This document shows positions 1-64,000 of a stretch of DNA of 64,000 nucleotides, one piece after another. Position numbers and translations under genes: made by a program. Position 1 is the first letter of the stretch. Every line of letters begins with the position of its first letter. A model generated the notes under the pieces. That model saw only the letters and a list, made by a program, of their open reading frames with translations, searched no databases and was not told the DNA's origin. Source of the DNA: Agrococcus sp. Marseille-Q4369 (GTDB taxonomy: Bacteria; Actinomycetota; Actinomycetes; Actinomycetales; Microbacteriaceae); assembly GCF_018308945.1 (NCBI RefSeq), contig NZ_CP070501.1, forward strand, positions 496,001 through 560,000, read 5' to 3'.

Positions 1-194
1 ATCCGCTCGGATCGCAGGAGCAGCACGACGATCTCGTCGACGCTCGGCAGCTGCGACATGAAGTCCCAGGGATCCTCACCGGAGCGCAAGCGCTCCGCGA
101 CGAGCACCGAGCGCTCGTCCGCGGCCTCGGCGCGCAGCACCTCGAGGCTCGCCCGCCTGCGGGGCGAGGGGTCGGCGGTGGCCTCCGGAGTCAC
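1..194 (-). CDS. Partial hypothetical protein downstream of the DEAD-box helicase
   Basis: An open frame runs from a GTG at 194 to the window edge without a stop, so only the first 64 residues or so are visible. The GTG overlaps the TGA of the helicase by the GTGA arrangement (194-191), which is typical of translationally coupled operon genes here and is the main support. The visible part is charged and helical, with a segment reading DPWDFMSQLPSVDE and then a Val/Leu-rich run. I do not recognise the family and the product is truncated by the window, not by mutation. Confidence 0.55.
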   Translation of the reverse strand, partial: MTPEATADPSPRRRASLEVLRAEAADERSVLVAERLRSGEDPWDFMSQLPSVDEIVVLLLRSER

Positions 195-1981
195 CGATCG
201 CGCCCGTGGCGCGGCTTGCGCGGCGGCCGCTCGTCGCGCTCCCGGCGGGGCGCCCGATCGTCGCGGTCGCGGCGAGGACCGCGCTCGTCGCGCTCGCGAC
301 GGCCGGTGTCGACGCGGATGTCGATCGGCACGCCGAGGATGCGCGTCTGCGAGAGCCGCTCGAGCTGACCGGGGGAGAGCTCCGGCAGCTCGACGAGCGT
401 GAAGTCGTAGCGGATCGTGATGCGCCCGAAGTCGTCGCGGCCGAGGCCGCCCTCGTTCGCGAGCGCGCCGACGATCTGCCGCGGTTCCACGCCGCGCTTG
501 CTCCCCACGGCGAGCCGGTAGGTCGTCGCGTCCGACGGACCGCGGCGCGAGCTGCGCTCGGGACGGTCGCCGCCCGCGTCGCGATCGCGGTCGCGCTCCT
601 TGGGAGCCTGGAGCGCGCGGTCCGCCTCGGCGTCGAGCAGCAGCGGCGTGTCGCCCTGCGCGACGACGGCGAGCGCGGCGGCGACGTCCTCCTGCTGCGC
701 GTCGTGGTGCGCGACGTAGTGCGCGATGATCTCGCGGAAGCGCTCGATGCGCTCCGTCTCGCCGAGGGCGGCGGTGATGGCCTCGTCGAAGCGCGTGAGC
801 CGCGTGGCGTTCACCTCGCCCGCGCTCGGCATCGGCATGATCTCCACCGTGCCGCGCGTCGCCTTCTCGATCGCGCTCAGCATCCGCCGCTCGCGCGGCG
901 TGACGAAGCTGATCGCGTCGCCCGTGCGGCCCGCGCGGCCGGTGCGGCCGATCCGGTGCACGTACGACTCCGTGTCGATCGGCAGGTCGTAGTTGATGAC
1001 GTGGCTGATGCGCTCGACGTCGAGGCCGCGCGCGGCGACATCGGTCGCGACGAGCACGTCGAGGTCGCCCGAGCGGAGCTGATCGATCGTCTTCTCGCGC
1101 TGCGGCTGCGCCACATCGCCCGAGATGGCGGTCGCCGCGTAGCCGCGCGCGCGCAGGCGCTCCGCGACCGTCTCGGTCTCGTTGCGCGTGCGGGTGAAGA
1201 CGATCGCCGCCTCGAACGGCTCGACCTCGAGCACGCGCGTGAGCGCCTCGAGCTTCTGCTGGTACGAGACCATGAGCGCTCGCTGGGTGATGCTCGGGGC
1301 CGTCGTCGTGCTCGCGCGCACCGTGACCTCGGCGGGCTCGCGGAGGTGCTGCTGCGAGATCGCCCGGATCTGCCGCGGCATCGTCGCCGAGAACAGCGCC
1401 ACCTGCTTCTCCACGGGCGTCTGCTGGAGGATCTCGTCCACGTCCTCGGCGAAGCCCATCCGGAGCATCTCGTCGGCCTCGTCGAGCACGACGTGGCTGA
1501 GGCTCGAGAGGTCGAGGGTGCCCTTCGCGAGGTGGTCCATGATGCGGCCCGGGGTGCCGACGACCACGTGCACGCCGCGGCGCAGCGCGGAGAGCTGGAC
1601 GCCGTAGCCCTGGCCGCCGTAGATCGGCAGCACGTGCACGCCGCCGAGATGCGCCGCGTAGCGCTCGAATGCCTCGCACACCTGCACCGCGAGCTCGCGT
1701 GTCGGGGTGAGCACGAGCGCCTGCGGCTCGCGCCGGGCGACGTCGATCGCCGAAAGCACCGGCAGCGCGAAGGCGGCCGTCTTGCCCGTGCCCGTCTGGG
1801 CGAGGCCGATGATGTCGCGTCCCTCGAGCAGGAGCGGGATCGTCTCGGCCTGGATCGCGGAGGGCGTCTCGTAGCCGACGTCGTCGAGGGCGCGCAGGAT
1901 CTCGGGCGGCAGGCCCAGTGCGGCGAACGTCGCGCGATCGCCCTCGTCGTCGGTGGCGGGCGCGGTCTGCGTGTCGGTCAT
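191..1981 (-). CDS. deaD: DEAD/DEAH-box ATP-dependent RNA helicase with DbpA-type RNA-binding domain
   Basis: An RNA helicase of the DEAD-box family, 596 residues, probably acting on ribosome assembly or mRNA structure. Visible motifs in order: Q motif with GYETPSAIQ (about residues 36-44), Walker A AQTGTGKT (about 58-65), PTRELA, DEAD (VLDEADEM, about 165), SAT, and motif VI HRIGRTGRAGR (about 345). A DbpA-like RNA-binding domain follows (YRLAVGSKRGVEPRQIVGAL region, about 470-545), then a tail rich in Arg and Asp. The CsdA/DeaD group has this layout. The start is the ATG at 1981, because TAGCGT (1994-1989 on the minus strand) lies 7 bases before it; longer upstream readings lack homology. 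It is divergent from pnuC and overlaps the following minus-strand gene by 4 bases. Confidence 0.93.
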   Translation of the reverse strand: MTDTQTAPATDDEGDRATFAALGLPPEILRALDDVGYETPSAIQAETIPLLLEGRDIIGLAQTGTGKTAAFALPVLSAIDVARREPQALVLTPTRELAVQVCEAFERYAAHLGGVHVLPIYGGQGYGVQLSALRRGVHVVVGTPGRIMDHLAKGTLDLSSLSHVVLDEADEMLRMGFAEDVDEILQQTPVEKQVALFSATMPRQIRAISQQHLREPAEVTVRASTTTAPSITQRALMVSYQQKLEALTRVLEVEPFEAAIVFTRTRNETETVAERLRARGYAATAISGDVAQPQREKTIDQLRSGDLDVLVATDVAARGLDVERISHVINYDLPIDTESYVHRIGRTGRAGRTGDAISFVTPRERRMLSAIEKATRGTVEIMPMPSAGEVNATRLTRFDEAITAALGETERIERFREIIAHYVAHHDAQQEDVAAALAVVAQGDTPLLLDAEADRALQAPKERDRDRDAGGDRPERSSRRGPSDATTYRLAVGSKRGVEPRQIVGALANEGGLGRDDFGRITIRYDFTLVELPELSPGQLERLSQTRILGVPIDIRVDTGRRERDERGPRRDRDDRAPRRERDERPPRKPRHGRDR

Positions 1982-1988
1982 GCCTCCA

Positions 1989-2026
1989 ACGCTACGCGCT
2001 GCGCGAGCCTCGCGCGGACCTACGCT
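1989..2026. promoter_or_regulatory. Divergent leaderless promoters of helicase and pnuC
   Basis: On the minus strand TAGCGT (1994-1989) is followed by 7 bases and the helicase ATG. On the plus strand TACGCT (2021-2026) is followed by GGTGGG and the pnuC ATG at 2033. Neither gene has a purine-rich ribosome binding site, so transcription probably starts at the start codons. This is inference from spacing and from the same pattern at many other genes in the window. Confidence 0.6.
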
Positions 2027-2032
2027 GGTGGG

Positions 2033-2731
2033 ATGGACCTCGACTGGCTCGCCGCGATCTACGGCGCGACGATCCCCGTGGGCGGAGGGCAGGAGCTGCT
2101 GCTGCGCGAGGTCGTGGGGAACGCCTTCGGCCTCGGGAGCGCGGTGGGCGGCATGCTGCGGCGCGTCTGGGCATGGCCCGTGGGCATCGTCGGCAACGTG
2201 CTGCTGCTCACGGTGTTCCTCGGCGCGATCCTCGACCCGGAGCACACCCTGCCAACGCTGCTCGGCCAAGCCGGCCGGCAGGTGATGTTCATCGCGGTCG
2301 CGGTCTACGGCTGGGTGCGCTGGCGGCAGGCGCGCGCCGCCGACGGGCAGATCGTGCCGCGCTGGGCCACGTGGCGGCAGCGCACCGGACTCGCCGTCGT
2401 GCTCGTCGTCGGCACGGTCGCCCTCACGCCGCTCTTCGCGGCCCTCGGCTCCTACGAGCCCGTGTGGGCCGACGCCTGGACCTTCGTCGGCTCGCTCCTC
2501 GCGACCTACGGGATGGCACGCGGCTGGACGGAGTTCTGGCTCATCTGGGTGCTCGTCGACCTCGTCGGCGTGCCGCTGCTGCTCTCGGCCGGCTACTGGG
2601 CGACGGCGGCGATGTACGCCTTCTACGGCGGGTTCACCGTGTGGGGCTTCGTCGTCTGGGCACGGGCGCGCCGGAAGCCCTCGGTCGAGGTGCTGCTGCC
2701 GGATCCGCGGGTCGAGCGCGCCGACCGCTGA
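2033..2731 (+). CDS. pnuC: Nicotinamide mononucleotide/riboside transporter PnuC
   Basis: A membrane protein of 232 residues of the PnuC family, which brings nicotinamide riboside into the cell for NAD salvage by facilitated diffusion. The middle and C-terminal half is a run of hydrophobic segments. The typical order is visible: Gly-Asn-rich first helices (GNVLLLTVFL), a helix carrying QAGRQVMF, a basic cytoplasmic loop RWRQARAADG, then W-rich helices near GWTEFWLIWVLVD and GYWATAAMYAFYGGFTVWG. The length fits the family. The ATG at 2033 is chosen because TACGCT sits 6 bases upstream. The C-terminus is short and basic. No kinase NadR or NAD gene lies nearby, so it appears monocistronic. Confidence 0.9.
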   Translation: MDLDWLAAIYGATIPVGGGQELLLREVVGNAFGLGSAVGGMLRRVWAWPVGIVGNVLLLTVFLGAILDPEHTLPTLLGQAGRQVMFIAVAVYGWVRWRQARAADGQIVPRWATWRQRTGLAVVLVVGTVALTPLFAALGSYEPVWADAWTFVGSLLATYGMARGWTEFWLIWVLVDLVGVPLLLSAGYWATAAMYAFYGGFTVWGFVVWARARRKPSVEVLLPDPRVERADR

Positions 2732-2761
2732 CGCTGCGGCGTCGAGCCGGGGCGGTCGTCG

Positions 2762-3382
2762 TCAGTCGATCGAGCGGTCGATGCGGCGCGCGCCGGCCCA
2801 TGCGGCGGGCATGATCGCCGCCGCGAGCGCCCACTTCACGATGCCGCCGACGATGAACGGCACGAAGCCGAGCTGCAGCGCGCCCGCGATCCCGACGGGC
2901 GTCCCCATCGCCGCGAGCACGGCCGCCATGTAGGGGATGCCGAAGGCGAAGGGGATGAGGCTCGCGAGGCCGAAGAGCGCGATCGCGAGCAGCGGGCGGC
3001 GGTCCCAGCGCCGCTCGGCGAGCCAGCCGACGACCGCCGCGGTCGCGATGAAGCCGATGATGAAGCCGAAGCTCGGCTTGCCGACCGCGAGCAGGCCGCC
3101 CGTGAAGCCGGCGAAGATCGGCGCCCCGGCGACGCCGAGCGCGAGGTAGCCGACCATCGCGGCGACGCCGCGGCGGAAGCCGAGCGACGCGGCGACGAGC
3201 ATGACCCCGAGCGTCTGCCCCGTGATGGGCACGGGCCACATCGGGATCTCGACCTGCGCGAGCGCCGCGACGACGGTGATGCCGGCGGCGACGAGCAGCA
3301 CGTCCTTGACGAGCGAGCGGTGCCCGACGAGCGCGTCGGCGAGGACGGTGCGGCGGGGGAGCGGGAGAGCGACAGCGGTCAT
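2762..3382 (-). CDS. bioY: Biotin transporter BioY
   Basis: BioY is the substrate-binding S component of energy-coupling-factor biotin transporters; the family can also work alone. The 206-residue protein has about six membrane segments. The family signatures PVPITGQTLGV (about residues 50-60), RRGVAAMVGYLALGVAGAP and the GKPSFGFIIGF loop are all present. No EcfA or EcfT gene is adjacent, so it either shares a module encoded elsewhere or works alone. The start is the ATG at 3382: on the minus strand TATGGT (3394-3389) precedes it by 6 bases. It is divergent from the PEP-mutase-like gene, and both -10 elements lie within 26 bases of each other. Confidence 0.93.
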   Translation of the reverse strand: MTAVALPLPRRTVLADALVGHRSLVKDVLLVAAGITVVAALAQVEIPMWPVPITGQTLGVMLVAASLGFRRGVAAMVGYLALGVAGAPIFAGFTGGLLAVGKPSFGFIIGFIATAAVVGWLAERRWDRRPLLAIALFGLASLIPFAFGIPYMAAVLAAMGTPVGIAGALQLGFVPFIVGGIVKWALAAAIMPAAWAGARRIDRSID

Positions 3383-3388
3383 GGAACC

Positions 3389-3413
3389 ACCATAGGGCCG
3401 CGGCTCGTAGGAT
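3389..3413. promoter_or_regulatory. Back-to-back leaderless promoters of bioY and the PEP-mutase-like gene
   Basis: TATGGT on the minus strand (3394-3389) and TAGGAT on the plus strand (3408-3413) each stand 6 bases from the start codon of their gene. The two start codons are only 37 bases apart, so the -35 regions must overlap the opposite gene's -10 region and the two promoters may compete. No BirA-type operator is evident. Confidence 0.55.
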
Positions 3414-3419
3414 CCCGGC

Positions 3420-4175
3420 ATGAGCGATCTCGCAGGCAAGGCCACCGCCCTCCTCACCATGCACGACGACTTCGTCGTGCTGCCGACCGCCTGGGACTCG
3501 TGGTCGGCCCGCACCCTCGTCGACGCCGGCTTCGAGGCGCTCACGATCGGCAGCCACCCGCTCGCGGAGTCGCGCGGTCAACGCGACAACGAGGGCATGA
3601 GCCTCGACGACGCGCTCGAGGGCATCACGCGCATCACCGCATCCGTCGATGTGCCCGTGAGCGCCGACATGGAGTCGGGCTACGGCGCGGAGCCCGCCGA
3701 GCTCATCGAGCGGCTGCTCGAGGCCGGAGCCGTCGGGCTCAACGTCGAGGACACCGTGCACGCCGAGGGCCGCATGCGCGAGCCGCAGGAGCACGCCGAC
3801 TACATCGCGGGGCTGCGCGCCGCCGCGGACGCCTCGGGCGTCGACGTCGTCATCAATGCACGCACGGATGCGTTCGCCCGCCCCGAGCTGCACGGTCGCG
3901 ATCCGCTCGAGGAGGCGATCGCGCGCTGCGAGCTCATGGAGCAGGCCGGCGCGCGCTGCCTCTACCCGGTCAAGCCGACGGATCGCGCGGCGCTCCGCGC
4001 GATCCTCGAGCGCGTCTCGCTCCCGGTCAACGTCACGGCGCACCCCGTGCGCGGCTCGCTCCTCGGCGACCTCGCCGCCACGCGCGAGGGCGGCGCGCGC
4101 CGCGTGAGCTTCGGACCGCTGCTGCAGGCGGCGCTCACCGACCTGATCGGGGAGCTCGCGCGCCCCTGGCGCTGA
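3420..4175 (+). CDS. Isocitrate lyase/PEP mutase family enzyme
   Basis: A 251-residue (beta/alpha)8-barrel enzyme of the isocitrate lyase/phosphoenolpyruvate mutase superfamily, which makes or breaks C-C or C-P bonds next to a carboxylate and needs Mg2+. Visible signatures are LPTAWDSWSA near the N-terminus, VSADMESGYG (metal-binding Asp and Glu, about residues 79-88), LNVEDT (about 107) and INARTDAF (about 145-152). The KKCGH loop of true isocitrate lyases and the PrpB cysteine loop are not seen, so a 2-methylisocitrate lyase assignment is not supported and the substrate is open. The ATG at 3420 follows TAGGAT by 6 bases. It has no operon partner. Confidence 0.85.
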   Translation: MSDLAGKATALLTMHDDFVVLPTAWDSWSARTLVDAGFEALTIGSHPLAESRGQRDNEGMSLDDALEGITRITASVDVPVSADMESGYGAEPAELIERLLEAGAVGLNVEDTVHAEGRMREPQEHADYIAGLRAAADASGVDVVINARTDAFARPELHGRDPLEEAIARCELMEQAGARCLYPVKPTDRAALRAILERVSLPVNVTAHPVRGSLLGDLAATREGGARRVSFGPLLQAALTDLIGELARPWR

Positions 4176-4222
4176 GCCAGGGCGCTGTGACCGGGCGCTG
4201 TGGCCGGGCGCTGAGCCCTGGC
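4176..4222. repeat. Three 13-bp tandem repeats inside an 8-bp hairpin
   Basis: Three consecutive units beginning GGGCGCTG start at 4180, 4193 and 4206 and end at 4218. GCCAGGGC at 4176-4183 is the reverse complement of GCCCTGGC at 4215-4222, so the repeats form the body of a hairpin. It lies directly after the stop codon of the PEP-mutase-like gene and just upstream of the ABC-F promoter. It may be a terminator for the former, though no T tract follows. Confidence 0.5.
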
Positions 4223-4234
4223 ACCGGTCGCTGG

Positions 4235-4240
4235 TAGGCT
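4235..4240 (+). promoter_or_regulatory. -10 element of the ABC-F gene
   Basis: TAGGCT stands here, about 60 bases before the ABC-F start, so unlike many genes in the window this one would have a 5' leader of about 50 bases. The leader contains AGAGAGG at about 4282-4288 as a weak, distant ribosome binding site. ABC-F genes in other bacteria are often controlled in the leader, but no leader peptide is evident here. Confidence 0.4.
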
Positions 4241-4300
4241 GGTGGGCTGGCCCGCTCGTCGGGCCCGCCCCCATCCCCATCCAGAGAGGCTCCCGCGCGC

Positions 4301-5911
4301 ATGATCGCCGTGTCAGGCTTCGAGCTCTCGGTGGGCCCCCGCACCCTCATGAGCGACGTCTCGTTCCGCATCGACGCGGGCGACAAGATCGGCCTCGTCG
4401 GCCGCAACGGCGCCGGCAAGACCACCATGACGAAGGTGCTCGCGGGCGTGAGCGACGACCGCGACGGCCACACCTTCTCGGGCCGCATCGAGCGCTCGGG
4501 CGAGATCGGCTACCTGCCGCAGGACCCGCGCTCCGGTGACCCGAAGCAGACCGCGCGCCGACGCATCCTCGACGCCCGCGGCCTCGGCGAGCTCGTCGAG
4601 GGCATGCGCCTCGCGACCGAGCAGATGGGCGAGGGCGGCTCGGTCGCCGACGAGGCGATGCGCCGCTACGGCCGCCTCGAGGACCGCTTCCTCGCGCTCG
4701 GCGGTTACGCGGCAGAGGCCGAGGGCGCCGCGATCGCGTCGAACCTGCAGCTGCCCGACCGCATCCTCGACCAGCCGCTCGAGACGCTCTCGGGCGGCCA
4801 GCGCCGCCGCATCGAGCTCGCGCGCATCCTCTTCTCGGGCGCCGACACGATGCTGCTCGACGAGCCCACGAACCACCTCGACGCCGACTCCGTGACGTGG
4901 CTGCGCGAGTTCCTGAAGGGCTACTCCGGCGGCCTCATGGTCATCAGCCACGACGTCGAGCTCGTCGAGGAGACGGTGAACCGCGTCTTCTACCTCGACG
5001 CGAACCGCCAGGTCATCGACATCTACAACATGTCGTGGAAGCTCTACCTCCGCCAGCGCGAAGCCGACGCCGAGCGTCGCAAGCGCGAGCGCGCGAACGT
5101 CGAGAAGCAGGCGACGCAGCTCGAGCTGCAGGCGGCGAAGATGGGCGCGAAGGCGACGAAGGCCGTCGCGTCGAAGCAGATGGCGAGGCGAGCAGAGCGG
5201 ATGCGCTCCGGGCTCGAGGACGTGCGCGCGGTCGACAAGGTGGCGAAGCTGCGCTTCCCGAAGCCGGCCCCGGTGGGGAAGACCCCGATCGTGGCGCGCG
5301 ACCTGTCGAAGTCGTACGGCTCGCTCGAGATCTTCACCGCCGTCGACCTCGCCGTCGACCGCGGCTCGCGGGTCGTCATCCTCGGCCTCAACGGCGCGGG
5401 CAAGACGACGCTGCTGCGGATCCTCGCGGGCGTCTCGGAGAGCGACACGGGCGAGATCGAGCGCGGCCACGGACTGCGCGTCGGCTACTACGCGCAGGAG
5501 CACGAGACGCTCGACGTCGAGCGCTCGGTGCTGCAGAACATGCTCTCGGCGTCGCCCGAGATCACCTCGACCGAGGCGCGCCGCGTGCTCGGCTCGTTCC
5601 TGTTCACGGGCGACGACGCCGACAAGCCCGCGCGAGTGCTCTCGGGCGGCGAGAAGACCCGACTCTCGCTCGCGATGCTCGTCGTCTCGAGCGCCAACCT
5701 GCTGCTGCTCGACGAGCCGACGAACAACCTCGACCCCGCGAGCCGCGAGGAGATCCTCGGCGCGCTCGGCGCGTACGAGGGCGCCGTCATCCTCGTGAGC
5801 CACGACGAGGGCGCCGTCGAGGCGCTCGACCCCGAGCGAGTGCTGATCATGCCCGACGGCACCGAGGACCTCTGGAGCCCCGAGTACCTCGACCTCATCG
5901 GCCTGGCCTAG
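4301..5911 (+). CDS. ABC-F family ribosome-associated ATPase
   Basis: A soluble protein of 536 residues with two ABC ATPase domains joined by a long basic linker and no membrane segment, the ABC-F arrangement. Domain 1 has GRNGAGKTT (about residues 34-42), LSGGQRRRIELARIL and DEPTNHLD. The linker (about 245-330) is rich in Lys, Arg and Glu and is probably coiled coil. Domain 2 has GLNGAGKTT, LSGGEKTRLSLAML and LDEPTNNLD. Such proteins bind the ribosomal E site and either aid translation (Ettas) or give antibiotic resistance; the sequence alone does not separate these. Housekeeping surroundings favour a translation factor. It reads alone, followed 29 bases later by the TRIC-type gene. Confidence 0.9.
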   Translation: MIAVSGFELSVGPRTLMSDVSFRIDAGDKIGLVGRNGAGKTTMTKVLAGVSDDRDGHTFSGRIERSGEIGYLPQDPRSGDPKQTARRRILDARGLGELVEGMRLATEQMGEGGSVADEAMRRYGRLEDRFLALGGYAAEAEGAAIASNLQLPDRILDQPLETLSGGQRRRIELARILFSGADTMLLDEPTNHLDADSVTWLREFLKGYSGGLMVISHDVELVEETVNRVFYLDANRQVIDIYNMSWKLYLRQREADAERRKRERANVEKQATQLELQAAKMGAKATKAVASKQMARRAERMRSGLEDVRAVDKVAKLRFPKPAPVGKTPIVARDLSKSYGSLEIFTAVDLAVDRGSRVVILGLNGAGKTTLLRILAGVSESDTGEIERGHGLRVGYYAQEHETLDVERSVLQNMLSASPEITSTEARRVLGSFLFTGDDADKPARVLSGGEKTRLSLAMLVVSSANLLLLDEPTNNLDPASREEILGALGAYEGAVILVSHDEGAVEALDPERVLIMPDGTEDLWSPEYLDLIGLA

Positions 5912-5940
5912 CGTGACGGCAGGTCGCGAGGGAGGCCCGC

Positions 5941-6603
5941 ATGCTCGATGAGCCGATCGGCTGGCTGTCGGCGGTCGGCGGCGCGCTCAACGCGATCGGC
6001 ATCGTCGCGTTCGCGATCTCCGGCGCGCTGCTCGCGGTGCAGAAGCGCATGGACCTCGTCGGCATGGCCGGGCTCGCGGTCGTCACCGCCACCGGCGGCG
6101 GCATGCTGCGCGACCTGCTGATCGGCGCGACGCCCGTCGCCGTCCTCCAGGAGTGGTGGATGATCGGCGCCGCGCTGCTCGGCGCACTCGCAGTCTTCCT
6201 GCTCCACCGATGGATGGACCGGCTCGACCGGCCCGTGCTCATCTTCGACGCGATCGGCCTCGGCATCTTCGTCGTCGCGGGCGCGACCAAGGCCGTGCAC
6301 CACGGCGTCGACCCGGTCGGCGCGGCGTTCGTCGGCATGCTCACGGGCATCGGCGGCGGCATCCTGCGCGACGCCCTCGCGAACGACATCCCCGCGGTCT
6401 TCCGGCGCGACTCGCGGCTCTACCTGCTGCCGGCGCTGCTCGGCTCGAGCGCGGCGGCGACTGCCGAGTGGCTCGGCTGGGGGCACTGGGCCGTGCTCAC
6501 GGGCATCGCCATCGTCGTCTGCGCGCTCCGCATCGCGAGCGAGCTGCTCGACTGGCGCGTGCCGTCGCTGAAGACGCAGGCGATCTCGACGGTCCGCGAC
6601 TGA
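5941..6603 (+). CDS. TRIC-type (UPF0126/YicG) cation channel family protein
   Basis: An integral membrane protein of 220 residues with about seven hydrophobic helices arranged as two similar halves. Each half carries the family GGG element followed by an RD pair: TATGGGMLRDLL (about residues 51-60) and TGIGGGILRDAL (about 140-150). Prokaryotic members are trimeric monovalent-cation channels; their physiological role is poorly known. A ribosome binding site GAGGGAGG lies about 6 bases before the ATG at 5941. It may be co-transcribed with the ABC-F gene 29 bases upstream. The TM count is my reading of hydrophobicity. Confidence 0.85.
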   Translation: MLDEPIGWLSAVGGALNAIGIVAFAISGALLAVQKRMDLVGMAGLAVVTATGGGMLRDLLIGATPVAVLQEWWMIGAALLGALAVFLLHRWMDRLDRPVLIFDAIGLGIFVVAGATKAVHHGVDPVGAAFVGMLTGIGGGILRDALANDIPAVFRRDSRLYLLPALLGSSAAATAEWLGWGHWAVLTGIAIVVCALRIASELLDWRVPSLKTQAISTVRD

Positions 6604-6624
6604 CGCCGCGATGATCCGGAGCGC

Positions 6625-7422
6625 TCAAGCGCGGTCGAGGATGTCGTCCTCGACGTCGGCGTCGGAGCGGCGCTCGCGCTTCGGCCTCGGCGGAGGAGCA
6701 TCGCCCCGCAGCTCCTCGCGCATCCCCCACGCGACCGCGGCGTAGCCGAAGAGCGCGAAGACGAACCACTGCAGTGTGTAGGAGAGGTGCGGGCCCTCGT
6801 CGAGCACGGGGCGCGTGGCGATCGCGACGTCGGCGGGCGCGGCGCCGTCCTCGCTCACGAGCAGCCCGTAGGCGCCCACGTACGTCTCGCCATCGATGCC
6901 CTCCGCGAGCGCGGGGAGGTTGACGGATGCGATCTGGCCTGCGGGAGCGCCGCGGCCGGGGATGTCGCCCTCGTTCGGGCGCAGCCGGGCGACGACCGTC
7001 GTCGGCCCCGCGGGGGTCTCCGGGTCGGTCACGGGCCGCTCGGCGCCGGAGGCCTGGTCGATCCAGCCGCGGTCGACGACGAAGACGGCGCCCTCGGTCG
7101 TCCGGAACGGTGCGATGACGTCGAAGCCGACCTCGCCGCCGCGCCAGCGGCCCCGCAGCAGCACCTGCTCGTCGAGCAGGTACTCGCCCTCGAGCACGAC
7201 GGGCGTCCACTGCTTCGCGGGGTCGAAGGTCGCGGGGTCGGGCATGACCTCAGCGATCGCGGCCGGCGAGCGGTCGTAGTTCGACTCGAGCCGCTCGATC
7301 GCGGCGAGCGCCTCCTCCCGGCGGTTCCACTGCCAGACGCCGAACAGGCAGCACGCGATCGCGAAGATCGTCGCCAGCGCGACGTAGCCGAGCCAGCGCG
7401 GCTGGCGGAGGAGGGTGAGCAT
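6625..7422 (-). CDS. SURF1 family cytochrome oxidase assembly protein
   Basis: SURF1 proteins help insert heme a into the aa3-type cytochrome c oxidase. This 265-residue protein has the typical topology: one N-terminal membrane helix (about residues 12-30), an extracytoplasmic beta-rich domain and one C-terminal helix (about 212-232). Signatures seen are LFGVWQWNRREE, the RG(R/T)WRGGEVGFDVIAPF region, VFVVDRGWI (family V-NRGW), and HLSYTLQWFVFALFGY near the C-terminal helix. The ATG at 7422 shares its A with the TGA of the small Cys-rich gene upstream, so it is the last gene of a three-gene operon. The C-terminal tail is polar and acidic. Confidence 0.9.
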   Translation of the reverse strand: MLTLLRQPRWLGYVALATIFAIACCLFGVWQWNRREEALAAIERLESNYDRSPAAIAEVMPDPATFDPAKQWTPVVLEGEYLLDEQVLLRGRWRGGEVGFDVIAPFRTTEGAVFVVDRGWIDQASGAERPVTDPETPAGPTTVVARLRPNEGDIPGRGAPAGQIASVNLPALAEGIDGETYVGAYGLLVSEDGAAPADVAIATRPVLDEGPHLSYTLQWFVFALFGYAAVAWGMREELRGDAPPPRPKRERRSDADVEDDILDRA

Positions 7423-7673
7423 CAGGCGACTCGCTCCACCGTCTCGCCGAAGGCGGTCTCGACCACGGGGAAGCCGCGCGAGCGCAGCCACGCGGCGAGG
7501 CTCTCGCGGTGCTCGGGGCAAGCCGCCCACGTCTTCACGCGATCGGCGTCGTGGATGCGCGGGTTGCGCCAGTGCAGCGCGTGCGCGGCCGCTGCCGAGC
7601 ACCCGGCCGACGAGCACACCGCCGACGGGCTCGGCGCGCCGGCGCCGCCGTCGAGCATGCCGAGCAGGCTCAT
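7422..7673 (-). CDS. Small Cys/His protein between DUF3099 and SURF1
   Basis: An 83-residue protein with three Cys and several His residues that could bind a metal: C-x4-C near residues 20-25 (VCSSAGC), a His-rich stretch with HALHWRNPRIH (about 31-41), and CPEH (about 53-56). The C-terminus (WLRSRGFPVVETAFGE) looks like a compact folded segment. The ATG at 7673 overlaps the DUF3099 stop (ATGA) and its own TGA overlaps the SURF1 start, so expression must be coupled. I recall relatives being labelled acetone carboxylase in databases, which the size rules out. Context suggests a role with cytochrome oxidase assembly or metal handling; this is inference only. Confidence 0.75.
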   Translation of the reverse strand: MSLLGMLDGGAGAPSPSAVCSSAGCSAAAAHALHWRNPRIHDADRVKTWAACPEHRESLAAWLRSRGFPVVETAFGETVERVA

Positions 7674-8044
7674 CGAGCCGTTCCAGGTCCGTCGCGCTCG
7701 GTGGACGCGGTGCCGTCGAGCGGGTCGGGCGTGGCGCTGCCCCGCCACACGCGGTCGTCATCGGCGTCGCCGCTCGCGGCCGACGCACCGGCGGGCAGCG
7801 CGTTGGGTGCCTCGCGCACCTCGACGGGCGCGTGCGTCGAGACGTTCGCGACCACGACCGCGAAGTAGGGGATGAGCACGGCGACGAGGGCGGGCGCGAG
7901 CTTCCACCAGCCCGGCACGACGAAGAAGATGCCGAGGCAGCCGACGCGCACCAGCATCATGTACAGGTACATGCGGAAGCGCCTCTCACGATCCTCGTCT
8001 GGGGAGATCGGGAGGTCGGTGATCGACGCGGACCGTGCTCGCAT
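7670..8044 (-). CDS. DUF3099 family membrane protein
   Basis: A 124-residue protein with the DUF3099 signature: SITDLPISPDEDRERR near the N-terminus, then two hydrophobic helices (about residues 27-45 and 50-68) separated by the motif VPGWWK. The remainder is a soluble, acidic, low-complexity tail. Function is unknown; the family is confined to Actinomycetota. It starts the DUF3099-small protein-SURF1 operon. TAGAGT (8059-8054, minus strand) lies 9 bases before the ATG at 8044, slightly farther than the usual 6-7 in this window, so leaderless initiation is less certain here. Confidence 0.82.
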   Translation of the reverse strand: MRARSASITDLPISPDEDRERRFRMYLYMMLVRVGCLGIFFVVPGWWKLAPALVAVLIPYFAVVVANVSTHAPVEVREAPNALPAGASAASGDADDDRVWRGSATPDPLDGTASTERDGPGTAR

Positions 8045-8139
8045 GGCCTCACCACTCTACGCGCGCGCCCTTTGCGCCAGCCCTGTCTTTCGGGCCCGCC
8101 CCGCCTCCTCGGATCGCCCGGTCTTCTAGGCTGGCTCGC

Positions 8140-8847
8140 ATGACCCCTCGCACCGTGCTCGTCACCGGCGGCAACCGCGGCATCGGCCGCGCGATCGCCC
8201 AGTCCTTCCTCGACGCCGGTCACCGCGTCGCGATCACCTCGCGCGACGGCTCGGGCCCCGAGGGCGCGCTCGCGGTCGCGGCGGACGTGACGGATGCGGC
8301 CTCGATCGACGCAGCCTTCACGCGCATCGAGCAGGAGCTCGGCCCGGTCGAGGTCGTCGTCGCGAACGCGGGCATCACGCGCGACACGCTGCTCATGCGC
8401 ATGAGCGAGGAGGACTTCGCGGCGGTCGTCGACACGAACCTCGGCGGCGCGTTCCGCGTCGCGCAGCGCGCCTCGAAGGGCATGCTGCGCGCCAAGTGGG
8501 GCCGCGTCATCCTCATCTCGAGCGTCGTCGGCCTCTACGGCGGGCCCGGTCAGGTCAACTACGCCGCCTCGAAGGCGGGCCTGGTCGGCATCGCCCGCTC
8601 GATCACGCGCGAGCTCGGCGCCCGCGGCATCACGGCGAACGTCGTGGCGCCCGGCTTCATCGCGACCGACATGACGGCGGAGCTCGACGAGAAGACGCAG
8701 GCCGAGTACAAGGCGGCGATCCCCGCGGCGCGCTACGGCAGCGCCGAGGAGGTCGCCGGGGTCGTGCGCTGGCTCGCGGGCGACGAGGCCGCCTACATCT
8801 CCGGTGCCGTCATCCCCGTCGATGGCGGCCTCGGCATGGGCCACTAG
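8140..8847 (+). CDS. fabG: 3-oxoacyl-[ACP] reductase, FabG-type SDR
   Basis: A 235-residue NADPH-dependent short-chain dehydrogenase. Motifs in order: TGGNRGIG dinucleotide loop (about residues 8-15), NAG (about 75), the catalytic Ser in LISSVVG, then YAASK with catalytic Tyr and Lys (about 143-147), and the C-terminal GAVIPVDGGLGMGH. Length and the MTAELDEKTQ segment after PGFIATD fit FabG of type II fatty acid synthesis, as in mycobacterial FabG1/MabA, although no inhA or other fatty acid gene is adjacent. The ATG at 8140 follows TAGGCT (8127-8132) by 7 bases. It is divergent from the DUF3099 operon. Confidence 0.85.
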   Translation: MTPRTVLVTGGNRGIGRAIAQSFLDAGHRVAITSRDGSGPEGALAVAADVTDAASIDAAFTRIEQELGPVEVVVANAGITRDTLLMRMSEEDFAAVVDTNLGGAFRVAQRASKGMLRAKWGRVILISSVVGLYGGPGQVNYAASKAGLVGIARSITRELGARGITANVVAPGFIATDMTAELDEKTQAEYKAAIPAARYGSAEEVAGVVRWLAGDEAAYISGAVIPVDGGLGMGH

Positions 8848-8870
8848 CCGACGTCCGGCAGCCGCGGCGC

Positions 8871-9608
8871 TCAGGCGTGGCGCTGGTAGACGCCCGTGCG
8901 CAGCTCGGCGATCCAGTGCTCGAGGAACGGGATGCCGGCGGCGCGCGCGACGGCGATCTCGGCCTCGACGTCGTAGGGCACGCGCTCGAACTGCACCGAG
9001 AGAGCGCCGGCGTCGCCCGCCTCGAGCAGCGCGTACGCCGCGGTCGGGTCGCCGTCGAGCTCGTTGCCGGCGCTGCCGACGTTCAGCAGCCACCGGCCGC
9101 GGCGGATGTCGAGCCACTGGTCGTGCAGGTCGCCGTACGCGACGACGTCCGCGCGCGGCACGGCACCCGTCGCATCCGTCGCCTCGAACATGGCGTCGTA
9201 CGTCGCGTCGTCGGCGTCCGAGCGCACGCGGTGGTGGACGGAGTCGGCGGATGCGTGGAAGAGGCGCACGAGGCGGGAGCCCAGCAGCGCGTCGTGATGG
9301 AACGGCAGCGCGGCGAGCCACGGGAGGGCGTCGGCGCCGAGCTCGTCGCGGTACCACGCGGGCGCCGTCCACGGCGAGCGCTCCGGGGTCGCGACCGCCT
9401 CGTCCCAGTTGCCGCGCACGACGACATCGCAGGCCTCGCGCGCGAGCTCGACGACCGCCCGGCCCCGCGGCCCCTTGCCGACGAGGTCGCCGCCGCACCA
9501 CACCGCATCCGCCCCGCGCCGCCGCGCGTCGGCGAGCACGGCCTCGAACGCCGTCAGGTTGCCATGCATGTCGGAGACGATCGCGACGCGCTCGGCGGGA
9601 GGGGCCAC
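8871..9608 (-). CDS. Calcineurin-like metallophosphoesterase
   Basis: A 245-residue protein of the calcineurin-like phosphoesterase superfamily, small YfcE/MJ0936-like group. Metal-binding motifs are plain: SDMHGN (about residues 12-17), GGDLVGKGP (about 39), RGNWDE with the GN(H/W)D pattern (about 65), and a later G-D-LH element plus LNVGSAGN. It probably hydrolyses a phosphodiester or phosphomonoester; the substrate is unknown. It starts with GTG at 9608, 7 bases after the serB stop, so it is the third gene of a glgC-serB-phosphoesterase operon. Length fits the family. Confidence 0.85.
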   Translation of the reverse strand: MAPPAERVAIVSDMHGNLTAFEAVLADARRRGADAVWCGGDLVGKGPRGRAVVELAREACDVVVRGNWDEAVATPERSPWTAPAWYRDELGADALPWLAALPFHHDALLGSRLVRLFHASADSVHHRVRSDADDATYDAMFEATDATGAVPRADVVAYGDLHDQWLDIRRGRWLLNVGSAGNELDGDPTAAYALLEAGDAGALSVQFERVPYDVEAEIAVARAAGIPFLEHWIAELRTGVYQRHA

Positions 9609-9615
9609 GGGCGCC

Positions 9616-10260
9616 TCAGCCCGGCAGGATCGGGATGAGCTCGCGGAAGTCGGGCACGTCGACGACGTTGGTCGCGACCTCGCGCACGAGCGGCTTCGCG
9701 CAGAAGGCGACAGAGATGCCGGCCGATTCCATCATGAGCACGTCGTTCGCGCCGTCGCCGACCGCCATGACGCGCTCTCGCGGCACGCCGAGGTTCAGCC
9801 GCAGCGACTCGAGCGTGTCGCGCTTGGCCGCGCCGTCGATGACGGGACCGATCGAGCGGCCGGTGAGCCGCCCATCCGCGACCTCGAGCCGGTTCGCGCG
9901 CGCGTGGTCGATGCCGAGCTCGGCCGCGAGCGGGTCGAGCACCTCGTGGAAGCCGCCCGAGACGGCCGCGATCCGGCCGCCGCGCGCGTGCACCTCGGCG
10001 ATGAGCTCGGGCACGCCGTCGGTGACCGTCACCTGCTCTCGAGCCTCGTCGAGCACCGAGACGGGCAGCCCCTCGAGCATGCGCAGGCGCTCGGCGAGCG
10101 AGGCGGCGAAGTCGAGCTCGCCCCGCATGGCGCGCTCGGTGACCGCCGCGACGTGCCGCTCGGCGTCGGGACCGACGGCGCGCGCGAGCAGCTCGATGAC
10201 CTCGTCGCGGATGAGGGTCGAGTCGACGTCGGTGACGACGAGGAGCGAAGCCCCCGTCAC
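9616..10260 (-). CDS. serB: Phosphoserine phosphatase SerB
   Basis: A 214-residue HAD-superfamily enzyme that removes phosphate from L-phosphoserine in the last step of serine synthesis. The nucleophile motif DVDST is at about residues 11-15, motif II is SGGF (about 101-104), and GDGANDVLM (about 164-172) supplies the Mg2+-binding acidic pair. The [18 protein letters not shown] cap region is typical of SerB. There is no ACT domain, unlike mycobacterial SerB2. The GTG at 10260 overlaps the glgC stop by 4 bases (GTGA), so the two are co-transcribed. The link with glycogen synthesis has no obvious metabolic logic. Confidence 0.9.
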
Positions 10261-11492
10261 AGGATCGTCGAGCCCTTCGGCACCGTGACGATGCCGGAGG
10301 CGGAGATCGAGAAGCCGCGCGCGCGATCCGCGTCGTGGTCGACGCCGATCTGCACGCCCGGGCCGATCTCGACCGCCTTGTCGATGATCGCGCGGCGCAC
10401 GACGGCGCCCGCGCCGACGTGCACCTGGTCGAAGAGGATCGCGTCCGAGACCGTCGCTCCCGCGTCGATGGTGCACCACGGCGAGACGACGCTGCGCACG
10501 ATGCTCGCACCCTGGACGACGGAGCCCGCGCCCACGATCGCCTCGTTGACGTCGGCCGCGCGACCCCACGCATCCCTCGTGAACTTCGCGGGCGGCGCGT
10601 TGACGGTCTGGGTGTAGATCGGCCACTCGCGGTTGTAGAGGTTGAAGATCGGCAGCGCCGAGATGAGGTCCATGTGCGCGTCGAAGAACGACTCGATCGT
10701 GCCGACGTCGCGCCAGTAGTACTTGTCGCGCTCGGTCGCGCCGGGCACGGTGTTGTTCTTGAGGTCGTACATCGCGGCCTCGCCGCGCTCGACGAACCAC
10801 GGGATGATGTCGCCGCCCATGTCGTGGTTCGAGTCCTCGAGCCGGTTGTCGGCGATCACGGCCTCGACGAGCGCGTCGGCGTCGAAGACGTAGTTGCCCA
10901 TCGAGGCGAGCACCTCGCCGGGCGCGACGGCGAAGGCGGATGCGTCGGCGGGCTTCTCGTGGAAGGCGCGGATGTAGCCGGGCTTCTCGTCGTCCTCCTC
11001 GATGACGCCGAACTGGCTCGCGAGCTCGAGCGGCTGACGGATGCCGGCGACCGTCGCGCGCGCCCCCGAGGCGATGTGCGCGTCGATCATGTCGCGGAAG
11101 TCCATGCGGTAGACGTGGTCGGCGCCCACGACGACGACGATGTCGGGCTTCTCGTCGGCGATGAGGTTGAGCGACTGGAAGATCGCATCGGCGCTGCCAG
11201 CGAACCAGTGCTTGCCCGTGCGCTGCTGGGCCGGCACCGACGTGACGTAGGAGTTGAGCATCGACGACATGCGCCAGACCTGCGAGATGTGGCGGTCGAG
11301 CGAGTGCGACTTGTACTGCGTCAGCACGACGATCTGCCGCAGGCTCGAGTTGATGAGGTTCGAGATCGCGAAGTCGATGAGGCGATAGGCGCCGCCGAAC
11401 GGCACCGCCGGCTTCGCCCGATCGGCGGTGAGGGGCATGAGTCGCTTGCCCTCGCCGCCTGCGAGCACGATCCCGAAGACCTTCTTGTCCAT
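10257..11492 (-). CDS. glgC: Glucose-1-phosphate adenylyltransferase GlgC
   Basis: ADP-glucose pyrophosphorylase: ATP + glucose 1-phosphate to ADP-glucose + PPi, the committed step of glycogen synthesis. The 411-residue protein has the N-terminal nucleotide loop [20 protein letters not shown] (about residues 12-31), the GTADAIFQ-equivalent [22 protein letters not shown], the FHEKP glucose-1-P site (about 178), and a C-terminal left-handed beta-helix with hexapeptide repeats (about 300-400). The length matches actinobacterial GlgC. The ATG at 11492 is preceded by TAGGGT (11504-11499, minus strand) at 6 bases. It is divergent from glgA, 79 bases between the start codons. Confidence 0.96.
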
Positions 11493-11498
11493 GCGCTC

Positions 11499-11565
11499 AC
11501 CCTACGGTTCTTGTCTGCACGCTGACCAGGAGCCGGATGATCGTCGAGAGCCGCTGGCGTACTGT
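11499..11565. promoter_or_regulatory. Divergent leaderless promoters of glgC and glgA
   Basis: TAGGGT (11504-11499, minus strand) stands 6 bases before the glgC ATG and TACTGT (11560-11565, plus strand) stands 6 bases before the glgA ATG. The 67-base region would hold both -35 regions. No clear palindromic operator was seen between them. Confidence 0.55.
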
Positions 11566-11571
11566 GAGGGC

Positions 11572-12771
11572 ATGCGCGTCGACCTGCTCACGAAGGAGTA
11601 TCCGCCGGAGATCTACGGGGGAGCGGGGGTGCACGTCACCGAGCTCGTGAAGGCGCTCCGCGAGTCGATCGACGTGCGGGTGCGGTGCTTCGGCGCCCCG
11701 CGCGACGAGGAGGGCGTGACCGCCTACGACGTGCCCGCCGAGCTCGCCGACGCGAACGGCGCGCTGCAGACGCTCGCGGTCGACCTGCAGATCGCCGACG
11801 CGGTCGCCGACGCCGATCTCGTGCACTCGCACACCTGGTACGCGAACGAGGCGGGCCGGCTCGCCCAGGAGCTGCACGGCATCCCGCACATCGTCACCGC
11901 GCACTCGCTCGAGCCGCTGCGCCCGTGGAAGGCCGAGCAGCTCGGCGGCGGCTACCGCATCTCGAGCGACATCGAGCGGCGCGCCTACGAGGCGGCCGAC
12001 CGCGTGATCGCCGTGTCCGACGGGATGCGCGCCGACATCCTGCGCTCGTACCCATCGCTCGACCCCGAGCGCGTCGTGACCATCCACAACGGCATCGACC
12101 TCGAGGCGTGGGCGCCGCTGCCGGACGCGGACCGCGCGCGCGAGCTCGGCATGGACCCCGATCGGCCGGCCGTCGTCTTCGTCGGCCGCATCACCCGGCA
12201 GAAGGGCCTGCCGCACCTGCTGCGCGCGGCCCGGGAGCTCCCGGAGGACGTGCAGCTCGTGCTCGTCGCGGGCGCTCCCGACACCCCGGAGATCCTCGCC
12301 GAGGTCAAGGGCCTCGTCGACGAGCTGCGCTCTGCGCGCGGCGGCGTCGTCTGGATCGACGACGTGCTGCCGCGCGACGACGTGCGCGTGCTGCTGAGCC
12401 ACGCGACGGCGTTCGTCTGCCCGAGCGTCTACGAGCCGCTCGGCATCGTCAACCTCGAGGCGATGGCGTGCGGCGCGCCCGTCGTCGGGAGCGCGACCGG
12501 CGGCATCCCCGAGGTCATCGTCGACGGCGAGACGGGCTTCCTCGTGCCGATCGACCAGGTGCAGGACGGCACCGGCACGCCCACCGACCCCGATCGCTTC
12601 GTCGCCGACCTCGCCGACGCGCTCACCCGCATCGTCGCCGACCCCGAGTCGGCCAAGCGGATGGGCGAGGCGGGCCGTGCGCGCGCCGCCGAGCACTTCG
12701 ACTGGCACCGCATCGCGGCAGCGACGCGCGAGGTCTACGAGCGCGTCATCGCCGAGCGCGCCGGTCGATAG
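11572..12771 (+). CDS. glgA: Actinobacterial GT4 glycogen synthase (GlgA/GlgM type)
   Basis: A 399-residue GT-B fold glycosyltransferase of family GT4. The N-terminus has LLTKEYPPEIYGGAGVHV, the nucleotide-sugar glycogen-synthase loop; the C-terminal domain has FVGRITRQKGLPHLL and the EX7E motif in PSVYEPLGIVNLEAMACG (about residues 282-300). Mycobacterial relatives (Rv1212c) use ADP-glucose and have been shown to make maltose 1-phosphate, so GlgM-like chemistry is possible; sequence reading cannot decide. It is divergent from glgC, which supplies ADP-glucose. The ATG at 11572 follows TACTGT by 6 bases. Its stop TAG (12769-12771) is also the first half of the -10 of the next gene. Confidence 0.9.
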   Translation: MRVDLLTKEYPPEIYGGAGVHVTELVKALRESIDVRVRCFGAPRDEEGVTAYDVPAELADANGALQTLAVDLQIADAVADADLVHSHTWYANEAGRLAQELHGIPHIVTAHSLEPLRPWKAEQLGGGYRISSDIERRAYEAADRVIAVSDGMRADILRSYPSLDPERVVTIHNGIDLEAWAPLPDADRARELGMDPDRPAVVFVGRITRQKGLPHLLRAARELPEDVQLVLVAGAPDTPEILAEVKGLVDELRSARGGVVWIDDVLPRDDVRVLLSHATAFVCPSVYEPLGIVNLEAMACGAPVVGSATGGIPEVIVDGETGFLVPIDQVQDGTGTPTDPDRFVADLADALTRIVADPESAKRMGEAGRARAAEHFDWHRIAAATREVYERVIAERAGR

Positions 12772-12774
12772 GCT
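12769..12774 (+). promoter_or_regulatory. -10 element built on the glgA stop codon
   Basis: TAGGCT here begins with the in-frame TAG that ends glgA and lies 7 bases before the ATG of the ATPase gene. The same sharing is seen at 46138-46143 and 48412-48417. Confidence 0.5.
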
Positions 12775-12781
12775 CGAAGCC

Positions 12782-13567
12782 ATGGCGAACGTGCTCGAGC
12801 TCCGCGATGTCTCCTTCGTCCGGAACGGCAACCGGATCCTCGACCGCATCTCCTGGAGCGTCGACGAGGCCGACCGCTGGGTCATCCTCGGCCCGAACGG
12901 CGCCGGCAAGTCGACGATCCTGCAGCTGGCCGCCGCCGCGACGCACCCCACCGCCGGCGAGGTGCACGTGCTCGGCGAGCGCATCGGCAAGGTCGACGTC
13001 TTCGAGCTCCGCACCCGCATCGGCCTCGCCGCGACGGGCCTCGCGCGCCGCATCCCCGCCGCCGAGCGCGTCGGCGACGTCGTGCTCACCGCCGCCTATG
13101 CCGTGACCGGCCGGTGGCGCGAGCAGTACGAGTCGCTCGACCTCGAGCGCGCCGCCGAGGTCATGGACGCGTGGGATCTCGGCCCCCTCGCCACCCGCCC
13201 GTTCGGCACGCTCTCCGACGGGGAGCGCAAGCGCGTGCAGATCGCCCGCGCCGTCATGACCGACCCTGAGCTCATGCTGCTCGACGAGCCGGCCGGCAGC
13301 CTCGACCTCGGCGCGCGCGAGTCGCTGCTCGCGTCGCTCGAGGAGTACGCGTCGAGCCCGCTCGCGCCGGCGATCGTCATGGTGACGCACCACGTGGAGG
13401 AGATCCCGCCGGGCTTCACGCACGCGATGCTGCTGCGCGAGGGCGGCATCGTCGCGGCGGGACCGCTCGACGACGTGCTGACGGATGCGCGCCTCACCGA
13501 GACCTTCGGGATCCCGCTCGCGGTCGCGCACGAGGGCGGCCGCTGGTCGGCGCGGGCGAAGCGCTGA
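12782..13567 (+). CDS. ABC transporter-type ATP-binding protein
   Basis: A single ABC ATPase domain of 261 residues: Walker A GPNGAGKST (about residues 37-45), signature SDGERKRVQIARA with an LSDGE core, Walker B LMLLDEPAGSLDLGARE, and the switch His in MVTHHVEEIPPGF. It resembles the YlmA/ModF-like soluble ATPases found in actinobacteria beside glgA or serB. No permease or binding protein is adjacent, so its partner is unknown. TAGGCT (12769-12774) ends 7 bases before the ATG at 12782, and the TAG of that hexamer is the stop codon of glgA. Confidence 0.88.
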   Translation: MANVLELRDVSFVRNGNRILDRISWSVDEADRWVILGPNGAGKSTILQLAAAATHPTAGEVHVLGERIGKVDVFELRTRIGLAATGLARRIPAAERVGDVVLTAAYAVTGRWREQYESLDLERAAEVMDAWDLGPLATRPFGTLSDGERKRVQIARAVMTDPELMLLDEPAGSLDLGARESLLASLEEYASSPLAPAIVMVTHHVEEIPPGFTHAMLLREGGIVAAGPLDDVLTDARLTETFGIPLAVAHEGGRWSARAKR

Positions 13568-13593
13568 CCCGCCCGGCAGCCGTTCCCACCTGA

Positions 13594-13599
13594 TACACT
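13594..13599 (+). promoter_or_regulatory. -10 element of rpmE2
   Basis: TACACT lies 58 bases before the rpmE2 start and predicts a leader of about 50 bases, in contrast to the leaderless genes around it. A ribosome binding site AAGGAA occurs at about 13648-13653. Confidence 0.45.
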
Positions 13600-13657
13600 C
13601 GTCTGTCGGCCCGCACGCCGACCGAAGACTTCCGCGCCCGAGCGACCAAGGAAACCC

Positions 13658-13906
13658 ATGAAGACCGAGATCCACCCCGACTACCGCCCGATCGTGTTCC
13701 GCGACCTCGCCTCGGGCGAGACGTTCCTCACGCGCTCGACGATCACGAGCGACAAGACGATCGAGCTCGACGGCGAGACCTACCCCGTCATCGACGTCGA
13801 GATCTCGTCGGCCTCGCACCCGTTCTACACGGGCAAGCAGCGCATCATGGACTCGGCCGGCCGCGTCGAGAAGTTCAAGAACCGCTACAAGGGCTTCGGC
13901 GGCTGA
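13658..13906 (+). CDS. rpmE2: 50S ribosomal protein L31 type B
   Basis: An 82-residue ribosomal protein. It lacks the CxxC pairs of zinc-binding L31 and has the type B sequence: [14 protein letters not shown] at the N-terminus, [10 protein letters not shown] (about residues 49-58) and the [11 protein letters not shown]-terminus. Type B copies replace the zinc form when zinc is short in several actinobacteria and are often Zur-regulated; no Zur box was confirmed here. The start is the ATG at 13658 with AAGGAA upstream. It is monocistronic and followed by a strong hairpin. Confidence 0.95.
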
Positions 13907-13920
13907 TCGCAGCAGCACGC

Positions 13921-13956
13921 ACAGAGGGCGACGGGCTTCGGCTCGTCGCCCTCTGT
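13921..13956 (+). terminator. Hairpin terminator after rpmE2
   Basis: A 16-bp stem with one G-U pair, 13921-13936 against 13941-13956, closed by a TTCG loop (13937-13940). It begins 15 bases after the rpmE2 stop. There is no T tract, as is usual in this GC-rich genome. Confidence 0.8.
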
Positions 13957-14023
13957 CGTGTCGCCGCAGCCTGCACCGCTCCGTGCTCGTCAGAGCGCAA
14001 CGACGTCGGCTCAGGCGCAGACA

Positions 14024-14998
14024 TCACGTCATCAGAGCCCGACCTTGTCCTCGTCGCAACGACCTCCATGACCACCTTCGCCCGATCGGCATGAGCTCGG
14101 CATCCGGAGGGGCGCCTTCGTGCAGGAGTTCTCCGGCGGATGCCGGTAGCCCGAGTATGCCGATCAGTCGGTGCGGGAGGGCCTCAGACCAGGGCTCCCT
14201 CGCGAGAGCACGAAGCGCCGCGGCGTCCTCCTGGCTCCTGCCCAGCTCCGCGAGCACACGGTCGATCGTGGCGTCGCTCGAGCCATGCAGACCATGCCAG
14301 GAGCGAGGTTCGGCACGCAGCGCGGCCAGCTCGGGGCCAAAGAGCGTGGGATCGCCGAACGGGATGACATGCAACCAGTGGAGATCGAGATCGGCGATCA
14401 CGGAGCGCCAGCGGTGCTTCCCACCCTCGTGATAGCCGCTCGGCGTGAAGACTTCCAGAATCGACCCATGCGCGTGAGCGGTGACGGCGACGACGGGTCG
14501 CACGTACGGCGCCCAGTTCCAAGCCGCTGGATCGTCAGTGAGCAAGACGCTCCGGCCTTCGAGCACGACGTGCGTCGCGGCGCTCGGCACGATGGCGTGG
14601 ATGGGATCGGTGGGTAGCCACCGATCGACGCCCAGTGCGTTCAGCGTCGTGGGGAGCACGTAGATCGCCGTCGTCAGGGGTGGGGGCGTCCTGACGCGGT
14701 CCCTGGCGGCGGCGACGGAGCCACTGTCCGGGGCTCCGGCGAACCGACCCCACTGCACCTCGGCACCGGTTCGCTCTGCGACCGACGCTGCGAGCTCCGG
14801 GACGGCGGCGCCGGAACCGATCGCGCGCCCGTTCAACGTGGCGATGACGACCTCGACACCGGTGATCGGCGCCCAGGACGCCAACCCGGTCGTGCCGAGC
14901 TGCGCGAAGAGCTCCGCGGCCAGGTCAGGGGTGATCGGGGACCGGTCCCAGCCCTCGTCGATCCGGAACCACTCGACCGCACTCGCTGCAGACGTCAC
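14024..14998 (-). CDS. Unrecognised 324-residue protein
   Basis: I do not recognise this protein. It is 324 residues long, soluble in appearance, without signal peptide or membrane helix. Notable segments are TTAIYVLPTTLNALGVDRW (about residues 111-129), VVLEGRSVLLTDDPAAWNW, HRWRSVIADLDLHWLHVIPFGDP and RSWHGLHGS. Tryptophan and His are unusually common. TAGCGT (15011-15006, minus strand) stands 7 bases before a GTG at 14998, which supports the start. Codon use is a little less GC-extreme than neighbours, so later acquisition is possible. It has no operon partner. A metal-independent enzyme or a phage-like accessory role are both only guesses. Confidence 0.72.
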   Translation of the reverse strand: MTSAASAVEWFRIDEGWDRSPITPDLAAELFAQLGTTGLASWAPITGVEVVIATLNGRAIGSGAAVPELAASVAERTGAEVQWGRFAGAPDSGSVAAARDRVRTPPPLTTAIYVLPTTLNALGVDRWLPTDPIHAIVPSAATHVVLEGRSVLLTDDPAAWNWAPYVRPVVAVTAHAHGSILEVFTPSGYHEGGKHRWRSVIADLDLHWLHVIPFGDPTLFGPELAALRAEPRSWHGLHGSSDATIDRVLAELGRSQEDAAALRALAREPWSEALPHRLIGILGLPASAGELLHEGAPPDAELMPIGRRWSWRSLRRGQGRALMT

Positions 14999-15074
14999 GA
15001 GCTGGACGCTAGCAGCCGGTACCGCGCCGATGAGCGATCAGCATCCTCGCGGCTCCGTGCCAGCAGCGTGGCTG

Positions 15075-15812
15075 TCAGGCGCGCAGCGGCCAGCCTCGGC
15101 CCGCGCTGAACGTGGGGTCGCTGCGGCGCTTGAACTCCTCGAAGCCCGCCGCCTGCTCGTCGGCCCACCGCTCGGTGAGCTCGTGGAGCGAGATCGGGTC
15201 GATGCGCAGCTCGGGGTAGCGGGCGGTCATCACCTGCGCGAGCCGGCCCGCGGCGATCGCGTCGGCGCTCGCGTCGTGCGCATCGACGAGCTCGATGCCG
15301 TACACCTCCGCCGCGACCGAGAGCGTGCGCTTGCCGCGGCGGTAGCGGTCGACCTGCCGGTCGATGACCATCGGGTCGATGACCGGGCGGGCGTCGAGCG
15401 GCTCGATGCCGTAGCGGCGGCACTCGGCGGCGAGGAGCGAGAAGTCGTAGGCGGCGTTGAACGCGCACACCGCGAGCCCCGCGGCGAAGTGGCGCGCGAG
15501 CTCCTCGCGGATCTCCTGCACCGCGACCGGTGCCTGCGCGCCCTCGGCGCGCGCCCGCTCGGTCGTGACGCCGTGCACGGCGGTCGACGCGGCCGGGATC
15601 TCGACGCCCGGGTCGACGATCCAGTAGCGACCCTCGATGACGGCGCCGCTCGCGTCGAGCACGCCGACGAACGCGGTGACGATGCGCGACTGCGCGGGGT
15701 CGATGCCCGTCGTCTCGAGGTCGAAGACGGCGAGCCGGTCGATCCAGCGATCGGGCGCCTCGGGACTCACCTCGAGGATCGGCCGTCGCAGCTGCACGCT
15801 CGTCTCCGTCAT
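15075..15812 (-). CDS. DEDDh 3'-5' exonuclease (DNA polymerase III epsilon-like)
   Basis: A 245-residue exonuclease of the DnaQ-like DEDDh family. Exo I is LAVFDLETTGID with Asp and Glu (about residues 28-39), Exo II is VCAFNAAYDFSLL (about 115-127) with Asp, and Exo III includes HDASADA with His and Asp (about 178-184). Two metal ions and the general-base His follow from these residues. It probably trims 3' DNA ends in repair or proofreading; the stand-alone form is widespread in actinobacteria. The ATG at 15812 is preceded by TACCGT (15824-15819, minus strand) at 6 bases. It is divergent from the hydrolase at 15861. Confidence 0.88.
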   Translation of the reverse strand: MTETSVQLRRPILEVSPEAPDRWIDRLAVFDLETTGIDPAQSRIVTAFVGVLDASGAVIEGRYWIVDPGVEIPAASTAVHGVTTERARAEGAQAPVAVQEIREELARHFAAGLAVCAFNAAYDFSLLAAECRRYGIEPLDARPVIDPMVIDRQVDRYRRGKRTLSVAAEVYGIELVDAHDASADAIAAGRLAQVMTARYPELRIDPISLHELTERWADEQAAGFEEFKRRSDPTFSAGRGWPLRA

Positions 15813-15860
15813 GCGCCCACGGTAGCCCGCACCTCCCACACCCGCGGGTAGGCTCGACCG

Positions 15861-16760
15861 GTGCCAGTGGAAAGCGGATCGCGCCCGTCGCCCTACCGAG
15901 CGCTGCTCGACGCACTGCCGCAGCGCGAGCGCGTCGTCGACGTCGACGGCACGGCTACGGCGGTGTTCGATTACGGCGACCCGGATGCGACGCCGATCGT
16001 CTTCGTGCACGGCTTCCGCGGCGACCACCACGGGCTCGAGCCGATCGCTGCGCACCTGCCCAGCATGCGGGTCATCGCCCCCGACCTCCCCGGCTTCGGC
16101 GACTCCGACGCCCTGCCCACCGCATCCATCGACGCCTACGCCGCGTGGCTGCGCGCGCTCGTCGCGAGCGAGGCTCCCGGCGCCGCCGTGCTCGGCCACT
16201 CGTTCGGCTCGATCGTCGTCGCGCACGCCGCCGCGAGCGGCCTCGACGCGAGCCGCATCGTGCTCGTCAACCCCATCGCGACGCCCGCGCTCTCGGGCCC
16301 CAACCGGCTCGGCTCGGCGCTCGCGCTCGGCTACTACCGCGCCGCCGCGGCCCTGCCCGAGCGCGCGGGCCTCGCGCTGCTCGGCGCGCCGCCCATCGTG
16401 CGCGGCATGAGCGCGTTCATGGCGAAGACGCGCGACCGGGACCTGCGCGCCTGGATCCACGGCCAGCACGACGCCTACTTCTCGAGCTACGCCTCGCGCC
16501 AGTCGGTGCTCGAGGCCTTCGACGCATCCATCCGCCACACGGTCGGCGAGGTCGCGGCCCGCATCCCGCAGCCCGTGCAGCTCATCGCCGCCGACCGCGA
16601 CGACATCACGCCGCTGCGCGAGCAGCACCGGCTGCGCGCGCGCTTCCCCGACGCGCGCCTCGCGGTGCTCCGCGGCACCGGCCACCTCGTGCACTACGAG
16701 CAGCCGCGCGAGGCCGCCGCGATCATCCGGCGCTTCCTCGCCGAGGGCACCGCGCGCTGA
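15861..16760 (+). CDS. Alpha/beta hydrolase
   Basis: A 299-residue alpha/beta-hydrolase fold protein. The oxyanion region is VFVHGFRGDHHGLEP (about residues 47-61), the nucleophile elbow is GHSFGS (about 112-117), the acid is probably Asp in AADRDDITPL (about 250), and the base is His in GTGHLVHYEQP (about 275). The substrate is unknown. The start is the GTG at 15861, because TAGGCT (15849-15854) ends 6 bases upstream. Its TGA shares an A with the ATG of the glycosyltransferase gene, so the pair is translationally coupled, which hints at a lipid or envelope glycan task. Confidence 0.85.
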   Translation: MPVESGSRPSPYRALLDALPQRERVVDVDGTATAVFDYGDPDATPIVFVHGFRGDHHGLEPIAAHLPSMRVIAPDLPGFGDSDALPTASIDAYAAWLRALVASEAPGAAVLGHSFGSIVVAHAAASGLDASRIVLVNPIATPALSGPNRLGSALALGYYRAAAALPERAGLALLGAPPIVRGMSAFMAKTRDRDLRAWIHGQHDAYFSSYASRQSVLEAFDASIRHTVGEVAARIPQPVQLIAADRDDITPLREQHRLRARFPDARLAVLRGTGHLVHYEQPREAAAIIRRFLAEGTAR

Positions 16761-17839
16761 TGCGCGTCCTGTTCGACTGCCGCTACGTGCGCCTCGAGCG
16801 GCACGACGGCATCTCGCGCTTCTCGGCCGAGCTCGTCGCCGAGCTCGCACGCGACCACGACGTGACGATGCTCGTGAGCGACGAGCGGCAGCTCGCGATG
16901 CTGCCGCGCCTCCCGCACGTGCTCGGCCCCTCGCCCACCGGCCCGCTCGAGCCGCTCACGTCGTGGCGACTGCGCCGCGTGCGCGCCGACGTCGCGTTCT
17001 CGCCCATGCAGACGATCGGCTCGATCGGTCGCGCGTGGCCGCTCGTGACGACCGTGCACGACCTCATCTACTACCGCCACCCGAAGCCGCCGCCGAGCTT
17101 CCCGGCGCCCGTGCGCCTGCTGTGGCGGCTCTACCACCGCTCGTTCGCGCCGCAGCGGATGCTGCTGAACGCCGTCGACGGCGTCGCGACCGTCTCGGAG
17201 ACGACCCGCGGGCTCATCGAGCGGCACCGGCTCACGCGCCGCCCGGTGGCGGTGGTGCCGAACGCGTTCGCGCCGCTCGGGGAGCCCGTCGCGCACGCGG
17301 CGCCGCCCACGCGGCGGCTCGTCTACATGGGCTCCTTCATGCCCTACAAGGACGTCGAGACGCTCGTCGCCGCCGCCCGCCTGCTGCCCGAGCACGAGCT
17401 GCACCTGTGCAGCCGCGTCGACCCCGCGACGCGCGAGCGGCTCACGCGGCTCGCGGCAGGCGCATCCGTCGTCTTCCACGACGGCCTCTCGGACGCCGAG
17501 TACGCCGAGCTGCTGCGCAGCGCGACGGCGCTCGTGCACGCGTCGCGCGACGAGGGCTTCGGCATCCCGCTGCTCGAGGCGATGAGCCTCGGCGTGCCCG
17601 CGGTCGTCGCCGACACGGCGATCTTCCGCGAGGTCGGCGGCGACGCGGCGCGCTACTTCCCGGTGGGAGACGCGGATGCGCTCGCGCGCGCCGTGCGCGC
17701 CCTCGAGGGGGAGTGGGCGGCCGTCTCGCGCGCCTCCCGCGAGCAGGCCGCCCGCTTCAGCTGGCGCGCCTCGGCCGAGCGGCTCGGCGCCTTCCTCGCG
17801 GAGGTCGCCGCCGCGTCGCCGCGCAAGGGCTCGCGCTGA
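16760..17839 (+). CDS. Family 4-type glycosyltransferase
   Basis: A 359-residue GT-B glycosyltransferase. The N-terminus MRVLFDCRYVRLERHDGISRF has the acceptor-domain pattern of mannosyl- or galactosyltransferases of the GT4 family, VTTVHDLIYYRHP lies about residue 95, and the C-terminal nucleotide-sugar domain has VYMGSFMPYKDVETLV and the E-x7-E motif in DEGFGIPLLEAMSLGVP (about 261-277). It is cytoplasmic with perhaps peripheral membrane attachment. Donor and acceptor are unknown. It follows the hydrolase with a one-base TGATG overlap and ends 22 bases before the convergent sirtuin gene. Confidence 0.87.
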   Translation: MRVLFDCRYVRLERHDGISRFSAELVAELARDHDVTMLVSDERQLAMLPRLPHVLGPSPTGPLEPLTSWRLRRVRADVAFSPMQTIGSIGRAWPLVTTVHDLIYYRHPKPPPSFPAPVRLLWRLYHRSFAPQRMLLNAVDGVATVSETTRGLIERHRLTRRPVAVVPNAFAPLGEPVAHAAPPTRRLVYMGSFMPYKDVETLVAAARLLPEHELHLCSRVDPATRERLTRLAAGASVVFHDGLSDAEYAELLRSATALVHASRDEGFGIPLLEAMSLGVPAVVADTAIFREVGGDAARYFPVGDADALARAVRALEGEWAAVSRASREQAARFSWRASAERLGAFLAEVAAASPRKGSR

Positions 17840-17860
17840 CGCGGGCCGCCGCCGCGCTGC

Positions 17861-18673
17861 TCAGGCCGGGGCGTCGAGCGCGTCGGCGATCGCGGCGAGC
17901 GACTCGCTCGTGCCGCCCTCGACGCGCGCCGCCGCAGGGCCGTCCCACTTCGTCGGCCCGCGGTTGACGATCACGATCGGCACGTCCTCGCGCCGCGCGA
18001 CCTCGAGCAGTCGCGTGCCCGAGTTCACGACGAGCGACGAGCCGGCGACGAGCACGACCTCGCCCGCCGCGACGATGTCGCGCGCCGACGCGAACACGTC
18101 GACGGGCACGAGCTCGCCGAAGAACACGACGTCGGGCTTCAGGATGCCGCCGCACACGGGGCACGCGGGCACCTCGAAGCGCTGCGAGGCGTCGATCTCG
18201 ACGTCGCCGTCGGGCTGCAGCCGCACCTGCTCCGGCATGCGGATCCAGGGGTTCAGCCGCTCGATCTCGTCGGCGATGCGGTGCCGGTCGAACGTCGTGC
18301 CGCAATCGAGGCACGTGACGGTGTGCAGCTGCCCGTGGACGTGCGTGACGTTCGTCGAGCCCGCCCGCTCGTGCAGGTCGTCGACGTTCTGCGTCGCGAT
18401 GCCGGTCGTGAGCCCCGCGCGCTCGAGCCGCGCGAGCGCGCGGTGGCCCTCGTTCGGCTGCACCGAGGCGAAGCGCTGCCAGCCGAGGTGGCTGCCGGCC
18501 CAGTAGCGGCGTCGCGCGTCGACGCTCGCGAGGAAGGTCTCGAACAGCATGGGGTTGCGCGGCGGCGCGCCCTCGCCCCGGTAGTCGGGGATGCCCGAGT
18601 CGGTCGAGATGCCTGCACCCGTCACGACCGCGATGCGGCGTCCGCGCAGCAGGTCGATGGCTGTGTCGAGCAC
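17861..18673 (-). CDS. NAD-dependent protein deacylase, sirtuin family
   Basis: A 270-residue Sir2-family protein that removes acyl groups from lysine with NAD. Motifs: TGAGISTDSGIPDYRG (about residues 18-33), TQNVDDLHERAG (about 97), catalytic His in VHGQLH, two Zn-binding Cys pairs CLDC and CPVC, and the NAD-binding AGSSLVV plus IVNRGPT. The length and second Cys spacing fit class II/III bacterial sirtuins. A TTG at 18679 could start the frame, but TAGGGT (18685-18680, minus strand) abuts it; the GTG at 18673 lies 6 bases after that hexamer and is the better start. Confidence 0.9.
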   Translation of the reverse strand: MLDTAIDLLRGRRIAVVTGAGISTDSGIPDYRGEGAPPRNPMLFETFLASVDARRRYWAGSHLGWQRFASVQPNEGHRALARLERAGLTTGIATQNVDDLHERAGSTNVTHVHGQLHTVTCLDCGTTFDRHRIADEIERLNPWIRMPEQVRLQPDGDVEIDASQRFEVPACPVCGGILKPDVVFFGELVPVDVFASARDIVAAGEVVLVAGSSLVVNSGTRLLEVARREDVPIVIVNRGPTKWDGPAAARVEGGTSESLAAIADALDAPA

Positions 18674-18727
18674 GGTCAAACCCTAGCCCCGGTATCCTCG
18701 AGCCCGGCGGGGGGAGGCTGGGAGCGC

Positions 18728-19525
18728 ATGCAGATCGTGACGATCGACTCGCTCGCCGACCCTCGGCTCGAGGACTTCGTCGGTCTCACCGACGTCGCGC
18801 TGCGCCGTCGCACCGAGCCCGAGCGCGGCCTCTACATCGCCGAGTCGCAGACGGTGCTCGAGCGCGCGCTCCGCGCGGGCCACGAGCCGCGCTCGGTGCT
18901 CGTCGCGCCGCGCTGGCTGCCCGACGTCGAGCGGCTCGTCGGCGGCCTCGACGTGCCGGTCTTCGTCGGCGACGAGGGCGTGCTCGAGCAGATCACGGGC
19001 TTCCACCTCCACCGCGGGGCGCTCGCCTCGATGCACCGACCGGTGCTCCCGGATGCGTCGGCGCTGCTCGAGCGCGCTCGTCGCGTCGTCGTGCTCGACG
19101 GACTCGTCGACCACACGAACGTCGGCGCCGCCTTCCGCTCGGTCGCGGGCATCGGCGGCGACGCCGTGCTCGTCACGTCGACGTGCGCCGACCCGCTCTA
19201 CCGGCGGAGCGTGCGCGTCTCGATGGGCACCGTGCTGCAGGTGCCGTGGACGCGCATCGACTCGCTCGAGGCGGCCATCCCCGTCTTCCACGGCGCGGGC
19301 TTCGAGGTCGTCGCCATGGCGCTGCGCGACGACGCCGTCGACCTCGACGAGTACGCGGCGGCGCCCGCGGACCGCGTCGCCCTCGTGTTCGGCTCGGAGG
19401 GACCGGGCCTGACGGCGCGCGCGATCGCCGCCGCCGACCGGGTCGTGCGCATCCCCATGCACCACGGCGTCGACTCGCTCAACGTCGCCGCGTCGGCCGC
19501 TGTCGCGATGTGGGCGCTGCGGTGA
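18728..19525 (+). CDS. TrmH/SpoU-family RNA 2'-O-methyltransferase
   Basis: A 265-residue SPOUT-superfamily RNA methyltransferase using S-adenosylmethionine to methylate a ribose 2'-OH in rRNA or tRNA. An N-terminal substrate-binding region includes LYIAESQTVLERAL (about residues 36-49). The knotted catalytic domain has motif 1 DGLVDHTNVGAAFRSV (about 122-137), motif 2 ALVFGSEGPGLT and motif 3 IPMHHGVDSLNVAASAAV near the C-terminus. The target nucleotide is not deducible. A GGGAGG-type site precedes the ATG at 18728. Its TGA overlaps the GTG of the carboxypeptidase gene. Confidence 0.9.
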   Translation: MQIVTIDSLADPRLEDFVGLTDVALRRRTEPERGLYIAESQTVLERALRAGHEPRSVLVAPRWLPDVERLVGGLDVPVFVGDEGVLEQITGFHLHRGALASMHRPVLPDASALLERARRVVVLDGLVDHTNVGAAFRSVAGIGGDAVLVTSTCADPLYRRSVRVSMGTVLQVPWTRIDSLEAAIPVFHGAGFEVVAMALRDDAVDLDEYAAAPADRVALVFGSEGPGLTARAIAAADRVVRIPMHHGVDSLNVAASAAVAMWALR

Positions 19526-20781
19526 GCTCGCGCGCTCCCGCGACGGCCAGGCGCACGCATCCGCTCGTCGTGCTGCTGCGATCGCTCCTCGTCATCGCGC
19601 TCGTCGCTGCCGTCGCGCTCGCTGCCGCCGTGCTCGTGGCGCCGGCCCCGGCGATCGCGGGCGAGCCCGTGGAGGCCCCTGCCGCCGAGCTGCCCGCCGC
19701 GCAGGTCGAGTGGCCGGAGTCGGCGCGCGCCGCCGGCTACGGCGTCGTGGGCATCGACGGCGGCGCCGACGTCTGGCAGGCGTGGGGGAGCGAGGAGGCG
19801 CACCCGATGGCGAGCGTCGCGAAGCTCGTCACGGTGCTCATCGTGCTCGACGCGCACCCCATCGAGGGCGACTCGCGCGGCGCGCTCATCACGCTCGATC
19901 GCGACGACGTCGACGCGCAGGCGAGGGCGGTGCGCGAGAACGCGCCCATCGCGCCCGTCTTCGACGGCATGCAGGTCACGCAGCGCGACCTCATCGAGTG
20001 GTCGCTCGTCGACTCGGCCGGCAACGCCATCTGGTCGCTCGCGAGCTGGGCGTTCGGCGGCATGGACGGCTTCGCCGCTGCCGCCGCGGCGTGGACCGAC
20101 CGGCACGGGCTCGACGACACGGTGCTCGCCGATCCGGCCGGGCTCGACGCCCGCTCCGTCTCGAGCGCGAGCGACCTCACGCGCATGGCGCTCATGGCCG
20201 TCGGCGACCCCGTCGTGCTCTCCACCATCCAGCTCGAGTCGGTGCGCATCCCCGGCATCGGCGTCGCCCCGAACACCAACCGCATCCTCGGCGAGCACGA
20301 CATCGACGGCGGCAAGACCGGCACGCTCAAGGTGTGGGGGAGGAACCTCTTCGTCACGGCCATCCGGGAGGTCGACGGCGAGGCGCGCCGCGTCGTCGGG
20401 ATCGTCATGGGCACGATCGCCGCCGACGAGACCGACGCGGCGATGATCGCGCTGCTCGAGAGCGTCTGGCCGAACTTCGCCTCCCGCACGATCGTCGAGG
20501 CCGGCACCGTCGTCGCCGAGTACCGGGCGCCCTGGGGAGCGACGACCCGGGCGGTCGCGACCGGCCCGCTCGACGCGCACGTCTTCGCCGACGACGCCCC
20601 GGACTGGAGCGCGACCGTGGAGCCGATCGAGCCGGGCGCTGTGCCGCAGGCGGTCGGCGAGGTGTCGCTCGAGCGCGGGGACGAAGCGGTGCCCGTGCGC
20701 ACCGCGAGCCTGCTGACGCCCCCGGATGCGTGGTGGCGCCTCACGAACGCCCCGCTCGTGCTCGGCTGGTACTTCGACTAG
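19522..20781 (+). CDS. D-alanyl-D-alanine carboxypeptidase (S11-like penicillin-binding protein)
   Basis: A 419-residue extracytoplasmic protein with one N-terminal membrane helix (about residues 15-42, Leu/Val/Ala-rich) acting as signal or anchor. The SxxK motif is SVAK (about residues 94-97) and the third motif KTG is in DGGKTGTLKV (about 262). The expected SxN position reads SAGN in LVDSAGNAIW (about 172), so the Asn is displaced by one residue. The protein probably trims D-Ala from peptidoglycan stem peptides. It starts with GTG at 19522 overlapping the methyltransferase stop by 4 bases and ends at a shared CTAG with the convergent GDSL gene. Confidence 0.85.
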   Translation: MSSRAPATARRTHPLVVLLRSLLVIALVAAVALAAAVLVAPAPAIAGEPVEAPAAELPAAQVEWPESARAAGYGVVGIDGGADVWQAWGSEEAHPMASVAKLVTVLIVLDAHPIEGDSRGALITLDRDDVDAQARAVRENAPIAPVFDGMQVTQRDLIEWSLVDSAGNAIWSLASWAFGGMDGFAAAAAAWTDRHGLDDTVLADPAGLDARSVSSASDLTRMALMAVGDPVVLSTIQLESVRIPGIGVAPNTNRILGEHDIDGGKTGTLKVWGRNLFVTAIREVDGEARRVVGIVMGTIAADETDAAMIALLESVWPNFASRTIVEAGTVVAEYRAPWGATTRAVATGPLDAHVFADDAPDWSATVEPIEPGAVPQAVGEVSLERGDEAVPVRTASLLTPPDAWWRLTNAPLVLGWYFD

Positions 20782-21590
20782 TCGCGAGCGCTCTCGTCGC
20801 CGCGAGGGGGCAGCACCGGCTCCGCGGTCGGGCGCTTGGGCGAGATGGTGTCGCCCGAGGACTGGCCGCGCAGCCGCCGCAGCACCCACGGCGCGAGGTG
20901 CTCGCGCGCCCACTGCAGGTCGTCGCGCCGCATGCGCTGCCACGTGCGCACGGGCAGCGGCTCGGGTGCCATGGGCTCGAGCGCGTGCTGCACGCCGAGC
21001 GCGTCGAGCACGATGATCGCGATGGCGTGGTGGCCGAGGGCCGAGAAGTGCAGCCGGTCGGCGGCCCACATCTGCGGCTGCTGCAGCTGCCTCGCCGACC
21101 ACATGTCGGCGATCGCCGCGCCGTGCTTCGCCGCGACGCCGTGCAGGTTGGCGTTGTAGATGCCGACCTTCCCCCGGATCGCGCGCAGCACCGGCGTCAT
21201 CGCGATGTCGGGACCGTTGAAGAGCACGACTTCGGCGCCCGTCGCGCGGAGCCGGCCGACGACCTCGTCGAGCCTCGCGGCGAGCGCGTCGGGGTCGCCG
21301 CCGGGCCGGATGAGGTCGTTGCCGCCCGCCGAGATCGTCACGAGGTCGGGCTGCAGCGCGATCGCCGGCTCGAGCTGCTCGTCGACGATCTGCTGCAGCA
21401 GCCGGCCCCGGATCGCGAGGTTCGCGTACTCGAAGTCGGGCCGCGAGCGCGCGAGCTCCTCCGCGACCCGGTCGGCCCACCCGCGCACGCCGTTCGGCAG
21501 GTTCGGCTCCTCGTCGCCCACTCCTTCGGTGAAGCTGTCGCCGAGCGCGACGTAGCGGGTGAACGGGTGCTCGAGGCCTGGGTGCTGCAT
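20778..21590 (-). CDS. SGNH/GDSL hydrolase
   Basis: A 270-residue SGNH-hydrolase-fold esterase. Block I is VALGDSFTEGVGD (catalytic Ser, about residues 14-26), block II has Gly in NLAIRG, block III is ISAGGNDLIRPGG (Asn, about 96), and block V is DRLHFSALGHHAIA (catalytic Asp and His, about 187-198). There is no signal peptide, so it is cytoplasmic. Substrate unknown. CAGGAT (21602-21597, minus strand) stands 6 bases before the ATG at 21590. It converges on the carboxypeptidase gene with 4 shared bases, and is divergent from dinB. Confidence 0.88.
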   Translation of the reverse strand: MQHPGLEHPFTRYVALGDSFTEGVGDEEPNLPNGVRGWADRVAEELARSRPDFEYANLAIRGRLLQQIVDEQLEPAIALQPDLVTISAGGNDLIRPGGDPDALAARLDEVVGRLRATGAEVVLFNGPDIAMTPVLRAIRGKVGIYNANLHGVAAKHGAAIADMWSARQLQQPQMWAADRLHFSALGHHAIAIIVLDALGVQHALEPMAPEPLPVRTWQRMRRDDLQWAREHLAPWVLRRLRGQSSGDTISPKRPTAEPVLPPRGDESARD

Positions 21591-21596
21591 GCCTCC

Positions 21597-21667
21597 ATCC
21601 TGCCGTGCGTTCCGCCGTCGTCGATCGAGCGGTGTCTCCCAGCCGTGTCGCCGGTGCGTGGGACGAT
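21597..21667. promoter_or_regulatory. Divergent leaderless promoters of the GDSL gene and dinB
   Basis: CAGGAT (21602-21597, minus strand) and GACGAT (21662-21667, plus strand) each lie 6 bases from their start codons. I looked for an actinobacterial LexA box here and saw no convincing one. Confidence 0.5.
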
Positions 21668-21673
21668 GGATGC

Positions 21674-22918
21674 GTGAGCAAGCAGGATGGGTCGAACCGG
21701 CTCGTCTCGGGCCCCGACGTCGACGACTCGACCGCGACGATCCTGCACGTCGACCTCGACGCGTTCTTCGCCTCGGCGTCGCTGCTCGCGAGGCCCGACC
21801 TCGTCGGGCTCCCGGTCGTGATCGGCCACGACTCGACGCGCTCGGTCGTCACCGCCGCGACCTACGAGGCCCGCAAGTACGGCGTGCACTCCGCGATGCC
21901 GATGGGGCGGGCGCTGCGGCTGTGCCCGAACGCGATCGTGCTCGAGCCCGACTTCCACCTCTACTCGCGCCTCTCGAAGCACGTGATGGGCATCCTCGAC
22001 GACGTCTCGCCCGACGTCGAGCGGCTCGGCATCGACGAGGCCTTCGTCGGCATCGCGGGCTTGCGTCGCCTCTCCGGCGGCGCGAACCGCATCGGACCGG
22101 GGCTCCGGCAGCGCATCCGGGCCGAGACGGGTCTCGTCGCCTCCGTCGGCGCGGCGAGCACGAAGCACGTCGCGAAGCTCGCCTCCGGTCGTGCGAAGCC
22201 CGACGGGCTGCTCGTCGTGCCCGACGAGCGCGTGCTCGACTTCCTCCACCCGCAGCCCGCGAGCGCCATCTGGGGCGTGGGGCCGAAGCAGCAGGAGCGC
22301 CTCGCGCGCTACGGGCTCCACACCGTCGGCGACGTCGCCCGCACGTCCCTCGAGCGGCTCGAGGCGTGGTTCGGCGAAGCGACCGGCCGCCACCTGCACG
22401 AGCTCTCGTGGGGGCGGGATCCGCGCGAGGTGCGCGAGCGAGGTCACGAGAAGACCTTCGGCCACAACCACACGTTCTCGCACGACGTCGTCGATCGCAC
22501 GGAGCTCCAGGGCGAGATCCTGCGGCTCGCGACGGGCGTCGGTCGGCGCCTCCGCGACGCGGGCGTGCAGGCGCGCACCGTGACGCTCACCGTGCGGTTC
22601 CACGACTTCCGCACCATCACGCGCTCGCGCACGCTGCCGGAGGCGACCGACGTCACGCGCGTGCTCGTCGAGACGGCGTGGTCGCTCCTCGACGCGCTCG
22701 GCGAGCTCCCGCCCGTGCGGCTCCTCGGCGTGCGAGCGAGCTCGGTGCAGGACGCCGCCGATCACGGGCTGCTGTGGGACGACACCGAGACCTGGGGGAG
22801 CGCGGAACGGGCGATGGACGCCGTGCACGACCGCTTCGGCGCCGCGGCGGTCGCGCCGGCGAGCATGCTGCGGCGCGAGCGGAAGCGCGACGACACGGGC
22901 CCCTCCGGCGGTGACTGA
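21674..22918 (+). CDS. dinB: DNA polymerase IV (Y family)
   Basis: A 414-residue error-prone translesion polymerase. The palm motif HVDLDAFFASASLL (about residues 25-38) gives the first catalytic Asp, and the second acidic pair is in RLGIDEAF (about 120), where the usual Ser before IDEA is Gly. The fingers have the TAATYEARKYGVHSAMPM block. The finger-thumb region has ASVGAASTKHVAKLAS and the helix-hairpin-helix IWGVGPKQQERL (about 199-210). A little-finger domain follows (about 255-370). No clear beta-clamp pentapeptide was found at the C-terminus. The GTG start is set by GACGAT six bases upstream. It is expected to be induced by DNA damage, but no LexA site is visible. Confidence 0.92.
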   Translation: MSKQDGSNRLVSGPDVDDSTATILHVDLDAFFASASLLARPDLVGLPVVIGHDSTRSVVTAATYEARKYGVHSAMPMGRALRLCPNAIVLEPDFHLYSRLSKHVMGILDDVSPDVERLGIDEAFVGIAGLRRLSGGANRIGPGLRQRIRAETGLVASVGAASTKHVAKLASGRAKPDGLLVVPDERVLDFLHPQPASAIWGVGPKQQERLARYGLHTVGDVARTSLERLEAWFGEATGRHLHELSWGRDPREVRERGHEKTFGHNHTFSHDVVDRTELQGEILRLATGVGRRLRDAGVQARTVTLTVRFHDFRTITRSRTLPEATDVTRVLVETAWSLLDALGELPPVRLLGVRASSVQDAADHGLLWDDTETWGSAERAMDAVHDRFGAAAVAPASMLRRERKRDDTGPSGGD

Positions 22919-22924
22919 GCCGGG

Positions 22925-23167
22925 TCAGCCCCGCCCGAGCCAGCGCTCGAGCGGGATCGAGCCGCGGTGGTTCGGCGTCAGCACCCACACGACCGCGTAG
23001 AGGCCCCAGCCGATGACCGGCAGCGCGAACAGCAGCAGCGTGACGAGGCGCACGATCCACACGTTGACGTGCGTCTTCGCGGCGATGCCGCCGCAGATGC
23101 CGGCGAGGATCCGCTGCGGGCCGCGGCGGAAGCCGGCCCGGCGGATGGAGTCGAAGATGGAGGCCAT
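22925..23167 (-). CDS. PspC-domain small membrane protein
   Basis: An 80-residue protein with the PspC domain: RILAGICGGIAAKTHVNVW (about residues 19-37), then VRLVTLLLFALPVIGWGLYAVVWVLTP as one or two membrane segments. In other bacteria PspC takes part in the phage-shock/envelope-stress response, often as a toxin-like sensor; single-domain copies in actinobacteria are uncharacterised. TAGCGT (23179-23174, minus strand) lies 6 bases before the ATG at 23167. It ends 6 bases after the convergent dinB stop. Confidence 0.87.
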   Translation of the reverse strand: MASIFDSIRRAGFRRGPQRILAGICGGIAAKTHVNVWIVRLVTLLLFALPVIGWGLYAVVWVLTPNHRGSIPLERWLGRG

Positions 23168-23227
23168 GGCCTCACGCTAGCCGCGCCGGCTGGACGGCGG
23201 GAGGGGGACTGCACCCAGGGAACGGGA

Positions 23228-23258
23228 AGAGGCCCGGAGCGAATCGCTCCGGGCCTCT
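23228..23258 (-). terminator. Hairpin terminator after tRNA-Leu
   Basis: A perfect 14-bp stem, 23228-23241 against 23245-23258, with an AAT loop. It starts 5 bases beyond the 3' end of the minus-strand tRNA gene, so it most likely ends that transcript. Confidence 0.75.
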
Positions 23259-23262
23259 CTCG

Positions 23263-23348
23263 TGCGCGAGGGGGGACTTGAACCCCCACGCCCTAATACG
23301 GGCACTAGCACCTCAAGCTAGCGCGTCTGCCAATTCCGCCACCCGCGC
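23263..23348 (-). tRNA. tRNA-Leu (anticodon GAG)
   Basis: An 86-base class II tRNA. The acceptor stem pairs GCGCGGG (from 23348) with CTCGCGC (ending 23264), including one G-U. The anticodon stem is CTAGC/GCTAG with loop TTGAGGT, giving anticodon GAG for CUC and CUU codons. A long variable arm (TGCCCGTATTAGGGCG) and the T loop GGTTCAAGTCC are present. CCA is not encoded. CUC is the most used Leu codon in this window, so this should be a major tRNA. Confidence 0.95.
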
Positions 23349-23473
23349 AGAGTGTCGGTTTCCTTTGCAGGACCGAGAAATGACTCTAGCACGCTCCGAG
23401 ACCCTCGCTCGACCACCGGGCGGCCGAGCCCGGCTCGCACGGCTTCGCATCCGCAGGCGGCTAGCCTTGAGCA

Positions 23474-24766
23474 GTGACCGATGGCCTCTCCCGCACCGTG
23501 CAGCTCGCCCGAGACCTCATCCGCATCGACACGCAGAACTGGGGCGGCGGTCGGTCCTCCGGTGAAGCGGATGCCGCGGCCTACGTGAGCGCGGTACTCG
23601 CGTCGATGGGCGTCGAGAGCGAGACCTTCGAGTCGGCGCCGGGCCGCGCGAGCGTCGTCGCGCGCATCGACGGCGAGGACCCGAGCCTCCCGCGGCTCGT
23701 CGTGCACGGCCACCTCGACGTCGTGCCCGCGGACGCGAGCGAGTGGAGCGTCGACCCCTTCGCCGGCGAGATCCGCGACGGCTTGCTGTGGGGCCGCGGC
23801 GCCGTCGACATGAAGCAGATGGACGCCATGATCCTCGCCGCGCTCGAGCGCATCCTCGCGAGCGGCGGGCGCCCGCGGCGCGGCCTGGTCGTCGCCTTCT
23901 TCGCCGACGAGGAGGCGGGCGGCGCCTACGGCGCCCAGTGGCTCGTGCGCAACCACCCGGAGCTCTTCGAGGGCGCGACGGAGGCGATCAGCGAGGTCGG
24001 CGGCTACTCGATCGAGGTCGGCGGCCGCCGCGCCTACCTCCTGCAGACGGGCGAGAAGGCGCTGCAGTGGATCCTGCTGCGCGCTCGCGGCACCGCCGCG
24101 CACGGCTCGCAGCACATGCGCGACAACGCGGTGACGAAGCTCGCCGCCGCGGTCGCCGCGGTCGGCGCGCACGAGTTCCCCGTCGAGCTCACCGCCACGA
24201 CGCGCGAGCTCATCGCGCGCATCGCGGCGCTCCTCGGCGTGGACGACGACGATCCCGACGCGGTCGCCGAGCGCACCGGCACGGTCTCGCGCTTCCTGCG
24301 CTCGAGCCTCCGCCACACGGCGAACCCGACGATGCTCGAGGCCGGCTACAAGCACAACGTCATCCCCTCGGTCGCTGAGGCGCGCATCGACGTGCGCCCG
24401 CTGCCGGGCCGCGAGCGGGAGGCGATCGACGCCATCCGCGCGCTCGTGGGCGAGGACATCGAGCTCGAGCTCGTGCACGGCGACATCGGCATCGAGCATC
24501 CCTTCGGCGGCGGGCTCGTCGACGCGATGGCCGCCTCGCTCGGCCGCTTCGACCCCGAGGCGCCGGTGCTGCCGTACATGCTCTCGGGCGGCACCGACAA
24601 CAAGTCGCTCGCCGAGCTCGGCATCGCCGGCTACGGCTTCGCGCCGCTGCGGCTCACGCCCGATCTCGACTTCGCCGCGATGTTCCACGGCGTCGACGAG
24701 CGGGTGCCGCTCGACGCCCTCGACTTCGGCACCGACGTGCTCGAAGACCTGCTGCTGACGTACTGA
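23474..24766 (+). CDS. M20/M25/M40 family metallopeptidase
   Basis: A 430-residue zinc-dependent peptidase or deacylase of the M20 clan. Metal-binding and catalytic residues: VHGHLDVVP (His, Asp; about residues 77-85), the WGRGAVDMK segment (Asp, about 115), FADEEAGG (catalytic Glu-Glu, about 143), and near the C-terminus GGTDNKSLAELG and a final His in MFHGVDERVPL. A dimerisation domain lies between about residues 190 and 305. Relatives include carboxypeptidases and ArgE/DapE; the substrate is open. The GTG at 23474 is preceded by TAGCCT (23462-23467) at 6 bases. uppP follows 25 bases later. Confidence 0.9.
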   Translation: MTDGLSRTVQLARDLIRIDTQNWGGGRSSGEADAAAYVSAVLASMGVESETFESAPGRASVVARIDGEDPSLPRLVVHGHLDVVPADASEWSVDPFAGEIRDGLLWGRGAVDMKQMDAMILAALERILASGGRPRRGLVVAFFADEEAGGAYGAQWLVRNHPELFEGATEAISEVGGYSIEVGGRRAYLLQTGEKALQWILLRARGTAAHGSQHMRDNAVTKLAAAVAAVGAHEFPVELTATTRELIARIAALLGVDDDDPDAVAERTGTVSRFLRSSLRHTANPTMLEAGYKHNVIPSVAEARIDVRPLPGREREAIDAIRALVGEDIELELVHGDIGIEHPFGGGLVDAMAASLGRFDPEAPVLPYMLSGGTDNKSLAELGIAGYGFAPLRLTPDLDFAAMFHGVDERVPLDALDFGTDVLEDLLLTY

Positions 24767-24791
24767 CATCCCGCCTACCGACCAGGGGACC

Positions 24792-25625
24792 ATGGACTGG
24801 CTGATCGCGATCGTGCTCGGGGCGCTGCAGGGCGCCACCGAGTTCCTGCCCATCTCGTCGAGCGCCCACTTGCGCATCGCGGGCGAGCTGCTGCCCGGCG
24901 CGGAGGATCCCGGCGCGACGTTCACCGCGATCACGCAGATCGGCACCGAGCTCGCGGTCGTCATCTTCTTCTGGCGCGACATCTCCCGCATCATCGCGAA
25001 GTGGTTCGGCTCCTTCCGCGGCACAGTCGCGAAGGACGACCCCGACGTCAAGATGGGCTGGCTCGTCATCATCGGCACGGTGCCGATCGTCATCGCGGGC
25101 GTGCTCTTCCAGGACCTCATCCGCGACCAGCTGCGCAGCCTCTGGATCACCGCGACCGTGCTCATCGTGTTCGGCGTCATCCTCGGCCTCGCCGACATGC
25201 TGGGCAAGCGCGTCAAGACGCTCGAGACGACGACCTACCGCGACGGCCTGCTCATCGGCGTCGCGCAGGTGCTCGCGCTCATCCCGGGCGTCTCGCGCTC
25301 GGGGGCGACGGTCACGATGGGCCGCGCGCTCGGCTACGAGCGTCCCGCCGCGGCGAAGTACGCGTTCTTCCTCGCGGTGCCGGCCGTCTTCGGCTCGGGC
25401 TTCTACGAGGCCTACCAGGCCTTCACCGAGCCGTCGTCGATCGGCCTCGGCTGGGGCCCGACGATCCTCGCGACCGCCGTCGCCTTCGTCGTCGGTCTCG
25501 CCGTCATCCGCTGGCTCATGGCGTGGATCTCGCGCCGCAGCTTCGCGCCGTTCGTGATCTACCGCATCGCCCTCGGCGGCGTGCTGCTCGTCGCCCTCTC
25601 GGCCGGCTGGATCGAGGCCCTCTGA
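24792..25625 (+). CDS. uppP: Undecaprenyl-diphosphatase UppP
   Basis: BacA-type phosphatase that converts undecaprenyl diphosphate to the monophosphate for reuse in peptidoglycan synthesis; overproduction gives bacitracin resistance in other species. The 277-residue protein is mostly membrane helices. The two catalytic motifs are GATEFLPISSSAHLRI (about residues 15-30) and PGVSRSGATVTMGRALG (about 163-179), with the essential Glu, His, Ser and Arg present. A ribosome binding site AGGGGA precedes the ATG at 24792. The TGA shares an A with the mshC start, giving the uppP-mshC order also known in mycobacteria. Confidence 0.96.
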   Translation: MDWLIAIVLGALQGATEFLPISSSAHLRIAGELLPGAEDPGATFTAITQIGTELAVVIFFWRDISRIIAKWFGSFRGTVAKDDPDVKMGWLVIIGTVPIVIAGVLFQDLIRDQLRSLWITATVLIVFGVILGLADMLGKRVKTLETTTYRDGLLIGVAQVLALIPGVSRSGATVTMGRALGYERPAAAKYAFFLAVPAVFGSGFYEAYQAFTEPSSIGLGWGPTILATAVAFVVGLAVIRWLMAWISRRSFAPFVIYRIALGGVLLVALSAGWIEAL

Positions 25626-26899
25626 TGCGCTCCTGGCAGCGTCCCGCGGTGCCCTCGCTCGTCGAGCTCGGCCACGGCCCGGGGGAGCGCCCGAGCGTGC
25701 ACGACGTCCGCCGCGACGGCCGGGCGCTCGTGCCCGCCGCGGCCGAGGGCGACCGGCCCACCGCATCCATGTACACGTGCGGCATCACGCCCTACGACGC
25801 GACGCACCTCGGGCACGCCTTCACGTACCTCGCCTTCGACACCCTCACGCGCGTGTGGCTCGACGCCGGGATCGAGGTGCGCACGGCGATGAACTCGACC
25901 GACGTCGACGACCCGCTGCTCGAGCGCGCGGCGCGCGACGGGGTCGACTGGCGCGAGCTGGCCGAGGCGCAGCAGCAGCTCTTCCGCGAGGACATGGCGG
26001 CGCTGCGCGTGCTGCCGCCCGACTCGTGGGTCGCCGTCACCGAGCGCATCGACCCGATCGCCGAGGCGGTGCAGCGGATGCTCGACACCGGCGACGCCTA
26101 CACGCTCCCGGCCGATGGCGTCCCGGGCGTCGACGTGCTGTTCGACTCGAGCCGCTCGCGGCAGTTCCCCATGGGCGCGGGCAGCCGCACCGACGAGGCC
26201 GAGATGCTCGAGCTCACGCGCGAGTTCGGCGGCGACCCCGACCGGCCGGGCAAGCGCTCGCCGCTCGACCCGCTGCTGTGGCGCGCCGAGCGACCGGGGG
26301 AGCCCGCGTGGGACTCGCCGCTCGGCCGCGGCAGGCCCGGCTGGCACGTCGAGTGCACCGTCATCGCGATGGCAGAGCTCGGCGCGCCCTTCACGGTCGC
26401 GGCGGGCGGCCGCGACCTGCGCTTCCCGCACCAGGAGATGCAGGGCCACCACGCGCTCGCGCTCGGCGCCGACCTGTTCAGCGAGGTGCGCCTGGGCGCG
26501 GGCCTCGTCGCGTTCGAGGGCGAGAAGATGTCGAAGTCGCGGGGCAACCTCGTGCTCGTGTCGCGGCTGCGCGAGCAGGGCGCGCGGCCCGCCGCGATCC
26601 GGCTCGCGCTGCTCGACCACCACTGGCGCGCCGACTGGGAGTGGATGCCTGGCGAGCTCGAGGCCGCGGAGGCCCGGCTCGACCGGTGGCTCGAGTGGGC
26701 GGCGACGCCCGCCGACGACCCCTCGCGCGACGACAGCGTCGTGCCGTGGCTGCGCGTGACGCTGCAGGACGACCTCAACACGCCCGCGGCGCTGCAGGCG
26801 GTCGACGCCTTCGCGCTGCGCGCGCCCGCCGACGACGGCAGCCTCGCCGCGATCGACGCGCTGCTCGGGATCGACCTCCGCTCGGTCGAGCGGCGCTAG
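25625..26899 (+). CDS. mshC: Cysteine--glucosaminyl-inositol ligase MshC
   Basis: MshC joins L-cysteine to 1-D-myo-inosityl 2-amino-2-deoxy-alpha-D-glucopyranoside with ATP, the third main step of mycothiol synthesis. The 424-residue protein is a cysteinyl-tRNA synthetase paralogue without the tRNA-binding C-terminal domain. It shows MYTCGITPYDATHLGHAFTY (first zinc Cys and HIGH-type TxLGH, about residues 48-67), WHVECTVIAM (second zinc Cys), FPHQEMQGHHA (zinc His) and KMSKSRGN (about 302-309). The GITPYD sequence separates it from CysS, which has GPTVYD. The ATG at 25625 overlaps uppP by one base. Mycothiol capacity is a strong actinobacterial marker. Confidence 0.95.
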   Translation: MRSWQRPAVPSLVELGHGPGERPSVHDVRRDGRALVPAAAEGDRPTASMYTCGITPYDATHLGHAFTYLAFDTLTRVWLDAGIEVRTAMNSTDVDDPLLERAARDGVDWRELAEAQQQLFREDMAALRVLPPDSWVAVTERIDPIAEAVQRMLDTGDAYTLPADGVPGVDVLFDSSRSRQFPMGAGSRTDEAEMLELTREFGGDPDRPGKRSPLDPLLWRAERPGEPAWDSPLGRGRPGWHVECTVIAMAELGAPFTVAAGGRDLRFPHQEMQGHHALALGADLFSEVRLGAGLVAFEGEKMSKSRGNLVLVSRLREQGARPAAIRLALLDHHWRADWEWMPGELEAAEARLDRWLEWAATPADDPSRDDSVVPWLRVTLQDDLNTPAALQAVDAFALRAPADDGSLAAIDALLGIDLRSVERR

Positions 26900-26902
26900 G
26901 CG

Positions 26903-27838
26903 TCAGACCGGCGGCGCGTCGTCCGGCCGGTCGCCGTCGCCCTGCGGGTCGGGCCGCGGTCGGCGGTTCTCGTCGCGCAGGAAGCGCTCGAACTCGTGCG
27001 CGATCGCCTCACCGGAGGCCTCGGGGCTCTCGACCGCGTCGCGCTGCTCCTCGAGCTTGCCGATGTAGGCGCGCATGTCGTCGTCGCGCTCGGTGATCTC
27101 GTCGATGCCGCGCTCCCACTCGCCCGACTGCTCGATGAGGTCGCCGAGCGGGATCGTGACGTCGATCATCTCCGAGAGCCGGTCGAGCAGCGCGATGACC
27201 GCCTTGGGCGCCGGTGCGTTGTGCACGTAGTGGGGCACGGATGCCCAGAGCGAGGCGGTCTGGATGCCGGCGTCCTGCGCGGCGAGGGAGAGCACCGTCA
27301 TGATGCCCGTCGGCCCTTCGTACTCGCTCTGCAGCACGCCGAGGCGCGCTTGGAGCTCGCGGCTGTCGCTCGATACGGAGGTCGCGATCGGACGCGTGTG
27401 CGGCACGTCGGCGAGCATCGCGCCGACGAAGACGATCGCCTCGACCTCGCAGCCGCGGGCGATCTCGAGGAACTCCGCCGCGTAGGCGGCCCAGTTGCGG
27501 CTCGGCTCGGCGCCGACGAGCGCGAACACCTCGCCCTCGTTGCCGCTCGAGACGTCGAGGCCGGCGTCGGCGGCGAGCGCCTTCCGCGCCGAGGGCCGCG
27601 TCGGCGCGTAGGCGACGCTCGAGGGCCACTGCAGCGCGCGCGTGCCGTCGTCGAGCGTGCGCACGACCGGTCGGTGCATCGCGAAGTCGACGTACTCGTC
27701 GGGCTCGATCTCGTCGAAGGCCTCGAGCTCGCACGCCTCGACGAGCCGCCGCACCGCGGTGCTCGCCGCATCGCCTGCGTCGGTCCAGCCCTCGAAGGCG
27801 ACGACCATGATGCGTCCCTCGATGGGTCCTCGTGCCAC
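26903..27838 (-). CDS. PAC2 family protein
   Basis: A 311-residue protein of the PAC2 superfamily, named after the eukaryotic proteasome assembly chaperone 2. N-terminal features are MVVAFEGWTDAGDAAS (about residues 10-25) and DFAMHRP; the middle has VGAEPSRNW, EAIVFVGAMLADVPHTRP and GIQTASLWASVPHYV. The C-terminal 80 residues are acidic and probably coiled. I chose the GTG at 27838 because AGGAGG lies 8 bases upstream; an ATG nine codons later lacks any site. TAGAGT (27872-27867, minus strand) would give a leader of about 20 bases. It is divergent from the HAD gene. Its biochemical role in bacteria is unknown. Confidence 0.88.
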   Translation of the reverse strand: MARGPIEGRIMVVAFEGWTDAGDAASTAVRRLVEACELEAFDEIEPDEYVDFAMHRPVVRTLDDGTRALQWPSSVAYAPTRPSARKALAADAGLDVSSGNEGEVFALVGAEPSRNWAAYAAEFLEIARGCEVEAIVFVGAMLADVPHTRPIATSVSSDSRELQARLGVLQSEYEGPTGIMTVLSLAAQDAGIQTASLWASVPHYVHNAPAPKAVIALLDRLSEMIDVTIPLGDLIEQSGEWERGIDEITERDDDMRAYIGKLEEQRDAVESPEASGEAIAHEFERFLRDENRRPRPDPQGDGDRPDDAPPV

Positions 27839-27895
27839 GCGCGGCACCTCCTCACGTCGGACGCCCACTCTATGCCGCCCGGCTAGGCTGGCGCG

Positions 27896-28582
27896 GTGAC
27901 CCCACCCCCCTCGCGACCGATCGGTGCTGTGCTGTTCGACCTCGACGGGACCCTCGTCGACACCGAGCCCGCGTGGATGGCGGCCGAGTCGAGGCTCGCC
28001 CAGGAGCACGGCGTCGAGTGGACGGCCGCCGACGCGGAGGCGCTCGTCGGCTCCGACCTCTGGGACGGGGCTCGCTACTTCATCGAGCGCGGCGTGCCGA
28101 TGGGGGAGCAGGAGATCGTCGACCGGCTCGTGGGCGAGGTGCTCGCGTGGATGGACGACGTCCTGCCCGCCCGACCGGGTGCCCTCGAGCTGCTGGGCGC
28201 GCTCCGCGACGAGCAGGTGCCCGTCGCGCTCGTGACGATGTCGACGCGCTCGATCGTCGACCGCGTCGAGGCGGCGTTCGCGCGCTCGCTCGGCGGCCCG
28301 CCGTTCGACGCCACCGTCGCGGGCGACGAGTGCGAGCGCGGCAAGCCCGACCCCGAGCCCTACCGCCTCGGGCTCGAGCTGCTCGGCGTCGCCGCCGAGG
28401 ACGCCGTCGCGATCGAGGACTCGCGCACCGGCGCGGCGAGCGCCCTCGCTGCCGGTCTCGTCACGATCGGCGTGCCGCACGCGGTCGACCTGCACGGCGT
28501 GCCCGGGCTCGTGCACTGGCCCTCGCTCGCCGGGCGCACGCCCGCCGACCTCGCCGCCGCGATCGCCGAGGCCCGCGCGTGA
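27896..28582 (+). CDS. HAD-superfamily phosphatase (beta-phosphoglucomutase-like)
   Basis: A 228-residue HAD hydrolase of subfamily IA. Motif I is LFDLDGTLVDTEPAW (nucleophile and acid Asp, about residues 13-27), motif II is VTMSTRS, motif III Lys lies in ERGKPDPEPY (about 143-152), and motif IV is AIEDSRTG (about 168). A four-helix cap is inserted after motif I. The substrate is not known. The start is the GTG at 27896, six bases after TAGGCT (27884-27889). The TGA overlaps the ATG of trmI by one base, so both are co-transcribed. Confidence 0.9.
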   Translation: MTPPPSRPIGAVLFDLDGTLVDTEPAWMAAESRLAQEHGVEWTAADAEALVGSDLWDGARYFIERGVPMGEQEIVDRLVGEVLAWMDDVLPARPGALELLGALRDEQVPVALVTMSTRSIVDRVEAAFARSLGGPPFDATVAGDECERGKPDPEPYRLGLELLGVAAEDAVAIEDSRTGAASALAAGLVTIGVPHAVDLHGVPGLVHWPSLAGRTPADLAAAIAEARA

Positions 28583-29583
28583 TGGGCAGGACCGGCCCCT
28601 TCCAGTGGGGCGACGTCGTGCAGCTGACCGGCCCGAAGCAGCGCCTCAACACGATCGTGCTCACCGAGGGCAAGCAGTTCCACACGCAGCACGGCGCGCT
28701 CGCGCACGAGTCCTTCATCGGGCTCGACGACGGCTCGCTCGTGCACGTCGGTGAGGCGCCGTACCTCGCGATCCGCCCCCTCCTGCACGACTACGTCATG
28801 TCGATGCCCCGCGGCGCCGCGATCATCTACCCGAAGGATGCGGCCCACATCCTCGGCTTCGCCGACATCCACCCCGACCTCACGGTCGTGGAGGCGGGCG
28901 TCGGCTCCGGCGCGCTCTCGCTCTGGCTGCTGCGCGCCCTCCACGGCACCGGCAGGCTCGTCTCGTTCGAGCGGCGCGAGGAGTTCCGCGAGGTCGCCGA
29001 GGCGAACGTCGCCGGCTTCTTCGGCGAGCGACCCGCGAACTGGGAGACGGTGCTCGGCGACCTCGCCGAGGAGCTGCCCGAGCACGTCGGCGACGGCGAG
29101 GCCGACCGCGTGCTGCTCGACATGCTCGCGCCGTGGGAGTGCGTCGACGCGACCGCTCGCGCCCTCCGCCCCGGCGGCCTCGTGCTCGCCTACGTCGCGA
29201 CCGTGACGCAGCTCTCGCGCACCGTCGAGGCGATCCGTGCCGACGGCCGCTTCACGGCACCCGTCTCTTCCGAGACGCTCGTGCGCGGCTGGCACGTCGA
29301 GGGCCTCGCCGTGCGGCCCGACCACCGCATGGTCGCGCACACCGGCTTCCTGATGACGGCACGACGCGTCGCGGACGGCGTCGAGCTGCCCTCGTTCCGC
29401 CGCCGGGCTGCGAAGGCCGACTTCGCCGAGGCCGACATCGAGGCGTGGACGCCGGGCGCGCTCGGCGACCGCACGCCGAGCGACAAGCGGATGCGCCGCG
29501 CGGTCCGCGACGCGAAGCGCCAGGCCGAGGCGATCCTCGGCGACGGCGAGGCGGGGTCGGACGCCGCCCCGCCGCTAGACTGA
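28582..29583 (+). CDS. trmI: tRNA (adenine-N1)-methyltransferase TrmI
   Basis: A class I SAM-dependent enzyme of 333 residues that makes m1A58 in the T loop of tRNAs. The N-terminal small domain has GPKQRLNTIVLTEGKQFHTQHG, typical of actinobacterial TrmI. The methyltransferase domain has IYPKDAAHIL (family core), VEAGVGSGALSLWLLRA (SAM loop, about residues 105-121), an acidic strand end FERREEF, and LLDMLAPW (the DxxxPW catalytic segment). It follows the HAD gene with a TGATG overlap. In mycobacteria this gene is followed by the Pup-proteasome genes; here the FKBP gene starts 31 bases later. Confidence 0.94.
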   Translation: MGRTGPFQWGDVVQLTGPKQRLNTIVLTEGKQFHTQHGALAHESFIGLDDGSLVHVGEAPYLAIRPLLHDYVMSMPRGAAIIYPKDAAHILGFADIHPDLTVVEAGVGSGALSLWLLRALHGTGRLVSFERREEFREVAEANVAGFFGERPANWETVLGDLAEELPEHVGDGEADRVLLDMLAPWECVDATARALRPGGLVLAYVATVTQLSRTVEAIRADGRFTAPVSSETLVRGWHVEGLAVRPDHRMVAHTGFLMTARRVADGVELPSFRRRAAKADFAEADIEAWTPGALGDRTPSDKRMRRAVRDAKRQAEAILGDGEAGSDAAPPLD

Positions 29584-29614
29584 CGCCGATTCACAAACCT
29601 CGAAAGGCTTCGCC

Positions 29615-30589
29615 GTGCGCACTCGCCCCCTCTCGATCGCCGCGCTGCTCGTGGCAGCTGCCGGCCTCACCGCGTGCCAGGCGCCCGCCGGCGGCCTCGA
29701 CGGCTGCGAGCCGCTGCTGCAGCCGGGCGCCGCGACCGGCGAGGTCTCGGTCGACACGTCGGGCGAGGCCCCGGAGGCGAGCTTCCAGGTGCCGCTCGTG
29801 ACCGACGGCAACCAGGCGCAAGTACTCGGCGGCGAGGGCGAGCGCGCGGCCGACGGCGACACGGTCGACACGAACTACGTCGTGTACTCGGGCAAGACGG
29901 GCGAGCTCATCTCGAGCTCCTACGCCGCCGGCGCAGCCGGCGGGGCAGCCAACCCCCTGCGCGTGAGCGTCGGCGGCGAGTCGGTGCTCGCGCAGGCCGT
30001 CGACTGCGCCGCCCCGGGCGGTCACGTCGTGCTCACGACCACGATCGCCGAGCTCTTCGGCCCGGGCGCCGCGTCGGAGTCGATGGACATCGCGCCGGCC
30101 GACACCGCTGTCGTCGTGCTCGGCGTGAGCGACGTGCGGCCCGGCCGCGCCGAGGGCAACCCGCGCCCGGGCCAGCAGGGCATGCCCGCGATCGCGCTCG
30201 CGCCCAACGGCCAGCCGGGCGTCACCTTCCCCGGCTCGCCCGCACCGGCCGAGCTCACCGTCATGCAGAGCATCGAGGGCACCGGCCCCGAGGTCGCCGA
30301 GGGCGACACCGTGCTGCTGCACTACACGGGCATCATCTGGGAGACCGAGGAGGTCTTCGACTCGTCGTGGGAGAAGGGCACCCCCACCGAGATGACGATC
30401 TCCGACGCGAACCTCATCCCGGGCTTCGTCGACGCGGTCGTCGGTCAGCCGGTCGGCAGCCAGGTCGTCGTCTCGATCCCGCAGGAGCTCGGCTACGACG
30501 ACCCGGCCACGCGGCCCGCGTCGATCGGCGAGGGCGAGCACCTGCTGTTCGTCATCGACATCCTCGACCGGGTCGACCCCGCCGAGTGA
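29615..30589 (+). CDS. FKBP-type peptidyl-prolyl isomerase lipoprotein
   Basis: A 324-residue secreted lipoprotein. The signal peptide ends in the lipobox LTAC with Cys at about residue 21. The C-terminal domain (about residues 225-322) is an FKBP fold: VLLHYTGIIWETEEVFDSSW, IPGFVDAVVGQPVGSQVVVSIP and LLFVIDILDRVD carry the expected order of active-site residues. The middle region looks like a degenerate, second FKBP-like domain without clear active-site residues. It may fold exported proteins on the outer face of the membrane. The start is a GTG at 29615 with GAAAGG upstream. pafB follows 13 bases after the stop. Confidence 0.9.
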   Translation: MRTRPLSIAALLVAAAGLTACQAPAGGLDGCEPLLQPGAATGEVSVDTSGEAPEASFQVPLVTDGNQAQVLGGEGERAADGDTVDTNYVVYSGKTGELISSSYAAGAAGGAANPLRVSVGGESVLAQAVDCAAPGGHVVLTTTIAELFGPGAASESMDIAPADTAVVVLGVSDVRPGRAEGNPRPGQQGMPAIALAPNGQPGVTFPGSPAPAELTVMQSIEGTGPEVAEGDTVLLHYTGIIWETEEVFDSSWEKGTPTEMTISDANLIPGFVDAVVGQPVGSQVVVSIPQELGYDDPATRPASIGEGEHLLFVIDILDRVDPAE

Positions 30590-30602
30590 GGCTCGCGCGC
30601 TG

Positions 30603-31625
30603 ATGGCGAGGATCGAGGCTGAGGAGCGGCAGTTCTCCCTGCTGCTCGCGCTCGTCGACGCGCGCGCCGGCTTCACGAAGCACGAGCTCTTCGAGCGCGT
30701 CGCCGGCTACCAGGGCCAGGCGCCCGGCGACGCGCTCGAGCGCATGTTCGAGCGCGACAAGGACGCGCTGCGCGAGCACGGCATCGTCATCGACGTGGTG
30801 CAGCCCCCGGGCGACGACAGCAACCAGCAGGCGCGCTACCGTGTGCTCGACGGCGTGCTCGGCGACCCCGCCGAGCTGCAGTTCGACGCCGACGAGCGCG
30901 AGCTGCTCGACCTCGCGCTGCGCGTGTGGCACGAGGGCGGGCTCACCGATGAGGCCCAGCGCGCGGCCCTCAAGCTGCGCGCCGATCCGGAGTTCCGGGG
31001 CGGGCTGCCGCTCGAGCGCACGCCCGGCCGCACCGAGGAGCCGGCGGTCGCCGAGCTGCTGCTGCCACGGCAGCGCCCGCGCGAGCGCGCGTTCCAGGCG
31101 CTCAAGCGCGCCGCCGACCGCGGCCGCGAGGTCGTCTTCGACTACCTCAAGCCCGGCGAGCGCGCGCCGCGCACGCGCACGGTGCAGCCGTGGGCGACCG
31201 TGCTGTTCCGCGGGCGCTGGATGCTCGTGGGCTTCGACCTCGGCGCCGAGGACTCGCGCACGTTCCTCATGCAGCGCATCGTGTCGCCCGTGAAGGACCG
31301 CGCTGCGCGCACGCCGTTCGAGGTGCCGGCGGATGCCGCGAGCGGAGCGCTCGCGAAGCTCGAGGAGATCTGGGCGGGCGCGTCGGTCGGCGTGCTCGCC
31401 GTGCCGGGCAGCGACGCCGACATCCGGCTCCGCCACCGGCGGGGCACGGTCGAGGAGGACGGGCTGCTCGTCGTGCACCACGCCGATCGGCACCTGCTCG
31501 CCGACGAGCTCGCGGCGTTCGGCGCCGACGTGCAGGTCGTCTGGCCCGAGGAGCAGCGCGCGCTCGTGCGGGCGCGGCTCGAGCGCGTGCGGGACGCGCA
31601 CGCCGACCCGGGGGAGGACGCATGA
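30603..31625 (+). CDS. pafB: WYL-domain transcriptional regulator PafB
   Basis: A 340-residue protein with an N-terminal winged helix (FSLLLALVDARAGFTKHELFERV, about residues 12-34) and a WYL domain (about 160-240: VVFDYLKPGERAPRTRTVQPW then FRGRWMLVGFD), followed by a WCX-like C-terminal region. In mycobacteria PafB and PafC form a heterodimer that activates the LexA-independent DNA damage response. The ATG at 30603 lies in a compact run of genes from the FKBP gene on, and its TGA overlaps pafC by 4 bases. Despite the name (proteasome accessory factor), its function does not need the proteasome. Confidence 0.92.
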   Translation: MARIEAEERQFSLLLALVDARAGFTKHELFERVAGYQGQAPGDALERMFERDKDALREHGIVIDVVQPPGDDSNQQARYRVLDGVLGDPAELQFDADERELLDLALRVWHEGGLTDEAQRAALKLRADPEFRGGLPLERTPGRTEEPAVAELLLPRQRPRERAFQALKRAADRGREVVFDYLKPGERAPRTRTVQPWATVLFRGRWMLVGFDLGAEDSRTFLMQRIVSPVKDRAARTPFEVPADAASGALAKLEEIWAGASVGVLAVPGSDADIRLRHRRGTVEEDGLLVVHHADRHLLADELAAFGADVQVVWPEEQRALVRARLERVRDAHADPGEDA

Positions 31626-32560
31626 GCGCGTCGCGCGTGGAGCGGGGGATCGGGCTGCTGCTCTCCCTCATCCAGTACGTCACCGCATCCGGCTCGGTCA
31701 CCGTCGCCGAGGCGGCTGCGCACTTCGGCGTCGACGAGGAGCGAATCCGGGAGGCCGTGCGGCGCGTGTTCATGTCGGGCGTGCCTGACGGCGCGGGCGA
31801 CTTCATCCGCTTCGACATCGACTTCGACGCCTTCGAGCAGCAGGACGTCATCTCGGTGACGATGCGGCCAGCCTTCGAGGACGAGACCGTGCGCCTCTCG
31901 CCCCGCGAGGCGAGCGCGCTCATCGCTGGGCTCTCACTCGTCGCCGGCTACACCGACGCGGCTCCCGAGCGCGTCGAGGCGCTGCAGGCGAAGCTGCGCG
32001 GTGCCGCCTCTCGCGGGGCCGACACCGTCGCCGTCGACCGCCTCGAGGTGCCGCGCGCCGCGCAGCTCGTGCGCGACGCCATCCGCGCGCGCACCGTGCT
32101 CTCGATCGACTACCGCAAGCCCGGCGAGGGCTCGCAGCAGCGCCGCGTCGCCCCCACGCGCCTCGAGCTGCGCGAGGGCCAGGTGTTCGTGCGCGGGTTC
32201 GACCTCGACCGCCAGGACGCGCGCACCTTCCGGCTCGACCGCGTCGAGTCGATCGAGGGCACCGAGCTGCCGTGGCCCGAGTCGATGCCCGCGCTCGAGC
32301 GCCCCGTCTCGGGCACGGCCCAGATCGTCGCGACGCGCGCGGCCGCGGCGCTGCTCGCCGACTACGCCACGAGCGAGCCCGTCTCGGTCGACGGCGACCG
32401 CGTACGGCTCGACATCGAGCTGTGGAGCGAGGCGAGCGTGCTGAGCGCGGTCGCGGCGTGCGGCGGCGACGCCGAGATCGTCGCGCCCGCGAGCCTGCGG
32501 CGGTCGATGCAGCGATTCGCTGCGGCAGCCCTGGGGGACGGGTCGGCGGCGGACCGGTAG
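31622..32560 (+). CDS. pafC: WYL-domain transcriptional regulator PafC
   Basis: The 312-residue partner of PafB. The N-terminal helix-turn-helix is RVERGIGLLLSLIQYVTASGSVTVAEAAAHFGV (about residues 5-37, given in parts: LLLSLIQYV, VTVAEAAAHF). The WYL domain (about 145-225) has VLSIDYRKPGEGSQQRRVAP and FVRGFDLDRQDARTFRLDRV. A C-terminal WCX-type domain follows. The start ATG at 31622 overlaps the pafB stop (ATGA). It is followed 33 bases later by tatA. The ligand sensed by the WYL domain is not known from sequence; single-stranded DNA has been shown for mycobacterial PafBC. Confidence 0.92.
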   Translation: MSASRVERGIGLLLSLIQYVTASGSVTVAEAAAHFGVDEERIREAVRRVFMSGVPDGAGDFIRFDIDFDAFEQQDVISVTMRPAFEDETVRLSPREASALIAGLSLVAGYTDAAPERVEALQAKLRGAASRGADTVAVDRLEVPRAAQLVRDAIRARTVLSIDYRKPGEGSQQRRVAPTRLELREGQVFVRGFDLDRQDARTFRLDRVESIEGTELPWPESMPALERPVSGTAQIVATRAAAALLADYATSEPVSVDGDRVRLDIELWSEASVLSAVAACGGDAEIVAPASLRRSMQRFAAAALGDGSAADR

Positions 32561-32593
32561 GATAGAGGAGTCGGACGAGCGCGGAGGACGATC

Positions 32594-32803
32594 ATGCCCG
32601 GTTTCTTCAACAATGCGGCATCGCATTGGTGGATCATCCTCATCATCGTCGTGCTCATCTTCGGCGCCTCGAAGCTCCCGGCGCTCGCGCGCAGCCTCGG
32701 CCAGTCGGTCAACATCCTGAAGAAGGAGGTCAAGGGCGACGGCACCGACGCACCCGCGTCCTCCGAAACCGACGACCAGGCCTCCAGCTCCGACCGGAAG
32801 TAG
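32594..32803 (+). CDS. tatA: Twin-arginine translocase subunit TatA
   Basis: A 69-residue protein with one N-terminal membrane helix (about residues 13-26, IILIIVVLIFGASKLP), the family hinge GASKLPALARSLGQS, an amphipathic helix up to about 48 and a polar acidic tail. TatA forms the pore-building oligomer for export of folded proteins. TAGGAT near 32557 and the ribosome binding site GGAGGA before the ATG at 32594 indicate its own transcript with a short leader. tatC follows 3 bases after the stop, so the two are co-expressed; TatB is not here. Confidence 0.95.
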   Translation: MPGFFNNAASHWWIILIIVVLIFGASKLPALARSLGQSVNILKKEVKGDGTDAPASSETDDQASSSDRK

Positions 32804-32806
32804 CGC

Positions 32807-33607
32807 ATGGCCCGCAAGGGGCGCCAGTCGAACCCGGAGGCCACCATGCGCCTGGCCGGGCACCTGCGCGAGTTCAAGCGGCGCTTCCTCATCTCCGGCG
32901 TCGCCTTCGTCGTCGCCGCGATCGGCGGCTTCTTCCTCGCCGCGCCGCTCCTGCAGCTGCTGAGCGCGCCCCTCGACGACTTGCAGGCAGCCGGCCTGCC
33001 GGTCGAGCTCAACGTGACGAACATCACCCAGGCGCTCGACGTGCAGATGCGGATCGCGTTCTTCCTCGGCCTCATCCTCTCGAGCCCGATCTGGATCTGG
33101 CAGCTGCTCGCCTTCGTCGTCCCGGCGCTGCGCGGCATCGAGCGGCGCTACGTGCTCGGCTTCATCGCCGCGGCGGTGCCGCTCTTCATCGGCGGCTGCG
33201 CGACCGGCTGGTTCGTGCTGCCGCGCATCATCCGCCTCTTCGTCGGCTTCACGCCCGACGGCTTCACCGCGTTCCTCGGCGCATCCGACTACTGGGACTT
33301 CTCGCTCAAGCTCGTCTTCGCCGTCGGGGTCTCGTACGTGCTGCCGGTCATCGTCGTCTTCCTCAACCTCGCGGGCGTGCTGAGCGGCGCGGCGATCATC
33401 AAGGGCTGGCGCTGGGCCGTGCTCGCCGCGACCCTCTTCGGCGCCTTCGTCACCCCCGCCGGAGAGGTGCTCAGCATGTTCATCATCGCCGTGCCGATGG
33501 TCGTGCTGTACTTCGCCGCCGCGGGCATCGCGCTCCTCGTCGACCGCCGGCGAGCGAAGCGCGAGTCCGCGCTCGCGGCGACCGGGGCGAGCGGAGCAGC
33601 CGCGTGA
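32807..33607 (+). CDS. tatC: Twin-arginine translocase subunit TatC
   Basis: A 266-residue polytopic membrane protein, the receptor for twin-arginine signal peptides. The cytoplasmic N-terminus carries the conserved MRLAGHLREFKRRF (family HLxELRxR). Six hydrophobic helices follow, with the P-x-W-x-F/Q segment SSPIWIWQLLAFVVPAL, GFTPDGF in place of the usual periplasmic loop motif, and GAFVTPAGEVLSM near the fifth helix (family TPPD). A Tat substrate-binding Glu is present in the N-terminal region. It starts 3 bases after tatA and its TGA overlaps the GTG of helY by 4 bases. Confidence 0.95.
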   Translation: MARKGRQSNPEATMRLAGHLREFKRRFLISGVAFVVAAIGGFFLAAPLLQLLSAPLDDLQAAGLPVELNVTNITQALDVQMRIAFFLGLILSSPIWIWQLLAFVVPALRGIERRYVLGFIAAAVPLFIGGCATGWFVLPRIIRLFVGFTPDGFTAFLGASDYWDFSLKLVFAVGVSYVLPVIVVFLNLAGVLSGAAIIKGWRWAVLAATLFGAFVTPAGEVLSMFIIAVPMVVLYFAAAGIALLVDRRRAKRESALAATGASGAAA

Positions 33608-36018
33608 GCGCCGCGACCGAGGCGTTCGCGCGCGCGATGCCGTTCGGGCTCGACCCGTTCCAGCGCGAGGCGTGCGAGGCGATCGAAGCCGGCTCGAGCG
33701 TGCTCGTCGCCGCCCCGACCGGCGCGGGCAAGACCGTCGTCGCCGAGTTCGCCATCCGCATCACGATGGAGGCGCCCACGGGCCGCGTCTTCTACACGAC
33801 GCCGATGAAGGCGCTGTCGAACCAGAAGCACCGCGAGCTCACCGAGGTCTACGGGCACGCATCCGTCGGTCTCCTCACCGGCGACACGTCGATCAACGGC
33901 GACGCCCGCATCGTCGTCATGACGACCGAGGTGCTGCGCAACATGCTCTACGAGGGCCGGAACCTCTCGGAGCTCGAGTACGTCGTGATGGATGAGGTGC
34001 ACTACCTCGCGGACCGGTTCCGCGGGCCCGTGTGGGAAGAGGTCATCATCCACCTGCCGCGGCACGTGCGGCTCGTCTCGCTCTCGGCGACGGTCTCGAA
34101 CGCCGAGGAGTTCGGCGCGTGGCTCGACGCCGTGCGGGGCGACACGCGCGTGATCGTGAGCGAGCACCGACCCGTGCCGCTCGACGCGCACGTGCACATC
34201 CGCGGCCGCCTCGTCGACCTCTTCGACTCGAAGGCGGGCGAGGAGACGCACCGGCCCGGCCGCGAGCTCGTCGAGCTCGCGCGCGGCACCGACCTCGCCG
34301 ACTCCGCCGCGCACGGGCACCGGGATCGTGGCGGCCACAACCGCTACCGCTCGCGCCGCCCGCCGAAGGGCGGCCAGCGGCCACCGCGGGGCGGCGGCTT
34401 CCCCGCGCGCGTCGACCGGGTCGCGCTCATCGCGATGCTCGACGACCGCGAGATGCTGCCGGCGATCGACTTCATCTTCTCGAGGGCCGGCTGCGACGCG
34501 GCGGTGCAGCAGGTCGTCTCCGGCGGCGTGCGGCTCACGACGCCGGAGGACCGCGCCGAGATCCGCGCGATCGTCGACGAGCGCACCCGCTTGCTCGACG
34601 ACGCCGACCTCGCGGTGCTCGGCTACTGGGACTGGCTCGACGGGCTCGAGCGCGGCGTCGCGGCGCACCACGCCGGCCTGCTGCCGGTCTTCAAGGAGGT
34701 CGTGGAAGAGCTCTTCCGCGCGCGCTTGCTCAAGGTCGTCTTCGCGACCGAGACGCTCGCGCTCGGCATCAACATGCCCGCGCGCACCGTCGTGCTCGAG
34801 CAGCTCGAGAAGTTCAACGGCGAGGCGCGCGTGCGCATCACGCCGGGGGAGTACACGCAGCTCACCGGCCGCGCCGGCCGCCGCGGCATCGACACCGAGG
34901 GCCACGCGGTCGTCATCTGGAACGGCAAGCTGCAGCCGGTCGAGGTCGCCTCGCTCGCCTCCCGCCGCACCTACCCGCTGCACTCGAGCTTCCGGCCGAC
35001 CTACAACATGGCCGTCAACCTCGTCGACCGGCTCGGCGTCGCCGGCACGCGCGAGGTGCTCGAGACCTCGTTCGCGCAGTTCCAGGCGGATCGCTCGGTC
35101 GTGCAGCTCGCGCGCCGGGTCGTCGACCAGCGCGCGAGCCTCGCGGGCTACGAGGAGTCGATGCGGTGCCACCTCGGCGACTTCTCGGAGTACGCGGCGC
35201 TGCGGCGCGAGGTGAGCGACCTCGAGCGCGACGCCGCGCGCGCCGGGTTGAGCCACGGCGAGCACGAGCGGCTGCAGCGGCAGCTGCAGGGCGTGCGGCG
35301 GCGCTTGCGCGCGCACCCGTGCCACGCGTGCCCCGAGCGCGAGCAGCACGCGCGCTGGGGCGAGCGCTACTGGCGGCTGCGCCGCGACATCGAGAAGGCC
35401 GAGCGGCAGATCGATCGCCGCACCGGCCAGATCGCGCAGGCCTTCGATCGCATCACCGAGATCCTCCGCGAGCTCGGCTACATCGAGCACACCGACGACG
35501 GCGAGCGCGTCACGCAAGCCGGCGAGGTGCTGCGCCGCATCTACGGGGAGCGCGACCTGCTGACGGCGGAGAGCCTGCGTCGCGGGCTGTGGTCGCAGCT
35601 CGACGCGCCGGCGCTCGCGGCGATGGCGAGCGCGCTCGTCTTCGAGGGCCGCCGCGACGAGGGCATGCTGCCCGAGCGGATGCTGCCGAAGGGCCCGTTC
35701 GTCGAGGCGCTCGACGCGACGCAGCGGCTCTGGGCGCAGCTCGACGACCTCGAGCAGTCGCACCGGCTGCCCGGTTCGGACCCGCTGCAGACGGGCCTGA
35801 CGCTCGCGATGCACCGCTGGGCGCGCGGCTACCCGCTCGAGGGCGTGCTGCGCGACACCGAGCTCGCCGCGGGCGACTTCGTGCGCTGGACGAAGCAGAC
35901 GATCGACGTGCTCGAGCAGCTCGCGCACGTCGCGCCGAAGCGCTTGCGCCGCACGGCCGACGAGGCGGTCGAGCGGATCCGCCGCGGTGTCGTCGAGGCG
36001 TCGGGGTCGGCGCTGTGA
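33604..36018 (+). CDS. helY: HelY-type superfamily 2 DEVH-box helicase
   Basis: An 804-residue Ski2-like helicase, the actinobacterial HelY group. Walker A is APTGAGKTVV (about residues 37-46), then TTPMKALSNQK, LLTGDTSIN, DEVH (VMDEVHYLAD, about 124), SATVSN, and motif VI QLTGRAGRRGID (about 418). The basic insertion near residues 238-265 (RDRGGHNRYRSRRPPKGG) is low complexity. A Cys pair sits in HPCHACPEREQH (about 570-580). The C-terminal DSHCT domain spans about 640-795. It probably remodels structured RNA. It begins with GTG at 33604 overlapping tatC and ends overlapping lnt by 4 bases. Confidence 0.93.
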   Translation: MSAATEAFARAMPFGLDPFQREACEAIEAGSSVLVAAPTGAGKTVVAEFAIRITMEAPTGRVFYTTPMKALSNQKHRELTEVYGHASVGLLTGDTSINGDARIVVMTTEVLRNMLYEGRNLSELEYVVMDEVHYLADRFRGPVWEEVIIHLPRHVRLVSLSATVSNAEEFGAWLDAVRGDTRVIVSEHRPVPLDAHVHIRGRLVDLFDSKAGEETHRPGRELVELARGTDLADSAAHGHRDRGGHNRYRSRRPPKGGQRPPRGGGFPARVDRVALIAMLDDREMLPAIDFIFSRAGCDAAVQQVVSGGVRLTTPEDRAEIRAIVDERTRLLDDADLAVLGYWDWLDGLERGVAAHHAGLLPVFKEVVEELFRARLLKVVFATETLALGINMPARTVVLEQLEKFNGEARVRITPGEYTQLTGRAGRRGIDTEGHAVVIWNGKLQPVEVASLASRRTYPLHSSFRPTYNMAVNLVDRLGVAGTREVLETSFAQFQADRSVVQLARRVVDQRASLAGYEESMRCHLGDFSEYAALRREVSDLERDAARAGLSHGEHERLQRQLQGVRRRLRAHPCHACPEREQHARWGERYWRLRRDIEKAERQIDRRTGQIAQAFDRITEILRELGYIEHTDDGERVTQAGEVLRRIYGERDLLTAESLRRGLWSQLDAPALAAMASALVFEGRRDEGMLPERMLPKGPFVEALDATQRLWAQLDDLEQSHRLPGSDPLQTGLTLAMHRWARGYPLEGVLRDTELAAGDFVRWTKQTIDVLEQLAHVAPKRLRRTADEAVERIRRGVVEASGSAL

Positions 36019-37595
36019 CCGCGACGAGGGCGGCGACCGCGGCCGCGCGCCGCTCACGCTCGCGCGCTCCGCTCCCGCTCGCCTACGCGTGGGCGGCCGC
36101 GATCGGAGCCGGCGCGATCATGCCCTTCGCCTTCCAGCCGTTCGGCTGGTGGCCGCTCGTCGTGCCGGCCGTCGGCCTCGCGATCGTCGCCCTGCGCGGT
36201 CGGTCGCTCGGCGCCGCCTTCGGTCTCGGCTTCACGACCGGCGCGATCTTCTTCCTGCTCCACATCCAGTGGATCACCGTCTATCTGGGCCTCGTGCCGC
36301 TCGTGGCGCTCACGGCGTGGATGGCGGCGTGGTGGGGGCTCGGCGGCATCGCGCTCGCGCTCGCGTGGCGATGGGGCGAGCCGCGCATGCAGGGGCCGCT
36401 CGGCGCGTTCGCCGCCATGCCGCTGGTGCTCGGCGCCGTCTGGACGGCGCGCGAGTCGCTCTCGTCGAGCGTGCCGTGGGGCGGCTTCGCCTGGGGCAGG
36501 CTCGCGCACTCGCAGGCCGCGAGCCCGCTCGCCGACACGACGAGCTGGGTGGGCTTCTCAGGCCTCACGTTCCTCATCGCCGCGGCGTCGGCGCTGCTCG
36601 TGCAGCTCGTGCTGCACCACCGCACGATCCTCCGCCGACGGCTCACGATCGCCGCCGCCGCGCTCATCCTGCTCGTCGCGATCCCGGGCTTCCCCGTCGA
36701 GGCGACCGGGAGCATCCGCGTCGGTGCCGTGCAGGGCGACAGCGAGGCGGGGCTGCTCGCCCCGCGCGTGCCCGGTCAGATCCTCGAGCAGCACCTCGAC
36801 GCGACGCGCGGGCTCGAGGGCGAGCAGCTCGACCTGCTCGTCTGGCCCGAGAACGCCGCAGAGTGGTACGCCGATGAGACGCCCGCGACCATGGCGGCCC
36901 TCGACCGCGTGACCGAGCGCTTCGACGCGCCGCTCGTGACCGGCACGATCACGCGCGACGGCGACGACACCTACAACGCGCTCATCCAGGTCGAGCCCGG
37001 TCGGGGCGCGGTCGCCGAGTACCGCAAGCGCCACCCCGTGCCCTTCGCGGAGTACCTGCCGGCGCGGGGATTCTTCGAGCCCATCCTCGAGGCGCTCGGC
37101 TTCCTGCAGTACATCCCGCGCGACTACTCGATCGACCCGTCGAGCCCGAACGCCTTCGACGTCGCGGGCACGACCGCGGGCCTCGCGATCTGCTTCGACA
37201 TCATCGACGACCACCTCGCGCGCGAGATGGTGCTCGAGCACGGTGCAGAGATCATCCTCGCGCCGACGAACAACGCCGACTTCGGCGAGGGCTCGGCCGA
37301 GAACGTGCAGCAGCTCGCGATCGCGCAGCTGCGCGCGGTCGAGGCGGGTCGCGCGCTCGTCAACATCTCGACGGTGGGCACGAGCGCGATGATCGGCCCC
37401 GACGGCGCCGAGATCGACCGGCTGCGGCAGTACGAGCCCGGCACGATGCTCGAGGAGCTGCCGCTGTCGACGACCGTCACCCCGGGCATCCGTCTGGGAG
37501 CATGGATCGACCTCGCGCTCATCATCGGCGCCGGGCTCGCGCTCGTGGGCCTCGGGGTCGCGAACCGGACAGCAGCGAGGAGGCCGCATGCCTGA
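36015..37595 (+). CDS. lnt: Apolipoprotein N-acyltransferase Lnt
   Basis: Lnt adds a third acyl chain to the N-terminal Cys of lipoproteins. The 526-residue protein has about six N-terminal membrane helices (to about residue 230), a carbon-nitrogen hydrolase domain outside the membrane, and a last helix near 495-515. The catalytic triad is visible: Glu in LLVWPENAAEW (about 279), Lys in YRKRHPVPFAEY (about 340) and Cys in LAICFDIIDD (about 394). It starts with GTG at 36015 overlapping helY, and overlaps ppm1 by 8 bases. In mycobacteria these two activities can be one fused polypeptide; here they are separate. Confidence 0.95.
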   Translation: MTATRAATAAARRSRSRAPLPLAYAWAAAIGAGAIMPFAFQPFGWWPLVVPAVGLAIVALRGRSLGAAFGLGFTTGAIFFLLHIQWITVYLGLVPLVALTAWMAAWWGLGGIALALAWRWGEPRMQGPLGAFAAMPLVLGAVWTARESLSSSVPWGGFAWGRLAHSQAASPLADTTSWVGFSGLTFLIAAASALLVQLVLHHRTILRRRLTIAAAALILLVAIPGFPVEATGSIRVGAVQGDSEAGLLAPRVPGQILEQHLDATRGLEGEQLDLLVWPENAAEWYADETPATMAALDRVTERFDAPLVTGTITRDGDDTYNALIQVEPGRGAVAEYRKRHPVPFAEYLPARGFFEPILEALGFLQYIPRDYSIDPSSPNAFDVAGTTAGLAICFDIIDDHLAREMVLEHGAEIILAPTNNADFGEGSAENVQQLAIAQLRAVEAGRALVNISTVGTSAMIGPDGAEIDRLRQYEPGTMLEELPLSTTVTPGIRLGAWIDLALIIGAGLALVGLGVANRTAARRPHA

Positions 37596-38316
37596 CGTCA
37601 TGATCGTCGTGCCGACCTACAACGAGATCGACGGCCTCGAGCGCACCGTCGGCCGCTTGCGGCAATCGGTGCCGCACGCCGAGCTCGTCATCGTCGACGA
37701 CGGCAGCCCCGACGGCACCGGCGAGCTCGCCGACAGCCTCTCGAAGCGCGACGCCGGCACGATGGTCGTGCACCGCACCGAGCGCGGCTACCGCTCCGCG
37801 GTGATCGAGGGGATGCGCTTCGCGATGTCGCGCGGAGCCACGCGAGTCGTCATCACCGACGCCGACGGCTCCTACGACGCCGACGACCTGCCCGCGCTCC
37901 TCGGGGTGTCGGCCGATGGGGTCGACCTCGTGATCGGCTCCCGGTTCGTCGAGGGCAGCGACGTGCGCAACATGGGGATGCGCCGCCGGCTCGCCGCGCG
38001 CATCGGCAACGTCTACGCGCGCAGCATGCTGCAGACCGGCGTGCAGGACCTCACGAGCTCGCTGCGCGTGTACCGCACCCGGATCCTCGAGAAGATCGAC
38101 CTCGACGCGATCCAGGTCGACGCCTACGCGTTCCAGGTCGCGATGGCGGTGCGCGTCGCGCAAGCGGGGGGCACGATCGCCGAGGTGCCGATCCACTTCA
38201 TCGAGCGCGCGACCGGCAGCTCGAAGATGCGGCTCGGCGACGAGCTCGGCACCGTCGGCGCGGTCACGAAGTGGTCGCTCTCGGGCGTCCGGGCGCTGCC
38301 GAAGCCGCCGCGCTGA
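37588..38316 (+). CDS. ppm1: Polyprenol monophosphomannose synthase
   Basis: A 242-residue GT2 glycosyltransferase that moves mannose from GDP-mannose to polyprenyl phosphate, making the donor for extracytoplasmic mannosylation of proteins and glycolipids. Motifs: VVPTYNE (about residues 7-13), VDDGSPDGTGELA, ITDADGSYDADDLP (DxD, about 90) and the GSRFVEGSDV segment (about 114). There is no C-terminal membrane domain, so it is a soluble or peripheral DPM1-like form. It overlaps lnt by 8 bases, the split equivalent of the mycobacterial Ppm1 fusion. Linked O-mannosylation genes (pmt) are not in this window. Confidence 0.92.
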   Translation: MPDVMIVVPTYNEIDGLERTVGRLRQSVPHAELVIVDDGSPDGTGELADSLSKRDAGTMVVHRTERGYRSAVIEGMRFAMSRGATRVVITDADGSYDADDLPALLGVSADGVDLVIGSRFVEGSDVRNMGMRRRLAARIGNVYARSMLQTGVQDLTSSLRVYRTRILEKIDLDAIQVDAYAFQVAMAVRVAQAGGTIAEVPIHFIERATGSSKMRLGDELGTVGAVTKWSLSGVRALPKPPR

Positions 38317-38331
38317 CGCCCGAGCGCCCGA

Positions 38332-39078
38332 TCAGCGGGGGAGGAGCGGCAGCGCGAGGTCGCAGCGGTCGGTGACGATGCCGTCGACGCCGAGCTCGAG
38401 CAGCTCCCGCATCTCGGCCTCGTCGTTGATCGTCCACACGTGCACCTCGACGCCCGCGGCCTGGAAGGCGCGCACGCTGCGCGCGGTGACGATCTCGACG
38501 CCGCGATGCCGCCGCGGCACCTGCAGGGCGACGACGGGGGCGAGGATCCGGCGCAGCCGCCCCGCGAGCCCGAGCCGCTGCGCGACGATCGCCTTCGCGA
38601 CCATCGACTGCGCCGCGCTCGTCGCGACGCCCGGCACGAGCTCCGCCGCCTGGCGGCGCCGGCGCTCCGAGAACGAGGTGAGCAGCACGCGGTCGGTCGC
38701 CTTGGCCTCGACGACCGCGCGCACCGCGGGGACGACCGACGCATCCGTCTTCAAGTCGATGTTCCAGCGCGCATCCGGCAGCGCGAGCAGGGCCTCGCGC
38801 AGCCCCGGCACGTGCTCGCCCTGGCCGAGGTCGATGCGCTGCAGGTCCCGGAACAGCGTCTGCTCGATCTCGACGTCGCGCCCGGCGACGCGGTCGAGCG
38901 AGGGGTCGTGCGCGATCACGGCGACGCCGTCGGCCGTCGCATGCACATCCGTCTCGAGGAACCGCGCCCCCGCGTCGACCGCGGCGATGAACGCCGACAT
39001 CGTGTTCTCGGGCGCCTCGAGCGCGAGGCCGCGGTGCGCGAGCACGCGCGGCGGTCGCGGGTCGAGGTAGCCGCTCAC
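38332..39078 (-). CDS. Glycerophosphodiester phosphodiesterase
   Basis: A 248-residue TIM-barrel GDPD that hydrolyses glycerophosphodiesters to glycerol 3-phosphate and an alcohol. Signature parts are VLAHRGLALEAPENTMSAF (catalytic His and Glu-Asn, about residues 12-30), FLETDVHATADGVAVIAHDP (metal Glu and Asp and second catalytic His, about 42-61), WNIDLK and, at the end, VHVWTINDEAEM and GVDGIVTDRCD. No signal peptide is seen, so it is cytoplasmic. The start is the GTG at 39078, 13 bases after the stop of the upstream SPFH gene; longer frames run into that gene. It is the last gene of the NfeD-SPFH-GDPD run. Confidence 0.9.
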   Translation of the reverse strand: MSGYLDPRPPRVLAHRGLALEAPENTMSAFIAAVDAGARFLETDVHATADGVAVIAHDPSLDRVAGRDVEIEQTLFRDLQRIDLGQGEHVPGLREALLALPDARWNIDLKTDASVVPAVRAVVEAKATDRVLLTSFSERRRRQAAELVPGVATSAAQSMVAKAIVAQRLGLAGRLRRILAPVVALQVPRRHRGVEIVTARSVRAFQAAGVEVHVWTINDEAEMRELLELGVDGIVTDRCDLALPLLPR

Positions 39079-39091
39079 GGGTGTCGGCGCG

Positions 39092-40354
39092 TCACGCCTG
39101 CGGTGCCCTGCCGTCGTTCGCGTCGTCGACGCCGCTCTGGGCACCGGGCTCCGCATCCGGCACCTCGTTGGCCGCCTGGCGGGCGGCCTCGACCGCCTCG
39201 CTGTAGTCGGTGCTCGGCGTCTCGTCGGCGAGCGACGTCGACGAGGAGACGGTGTCGGTCGAGCCGGCGCCCTGCGGGTCGATGCCGCTCGCCTGCAGCG
39301 TCTCGGCGATCGAGGGGACCTCGACGTCGCTCACGGAGTCGGCCTGGAAGGTCTCGTCGAGGATCGACGGCTCGGCGGTCTCGCCGTCGTGCTTCGACGG
39401 GCCCTTCTGGAACGGCACCTGCGCGCGCCCCTCGAAGAATCCGCGCCCGACGCCCTGCAGCGCATCCGTCAGCTCCGACGGGATGATCCAGAGCTTGTTC
39501 GCGTCGCCCTCGGCGAGCTTCGGGAGCGTCTGGAGGTACTGGTAGGCGAGCAGCTTGTCGTCGGCGTCGCCCTCGTGGATGGCGGCGAAGACGCGCTCGA
39601 TCGCCTCGGACTCACCCTTCGCGAGCAGCACCTGTGCCTCGGCGTCACCCTTGGCGCGCAGCACCTGGGCCTTCGCCTGGCCCTCGGCGCGCAGGATCTC
39701 GGACTGGCGGAGGCCCTCGGCCTCGAGGATCTGCGACTGCTTCGAGCCCTCGGCGGTGAGGATCGCGGCGCGGCGGTCGCGCTCGGCGCGCATCTGCTTC
39801 TCCATCGAGTCCTGGATCGAGTGGGGCGGGTCGATCGCCTTGAGCTCGACGCGGCCGACGCGCAGGCCCCACTTGCCGGTCGCCTGGTCGAGCACGTTGC
39901 GCAGCTGGCCGTTGATCGTGTCGCGGCTCGTGAGCGCCTCCTCGAGGTTCATGCCGCCGACGACGTTGCGGAGCGTCGTGGTCGTGAGCTGCTCGACCGC
40001 CGAGAGGTAATCGGCGATCTCGTAGGTCGCGGCGCGCGCGTCGGTCACCTGGAAGTAGACGACGGTGTCGATCGAGACGACCAGGTTGTCCTCGGTGATC
40101 ACGGGCTGCGGCGGGAAGGAGCGGACCTGCTCGCGCATGTCGACCGAGTACGACACCCGGTCGATGAACGGCACGAGGAAGTTGAGGCCCGGCTGCAGCA
40201 CGCGGTGGAAGCGGCCGAGCCGCTCGACCACGCCCGTGAAGCCCTGCTTGATGATGCGGATCGACCGGAAGAGCGTGACGAGCACGAACAGGACGATGAG
40301 CGCGACGAGCACGAGCAGGAAGGCGTTGAGGATGAATCCACCGTCGATCGGCAT
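39092..40354 (-). CDS. qmcA: SPFH/band 7 stomatin-like membrane scaffold protein
   Basis: A 420-residue stomatin/QmcA-type protein. One N-terminal membrane helix (about residues 8-28) precedes the band 7 domain (about 30-190: IIKQGFTGVVERLGRFHRVLQPGLN in parts, VDMREQVRSFPPQPVIT, NVVGGMNLEEALTSRD). Then come about five 10-11-residue units of the type AEGxxQSxIL/AKGxAEAQVL (about 195-250), which should form a coiled coil. The last 120 residues are acidic and disordered. Such proteins form membrane microdomain cages and act with NfeD proteins. The NfeD gene lies 24 bases upstream. A ribosome binding site AAGGAG precedes the ATG at 40354. Confidence 0.92.
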   Translation of the reverse strand: MPIDGGFILNAFLLVLVALIVLFVLVTLFRSIRIIKQGFTGVVERLGRFHRVLQPGLNFLVPFIDRVSYSVDMREQVRSFPPQPVITEDNLVVSIDTVVYFQVTDARAATYEIADYLSAVEQLTTTTLRNVVGGMNLEEALTSRDTINGQLRNVLDQATGKWGLRVGRVELKAIDPPHSIQDSMEKQMRAERDRRAAILTAEGSKQSQILEAEGLRQSEILRAEGQAKAQVLRAKGDAEAQVLLAKGESEAIERVFAAIHEGDADDKLLAYQYLQTLPKLAEGDANKLWIIPSELTDALQGVGRGFFEGRAQVPFQKGPSKHDGETAEPSILDETFQADSVSDVEVPSIAETLQASGIDPQGAGSTDTVSSSTSLADETPSTDYSEAVEAARQAANEVPDAEPGAQSGVDDANDGRAPQA

Positions 40355-40378
40355 GGGGGCTCCTTGGTTGTCGGGCGG

Positions 40379-40837
40379 TTATCGCTGGGCGGGGACGATG
40401 ATGGCGGTCGCCCCCTCGATGGCGGTGACGACGATGCGCTCGCCGACGTCGGGATCCCGCGGCTGCACCGCGGGGGAGAGGCGCGCGGTCCACACGTCGC
40501 CGTTCGAGAGCGTGACCTCGCCGGCGCCGCGCACGAACGTGCGCGTGACCTCGCCGGCCATGCCCAGGAGGGCGTCGACGCCCTGCAGGTTGAGCTCGCC
40601 CGACTCGTGCAGGCGCTGCAGCAGCTTGGGCCGCACGAGCAGCAGCAGCAGCAGCGCCGCGGCGGCGGCGATGAGCACCTGCGCCCAGACGGGCAGCCCG
40701 GTGATGCTCGAGACGAGGCCCCCGATCGAGGCCATGCCGATCATGAGGAACGTGAACTCGAGCGTGACCATCTCGATGATGAAGCAGATGAGCGCGACGA
40801 CGAGCCACACGATCCACGCGTACTGGGCAAGGTCCAC
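40379..40837 (-). CDS. NfeD family membrane protein
   Basis: A 152-residue protein with two or three N-terminal hydrophobic helices (to about residue 70) and a C-terminal OB-fold domain (about 85-150: GEVTRTFVRGAGEVTLSNGDVWTAR in parts), the short NfeD layout without the serine-protease domain. NfeD proteins partner SPFH proteins such as the one encoded 24 bases downstream. The start is GTG at 40837, because TATGCT (40849-40844, minus strand) precedes it by 6 bases. The stop is TAA, rare in this window. Confidence 0.9.
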   Translation of the reverse strand: MDLAQYAWIVWLVVALICFIIEMVTLEFTFLMIGMASIGGLVSSITGLPVWAQVLIAAAAALLLLLLVRPKLLQRLHESGELNLQGVDALLGMAGEVTRTFVRGAGEVTLSNGDVWTARLSPAVQPRDPDVGERIVVTAIEGATAIIVPAQR

Positions 40838-40932
40838 GCGCCCAGCATATTGAGCGGGCGCTGGAACCGCTCGAGGCGCGCACGAGCGGAACGGAGCGCC
40901 CAGTAGTGTCGACTCGAACGAAGGAGATCCCT

Positions 40933-41754
40933 GTGCCGAATGCCGACGCGACGAATCCCGATCCCGCCGGAGAGGAGACCGCGCCGCTCGCGCCGGGCTC
41001 GCTCACCGGCCGCACGGCCCTCGTCACCGGATCGAGCCGCGGCATCGGCGCCTCGACCGTCCAGCTGCTCGCCGCCGCGGGTGCCGACGTCGTCGTGAAC
41101 TACCGCGCGAAGGCGCCGCGCGCCGAGAAGGTCGCCGCCGCAGCCGAGGCGCACGGCGTCCAGGCGCTCGTCGTGCAGGCAGACCTCACCGACCCCGAGG
41201 GCGTCGCATCGATGTTCGAGGCCGCGCGCGAGCGCTTCGGGGGCCTCGACATCCTCGTCATGAACGCATCCGGGGGCATGGAGAGCGGCATGGGCGAGGA
41301 CTACGCCATGCGGCTCAACCGCGACGCGCAGGTCGGCCTGCTCGAGGCGGCGCTCCCGGTGCTGCGCGACGGGGCCCGAGTGGTGTTCGTCACGAGCCAC
41401 CAGGCGCACTTCATCCGCACGACCCCGACGATGCCCGAGTACGAGCCCGTCGCCCGCTCGAAGCGAGCGGGGGAGGACGCGCTGCGCGAGCGGATCCCGT
41501 CGCTCGCCGAGCGCGGCATCGAGCTCGTCGTCGTCTCGGGCGACATGATCGAGGGCACGATCACCGCGACGCTCCTCGAGCGCGCGAACCCCGGCGCGAT
41601 CGCGAGCCGGCGCGAGGAGGCCGGTCGCCTCTACGACGTCGACGAGTTCGCGCGGGAGGTCGCGCTCGCCGCGGTCGAGCCCGTGCCCGCCGACAGCACG
41701 AGGCTCGTCGGCGACGTCTCCGGCTTCGGCGACGCCGAGGGGGTGCGGGGCTGA
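40933..41754 (+). CDS. Short-chain dehydrogenase/reductase with altered catalytic Tyr
   Basis: A 273-residue SDR-fold protein with a ~20-residue acidic N-terminal extension. The nucleotide loop TGSSRGIGAST (about residues 37-47), Asp in ADLTDPEG and NASGG (in place of NAG, about 115) are present. The expected YxxxK reads VARSK in EYEPVARSKRAGE, so the catalytic Lys is there but no Tyr in register; a Tyr lies four residues before. The reaction is therefore uncertain. The start is the GTG at 40933 with AAGGAG 6 bases upstream; a GTG at 40906 is part of the -10 TAGTGT. It overlaps the peptidase gene by one base. Confidence 0.8.
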   Translation: MPNADATNPDPAGEETAPLAPGSLTGRTALVTGSSRGIGASTVQLLAAAGADVVVNYRAKAPRAEKVAAAAEAHGVQALVVQADLTDPEGVASMFEAARERFGGLDILVMNASGGMESGMGEDYAMRLNRDAQVGLLEAALPVLRDGARVVFVTSHQAHFIRTTPTMPEYEPVARSKRAGEDALRERIPSLAERGIELVVVSGDMIEGTITATLLERANPGAIASRREEAGRLYDVDEFAREVALAAVEPVPADSTRLVGDVSGFGDAEGVRG

Positions 41755-43763
41755 TGCGCGCCGAGGACATCGAGCACCTCGTCTCGCTCTCGCGCCCGGC
41801 GGTGCACCCGAGCGGCGAGTGGGCGATCGTCGCCGCGAGCCGGCCGAGCGTGCGCGCGAACCGCAACGTCGGGCAGCTCTGGCGCGTCTCGCTCGCCGAC
41901 GGCGCGCGGCGCCGACTCACGGTCGGCGTCGCCGACCGCGAGCCGCAGCTGACGCCGGACGGCGCGACCGTGCTCTTCCTCCGCGATGACGCCAAGGACA
42001 AGCCGCAGGTCTGGGCGATGCGCGCGGACGGCGGCGAGCCCGTGCAGGCGACCGCGCAGCCGGGCGGCGTGCGCGAGTTCGCGGTCTCGCCGGACGGCGG
42101 CCGCATCGCCTTCACCGCGACGGTCGTCGAGCCCGGCCGCTATGGGAGCGTCGAGGGACTCGGCGCAGCGCAGGAGTCGCCGCGCCTCATCACGCGCAAC
42201 CGCAACCTCGCGAACGGCGTCGGGAGCCTCGTCGGCCGCCGCTCGCACGTCTTCGTCGCCGCGCTGCCCGACCTCGATGGCGAGCCGCGCTACGACCGGG
42301 CCCCGCACCCGCACGACACGGCCGAGACGCACGACGACGTCCCGTTCGCGCCCGACGCGACCCAGCTGAGCCACGGCGACTTCGACCACTCGGCGCCGGT
42401 GTTCTCCGTCGACGGCGAGCGCGTGCTGTGCGTGACCACGCGGCACGACTCGCGCGACGACGACCTCGTGAACGCCATCGTGGAGTTCGACGCCGCGACC
42501 GCGCACGGCGAGCCCCACACGATCCTCTCCTCGCGCGCCGGGCTCTCGGTCGGCGAGGTGCGCCCGACGCCCGACGGCGGCTTCGTGCTGCTCGCGCAGC
42601 ACATGGGCGAGAGCGGTCGCGACTTCGTCGCCCGCAGCACGCAGCTGTTCGTGCTCGAGCACCCGGGCGCGCACCCCGAGGAGGTGACCGACGGCGAGTC
42701 GGTCGACCTCGGCGAGCAGGGCAGCCACGCGACGGTCGTCCACGACGGCGTCCTCGTGCAGGAGCGCACGCGCGGCCGCAACCGGCTCGTGCACGTCACG
42801 GGCGGCGGCTCGCGCGAGCTCATCGGCGGCGACCTCGAGGTCGTCGGCCACGGCGTCGGCGACGGCGTCACCGTCGCGACCGTCGTGACGCCGACGTCGG
42901 CCGGCGAGGTCGCCGTGCTCGACGAGCACGGCGTGCGCGTCATCACCGACTTCGGCGCGCGGCTCGCCGAGGCGGGCGTCGTGCTGCCGACCGAGCACGA
43001 CATCACCGGCCGCGACGGCCGCCCGGTGCACGGCTGGGTCTGGGTGCCGGAGGGCGAGGGACCGCATCCCGTGCTCCTCAACATCCACGGCGGGCCCTTC
43101 GCGCAGTACGGCGTCGGCGTCTTCGACGAGGCGCAGGTCGCGGTCGCCGCGGGCTACGCCGTCGTGCAGTGCAACCCGCGCGGCTCGGCCGGCTACGGCC
43201 GCGAGCACGGCGTCGCGATCAAGCAGGCGATGGGCACCGTCGACCTGACCGACGTGCTCGACTTCCTCGACGGCGCGCTCGACGCGCACCCCGAGCTCGA
43301 CCGCGAGCGCCTCGGCATCATGGGCGGCTCGTACGGCGGCTACCTCACGGCGTGGACGATCGCGCACGACCACCGCTTCGCGGCGGCGATCGTCGAGCGG
43401 GGCTTCCTCGACCCCGAGTCGTTCATGGGCACGAGCGACATCGGCTGGTTCTTCGGCGGCGAGTACACCGGCACCGATCCGGATGCGATGCGTGCGCAGA
43501 GCCCGATGGCGCGCGTCGGCGACGTGCGCACCCCGACGCTCGTGGTCCACTCCGAGCAGGACTGGCGCTGCCCGCCCGAGCAGGCGCAGCGGTACTGGGC
43601 CGCGCTCAAGCGGCAGGGCGTCGAGACGGCGCTGCTGCTCTTCCCGGGCGAGAACCACGAGCTCACCCGCTCGGGCCAGCCGCGCCACCGCATCGAGCGC
43701 TTCGAGCACGTGCTGCGCTGGTGGGGCAAGCACCTGCCCACGGCCGAGAACCACGGCGGCTGA
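41754..43763 (+). CDS. S9 family prolyl oligopeptidase-like peptidase
   Basis: A 669-residue serine peptidase of the acylaminoacyl-peptidase/prolyl oligopeptidase type. The first about 400 residues form a beta-propeller with WD40-like PD40 repeats (for example VSPDGGRIAFTA, TPDGGFVLLAQ). The alpha/beta-hydrolase domain follows, with PRGSAGYGREHG, the nucleophile in IMGGSYGGYLTAW (Ser, about residue 525), acid Asp in VVHSEQDWRCPPEQA and base His in PGENHELTRSG. It has no signal peptide and is cytoplasmic, probably cleaving short peptides. The ATG at 41754 overlaps the SDR stop; a VOC gene follows 1 base after its stop. Confidence 0.9.
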   Translation: MRAEDIEHLVSLSRPAVHPSGEWAIVAASRPSVRANRNVGQLWRVSLADGARRRLTVGVADREPQLTPDGATVLFLRDDAKDKPQVWAMRADGGEPVQATAQPGGVREFAVSPDGGRIAFTATVVEPGRYGSVEGLGAAQESPRLITRNRNLANGVGSLVGRRSHVFVAALPDLDGEPRYDRAPHPHDTAETHDDVPFAPDATQLSHGDFDHSAPVFSVDGERVLCVTTRHDSRDDDLVNAIVEFDAATAHGEPHTILSSRAGLSVGEVRPTPDGGFVLLAQHMGESGRDFVARSTQLFVLEHPGAHPEEVTDGESVDLGEQGSHATVVHDGVLVQERTRGRNRLVHVTGGGSRELIGGDLEVVGHGVGDGVTVATVVTPTSAGEVAVLDEHGVRVITDFGARLAEAGVVLPTEHDITGRDGRPVHGWVWVPEGEGPHPVLLNIHGGPFAQYGVGVFDEAQVAVAAGYAVVQCNPRGSAGYGREHGVAIKQAMGTVDLTDVLDFLDGALDAHPELDRERLGIMGGSYGGYLTAWTIAHDHRFAAAIVERGFLDPESFMGTSDIGWFFGGEYTGTDPDAMRAQSPMARVGDVRTPTLVVHSEQDWRCPPEQAQRYWAALKRQGVETALLLFPGENHELTRSGQPRHRIERFEHVLRWWGKHLPTAENHGG

Positions 43764-43764
43764 C

Positions 43765-44145
43765 GTGATCGGCGACAGCCCGCTCGTGCAGGTGGCGCAG
43801 CGCGCCGTCGACCTCGAGCGGGCTGCCGCGTTCTACGCCGACCTGCTCGGCGTGCCCGTCGCGGCGACCTTCGAGCCGCCAGGCCTCGCGTTCCTCGTGC
43901 TCGGCGACTCGCGGCTGCTGCTCGAGCGCGGTGCGCCCTCGGCGCTGCTCTACTTCGCCGTCGACGACCTCGACGAGCGGGTGGAGCGCCTCCGCGCATC
44001 CGGGGTCGGCATCGTGAGCGAGCCGCACACGATCTTCGAGCACGACGACGACGCCCTCGGGCCGGCCGGCACGGTCGAGCGGATGGCGTTCGTGCTCGAC
44101 AGCGAGGGCAACACGGTCGCGCTCGTCGAGCACGGCGCGGGCTGA
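43765..44145 (+). CDS. VOC (glyoxalase/bleomycin resistance-like) family protein
   Basis: A 126-residue single-domain vicinal oxygen chelate protein with the two beta-alpha-beta-beta-beta modules. The first module has AVDLERAAAFYADLLGVP (about residues 12-29); the second has LYFAVDDLDERVERLRASGV and ends in AFVLDSEGNTVALVEH with the usual metal-ligand Glu or His positions. The function may be a dioxygenase, isomerase or drug-binding protein. The GTG at 43765 starts one base after the S9 peptidase stop, so it is the third gene of the SDR-peptidase-VOC operon. Confidence 0.85.
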   Translation: MIGDSPLVQVAQRAVDLERAAAFYADLLGVPVAATFEPPGLAFLVLGDSRLLLERGAPSALLYFAVDDLDERVERLRASGVGIVSEPHTIFEHDDDALGPAGTVERMAFVLDSEGNTVALVEHGAG

Positions 44146-44164
44146 GCGCTCAGATGGTCAGCGC

Positions 44165-45220
44165 TCAGGTCATCGGCGCGCCGTCGGCGGCGACGGCGAG
44201 CAGCACCCGGTCGCGCGAGGGCGCGTCGAGCAGCCCGAGGTCGTGCGCCATGCGCGCGGCCTCGTCGTAGCCGCGGAAGAAGCGGATCCCGGCGGCCTCG
44301 AGCTCGGCGCGCGCCTCGCCCTCGACCGGCACGACCTCGTGGATGAGCACCGCGACCCCGTGCACCCCGCCGAGCCGCAGCATCTCGGCCCCCACCTGCG
44401 GATCGGCCTGGCCGCTGTCGCCGATGAACATGAAGCGGCACTCGGGGAAGAGCGCGCGCTCGCGCACGAAGTTCTGCAGCTTGCGGGCCTGGATCGACTG
44501 CTTCGTGAACAGGTTGAGGAACGAGCCGCCGAGCACGGTGTGCGGCGGGAGGCCGAGGCCAGAGAGCCCGTTCCGCGTGTACTGCTCGATGAGCCCGCGG
44601 GGGCCCTCCGGTCGAGCCGTGACGAACGTGAGATCGCCCGGCCGCGAGGGCTGCGAGGCGTGGCCCTCGTCGAGCTCGATGAGCAGCTCGACGACGCCGG
44701 GGTAGACCGAGCCGCGCGGGAAGCGGGTCTCGTGCAGCATCGCGCGCACCGTGTCGTCGATGTCGCACAGGATGCGCAGGTCGGGCACGGGCGAGTCGGC
44801 GGCCTCGGCCGCGATGTGCGCGAGCACCGCCTCGCGATCGGCGGGCGTGAGCCGCTCGAAGACGACGTGCTCGAGGTCGTGCCGGTCGCCCGTCGAGTTG
44901 AGCAGGTACTTCATGTCCCGGAACGGCCCGCCCGTGAGCGAGAGGAGGCACGAGCGGATGCCGTGGGAGATGACCGCGCTCGGCGCGAGCTCGCGCAGCG
45001 CGTGCACGACCCGCGCGCGCATCTTCGGGCTCAGCTCGGTCACGCGCTCGACGCACAGGAGCTCGACGAGCTGCCGGCGCTCGGCGCGGCGGAACAGGCC
45101 GGTGATGCGGTTGCCGGCGATCGCCGCGACGGTGCGCTCGAGGTCGATCTGGGCGAGCATGGGCTCGAGCCGTCCTGCGGGAGCGCTGCGGAGCCGAGCG
45201 AGAGCCTGGTCGGGAGTCAC
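44165..45220 (-). CDS. DUF2183 (App1-like) phosphatase-domain protein
   Basis: A 351-residue protein with the App1 NTD/DUF2183 catalytic region, a HAD-type phosphatidate phosphatase domain first described in yeast App1. The catalytic DxDxT is CDIDDTVRAML (about residues 168-178), TFVTARPEGPRG supplies motif II, and FIGDSGQADPQ (about 285) supplies the acidic motif IV. The N-terminal 160 residues are helical and of unknown role. The GTG at 45220 overlaps the stop of the lipid-kinase gene by 4 bases, so a kinase and a probable lipid phosphatase are made from one transcript. Confidence 0.83.
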   Translation of the reverse strand: MTPDQALARLRSAPAGRLEPMLAQIDLERTVAAIAGNRITGLFRRAERRQLVELLCVERVTELSPKMRARVVHALRELAPSAVISHGIRSCLLSLTGGPFRDMKYLLNSTGDRHDLEHVVFERLTPADREAVLAHIAAEAADSPVPDLRILCDIDDTVRAMLHETRFPRGSVYPGVVELLIELDEGHASQPSRPGDLTFVTARPEGPRGLIEQYTRNGLSGLGLPPHTVLGGSFLNLFTKQSIQARKLQNFVRERALFPECRFMFIGDSGQADPQVGAEMLRLGGVHGVAVLIHEVVPVEGEARAELEAAGIRFFRGYDEAARMAHDLGLLDAPSRDRVLLAVAADGAPMT

Positions 45221-46131
45221 GCCCTCGATCCTGGCATCCGCACGCTGAGCGCGGCGCGGTCGATGCGCGCGTCGAGCCGATCGACGGGCTTCGCCGCGTC
45301 GCCGTCGATCTGCACCGGCAGCGGAGCGTCGACCGCACCGAGCGTCACGCGCTCGACGGTGCGGTGGCGCAGCACGCCCTCGGCGCGCGCGATGCCGGCG
45401 CCGGCGGCCGCGATGCGCCCCCAGTGCGCGAGATGGCGAGGGCTCACGGTCGCGACGTGGAGCGAGCCGTCGTCGAGCCGCGTGCCCGGCAGCACCGAGA
45501 GGCCGGCGGGGATGCGCGCCGCGTTGTGCACGAGCACGCTCCACGCGCGCGTCGACTCGATCGCGCCGCCGTCGAAGCGCCCGCGCACGGCGAAGCTCGG
45601 GCGGCCGAGCCTGCCGAGGCCGGCCGCGATGTAGGAGGCCCAGCCGAGCCGCCGCTTCGCGAGCAGCGATGCCGCCTCGACGGCGAGCGCGTCGTGACCG
45701 ACGCCGACGACGACGAGGAACGGCCGCTCCTCCTCGCGCACGCCGGACCGGCTCAGCACCACGCGACCGAGGTCGACGTCCGACGCCGCGCCTGAGACGG
45801 CCGCTCGCGCCGCGGCCGCGACGTCGCGCAGCGGCAGGTCGAGGTTCCGGGCGAAGAGGTTGGCGGTGCCGGCGGGCACGATGCCGAGCGGCACGCCCGT
45901 GCGGGCGAGCACGGCCGCGACCTCGCGAACGGTCCCGTCCCCGCCGACCGCGACCACCGCATCCGCCCCCGCCCGCAGCGCCTCGAGCGTCTGCGGGCCG
46001 CCGGGCGCGTCCTGCTCGGTCGGCAGCACTCGCGCATCGGCGCCCGAGCGTGCCGCTTCGCGCAGCACCGCGTCGACGCCGCGCGCGAAGCCGCGGGCGG
46101 TCGGGTTGCCGATCACGGCGATGGCGGGCAC
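45217..46131 (-). CDS. Diacylglycerol/lipid kinase family protein
   Basis: A 304-residue protein with the DAGK catalytic domain: AVIGNPTARGFARGV (about residues 4-18), VAVGGDGTVREVA (nucleotide-binding, about 62-74), LGIVPAGTANLFARN (about 84-98) and a C-terminal beta-sandwich ending in IDGDAAKP (family conserved DGE/DGD). It phosphorylates diacylglycerol or a related lipid in phospholipid turnover. The start is GTG at 46131, six bases after TAGCCT (46143-46138, minus strand), whose TAG is the stop codon of the upstream glycosylase gene. It overlaps the DUF2183 gene. Confidence 0.88.
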   Translation of the reverse strand: MPAIAVIGNPTARGFARGVDAVLREAARSGADARVLPTEQDAPGGPQTLEALRAGADAVVAVGGDGTVREVAAVLARTGVPLGIVPAGTANLFARNLDLPLRDVAAAARAAVSGAASDVDLGRVVLSRSGVREEERPFLVVVGVGHDALAVEAASLLAKRRLGWASYIAAGLGRLGRPSFAVRGRFDGGAIESTRAWSVLVHNAARIPAGLSVLPGTRLDDGSLHVATVSPRHLAHWGRIAAAGAGIARAEGVLRHRTVERVTLGAVDAPLPVQIDGDAAKPVDRLDARIDRAALSVRMPGSRA

Positions 46132-46137
46132 GGCGTC

Positions 46138-46143
46138 AGGCTA
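46138..46143 (-). promoter_or_regulatory. -10 element built on the YcaQ-like stop codon
   Basis: TAGCCT on the minus strand (46143-46138) begins with the in-frame TAG of the glycosylase gene and stands 6 bases before the GTG of the lipid-kinase gene. Confidence 0.5.
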
Positions 46144-47268
46144 GCGAGGCTCGGCTGCGCCGTCGGCGAGCGCGAGCCGGCCGCCGAGCCACGCGGCGAA
46201 GCGCTCGAGCTCGTCGAGCACGGCGGAGCGCAGCCGGGCGTCGGGTTCGACGTCCCAGTGGATGCGCGCGACGCGCAGCACGCCCGCGTCCCGGTCGGTG
46301 CGCGCATCGACCTTGCCGACGAGCGCGTCGCCGTCGAGGATCGGCAGCGCGTGCACGCCCCAGCGGCGCTTCGCGGCCGGCGTGTACTGCTCGAGCGCAT
46401 ACTCGAAGCCCCACAGGTCGCGCATGCGGCGGCGGTCGGCGATGAGCCGGTCGAGCGGCGAGAGCAGCGCGAGACGGCCGGTGAAGCCGGCGGCGCTCGC
46501 GCCGTCGTCGAGCCGCCACTCGCCGCGGACGCCATCGATGCGCACGGGCTCGCCGGCGTCGCCGATGTGGGTCGGCCGCGCGATGCCGAGCGAGCGGAGC
46601 CAGCGGCGCTGCCACGTCTCGAGCGCCGCGGCGGGATCGGGCGTCTGGACGGGCGGGAGCACGCGCTCGGCGAGGTCCCAGACGCGCAGCTGCCCGAGCC
46701 GCTCAACCACGACGACCTCGCCGCGCACCTGCAGCAGCTCGAGCATCATCGCGACGTCGCGGCCGGTGTTCCACCCGCTCGAGCGGTAGGGCACATCGGC
46801 GGTGTCGGCGATCTCGCCCTGCGGGAGCGGACCGTCGACGCGGAGCTGCTCGAGCACGCGCTCGCGGAAGCCCCCGTTCGCCTCGAGCCACGCGCGGCTC
46901 GACTCGCCGATCGCCTCGGGCGCGCGACCGAGCGCGAGCAGCCACGGCAGGTCGCGCATCGCGCGCAACCCGATCGCCCACGCCTCCATCGGATGCCGGC
47001 GCGGGCCGAGGTGCTCGAAGAGCGACTGCTCGACCTCGACGGCGCGCCGCACGTCGCTCGGGTCGAGTGCCGGCACGCGCGAGAAGGCGATGTGCTCGGC
47101 CGACGGGCAGACGATGTCAGTCGGGCCCAGCGGCAGCAGCGTCAGCTGCGCGACGATGTCGGCGAGGTGGTCGGAGCCGTCGACGGGCGCGCGGTCGGCG
47201 TCGAGCAGCTGCGCCCGCACGGCGATGCGGCGCGCTTCCTCGCGCGAGACGGTGCGGATGGTCGCCAC
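46141..47268 (-). CDS. YcaQ/AlkX-type winged-helix DNA glycosylase
   Basis: A 375-residue protein of the HTH_42 (DUF1006, YcaQ) superfamily; studied members unhook interstrand DNA crosslinks or excise bulky alkylated bases. The N-terminus has SREEARRIAVRAQLLDADRAP with the family R-x-A-Q, and then AEHIAFSRVPAL, MEAWAIGLRAMRDLP (family HxxW-like region), and a Q-x-D-like catalytic segment near PLPQGEIADT. The C-terminal part has LSPLDRLIADRRRMRDLWGFEYALEQYTP, the DNA-binding barrel-like element. The GTG at 47268 is set by TACCGT (47280-47275, minus strand) at 6 bases. It is divergent from the trans-sulfuration gene. Confidence 0.85.
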   Translation of the reverse strand: MATIRTVSREEARRIAVRAQLLDADRAPVDGSDHLADIVAQLTLLPLGPTDIVCPSAEHIAFSRVPALDPSDVRRAVEVEQSLFEHLGPRRHPMEAWAIGLRAMRDLPWLLALGRAPEAIGESSRAWLEANGGFRERVLEQLRVDGPLPQGEIADTADVPYRSSGWNTGRDVAMMLELLQVRGEVVVVERLGQLRVWDLAERVLPPVQTPDPAAALETWQRRWLRSLGIARPTHIGDAGEPVRIDGVRGEWRLDDGASAAGFTGRLALLSPLDRLIADRRRMRDLWGFEYALEQYTPAAKRRWGVHALPILDGDALVGKVDARTDRDAGVLRVARIHWDVEPDARLRSAVLDELERFAAWLGGRLALADGAAEPR

Positions 47269-47343
47269 GCGACGACGGTAGCCGAGGGCGCCGACACGGT
47301 CGCGCCGCGCGGTCGAGCGCGCCGCCGGTGGCAGGATGGCGTG

Positions 47344-48414
47344 ATGCGAGAGCAGCGCCTGCGCCCCGAGACCGTCGTCGTGAGCGCGGGCCGCCCGCCC
47401 CACGTGCCGGCCGCCCCGTTCAACGAGCCCGTCACCTTCGCGAGCGCCTTCGTCGCCGGCGGCGACCTCGAGTACGCCCGGTACGGCAACCCGACCTGGA
47501 CGGCGTTCGAGGATGCGCTCGGCGCGCTCGAGGGCGGCGAGTGCGTCTCGTTCGCGAGCGGCATGGCCGCGGTGAGCGCGGTCGCGGCGCTCGTGCCCCA
47601 CGGCGGCGCGGTCGTCGTGCCGCGCCACGCCTACCAGCACACGCTCGCGCTGCTCGACGTTGGCGCCGCGGACGGGCGCTTCGAGGTGCGCCGCGTCGAC
47701 ATCGCCGACGCCGACGCGGTCGAGGCGGCGATGCCGGGCGCGGCGATGGTGTGGCTCGAGTCGCCGACGAACCCGGCGCTCGAGGTCGCCGACGTCGAGC
47801 GGCTCGCCGCGTCCGCGCGCGCCGCGGGTGCGCTGAGCGTCGTCGACAGCACCTTCGCGACCCCACTCCTGCAGCGCCCGCTCGGCCAAGGCGCCGACGT
47901 CGTCGTGCACTCCGTCACGAAGCTCATCGCGGGGCACAGCGACATCGTGCTCGGCGCGGTCGTCGCCGACGATCCCGACCTCGCCGCGCGCATCCGCCAC
48001 CACCGCGGGCTGCACGGCGCCATCCCCGGCCCGATGGAGTCGTTCCTCGCGCTCCGGGGGCTGCGCACGCTCTCGGTGCGACTCGAGCGGGCGGCGTCGA
48101 ACGCGCGCGAGCTCGCCGCGCGGCTCGAGGGTGTGCCCGGCGTCGTGGAGGTGCGCGACCCGGGTTTCGGCACCGTGCTCGCGGTCGTGCTGCGCGACGC
48201 CGCGACCGCCGATCGCGCGGTCGATCGCGTGCGGCTCTGGATCCCCGCGACGAGCCTCGGCGGCGTCGAGTCGACGCTCGAGCGGCGGCGCCGCTGGGCG
48301 ACGGAGGCGCCGACCATCCCCGCGGGCCTCATCCGCCTCTCGGTCGGCATCGAGCACATCGACGACCTCGCCGACGACCTGCTCGGCGCGCTCGCGGGCG
48401 ACGACGTCGACTAG
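47344..48414 (+). CDS. Cystathionine gamma-synthase/lyase family PLP enzyme
   Basis: A 356-residue member of the Cys/Met metabolism PLP-dependent family. The sequence has YARYGNPTWTAFEDALGALEGGE (about residues 45-67), SGMAAVSAV (phosphate-binding region), LESPTNPALEV (about 139), VDSTFATP (PLP Asp) and HSVTKLIAGHSD with the Schiff-base Lys (about 191). It is slightly shorter than typical MetB, CGL or MegL (about 380-400). Which reaction it carries out, gamma-synthase, gamma- or beta-lyase, cannot be told. The ATG at 47344 follows CAGGAT (47332-47337) by 6 bases. Its TAG stop forms the -10 of the next gene. Confidence 0.87.
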   Translation: MREQRLRPETVVVSAGRPPHVPAAPFNEPVTFASAFVAGGDLEYARYGNPTWTAFEDALGALEGGECVSFASGMAAVSAVAALVPHGGAVVVPRHAYQHTLALLDVGAADGRFEVRRVDIADADAVEAAMPGAAMVWLESPTNPALEVADVERLAASARAAGALSVVDSTFATPLLQRPLGQGADVVVHSVTKLIAGHSDIVLGAVVADDPDLAARIRHHRGLHGAIPGPMESFLALRGLRTLSVRLERAASNARELAARLEGVPGVVEVRDPGFGTVLAVVLRDAATADRAVDRVRLWIPATSLGGVESTLERRRRWATEAPTIPAGLIRLSVGIEHIDDLADDLLGALAGDDVD

Positions 48415-48417
48415 CCT
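48412..48417 (+). promoter_or_regulatory. -10 element built on the trans-sulfuration gene stop codon
   Basis: TAGCCT starts with the TAG stop of the PLP-enzyme gene and stands 6 bases before the ATG of the 59-residue membrane protein. Confidence 0.5.
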
Positions 48418-48423
48418 CGGAGC

Positions 48424-48603
48424 ATGAGCCGCACCGCATGGGCCGTCATCTGCGCCATCCTCGCCGTCATCATCGCGTGGATCGTGGTCGACGTCGTCTT
48501 CAGCCTCCTGTGGTTCATCGGCAAGCTCGCGATCGTCGCCGTCGTCGCGGTCGTCGTCTTCTTCGCGCTGCGCTCGCTCATCGGGCGCCGCGCGGAGCGC
48601 TGA
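48424..48603 (+). CDS. Small two-helix membrane protein, 59 residues
   Basis: A very hydrophobic 59-residue protein: one helix at about residues 5-24 (AWAVICAILAVIIAWIVV), a short break, a second at about 28-50 rich in Val and Phe, and a basic tail RSLIGRRAER. No family recognised. The evidence for a real gene is the leaderless promoter pattern, coding-like third-position GC and a clean stop. It sits 9 bases after the PLP-enzyme gene. A role as a small membrane modulator is only a guess. Confidence 0.65.
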   Translation: MSRTAWAVICAILAVIIAWIVVDVVFSLLWFIGKLAIVAVVAVVVFFALRSLIGRRAER

Positions 48604-48642
48604 CCGCAGCCCTCGTCAGCGGCTCGGCCTGCTGGCCGGAGG

Positions 48643-48826
48643 TCACTCCGCCATGCGCTCGCCGGCGGGGGAGAGCACCCACCACACGTCGTTGACGCCC
48701 TGGCCCGCGACGTCGCCCGCCGCGGAGTCGCCCGCGAAGTCGTAGAGCGGCCAGCCGTTCAGCGTCACCTGGGTCGCGCCGTCGACGCCGACGATGGTGC
48801 CGAGCTCGCCCGTGGCGTCGTGCTCG
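48643..48826 (-). pseudogene. Remnant of a COG4315-type lipoprotein repeat gene
   Basis: The last about 55 codons before the TGA at 48643 keep the conserved pattern of the secreted lipoprotein repeat (YxFxxD) family: QVTLNGWPLYDFAGDSA, then GQGVNDVWWVLSPAGE. Normal members have a signal peptide, a lipobox and at least two such repeats in 150-200 residues. Here the frame continues upstream only into sequence antisense to another gene remnant, without signal peptide, lipobox or homology. The next possible ATG would give a 95-residue chimera. I therefore call it a 5'-deleted pseudogene. Confidence 0.55.
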
Positions 48827-48859
48827 TGCCGATCGCGGTCGCCGCCGGCGAAGCGCTCG

Positions 48860-48976
48860 CGGCCGTCGATCGTGCTCGCCGTGCTCGCGGTCGTGGCCGC
48901 GGCGGGCTCGACCGCCATGGTCGTCCTCATCGGCGACTCGGGCGCGCGCGCCGTCTGGGGCGGGATCCTCGTCTGA
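48860..48976 (+). pseudogene. Remnant of the C-terminal end of a membrane protein (DUF2231-like)
   Basis: The plus strand reads SIVLAVLAVVAAAGSTAMVV and then LIGDSGARAVWGGILV before a TGA at 48974-48976. This resembles the last helix and the (I/V)GDSGA(R/K)AVWG end of DUF2231-type membrane proteins. The beginning of any such protein is absent; the frame upstream is arginine- and serine-rich noise. It lies tail-to-tail with the COG4315 remnant, so one deletion may have removed the 5' parts of two convergent-facing neighbours. The family call is tentative. Confidence 0.4.
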
Positions 48977-48982
48977 GGTGCC

Positions 48983-49348
48983 TCAGCCGAAGCGGAGGCT
49001 CGAGCGGGCCACGACGCGAGCGCCCGCGTCGATCCACGGGATCGGCCCCGTGGTGAGAGCAGGGGAGGGGCTGCCCGCCGCGAACGCGGCCTGCGCCGCC
49101 CGCAGCTCCCCGAAGCGACCGAGCGAGCGACCTGCGCCGTCGACGGCGACGTACTCCTCGAGCGTCTCCTCGACGAAGCCGAGGAAGGTCGTGCCCTCGA
49201 CGCCGCCGCGGCTCGCGACCCACAGGCCGTCGCCCGGCGACGCCCACGTGATGCGGCCGGATGCGTCGTCACGACCACCGCCACGGCGCTCGTCGAGCGC
49301 GTGGAGACCGGGAGCAGAGACCTCGGGCCGAGTCAGCGTGTCGGTCAT
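48983..49348 (-). CDS. Hypothetical 121-residue protein divergent from a MarR regulator
   Basis: A 121-residue soluble protein I do not recognise. After a polar N-terminus it has ITWASPGDGLWVASRGG, TTFLGFVEETLEEYVAVDG and a stretch RFGELRAAQAAF, which resembles a small beta-rich domain. The start at 49348 has AAGGAG 6 bases upstream; an overlapping earlier ATG ends after two codons. Two palindromes lie in the shared promoter region with the MarR gene, so it is probably controlled by that regulator. Confidence 0.7.
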   Translation of the reverse strand: MTDTLTRPEVSAPGLHALDERRGGGRDDASGRITWASPGDGLWVASRGGVEGTTFLGFVEETLEEYVAVDGAGRSLGRFGELRAAQAAFAAGSPSPALTTGPIPWIDAGARVVARSSLRFG

Positions 49349-49375
49349 GTCATGCTCCTTCTTGCGGATCGTTAG

Positions 49376-49406
49376 TTCGATGATCGAAATGTATCACGTT
49401 CGAACG
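49376..49406. promoter_or_regulatory. Two palindromic operators in the MarR divergon
   Basis: TTCGATGATCGAA (49376-49388) is a perfect inverted repeat around one G, and CGTTCGAACG (49397-49406) is a perfect 10-bp palindrome. Both contain TTCGA half-sites and their centres are about 20 bases apart, two helical turns. TAGGGT (49408-49413), the likely -10 of the marR gene, begins two bases after the second palindrome. Binding there by the MarR protein would repress both genes. Confidence 0.6.
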
Positions 49407-49448
49407 GTAGGGTGTGCGCAGGACGGACAGACCCGATGGAGGAGCGGC

Positions 49449-49973
49449 ATGACCCAGATCGACGCGCGCGGCACGGCGAGCTCGGGCTACTGGTACCCGG
49501 GGCACGGTCGGCCGACGAGCGTCGACGTGCTCAACCTGCTGCGGCGCTACCGTGCCGCGGAGGCGCAGATGCGGGCACGCACCCGTGCGTCGATGGGCAT
49601 GGGCGAGACCGATCTGCTCGCGCTGCGACTGCTGCTGCAGGCGGAGCGGCGCGGCGAGGTGCTGCGGCAGCGCGATCTCGCGTCGGCGCTCGGGCTCGCA
49701 TCGCCCTCGGTGACCGCGCTCGTCGACCGGCTCGTCGAGAGCGGCCACGTGCGCCGCGAGCCGCACCCGGACGACCGGCGGGCGACGATCGTCGTGCCGA
49801 CGAAGGACACCGATGACGAGGTCCGCGCGACGCTCGGCGCCATGCATCGGCGGATGATCGACGTGATCGACGCGATGGACGACGAGCAGACCGAGGCGGT
49901 GGCCGGCTTCCTCGATCGCATGGTCACCGCGGTCGAGCACGTCGACGAGCACGACGAGGCTTCTGGCGCGTAG
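49449..49973 (+). CDS. MarR family transcriptional regulator
   Basis: A 174-residue winged-helix regulator. The DNA-binding part is about residues 50-105: METDLLALRLLL-like helix, LRQRDLASALGLASPSVTALVDRL (recognition helix) and the wing RREPHPDDRRATIVVPT with the family D-x-R-D-R-R. N- and C-terminal helices form the dimer interface. Ligand unknown. TAGGGT at 49408-49413 gives a short leader and GGAGGAG stands before the ATG at 49449. It is divergent from the 121-residue gene and likely autorepresses through the two palindromes between them. Confidence 0.88.
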   Translation: MTQIDARGTASSGYWYPGHGRPTSVDVLNLLRRYRAAEAQMRARTRASMGMGETDLLALRLLLQAERRGEVLRQRDLASALGLASPSVTALVDRLVESGHVRREPHPDDRRATIVVPTKDTDDEVRATLGAMHRRMIDVIDAMDDEQTEAVAGFLDRMVTAVEHVDEHDEASGA

Positions 49974-50025
49974 CATCCGGGGCGCGCGGGGAGTGCCAGC
50001 GGCCAGGGCCGCGTAGGCTCGACGA

Positions 50026-50526
50026 GTGAAGACCAGCAGCCTCTCCGGCGGCGCGCAGCTGCGCCGCGCCCAGCCCGGCGACGAGCCGGGCATCCTCGCG
50101 ATGATCCACGCGCTCGCGGTCTACGAGCGAGAGCCGGATGCGGTGGAGAACACCGAGGGGATGCTGACGGCGACGCTCTTCGGCGACGAGCCGCGAGCCT
50201 TCGCGCACGTCGTCGAGCGCGACGGCGCGATCGTCGGCATCGCGATCTGGTTCCTGACGTACTCGACATGGACGGGCACGCACGGCATCTGGCTCGAGGA
50301 CCTCTACGTCGACGAGGCGCAGCGCGGCCGCGGATACGGTCGAGCGCTCATGGCGGCGCTCGCCGCGGAGTGCGTCGAGCGCGGCTACCGGCGCTTCGAG
50401 TGGACGGTGCTCGACTGGAACGAGCCGTCGATCGGGTTCTACCGCTCGATCGGCGCCGAGCCGCTGGACGAGTGGACGACGCAGCGCCTCACCGGCGAGC
50501 GGCTCGAGGCGCTCGCGCAGCGCTGA
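50026..50526 (+). CDS. GNAT N-acetyltransferase (SSAT/thialysine acetyltransferase-like)
   Basis: A 166-residue GNAT-fold acetyltransferase. Motif A is LEDLYVDEAQRGRGYGRALMAAL (about residues 92-114) with the acetyl-CoA loop RGRGYG; motif B includes FEWTVLDWNEPSIGFYRSIGAEPLDEW, which closely follows the pattern of the spermidine/spermine or thialysine N-acetyltransferase group. The amine substrate cannot be assigned. The start is GTG at 50026, six bases after TAGGCT (50014-50019). The dif-like site begins 35 bases after its stop. Confidence 0.88.
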   Translation: MKTSSLSGGAQLRRAQPGDEPGILAMIHALAVYEREPDAVENTEGMLTATLFGDEPRAFAHVVERDGAIVGIAIWFLTYSTWTGTHGIWLEDLYVDEAQRGRGYGRALMAALAAECVERGYRRFEWTVLDWNEPSIGFYRSIGAEPLDEWTTQRLTGERLEALAQR

Positions 50527-50560
50527 CGCGGTGACTCGCTCCTCTCGGCGACTCCCGTGA

Positions 50561-50588
50561 AGCGCCGATAATGCGCATTATGTCCGAT
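50561..50588. other. dif-like Xer recombination site
   Basis: An AT-rich island in GC-rich DNA with the layout of a Xer site: a left arm ending GATAA, a 6-bp centre TGCGCA (50572-50577), and a right arm starting TTATGTC. Within it, 50568-50581 is a perfect 14-bp palindrome. Against the actinobacterial dif consensus as I remember it, the blocks CCGATAAT (50565-50572) and ATTATGTC (50577-50584) match completely and about 22 of 28 positions agree overall. It could be the chromosome dimer resolution site or a Xer-mobile module site. It lies between a GNAT gene and a VapBC module. Confidence 0.6.
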
Positions 50589-50648
50589 CGGTGAGATGCC
50601 GTATCGCTGCCGTCTCCCCTCAGCGGCCACCTCGCTCGCCGCCTCGAC

Positions 50649-51047
50649 TCACTCGCCTGCGCAGGGATCGAGCGTCGCGAGGCCCATCTGTGAAGCGACC
50701 TCGAGCATGCGGGCGTCATGCGAGACGATCACGAGGTCTTCGATGCCGGATCGCAGAGCGGTGCCGAGGTGGATCGCGTCGAGGGCGCGCACGTGCGGCA
50801 CGATCGCCTCGGCCTCGATCAGCACGGCGTGATCGATCGGGATCACGCCGACGAAGTCGAGCACCTCGTCGCGCTCGGCGAACGGGATGCCTTCGCGTCG
50901 CGCGAGGCGCGTGAGCTCCGTCTTGAGCAACCGGGACGAGACGAGCTCGTCCGACTCGGCCGCGTCTACGAACCACGCGACCGCCGTCGGCGAGTGCCGC
51001 AGCATCGCACGGCCGGCGACGGATGTGTCGAGGTAGAACGTCGTCAT
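50649..51047 (-). CDS. vapC: PIN-domain toxin VapC
   Basis: A 132-residue PIN-domain ribonuclease, the toxin of a type II module. The acidic metal-binding residues are visible: Asp in FYLDTSVAGRA (about residue 7), Glu in RLLKTELTRL (about 44), Asp in VRALDAIHLGTAL (about 91) and Asp in VSHDARML (about 109). VapC enzymes cut tRNA or rRNA when freed from the antitoxin. The ATG at 51047 shares its A with the antitoxin TGA (TGATG); a GTG at 51050 is the alternative. It ends about 60 bases from the dif-like site. Confidence 0.9.
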   Translation of the reverse strand: MTTFYLDTSVAGRAMLRHSPTAVAWFVDAAESDELVSSRLLKTELTRLARREGIPFAERDEVLDFVGVIPIDHAVLIEAEAIVPHVRALDAIHLGTALRSGIEDLVIVSHDARMLEVASQMGLATLDPCAGE

Positions 51048-51295
51048 CACTCCCCCCGCAGGTCGTCCAGCAGCTCGTCGATCGATGCGGCCGTCCGCAG
51101 CTCATGCCGAGGGAGCGACGCGAGGTTCGGTCGGCCCGTGCGCTTCGGCGGGATGATCTGGGTCGACGCCGCAACCGGCTCGACGCGGGCGATCGGCCGG
51201 TTGTACGACGTGATCGTGTAGCTCTCCCCCGACTCCACGTCCCGCAGCATCTGCGCGGGATTCTGGCGGAGCGCGCGGACGGACACGTTCTTCAT
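51047..51295 (-). CDS. vapB: Phd/YefM-type antitoxin VapB
   Basis: An 82-residue antitoxin. The N-terminal DNA-binding part is MKNVSVRALRQNPAQMLRDV, followed by GESYTITSYNRPIARVEP, the Phd/YefM pattern (strand-helix with a conserved N-P and R-P). The C-terminal segment, with ASIDELLDDLRGE, is the acidic toxin-binding tail. It is followed directly by vapC. The ATG at 51295 is set by TACAAT (51307-51302, minus strand) 6 bases upstream, which is the best -10 in the window and lies inside a 25-bp palindrome, so repression by the VapBC complex is expected. Confidence 0.88.
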   Translation of the reverse strand: MKNVSVRALRQNPAQMLRDVESGESYTITSYNRPIARVEPVAASTQIIPPKRTGRPNLASLPRHELRTAASIDELLDDLRGE

Positions 51296-51300
51296 GCCCT

Positions 51301-51325
51301 GATTGTAGGTCATTGATCTACAATC
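51301..51325. promoter_or_regulatory. 25-bp palindromic operator of vapBC containing the -10 and a neighbouring stop codon
   Basis: The 25 bases form an inverted repeat around position 51313 in which 11 of 12 pairs match; the outer arms are GATTGTAG and CTACAATC. The left arm carries the leaderless -10 TACAAT of vapB on the minus strand. The right arm carries the TAG stop of the DUF4192 gene (51320-51318). On the plus strand the other arm offers a mirror TACAAT, but it faces only a three-codon ORF. Confidence 0.75.
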
Positions 51326-52076
51326 CGCGATGGCGCGGTGACGCGTCCACACGGGCCGCTGCGGTCCACGTCGGCACCCGCTCGCCGAAGAGCAGCATCA
51401 GGCTCGGCACCATCGCGTGGCCGCGATCGATCCCTGCGGCCCTCACGAGATGCGCCATGGCGTCCGCTCGCTTGCCGAGCGCCCAGAGCAACCAAGCGAC
51501 GGCGCAGAGCAGCGCCGGCTGCATCTCCTCGGGGGCGTGCGCCGCAGACCACCGAAGGAGAGCGATGCCTCGGATGGTGCGGTCGCGATCGGGCACCCTC
51601 TGCGTCTCACCGCGCAAGCACCGCCCGACATGCACGTCCGGAAGCGCCCCCTTGGCGACGAGCTGCCGGACGTGATCGTCGACGGCGATGCCGAGCTCGA
51701 CGGCGTGGTCGACGATCCGCGTCACGTGTCGGAGGTGCTCCGTCGCCAGCCCGCGACCGAAGGCGACCTGCAGCGCGAGCTGCTCGGGCACGCTCGGCCA
51801 CTGCGCGAGAGCGACCAGCATCGCGATCTGCGGCAAGCGTGCACTGCGCTCGTCCCTGAGCGAGTCCTCGAGGATCCCGATCGACATCGCCAGCGCGACG
51901 CCATGCGGCGTGACCTGGAACCACGGGCGCTGGTCCTCGTCGTCTTCGACATCCGTCTCCACGGGCTCTACGAGCGCACGGACGACCGCCGACGCCCTGA
52001 TGCTCACCTCTTCCGCCACCCGCGGATCCGCTTGCGGCAGTGCCGCCCCGAGCGTCTGACGATCGTGCTGCAGCAT
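51318..52076 (-). CDS. DUF4192-domain protein, short form
   Basis: A 252-residue protein whose C-terminal half has the DUF4192 helical pattern: a segment reading ALLRWSAAHAPEEMQPALLCAVAWLLWALG (about residues 165-195, given in parts), then RADAMAHLVRAAGIDRGHAM. Full actinobacterial members are, as I recall, some 350-400 residues with an N-terminal half beginning near a VPxLLGY-like element, which is absent. CACAGT (52089-52084, minus strand) stands 7 bases before the ATG at 52076, so the short form could be expressed. Its last residues run into the vapBC operator. Function unknown; composition is less GC-extreme than its neighbours. Confidence 0.62.
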   Translation of the reverse strand: MLQHDRQTLGAALPQADPRVAEEVSIRASAVVRALVEPVETDVEDDEDQRPWFQVTPHGVALAMSIGILEDSLRDERSARLPQIAMLVALAQWPSVPEQLALQVAFGRGLATEHLRHVTRIVDHAVELGIAVDDHVRQLVAKGALPDVHVGRCLRGETQRVPDRDRTIRGIALLRWSAAHAPEEMQPALLCAVAWLLWALGKRADAMAHLVRAAGIDRGHAMVPSLMLLFGERVPTWTAAARVDASPRHRGL

Positions 52077-52193
52077 GCCGGTCACTGTGGCCGAGTCCTG
52101 CCGATGCGCGCGGCAGCGAGCGGTCGTCCTGTGGAGGGACGTTGACTGCGCTCCTTCCGGCAAGCGCTCGCGCGCCGGCGCTACGATGGCGCC

Positions 52194-52355
52194 ATGCAGC
52201 TCCTCGTCGCCGCCTCCGCCGCCGCCCACGACGCGGGCATCCCGCTCGACGACCCGATGAACCTCTTCATCATCGCCTCGAGCCTCGTGACGGCGCTCGC
52301 GTTCGTCGGCATCGCCGGCGCGTTCGTCATGACGGCGCTCGGCCGCGCCGACTGA
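52194..52355 (+). CDS. Small single-helix membrane protein, 53 residues
   Basis: A 53-residue protein with an Ala-rich N-terminus, the polar segment HDAGIPLDDPM and one membrane helix (about residues 23-47, LFIIASSLVTALAFVGIAGAFVM). No family recognised. TACGAT (52182-52187) lies 6 bases before the ATG at 52194, the same leaderless layout as at confirmed genes, and third positions are GC-rich as in coding DNA. It sits between the DUF4192 gene (divergent) and the MpaB-type gene. Confidence 0.65.
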   Translation: MQLLVAASAAAHDAGIPLDDPMNLFIIASSLVTALAFVGIAGAFVMTALGRAD

Positions 52356-52401
52356 CCCCAGAACGCGCGGCTCGCACAGCGTCGGCTGGCATGCTGACGG
52401 C

Positions 52402-53319
52402 ATGGCGATGAGGCTGCGCGCGCGACTGCTCGAGGCGCTCGCCGGCGACCCCGAGGGCTCCCCAGCGTGGATCCGCGAGCTCGCCGAGGGCGACGACGCG
52501 GGCCACTTCGCCGAGGACGGCGCCGCCTGGACGGTGCACGGCAGCATGGCGACGCTCGTCGCCGGCATCCGCGCCCTGCTGCTGCAGGCGCTCCACCCCG
52601 GCGCGATGGCCGGCGTGCACGACCACTCGACCTACCGGCAGGATCCGCTCGGCCGCCTCTCCGGCACCGTCCGCTGGGTCGTGTGCCTCACCTACGGCTC
52701 CACCGCGCAGGCGGAGCGCGAGACGGCGCGCGTCGGCCGCTTTCACAGGCGCGTGCAGGGCGCCTACGTCGACGGCCGCGGCGCCGAGCGCGCCTACAGC
52801 GCCGCCGACCCGGGCCTGGCCGACTGGGTGCACCTCGCCTTCGCCGACGCGTTCCTCACGTGCCAGGAGACCTGGGGCGAGCGGATGCCCGGCGGCGGCC
52901 GGATCCCGGGCGGCTCCGACGCGTACGTGGCCGAGTGGGCGACCGCAGGTCGGCTCATGCACGTCGACGACCCGCCGACGACCGCGGTCGAGCTGCGGAG
53001 CCGCATCGACGGCTACCTCGAGCGCGGCGAGCTGCGCAGCGACGAGCGCGTGCGCGAGGTCGTCTCGTTCCTGCGCCGCCCGCCCGTCGGCGGCGTCGCG
53101 GGCATCGGCTACCGGCTGCTGTTCGCCGGTGCCGTCGCGACGCTCCCCCGCCGCTACCGGCAGCTGCTCGGCGTGCGCCGCTCCCCCTTGCCCGTCGTCA
53201 CGCTCACGCGCGTCGTGCTCGCGATCGCGGGTCGCGCGCTCGCGAGCGGCGAGGGCAGGCGCGCGCAGGACTGGGCGCGCCTGCGCCTCCGCCGGCTCGA
53301 GCGGGAGCGCGCCGCGTGA
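52402..53319 (+). CDS. MpaB/DUF2236 family oxygenase-like protein
   Basis: A 305-residue protein of the DUF2236 family, which contains the heme-b rubber-cleaving oxygenase Lcp and the fungal MpaB oxygenase. Features are the early GIRALLLQALHPGAMAGVHDHS segment (His residues about 65-75), the DPLGRLSGTVRWV region, and the VGRFHRRVQG motif (His about 115, a likely heme ligand by analogy). The rest is alpha-helical. Whether it binds heme is untested. CATGCT (52390-52395) stands 6 bases before the ATG at 52402. It overlaps the following small membrane-protein gene by 4 bases. Confidence 0.85.
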   Translation: MAMRLRARLLEALAGDPEGSPAWIRELAEGDDAGHFAEDGAAWTVHGSMATLVAGIRALLLQALHPGAMAGVHDHSTYRQDPLGRLSGTVRWVVCLTYGSTAQAERETARVGRFHRRVQGAYVDGRGAERAYSAADPGLADWVHLAFADAFLTCQETWGERMPGGGRIPGGSDAYVAEWATAGRLMHVDDPPTTAVELRSRIDGYLERGELRSDERVREVVSFLRRPPVGGVAGIGYRLLFAGAVATLPRRYRQLLGVRRSPLPVVTLTRVVLAIAGRALASGEGRRAQDWARLRLRRLERERAA

Positions 53320-53648
53320 GCACCGCCCGCTCGCTCGCGACCGCCGCGGGCGCCGTCTACGGCTCGACCGCGATGCTCGGCGTCGGCCTCGCGACCGGCC
53401 TGTGGCGCAACGAGCAGAACCGCTGGGTCCACCACGTCGGCTACGTCGCCGCGGTCGCGCTCACGTCGGCGACCGTCGCGGTGAGCGCCCTGCGCGAGCG
53501 CGACGGCACGCGCGCCACGCTCGCGGCCGCGGCGCTCGTGCCGCTCACGGCGCTCCCCCGCGTCTCGACGCGCTCGCGCAGGCATCCGCTCGTCGCTCTC
53601 ACCGCCGCCCCGTGGCTCATCGCCGCCATCGCCCGCCGACCCCGATAG
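53316..53648 (+). CDS. Hypothetical membrane protein after MpaB-type gene
   Basis: A 110-residue protein with about three hydrophobic stretches (about residues 5-28, 42-60, 68-80 and a final one before the basic end). No family recognised. The GTG at 53316 overlaps the stop of the DUF2236 gene, and a nitroreductase gene starts 7 bases after its TAG, so the three form one transcription unit. It might anchor the oxygenase-like partner to the membrane; this is inference from operon position. Confidence 0.75.
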
Positions 53649-53655
53649 GAGCATC

Positions 53656-54474
53656 GTGGAGCTCATCGACGCCATCCGCCGCCGCCGCACGACGAACGGC
53701 GCGTTCCTGCCCGACCCGGTGAAGGAGGAGCACCAGCGCCTGCTGATCGAGATGGCCGGCCGCGCGCCCTCGCAGCTCAACAGCCAGCCGTGGCGGTTCG
53801 TCATCACCGAGGATCGCAGCACGATCGAGCGCGTGGCCGCGATCAGCGGCGAGAGCATGACCGAGGCGATGTCGAACGGCACGTTCTTCGAGCGCTACAA
53901 GCGCTACTTCCGCTTCTCGCAGCGCGAGATGGACGAGCGCCGCGACGGCATGCTCTTCGACAAGCTGCCAGCGCCGCTGCGCCCCTTCACGAGCCAGGTG
54001 TTCACCTCCGGCGGCCAGCGGCTCATGAACGCGATGCGCGTGCCGCACACGCTCGGCGAGGAGAACCGCAAGCTCGTCGCCGGCTCCCCGCTCATGCTCG
54101 CCGTCATGCTCGACCGCGCCGAGCACCGCCCGGGCGAGCTCTCCTCCTTCTACTCGCTCTTCAGCATGGGCGCGGCGATGGAGAACCTCTGGCTCACGAC
54201 GGTCGAGCTCGGCATGGGCATCCAGTTCGTCTCCTTCCCGATGGAGGTGCCCGGGCAGTGGGAGCGGCTCGTCGAGCTCTTCCGCGTGCCCGACCACCTC
54301 GAGCTCATGGCCGTCTACCGCCTCGGCTACGTGCCCGAGGAGCGCCGCCGCCCCCGCATCGACTGGACGAGCTCCGAGCGCCGGCTGCCCTCGCAGATCG
54401 TCTTCCGCGACACGTGCGACACCCCCCAGCTCGGCTGGGACGATGCGCAGGTCACCCCGCGCCACGACGACTGA
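53656..54474 (+). CDS. Nitroreductase family FMN protein
   Basis: A 272-residue member of the nitroreductase superfamily, which uses FMN and NAD(P)H to reduce nitro groups, quinones or flavins. The FMN-binding N-terminus is [17 protein letters not shown] (about residues 6-22), followed by [14 protein letters not shown] (the family P-(S/T)-x-x-N-x-Q-P-W motif, about 36-49). The C-terminal half has [23 protein letters not shown] and a Gly-rich [11 protein letters not shown] end. The central insertion (about 75-125) is longer than in small family members. It starts with GTG at 53656, 7 bases behind the preceding gene. Confidence 0.88.
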
Positions 54475-54546
54475 TCGGCCACTTGCCGCCGAGCCCAGGC
54501 AGTGCCAGGCTCCTCGCGAGAGAGCGTGCTCGAGGACGGAGATCGG

Positions 54547-55032
54547 ATGCGTCATCCCCGCGGCGTCGTGATCGCACTCGCGAGCGCGGTCGCGCTCGCC
54601 CTCGCCGGCTGCGCGAGCGGCACGACCGAGCCGGCCGCCGAGACCCCGAGCTCGGAAGCCTCCTCCGGGTCGTCGCCGGCGCCCAGCCCAGAGCCCTCCC
54701 CTGCCGAGCCCTCGAGCGAGGCGCCCGAGGAGGCGACGCCGCTCACGGGCGTCGTCGCCACCGACGACGATCCCGAGGCCTCCGTGGTCGCGCTGCTCGA
54801 CGCATCCGGCGCCGCGGTCGAGTCGCTCCCGGCCGGCACCTACGCGCTCACGTTCGCCGACCGCTCGCGCATGCACAGCTTCCGGCTGCGCGGCCCGGGC
54901 GGCATCGACGTCGCGACCGACGTCGCCGGCTCCGACGAGTCGACGGTCGAGATCACGCTCGAGCCCGGCACCTACGAGATCGTCTGCGATCCGCACTCGG
55001 GCACGATGCGCGCCGAGATCGACGTGACCTGA
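54547..55032 (+). CDS. Cupredoxin-like lipoprotein
   Basis: A 161-residue secreted lipoprotein. The signal peptide ends in LAGC with the Cys at about residue 22. A Ser/Pro/Glu-rich linker (about 23-70) leads to a cupredoxin-like beta-sandwich. Candidate type 1 copper ligands are His in SRMHSF (about 108), and Cys, His and Met in VCDPHSGTM (about 145-154), the order of plastocyanin and azurin. It may carry electrons or store copper outside the membrane. The ATG at 54547 is used because it begins the signal peptide; a GGAG site precedes it. A phosphoesterase gene follows. Confidence 0.83.
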   Translation: MRHPRGVVIALASAVALALAGCASGTTEPAAETPSSEASSGSSPAPSPEPSPAEPSSEAPEEATPLTGVVATDDDPEASVVALLDASGAAVESLPAGTYALTFADRSRMHSFRLRGPGGIDVATDVAGSDESTVEITLEPGTYEIVCDPHSGTMRAEIDVT

Positions 55033-55067
55033 GCGGTGCGCTCGGCGCCGTGCGCGAGACTGGCGCG

Positions 55068-55586
55068 GTGACGACGCGCCTGCTGCTGCTGAGCGACACG
55101 CACCTGCCGAAGCGCGCGAAGGCGCTGCAGGAGCAGGTGTGGCGGCTCGTCGACGAGGCGGATGCCGTCATCCACGCGGGCGATTGGGTCTCGGAGGCCT
55201 TCCTCGACGAACTGGAGGCGCGCGCCCGGCGGCTCATCGGCGTCGCGGGCAACAACGACGGGCCGGCGCTGTGGGAGCGCCTCGGTGGCGAGGCGCGCGC
55301 GGAGCTCGACGGCGTCCGGATCGCGCTCGTGCACGAGACCGGCGCCACCGCCGGGCGTGAGCGCCGCTGCGACGAGCGCTTCGGACCGGCCTCACTCGAT
55401 CCGTGCGACGTGCTCGTCTTCGGCCACTCGCACATCCCGTGGGACTCGGTGACGCCCGGCGGCGTGCGGCTGCTGAACCCCGGCTCCCCCACCGATCGTC
55501 GGCGCCAGCCGGTCGGCACGGTCATGACCGCGATCGCCGACGACGGGCAGCTGCGCGACGTGCGGCTCGTCGAGACGCCGCGCTGA
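55068..55586 (+). CDS. YfcE/MJ0936-type metallophosphoesterase
   Basis: A 172-residue small phosphodiesterase of the calcineurin-like superfamily. Metal-binding motifs are LSDTHLP (about residues 8-14), HAGDWVSE (about 36), GNNDGP (about 60), LVHETG and FGHSHIPW (about 119-126), in the canonical order. It probably hydrolyses a cyclic or linear phosphodiester. It starts with GTG at 55068, six bases after GAGACT (55056-55061). It is unrelated in detail to the longer phosphoesterase at 8.9-9.6 kb. Confidence 0.88.
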   Translation: MTTRLLLLSDTHLPKRAKALQEQVWRLVDEADAVIHAGDWVSEAFLDELEARARRLIGVAGNNDGPALWERLGGEARAELDGVRIALVHETGATAGRERRCDERFGPASLDPCDVLVFGHSHIPWDSVTPGGVRLLNPGSPTDRRRQPVGTVMTAIADDGQLRDVRLVETPR

Positions 55587-55642
55587 CGTGGAGGGGATGC
55601 TCGGATTGCGCGCGTAGCCTCGCCGACGGACAGGGGGACGCG

Positions 55643-57106
<1,464 letters not shown>

Positions 57107-57246
57107 CGCCGCCGATCGCTGCCGCGTCCGGCTTGCCGCGAAGCGCGGTGATCCGGGCCGTTGCGGCGCGGATCGACCGCTGCTCGCGGCAGATCGCGAA
57201 TCCGACCGCTGCTCGCCACGCGGCGTCGCGAGCGGCGGTTCGCGCG

Positions 57247-57996
57247 TCAGCCGGTGTGCGCGAGGATCGCCGAGGCGACCGCTCGCGGCGCCGTGTGCTG
57301 CACGGCGTGCGGGTGGCCGGGCACGTGCACGAGCCGCGCGCGCGGCGCGCGGTCGCGCAGCTCGCGGCTCCAGCGCAGCCCCGCGATCGGGTCGCGCTCG
57401 CCGCGCAGCACGAGCAGCGGCATCTCGAGCCGCTCGACCGCGCGCTCGAGCGAATACGCGATCATGTGGCGCAGCTGCACGAGGTACCACGCGGGGCCGG
57501 CGCGGAGGTAGTCGCTCAGGATGACGACGTTGCCGCTCGGCGGCTCGCGCAGCGAGTCGACGAGCAGCGCCCTCGCCTGCGCGGTCGGCGAGCGGTGCTG
57601 ATGGTCGGCCACGGGGCCGATCGCGACGACGAGCGAGACGAGCTCTGGCCGCTGCAGCGCGAGCTCGACGACCCACTGCGAGCCCATCGAGTGCCCGACG
57701 AGCACGACCGGCCCGGTGCCGAGCGAGTCGAGCGCCTCACCGAGCGCTCCCGCCATCGTCTCGATGTCGAGGTCACGCTGTGGCTTCGGCAGCCCGCCGA
57801 AGCCCGGCAGGTCGACCGAGATCACTCGCGCCCGCGTGGCGAGCACGCCGTGCAGGCGCGCGAAGTAGCGACGCGAGACGCCGATGCCGTGCACGAGCAC
57901 GACCGTCGGATGCGTCGGGTCGGGTGCCGACGCATCCGCCGTCAGCCTGAAGGCGAGGTCGCCGATGTCGACGCGGTGCGCGTGGCGGCGCCTCAC
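57247..57996 (-). CDS. Alpha/beta hydrolase
   Basis: A 249-residue alpha/beta-hydrolase fold enzyme. Oxyanion region VVLVHGIGVSRRYFARLH (about residues 27-44), nucleophile elbow VGHSMGSQW (Ser, about 97), acid Asp in LRGERDPIAG (about 204) and base His in VPGHPHAVQHTAP (about 230). Substrate unknown. The start is GTG at 57996, overlapping the stop of the GNAT gene by 4 bases (GTGA), so these two form an operon. The 140 bases between its stop and the kinase stop hold only a 14-base direct repeat. Confidence 0.87.
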   Translation of the reverse strand: MRRRHAHRVDIGDLAFRLTADASAPDPTHPTVVLVHGIGVSRRYFARLHGVLATRARVISVDLPGFGGLPKPQRDLDIETMAGALGEALDSLGTGPVVLVGHSMGSQWVVELALQRPELVSLVVAIGPVADHQHRSPTAQARALLVDSLREPPSGNVVILSDYLRAGPAWYLVQLRHMIAYSLERAVERLEMPLLVLRGERDPIAGLRWSRELRDRAPRARLVHVPGHPHAVQHTAPRAVASAILAHTG

Positions 57997-58409
57997 GCTC
58001 CGGCCGGCAGGTCGAGCGTCATGCCGAGCGGGTCGCTCGTCGCGGCCACGAAGCCGAGGTCCTGGTAGACCGAGACGGCTTCGGGGCTCGAGAAGAGGCC
58101 AACGACCGCCTCGGCGGGTGCCTCGGCGCGCACGTGCGCGAGCAGCCGCTCGACGATCCGCGTGCCGATGCCCTGCTCCGACGCATCCGGGTCGACCATG
58201 ACGTCCTGCACGTACCAATAGCGCACGCCGTCGCCGACGAGCCTGCCCACGCCGACGGTGCGGCCGCCGTCGCGCACCACGACGCCGTGGAGCGAGCGCT
58301 CGAGCGAGCGGTCGATCGAGGCCCAGTCGAAGTGGTCGAGCCAGCCGACAGCCTCGGCGACCGCGCGCTGCTCGGCGGCGGTCGGGATGCGGTCCTCGAG
58401 CGTAATCAT
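57993..58409 (-). CDS. GNAT family N-acetyltransferase
   Basis: A 138-residue GNAT-fold protein. Motif A is VQDVMVDPDASEQGIGTRIVERLLA (about residues 68-92) with the acetyl-CoA loop EQGIG in place of the common QGKG; motif B is VGLFSSPEAVSVYQDLGF. The substrate cannot be told. The ATG at 58409 is set by TATGGT (58421-58416, minus strand) 6 bases upstream. It is the first gene of a two-gene unit with the hydrolase. Confidence 0.86.
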   Translation of the reverse strand: MITLEDRIPTAAEQRAVAEAVGWLDHFDWASIDRSLERSLHGVVVRDGGRTVGVGRLVGDGVRYWYVQDVMVDPDASEQGIGTRIVERLLAHVRAEAPAEAVVGLFSSPEAVSVYQDLGFVAATSDPLGMTLDLPAGA

Positions 58410-58474
58410 CCCGCGACCATAGCCACCCAGCCTGGATCCAGGCCGCGCTCAGGCCCCGATGCGAGCGTGGAGCC

Positions 58475-58957
58475 ATGACCGAACGCAGCGAAGAGCTCCA
58501 GATCATCACCGGCATCATGCGCTCGACGAAGGTCGCGTCGCTCACGTACGTCTCACAGCAGGGCGACCTCGTCTCCGTGCCGATGGGCACCCAGGACTTC
58601 GAGCACCCGCACACCGTGTGGTTCCTCACCCAGCGCTCGACCGAGAAGGTCGCCGCGATCTCGGCCGACCCGCGCGTGAACGTGCACTACGCGGGCAAGG
58701 GCGGCTGGGTGTCGCTCGCCGGTACCGCTCGCTTCGTCGACGACCGCGAGAAGCTGCGGCAGCTGTGGGATGCGTCGGCGGATGCGTTCATGACGGGCGA
58801 GCCGGAGGACCCGGAGAACGGCCTGCTCGAGATCACCGCATCGAGCGCCGAGTACTGGGACTCCCCCGGCGCGGTCGCGGTGGCGGTGCAACTCGTCAAG
58901 GGCATCGTGAGCGACGCGCAGCCCGACATGGGCGACTCGGGCGTCGTGCGCCTCTGA
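58475..58957 (+). CDS. Pyridoxamine 5'-phosphate oxidase-like flavin-binding protein
   Basis: A 160-residue split-barrel protein of the pyridoxamine 5'-phosphate oxidase-like family, close to the general stress protein 26 group. Features are ITGIMRSTKVASLTYVS, GDLVSVPMGTQDFEHPHTVWFLTQRSTEKVAAI (in parts, about residues 30-65), NVHYAGKGGWVSLAGTARFV (about 70-89). Members bind FMN or F420, and the cofactor is not certain here. The ATG at 58475 has GGAG only 2 bases upstream, so initiation is less clear than for its neighbours. Confidence 0.85.
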   Translation: MTERSEELQIITGIMRSTKVASLTYVSQQGDLVSVPMGTQDFEHPHTVWFLTQRSTEKVAAISADPRVNVHYAGKGGWVSLAGTARFVDDREKLRQLWDASADAFMTGEPEDPENGLLEITASSAEYWDSPGAVAVAVQLVKGIVSDAQPDMGDSGVVRL

Positions 58958-58984
58958 GCCCCTCGGGGTTCTGCTCCGCACGCC

Positions 58985-59095
58985 ACTCGACCCGTTGTCG
59001 CCGATCCGACCTGCTGCAGCGGGTCGAGTCGGCAGGAGCAGGTCCGCTCGGCGGCTCGGCGCGCGAGAGCGGGTCTGCTCGGCGGGAAGCGGTCC
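58985..59095. repeat. Inverted repeat and imperfect direct repeats in an intergenic gap
   Basis: ACTCGACCCG (58985-58994) is the exact reverse complement of CGGGTCGAGT (59020-59029), with a 25-base loop. It is followed by three imperfect copies of a GGTCyGCTCGGCGGG-like unit up to about 59095. The gap lies between two convergent genes (ends at 58957 and 59112), so a bidirectional terminator is the simplest reading. Confidence 0.45.
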
Positions 59096-59111
59096 ACTCG
59101 CCGGGCGAGGC

Positions 59112-59633
59112 TCAGCGAGCGTCGGCGTGCTCCGGCGGCCACACGACCGCGAACCGCTCGAAGACGATCTCGTCGTCCTCCGACCACGTCGCGCCCCGCG
59201 CGGCCGCGGTGCGCGTCCAGTAGCGACGGTGCTCGCGCCGCCACGACTCGAGCGAGCGGTCGTCCTCGCCCTCGGCGGCCGCGAAGGCGGCATCCGCGCT
59301 GCCGAACGGCCCGATGCGCAGCTCGACGCTCCGCAGGATCGCGCGCGGGCGGCCCGCACCGTCGCACGCGATCCAGTGCGAGCCGACCCGGGGCAGCTGC
59401 TCCCCCGCCGCGACGAACTCGGCGACGAGCTCTGAGGTCGCGCGCTTGCCGCCCTCGAGCACGAGGGCGAGCAGTGCGTCGGCGAGCTCCGCCGAGTCGC
59501 CGAACCCCTCGACCGTGTGCTCGGGCGTGCCGGCGACCGCTTCGGGGTGCGCGTGCGCGTAGGCCGCCCACATCTCGGCCGCGGCCTCGCGATCGGGGGC
59601 AGCTGCGGGCACGCGGGCGCTGTCGATGCTCAT
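59112..59633 (-). CDS. ASCH-domain protein
   Basis: A 173-residue protein of the ASCH superfamily, an RNA-binding PUA-like fold. The typical order is seen: FGDSAELADALLALVLEGGKRATSEL (about residues 46-71; families have GxKxAT), PRVGSHWIACDGAGRPRAILRSVELRIGPFG (in parts, about 82-112) and the acidic EGEDDRSLESWRREHRRYW motif (about 120-138). ASCH proteins include RNases and amidohydrolases acting on modified nucleosides; the role here is open. CACGAT (59646-59641, minus strand) stands 7 bases before the ATG at 59633. It is divergent from the next gene. Confidence 0.85.
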   Translation of the reverse strand: MSIDSARVPAAAPDREAAAEMWAAYAHAHPEAVAGTPEHTVEGFGDSAELADALLALVLEGGKRATSELVAEFVAAGEQLPRVGSHWIACDGAGRPRAILRSVELRIGPFGSADAAFAAAEGEDDRSLESWRREHRRYWTRTAAARGATWSEDDEIVFERFAVVWPPEHADAR

Positions 59634-59640
59634 GCCCTCC

Positions 59641-59667
59641 ATCGTGCCAGCCGCGACCGCGTACGAT
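59641..59667. promoter_or_regulatory. Back-to-back leaderless promoters of the ASCH gene and its neighbour
   Basis: CACGAT (59646-59641, minus strand) and TACGAT (59662-59667, plus strand) lie 7 and 6 bases from the starts of their genes; only 40 bases separate the two start codons. Confidence 0.5.
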
Positions 59668-59673
59668 GCCCGC

Positions 59674-60192
59674 GTGCCGACCGACGCCGACCTCGCCGCC
59701 GTGGAGCGCGCTCGCGCGCTCCTGCAGGCGATGGCCGACCGGCTCGGCGAGGCGGGCGCTCGCGACGAGGCGCTCGCCGAGCACGTCGTGCCGAAGCCCT
59801 TCCTCGGCATCCCGCGGCGGCCGACCATGCGCTCGCTCGGCCGCGCGTGGCGGCTCGGCGCGCTGCTCCTCGCGCGCGACGGCTCGGTGTGGCAGACGGG
59901 CATCTCGACGCGCGTGACCGAGCCCGGCCGCCCCCAGTTCCACTCCGCATCCGTCGAGCAGCGCCGCGCCTACCGCGCGGCCGCGCTCCAGGGCCGCTTC
60001 CCGCTGGGCGAGACGGTCAACCACGGCGTCCGGCCCATCGCACTCGACGAGTCGCTCGTCGGCGGCCCCGGCCCGCTCGTCGTCGAGGGCGGGGCGGCGC
60101 TCGTGCGCTGGGGCACCGACGCGCCCGTGCCGCTCGAGCGCTACCTCGACGACCTCGCCGACCTGCTGCTGCACCCGCCCCAGGGCGCGTAG
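59674..60192 (+). CDS. Hypothetical 172-residue protein
   Basis: A soluble protein of 172 residues that I do not recognise. An N-terminal helix (AAVERARALLQAMADRLGEAG) is followed by a conserved-looking core: VVPKPFLGIPRRPTMRSLGRAWRLGALLLARDGSVW (in parts, about residues 36-72), TRVTEPGRPQFHS and RRAYRAAALQGRFPLGETVNHG. The GTG start at 59674 follows TACGAT by 6 bases. It ends 18 bases before the thioesterase-like gene. Related proteins may exist in actinobacteria only; no function is claimed. Confidence 0.72.
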   Translation: MPTDADLAAVERARALLQAMADRLGEAGARDEALAEHVVPKPFLGIPRRPTMRSLGRAWRLGALLLARDGSVWQTGISTRVTEPGRPQFHSASVEQRRAYRAAALQGRFPLGETVNHGVRPIALDESLVGGPGPLVVEGGAALVRWGTDAPVPLERYLDDLADLLLHPPQGA

Positions 60193-60209
60193 CGGCTAGC
60201 GTCGGAGGC

Positions 60210-61004
60210 ATGCAGCCCACCGATGCCTACTTCGTCGCGCTCGGCGACGGCCGCTACCGACCCACCGAGCACGCTGTCGGCGCATGGCAGGACGGCGAGA
60301 TCCACTTCGCGCCGCTCGCTGGCATCCTGACGCACGCGATCGAGCGCCACCGCGCCGAGACCGGCGCCGCGCCGCTGCGACTCGGTCGCATCGCCTTCGA
60401 CATCCTCGGCTTCCTCGCGCTCGACGACGTCGCGCTGCGGGTCGAGACCCGCCGCCCGGGCCGCACGATCGAGCTCACCGAGGCCACCGCATCCATCGCC
60501 GGTCGCGACGTCGCGATCGCGCGCGCGTGGCACAGCGTCGAGGTCGACACGAGCGCCGTCGCGGGCGGCGCGGCCGAGCCGCTCCCGGCGCCCGACGCGA
60601 TGCGCGAGTCGGCGTTCGCGGCCGAGTGGGGCGGCGGCTACGTGCGGTCGGTCGAGCTGCGCGTCGCGGGCGACGGCACGCCCGGCCGGAACCGCGCGTG
60701 GAAGCGCACCGCGCATCCGCTCATCGAGGGCGAGCAGGCGAGCGCCCTCGCCCGCTGGATCGGCCTCGTCGACGGCGCGAACGGCATCGCGGTGCGCGCG
60801 CGGCCCGACACGTGGATGTTCCCGAACCTCGACCTGACGATCCACCTCCATCGCGAGCCCGAGGGCGCGTGGGTCGGCTTCGACACGCGCGTCGCCTTCG
60901 GCCCCACCGGCCAGGGCGAGACGCACACCGCCCTGCACGACGAGCGCGGCCACGTCGGCCACGCCTCGCAGACGCTCACGGTGCGTCCGATCCCCGCTCG
61001 CTGA
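60210..61004 (+). CDS. Thioesterase-like (double hotdog) family protein
   Basis: A 264-residue protein of the acyl-CoA thioesterase II-like family (TesB/TE-3HB type) with two hotdog domains. The N-terminal hotdog has YFVALGDGRYRPTEHAVGAW and RLGRIAFDILGFLAL (about residues 50-65); the C-terminal one has PDTWMFPNLDLTIHLHREP and WVGFDTRVAFGPTGQGETHTALHD (in parts, about 205-250), where the D-x-T-x/Q-G-x-T elements occupy the catalytic Asp-Thr/Gln positions of TesB. It may hydrolyse acyl-CoA. TAGCGT (60197-60202) precedes the ATG at 60210 by 7 bases. Confidence 0.8.
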   Translation: MQPTDAYFVALGDGRYRPTEHAVGAWQDGEIHFAPLAGILTHAIERHRAETGAAPLRLGRIAFDILGFLALDDVALRVETRRPGRTIELTEATASIAGRDVAIARAWHSVEVDTSAVAGGAAEPLPAPDAMRESAFAAEWGGGYVRSVELRVAGDGTPGRNRAWKRTAHPLIEGEQASALARWIGLVDGANGIAVRARPDTWMFPNLDLTIHLHREPEGAWVGFDTRVAFGPTGQGETHTALHDERGHVGHASQTLTVRPIPAR

Positions 61005-61098
61005 CGCACTCCGGCGGATGCGCGAGGCCGGGCCCGCGAGCCGGTAGGTTTGCACCCGACGCACGACCGCGACGCCGACCGCGAGGAGACCCACGCCG

Positions 61099-62429
61099 AT
61101 GGACCTGACGCCGCTGCAAGCCGTGCTCGACAGCCTGAGCGGCATCATCTGGGGGCCCTTCCTCCTCATCCCGCTCCTCGTCGGCACCGGCCTCTACCTC
61201 ACGATCCGGCTCGGCGGCCTGCAGTTCCTGAAGCTCGGCGCAGGCCTGCGCCTCGGGCTGGTGCGGCGCAAGGACGACGGCGCCGAGGGCGACATCTCGC
61301 AGTTCCAGGCGCTCACGACCGCGCTCGCCGCGACCGTCGGCACGGGCAACATCGTCGGCGTCGCGACGGCGATCGGCATCGGCGGCCCCGGCGCCCTCTT
61401 CTGGATGTGGGTCACGGGCCTCGTCGGCATGGCGTCGAAGTACACCGAGTCGTACCTCGCCGTGCGCTTCCGCACGACCGACGAGGCGGGCGAGAAGTCG
61501 GGCGGCCCGCAGCACTACTTGCGGCGCGGCATCCCCGGACCGCTCGGCCGCGTGCTCGCCGTCTCGTTCGCGATCTTCACCGTCATCGCGTGCTTCGGCA
61601 TCGGCAACATGACGCAGGGCAACTCGATCGCCTCGAACGTCGAGTTCAGCTGGGGCGTGCCGACCTGGATGACGGGCATCGTGCTCGCCGCGCTCACGCT
61701 CGTCGTGCTCGTCGGCGGCATCAAGTCGATCGGGCGCGTCACGGCCGGCTTCGTGCCCGTCATGATCGTCTTCTACGTGCTCGGCGGCCTCTGGATCCTC
61801 GGCGCGAACGTCACGGCGCTGCCCGCGGCGCTCGCGCAGGTGTTCACGGATGCGTTCACCGGCACGGCCGCGATCGGCGGCTTCGCGGGTTCCGCCCTCA
61901 TCATCGCGGTGCAGATGGGCGTCGCCCGCGGCCTCTTCTCGAACGAGTCGGGCCTCGGCTCGGCCGCGATCGCCGCAGCCGCCGCGCGCACGACGCACCC
62001 GGTGCGGCAGGGCCTCGTCTCGATGACGCGGACCTTCATCGACACCCTCATCGTGGTCAGCATCACGGGCCTCACGATCGTCGTGACGGGCGTGTGGGAC
62101 GACGTCGACGAGGCGGGCGAGCAGATCAGCGCCGCGCTCATGACCGGCGAGGCGTTCTCGACCGGCCTGCCGGGCGACTGGGGTCACTGGGTCGTGACGA
62201 TCGGGCTCGTGATGTTCGCCTACTCGACGATCCTCGGCTGGTCGTACTGCTCATCCTCTCGGGACTCGTCGCCCGCGAGACGCGCCACTACCTGCGGCAC
62301 GACCCGCGGCTCGAGGCATCGAAGGACGAGATCGAGGCGTTCATGGCCGACCAGCCCGGCTGGGCCGACTGGAAGGCCGGCGACGAGATCGGCACCTCGC
62401 GCATCGACCTGCGCCGAGCGCGACGCTGA
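61099..62429 (+). pseudogene. Sodium:alanine/glycine symporter (AGCS) with internal deletion and frameshift
   Basis: Residues 1-383 (61099-62247) are a normal AGCS transporter: [45 protein letters not shown] (in parts), [27 protein letters not shown] and [11 protein letters not shown]. The next helices, including the expected YGE.....NGLMAIPNLI region of about 55 residues, are missing. The end of the protein, [16 protein letters not shown] plus a polar tail, follows in another frame (62247-62429). Translated literally the first frame would run to 63093 through nonsense. A gaggag site precedes the ATG. The family imports alanine or glycine with sodium; this copy should be inactive. Confidence 0.82.
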
Positions 62430-62441
62430 CGCGCGGACGCC

Positions 62442-63311
62442 TCACGGCAGCGCGGCGCAGCGCGCGACGACCCACGCGAGCAGCGCGTCGCGCTGCGCGT
62501 CGGGGCTCGGCAGCACGAGCTCGGCCGGCTCGCCCGCGCTCGTGACCCGGATGCGGAACAGCGTGCCCTGCTTGTCCTCCGCGATCGCGTGCGCGTCGCA
62601 CCGCCCCGGCGTGAGCGGCACCTCGACGACCGCGGGCTCGCCGCCCGGCTCGATCGCGAGGCCGACCGGCAGCGACTCGATGCGGTTCCCGGATGCGTCG
62701 ACGGGCGCGAGCAGGACCGTCGCGCCGACCTCGTCGACGCTCCCGCCCGCGGCGCCCTCCCCCGCCTCGGGCACGACCTCGAGCCGCACGATCGCCGCAC
62801 CCGACCCATCCGCCGGGATCGCCGGGTCGAGCCACCGCACGGCCGCGACGTCGTGCTCGAAGGACCGCAGCGCGCACGCCGCGTCGTCGATCGCCTCGAG
62901 CTGCCCGAGCGGGTCGCCGGGGACGCCCGCGACGACCCGCCCGTCGGCGAGCTCGAGCACGGCGCGGTGCTCGAGCGGTCCCTCGTCGCACGTCGGGGGC
63001 GGCAGCTGCAGCCGCAGGTTGCGCGAGGCTCCCGCGGGGACGGCGTCGCCCTCCGCGCGCTCCATCGGCGCGCTCCAGCGGGTCGACTCGTAGGCGGCGC
63101 GCGCGACCTCGAGCGCGGCATCGCCCTCGTTCGTCACGCGCAGCTCGATGTGGCCGCTCGCGACGTCGCCGCGCAGCTGCAGGATCTCGAGCACCGCATC
63201 CGCATCGCTCGCGGGCATCGTGCTCGGCGTGGCCGGCGACGCGGTGCAGCCCGCGCTCGCGAGCAGCACGACGAGTCCTACGGCCGTCGCCCCGCTTCGC
63301 CGCTGCAGCAT
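62442..63311 (-). CDS. Hypothetical secreted lipoprotein
   Basis: A 289-residue lipoprotein. A signal peptide ([22 protein letters not shown]) ends in the lipobox LASAGC (shown here in parts only: ASAGC, Cys about 22). The mature part has two beta-rich segments: [21 protein letters not shown] (about 57-77) and a second with [11 protein letters not shown] and [21 protein letters not shown], which recall immunoglobulin-like folds, and several Cys that may form disulphides (PTCDEG, ACALRS, GRCDAH, ARCAALP). No family recognised. CAGGAT (63324-63319, minus strand) stands 7 bases before the ATG at 63311, so the ATG three codons upstream is not used. Confidence 0.8.
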
Positions 63312-63318
63312 GGCGCTC

Positions 63319-63339
63319 ATCCTGCCACTGGGCCAGGAT
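63319..63339. promoter_or_regulatory. Divergent leaderless promoters of the lipoprotein and DUF2255 genes
   Basis: CAGGAT occurs on both strands, 63324-63319 (minus) and 63334-63339 (plus), 7 and 6 bases from the respective ATGs. Only 34 bases separate the start codons, so both polymerases cannot bind at the same time. Confidence 0.5.
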
Positions 63340-63345
63340 GGCGGC

Positions 63346-63714
63346 ATGAGCGCGCCGCGGGACCCGGAGGAGCTCGCCGTCATCGGCTTGACCGAGGAGC
63401 TGCACCTCTCCTCCCGCCGCCCCGACGGCAGCCTGAGCCCCGCGATCACGATCTGGGCGGTCGCGGTGGGCGACGAGGTCGTCGTGCGCTCCGCCTACGG
63501 CGAGCGGAACGGCTGGTACCGCCGGGCGCTCGAGCGCGGCGCGGGCCGCATCCGCTGCGGCGACGTCGAGCAGGACGTCGAGATCGTCGACGGCTCGGGC
63601 CTCGACCAGCGCGCGATCGACGACGAGTACCGGCGGAGGTACGCGCGGTTCGAGCCGCCGATCGTCGCGACGGCCGTCGGGCACGCGCATACGCTGCGGC
63701 TGCGGCCCGCCTGA
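63346..63714 (+). CDS. DUF2255 family protein
   Basis: A 122-residue protein of DUF2255, a small split-barrel-like family of unknown function. Conserved-looking parts are LTEELHLSSRRPDGSLSPAITIWAVAVGDEVVVRSAYG (in parts, about residues 15-52), NGWYRRALERGAGRIRCG (about 55-72) and DDEYRRRYARF (about 92-102). No signal peptide. CAGGAT (63334-63339) precedes the ATG at 63346 by 6 bases. It stands alone, divergent from the lipoprotein gene. Confidence 0.85.
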   Translation: MSAPRDPEELAVIGLTEELHLSSRRPDGSLSPAITIWAVAVGDEVVVRSAYGERNGWYRRALERGAGRIRCGDVEQDVEIVDGSGLDQRAIDDEYRRRYARFEPPIVATAVGHAHTLRLRPA

Positions 63715-63741
63715 CGCGGCGACCGCGGACTCCGAGGCTCG

Positions 63742-64000
63742 CTACTCGGCCAGCGCCGCCTCGATCGCGGCCTCGAGGTCGCCGAAGTCGCGCAGCTGCA
63801 GCTGCTCGCCGTCGACGTAGAACATCGGGGTCGAGGGGACGCCGAGCGCGATGCCGGCGTTCGCGTCGAGCGCGACGCGATCGAGGGTCGCGTCGGCCGC
63901 GACCGCCTCGTCGAACGCCGCGAGGTCGAGCCCGAGCTCCTCGGCGTAGCCGCGGAAGGTCTCCTCCGCGCCGTCGGCGCCCGCCCAGTCCGACTGCCGC
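63742..64000 (-). CDS. C-terminal end of a DsbA-family thioredoxin-fold protein (partial)
   Basis: The last 85 residues before a TAG at 63742 are visible; the N-terminal part with the CxxC lies beyond the window edge. The C-terminal pattern fits DsbA/FrnE-like (Thioredoxin_4) proteins: FRGYAEELGLDLAAFDEAV, then DANAGIALGVPSTPMFYVDGEQL with the cis-Pro in VPSTPMF. Such proteins in actinobacteria are usually membrane-anchored oxidoreductases acting outside the cell. The end is not a mutation but the window limit. Confidence 0.82.
   Translation of the reverse strand, partial: RQSDWAGADGAEETFRGYAEELGLDLAAFDEAVAADATLDRVALDANAGIALGVPSTPMFYVDGEQLQLRDFGDLEAAIEAALAE

Follow-up and report, generated by a model that had tools for sequence, protein, structure and literature searches.

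The 28-bp element at positions 50561–50588 on the plus strand, composed as AGCGCCGATAA-TGCGCA-TTATGTCCGAT, is very probably the chromosomal dif of Agrococcus sp. Marseille-Q4369, the site at which XerC and XerD would recombine. It lies in a 64,000-nucleotide stretch of DNA, hereafter the window, that corresponds to positions 496,001–560,000 of a single-contig genome of 2,737,735 bp, and it marks the likely terminus of the chromosome, which the sampled GC skew does not. That the site is the chromosomal dif, and that the window spans the terminus, was the first of two readings offered by the initial annotation, and it is supported by the uniqueness and conservation of the sequence, its profile score, its place approximately opposite dnaA, the presence of genes for an XerC-like recombinase, XerD and an FtsK gamma domain, and a polar motif that switches strand at the site. 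Being almost certainly a chromosomal dif, the site is an ordinary example of an already known class; of more interest than dif itself are two by-products described below, a polar motif and dif-like sites on plasmid-like contigs.

The sequence of the window at 50561–50588 is AGCGCCGATAATGCGCATTATGTCCGAT. The element has the arm–6 bp–arm design that had been ascribed to it, with 11-bp arms of inverted symmetry on both sides of the centre (an 11-6-11 layout). Alignment with the dif of Frankia alni and with the dif sites of the family points to a left arm at 50561–50571, presumed to be the XerC side, and a right arm at 50578–50588, presumed to be the XerD side, whose outer bases TCSGR are the usual form in the genus; the 6-bp central (crossover) region TGCGCA occupies 50572–50577, all three parts being read on the plus strand. 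The central 14 bases (50568–50581) do form a perfect palindrome, which is unremarkable by itself because the window contains 26 perfect 14-bp palindromes; the unusual part is the match to dif. An agreement with actinobacterial dif at about 22 of 28 positions had been estimated, and the published Frankia alni site, which PMC3025954 gives as CACGCCGATAATGCACATTATGTCAAGT, is indeed identical at 22 of 28.

The rarity of such a match can be stated in two ways. When up to three mismatches are allowed, a core pattern of 21 positions finds one site in the window as opposed to none in 100 dinucleotide shuffles. Under a profile made from 29 family dif sites with listed loci, with the present site left out, the element scores 44.2 bits, and the training sites, scored on the profile that includes them, reach 42.6–53.3 bits. 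The runner-up in the window is the site’s own opposite strand at 10.3 bits, no second Xer site was found there by the profile, and none of the 33 further genome stretches that were scanned with it contained a match above 8.1.

Conservation was followed through genus, family and class, with the present genome included in the genus and family counts. Agrococcus is a genus of the Microbacteriaceae, in the class Actinomycetes, which fits the family named in the initial annotation. The genus form GCCGATAATNCRCATTATGTCSGR occurs with at most two mismatches in all 24 genomes of the genus, 18 of which carry it at zero mismatches, so the outer-arm bases that are unlike those of Frankia are mostly the genus norm. 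Across the family the core is found at two or fewer mismatches in 283 of 299 genomes, 16 having no match, and a reversed control pattern matched in a single family genome (G015). The comparison with family dif sites that the initial annotation had called for comes out in its favour: the site fits the family profile, and the core is family-wide. Of the 197 class genomes searched, 145 also contain the core at one mismatch or fewer, and 52 gave no match. It is against this background that a chance palindrome resembling dif has to be judged, a reading to which the 26 palindromes of the window lend some color and which we nevertheless regard as vanishingly improbable, given the empty shuffles, the near-universal core in the family and the motif switch at the site.

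The sites also vary in ways that deserve mention. The centre is TGCACA in 21 of the 24 genus sites, and the fully palindromic TGCGCA is a minor form that recurs in one other genome of the genus (G497) and at two loci in other genera (L025 and L030). Two genomes of one genus (G254 and G292; loci L032 and L033, at approximately 1450–1525) have a second, inverted dif-like site with another centre, 47–48 bases from the main site, possibly a scar or an accessory Xer site. Two genera of the class, among the 52 genomes without a match, gave no core match at one mismatch or fewer, one of 19 genomes of 6–11 Mb (f20 g107) and one of 13 genomes of 1.3–1.8 Mb (f24 g111), and linear chromosomes or an altered dif are possible explanations.

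A search for a second copy, which had likewise been suggested, found the core once in the genome at zero mismatches; there was no match elsewhere with fewer than three mismatches, and two other candidates differ at 3 of 17 specified bases. The dnaA match is at 1,795,452, which places dif 1,248,887 bp away, or 45.6% of the chromosome, with the exact antipode of dnaA approximately 120 kb off from the site. Twenty-nine relatives were searched for dnaA, and the arc between dif and dnaA comes to 37.5–49.9% in seven with exact lengths (the value for G049 being based on its longest contig and not on a closed genome) and to 40.4–49.0%, from rounded sizes, in eight further single-contig relatives. GC skew over 23 sampled stretches is weak and noisy, with no clear extremum at the site, and a crude count of open reading frames agrees with the earlier remark that gene orientation does not visibly switch there.

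The strand asymmetry of short motifs is more informative on the position of the terminus. Octamers were counted on samples of the genome, with the two chromosome arms split at dif and dnaA, and CGGGGGAG ranked first, with 68 copies directed toward dif and 7 away. Genome-wide, CGGGGGAGC occurs 152 times, and 149 of these copies point from the origin to dif: the 84 copies on the minus strand are all confined to 549,142–1,777,261, and 65 of the 68 on the plus strand lie in the opposite arm. A two-break fit of CGGGGGAGC orientation, made without assuming dif, accounts at its best for 150 of the 152 copies and puts one break at 522,295–549,142, an interval that contains dif, and the other at 1,777,253–1,793,485, immediately ahead of the dnaA match. 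The shorter GGGGGAG narrows the switch to the 2.4 kb between 544,667 and 547,050 (window 48,667–51,050), with the site inside, and across 394 kb it is aimed at dif in 98 of 100 copies.

Within the window itself the polarity of GGGGGAG is complete, in that all 17 plus-strand copies are to the left of dif and all 9 minus-strand copies are to the right. The octamer CGGGGGAG, as the candidate FtsK-orienting motif, is present on the plus strand at 11 positions, all left of dif (370, 3354, 11616, 25680, 26295, 31609, 34844, 38336, 40471, 41468 and 48666), the one at 48666–48673 being the last rightward copy before the site. Beyond dif, the first leftward GGGGGAG is at 51050–51056 on the minus strand and the first CGGGGGAG at 51224–51231, also on the minus strand; the latter opens a series of six minus-strand octamers to the right of dif (51224, 53143, 53553, 58861, 59400 and 62757). 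Any gain in density toward dif is modest: counts of CGGGGGAGC in successive 200-kb bins from dif are 37, 20, 26, 21, 18 and 19, with 11 in the incomplete last bin, and the density of CGGGGGAG is 0.13 per kb in 300 kb of far samples and 0.16 per kb near dif.

The immediate surroundings of the site are where the second reading of the initial annotation has to be weighed. On the left is a plus-strand gene for a GNAT acetyltransferase (50026–50526; Pfam PF00583). On the right, two overlapping minus-strand genes encode a VapC-like PIN-domain protein (50649–51050; Pfam PF01850, with no NCBIfam match) and a Phd/YefM-type antitoxin (51047–51352; NCBIfam TIGR01552 above its cut-off and Pfam PF02604 just below), and the VapC frame ends 60 bases to the right of the site, the distance that had been given for the toxin–antitoxin genes. 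Farther out, two of the three places where the initial annotation saw broken or shortened genes were scanned: the open reading frame at 48643–49284 has a Pfam Lipoprotein_15 match over 42 of 213 residues, and the one at 51318–52568 has no Pfam match. A minus-strand frame at 51318–52078 also has no Pfam match, and the second half of its translation reads protein-like; it may encode a diverged protein and not be a broken gene.

What is constant in the genus loci compared is the left side. A MarR gene, a GNAT gene or both adjoin dif on the left in all five genus loci compared, and a GNAT homologue is found within 1.5 kb of dif in three of five other genus dif loci when 3 kb of each is considered (L019, L020 and L021). 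VapC is distributed otherwise: any VapC match at all was obtained in 7 of the 24 genus genomes, the present one included. In G049 the match is 17 kb from dif, and in G265, G485, G493 and G501 the match does not share a contig with dif. A proximity of VapBC to dif that is special to the present genome was considered and rejected, for in G492 pieces of VapC (C4:82018–82258) lie approximately 80 bases from dif (82340–82363), arranged as in the window, which makes at least 2 of the 24 genus genomes. Two VapC pieces without a similar middle part were noted in G265, and two more VapC-like matches, far from dif, in the present genome.

According to the second reading, the site would be an Xer-mobile, pdif-type site that carries VapBC as a module, or formerly did so. 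The short distance to the VapC frame, the similar arrangement in G492 and the co-occurrence of dif modules with toxin–antitoxin terms in the Acinetobacter literature that was accessible all speak for a module of this kind. Against them stand the patchiness of VapC (7 of 24 genomes, when dif is in 24 of 24), its removal to 17 kb or to another contig in five of those genomes, the MarR and GNAT genes that keep to the opposite side of dif, and the lack of any second site, whether at fewer than three mismatches in the genome or by profile in the window. In the absence of such a site an Xer-mobile module is without support, and we consider this reading very unlikely; VapBC is probably an incidental neighbour of dif. 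Somewhat less likely again is that the site is an attachment scar, left by an integrated phage or IMEX that brought along a dif-like site, and that the genuine dif is at another place. IMEX are elements that use dif, and the existence of dif-using elements is what gives this explanation its footing; it is opposed by the fact that the genome has no other dif, by the same MarR and GNAT neighbours in five of five genus loci and by the convergence of the polar motif at the site. IMEX are named in PMC5357621.

A chromosomal dif at 50561–50588 would be served by proteins that the genome encodes. XerD is recognized at 340.2 bits, above the model cut-off of 329.6, and a second recombinase is XerC-like in that its top model is XerC at 309.6 bits, under the equivalog cut-off of 335.15, the assignment to XerC being by best score. 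There is one FtsK gamma domain in the genome. From what is established for Xer and FtsK, the sequence of events can be pictured as follows: a dimer would arise when sister chromosomes cross over an odd number of times; FtsK at the septum would pump DNA toward 50561–50588, steered by the polar motif GGGGGAG; FtsK would then activate XerD on the right arm; and XerC on the left arm would finish the strand exchange over the 6-bp TGCGCA centre, resolving the dimer. The binding of the recombinases, the assignment of arms to them, the order of strand exchange and the reading of GGGGGAG by FtsK are all inferred here from that established knowledge.

The motif was found in the present genome, and other genomes serve as independent tests of it. 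In four relatives from the family, examined over 100 kb on either side of dif, CGGGGGAG heads the octamer ranking, alone or jointly, and in each of the four dif falls inside the GGGGGAG switch interval, with 55 of 55, 59 of 60, 61 of 62 and 58 of 59 copies directed toward it. A wider set consisted of 20 genomes belonging to 13 other families, hand-picked for long contigs and varied families among the 145 with a core match and examined over 20 kb on each side of dif. GGGGGAG is the top 7-mer in this set, with 343 copies toward dif and 13 away, and every one of the 20 genomes has more copies toward than away. In 19 of the 20, dif falls within a best switch interval; one of these (G395) has two tied intervals, of which one contains dif, and another of the 20 (G301) has 4 copies only. 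In the genome that misses (G380), the interval begins at the edge of dif, 25 bases beyond the reference point. The polarity is also centred on the site, as the ratio over the same 20 genomes drops to 277:79 or 273:83 when the reference point is shifted by 5 kb, and to 241:115 or 239:117 when it is shifted by 10 kb.

The E. coli consensus GGGNAGGG was considered as a terminus marker in the same material and rejected as weakly polarised. It is directed toward dif in 26 of 36 copies in the present genome and in 11 of 15, 9 of 20, 13 of 24 and 13 of 16 copies in the four relatives, and its pooled ratio in the 20 genomes of other families is 123:76, with 15 of the 20 leaning toward dif.

PMC13342612 counts a switch of motif strand at dif as a structural hallmark of FtsK/XerCD. 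The simplest view of GGGGGAG is therefore that it is an FtsK guide in these bacteria, and we put forward (C)GGGGGAG as a candidate actinobacterial KOPS, with the FtsK reading inferred. In the open-access literature that was searched, no named actinobacterial guide motif came up in the text available to us; this literature included PMC3025954, PMC5993296, PMC13342612, PMC11898615, PMC13277299, PMC11537254, PMC3148964 and PMC5357621, and Nolivos 2012 and Hendrickson and Lawrence 2006 lie outside its scope. It is important to stress that calling the motif class-wide is an extrapolation, because it was counted solely in genomes with a dif match. Overall, the motif is a strong candidate for the sequence that guides FtsK in Actinomycetes, and a replicated one.

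Some members of the family have dif-like sites on separate, plasmid-like contigs (L153–L161 and L164–L166), and in these the arms are conserved and the centres are variable, or free. Fourteen such stretches were taken, and two (L162 and L163) were dropped for want of a site under a strict pattern; for L153, which has two sites, the first was used as the reference. In the 12 stretches, from 10 contigs of 56–213 kb, 71 of the 80 GGGGGAG copies are directed toward the site and 9 away from it; the site falls within a best switch interval in 10 stretches (a tied one in two of them) and outside it in 2. Two of the 10 contigs were checked for plasmid genes, and a TrwC relaxase was seen on one and a T4SS coupling protein on the other. 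The polarity of the motif suggests that FtsK-guided dimer resolution operates on mid-size conjugative plasmids. Taken as one proposal, then, we think it somewhat more probable than not that GGGGGAG, in its strongest form CGGGGGAG, is what orients FtsK across the class Actinomycetes, unlike the E. coli consensus, and that family plasmids of 56–213 kb have their own free-centre dif-like Xer sites at which this motif is likewise aimed, which would extend FtsK-guided dimer resolution to mid-size conjugative plasmids.

How the site and its motif stand relative to known Xer systems can be set out in three comparisons. With the chromosomal dif of other actinobacteria, for which PMC3025954 gives predictions in 66 of 66 Actinobacteria with a single chromosome and says, as of 2011, that no example with experimental confirmation was available, the site shares its 28-bp 11-6-11 structure, the CCGATAA...TTATGTC arms, its occurrence once per chromosome and its location near the terminus; from the Frankia alni dif it differs in outer arm bases and in one base of the centre, which here, as TGCGCA, is fully palindromic. 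The pdif sites and dif modules of Acinetobacter, as far as the available sources describe them, resemble it in that a dif-like Xer site is close to toxin–antitoxin genes, whereas here there is neither a pair of sites nor a module, only a single chromosomal terminus site. Finally, the motif is like the KOPS of E. coli in being short, G-rich and on the leading strand, with a strand flip at dif, and unlike it in sequence, since (C)GGGGGAG departs from the consensus.
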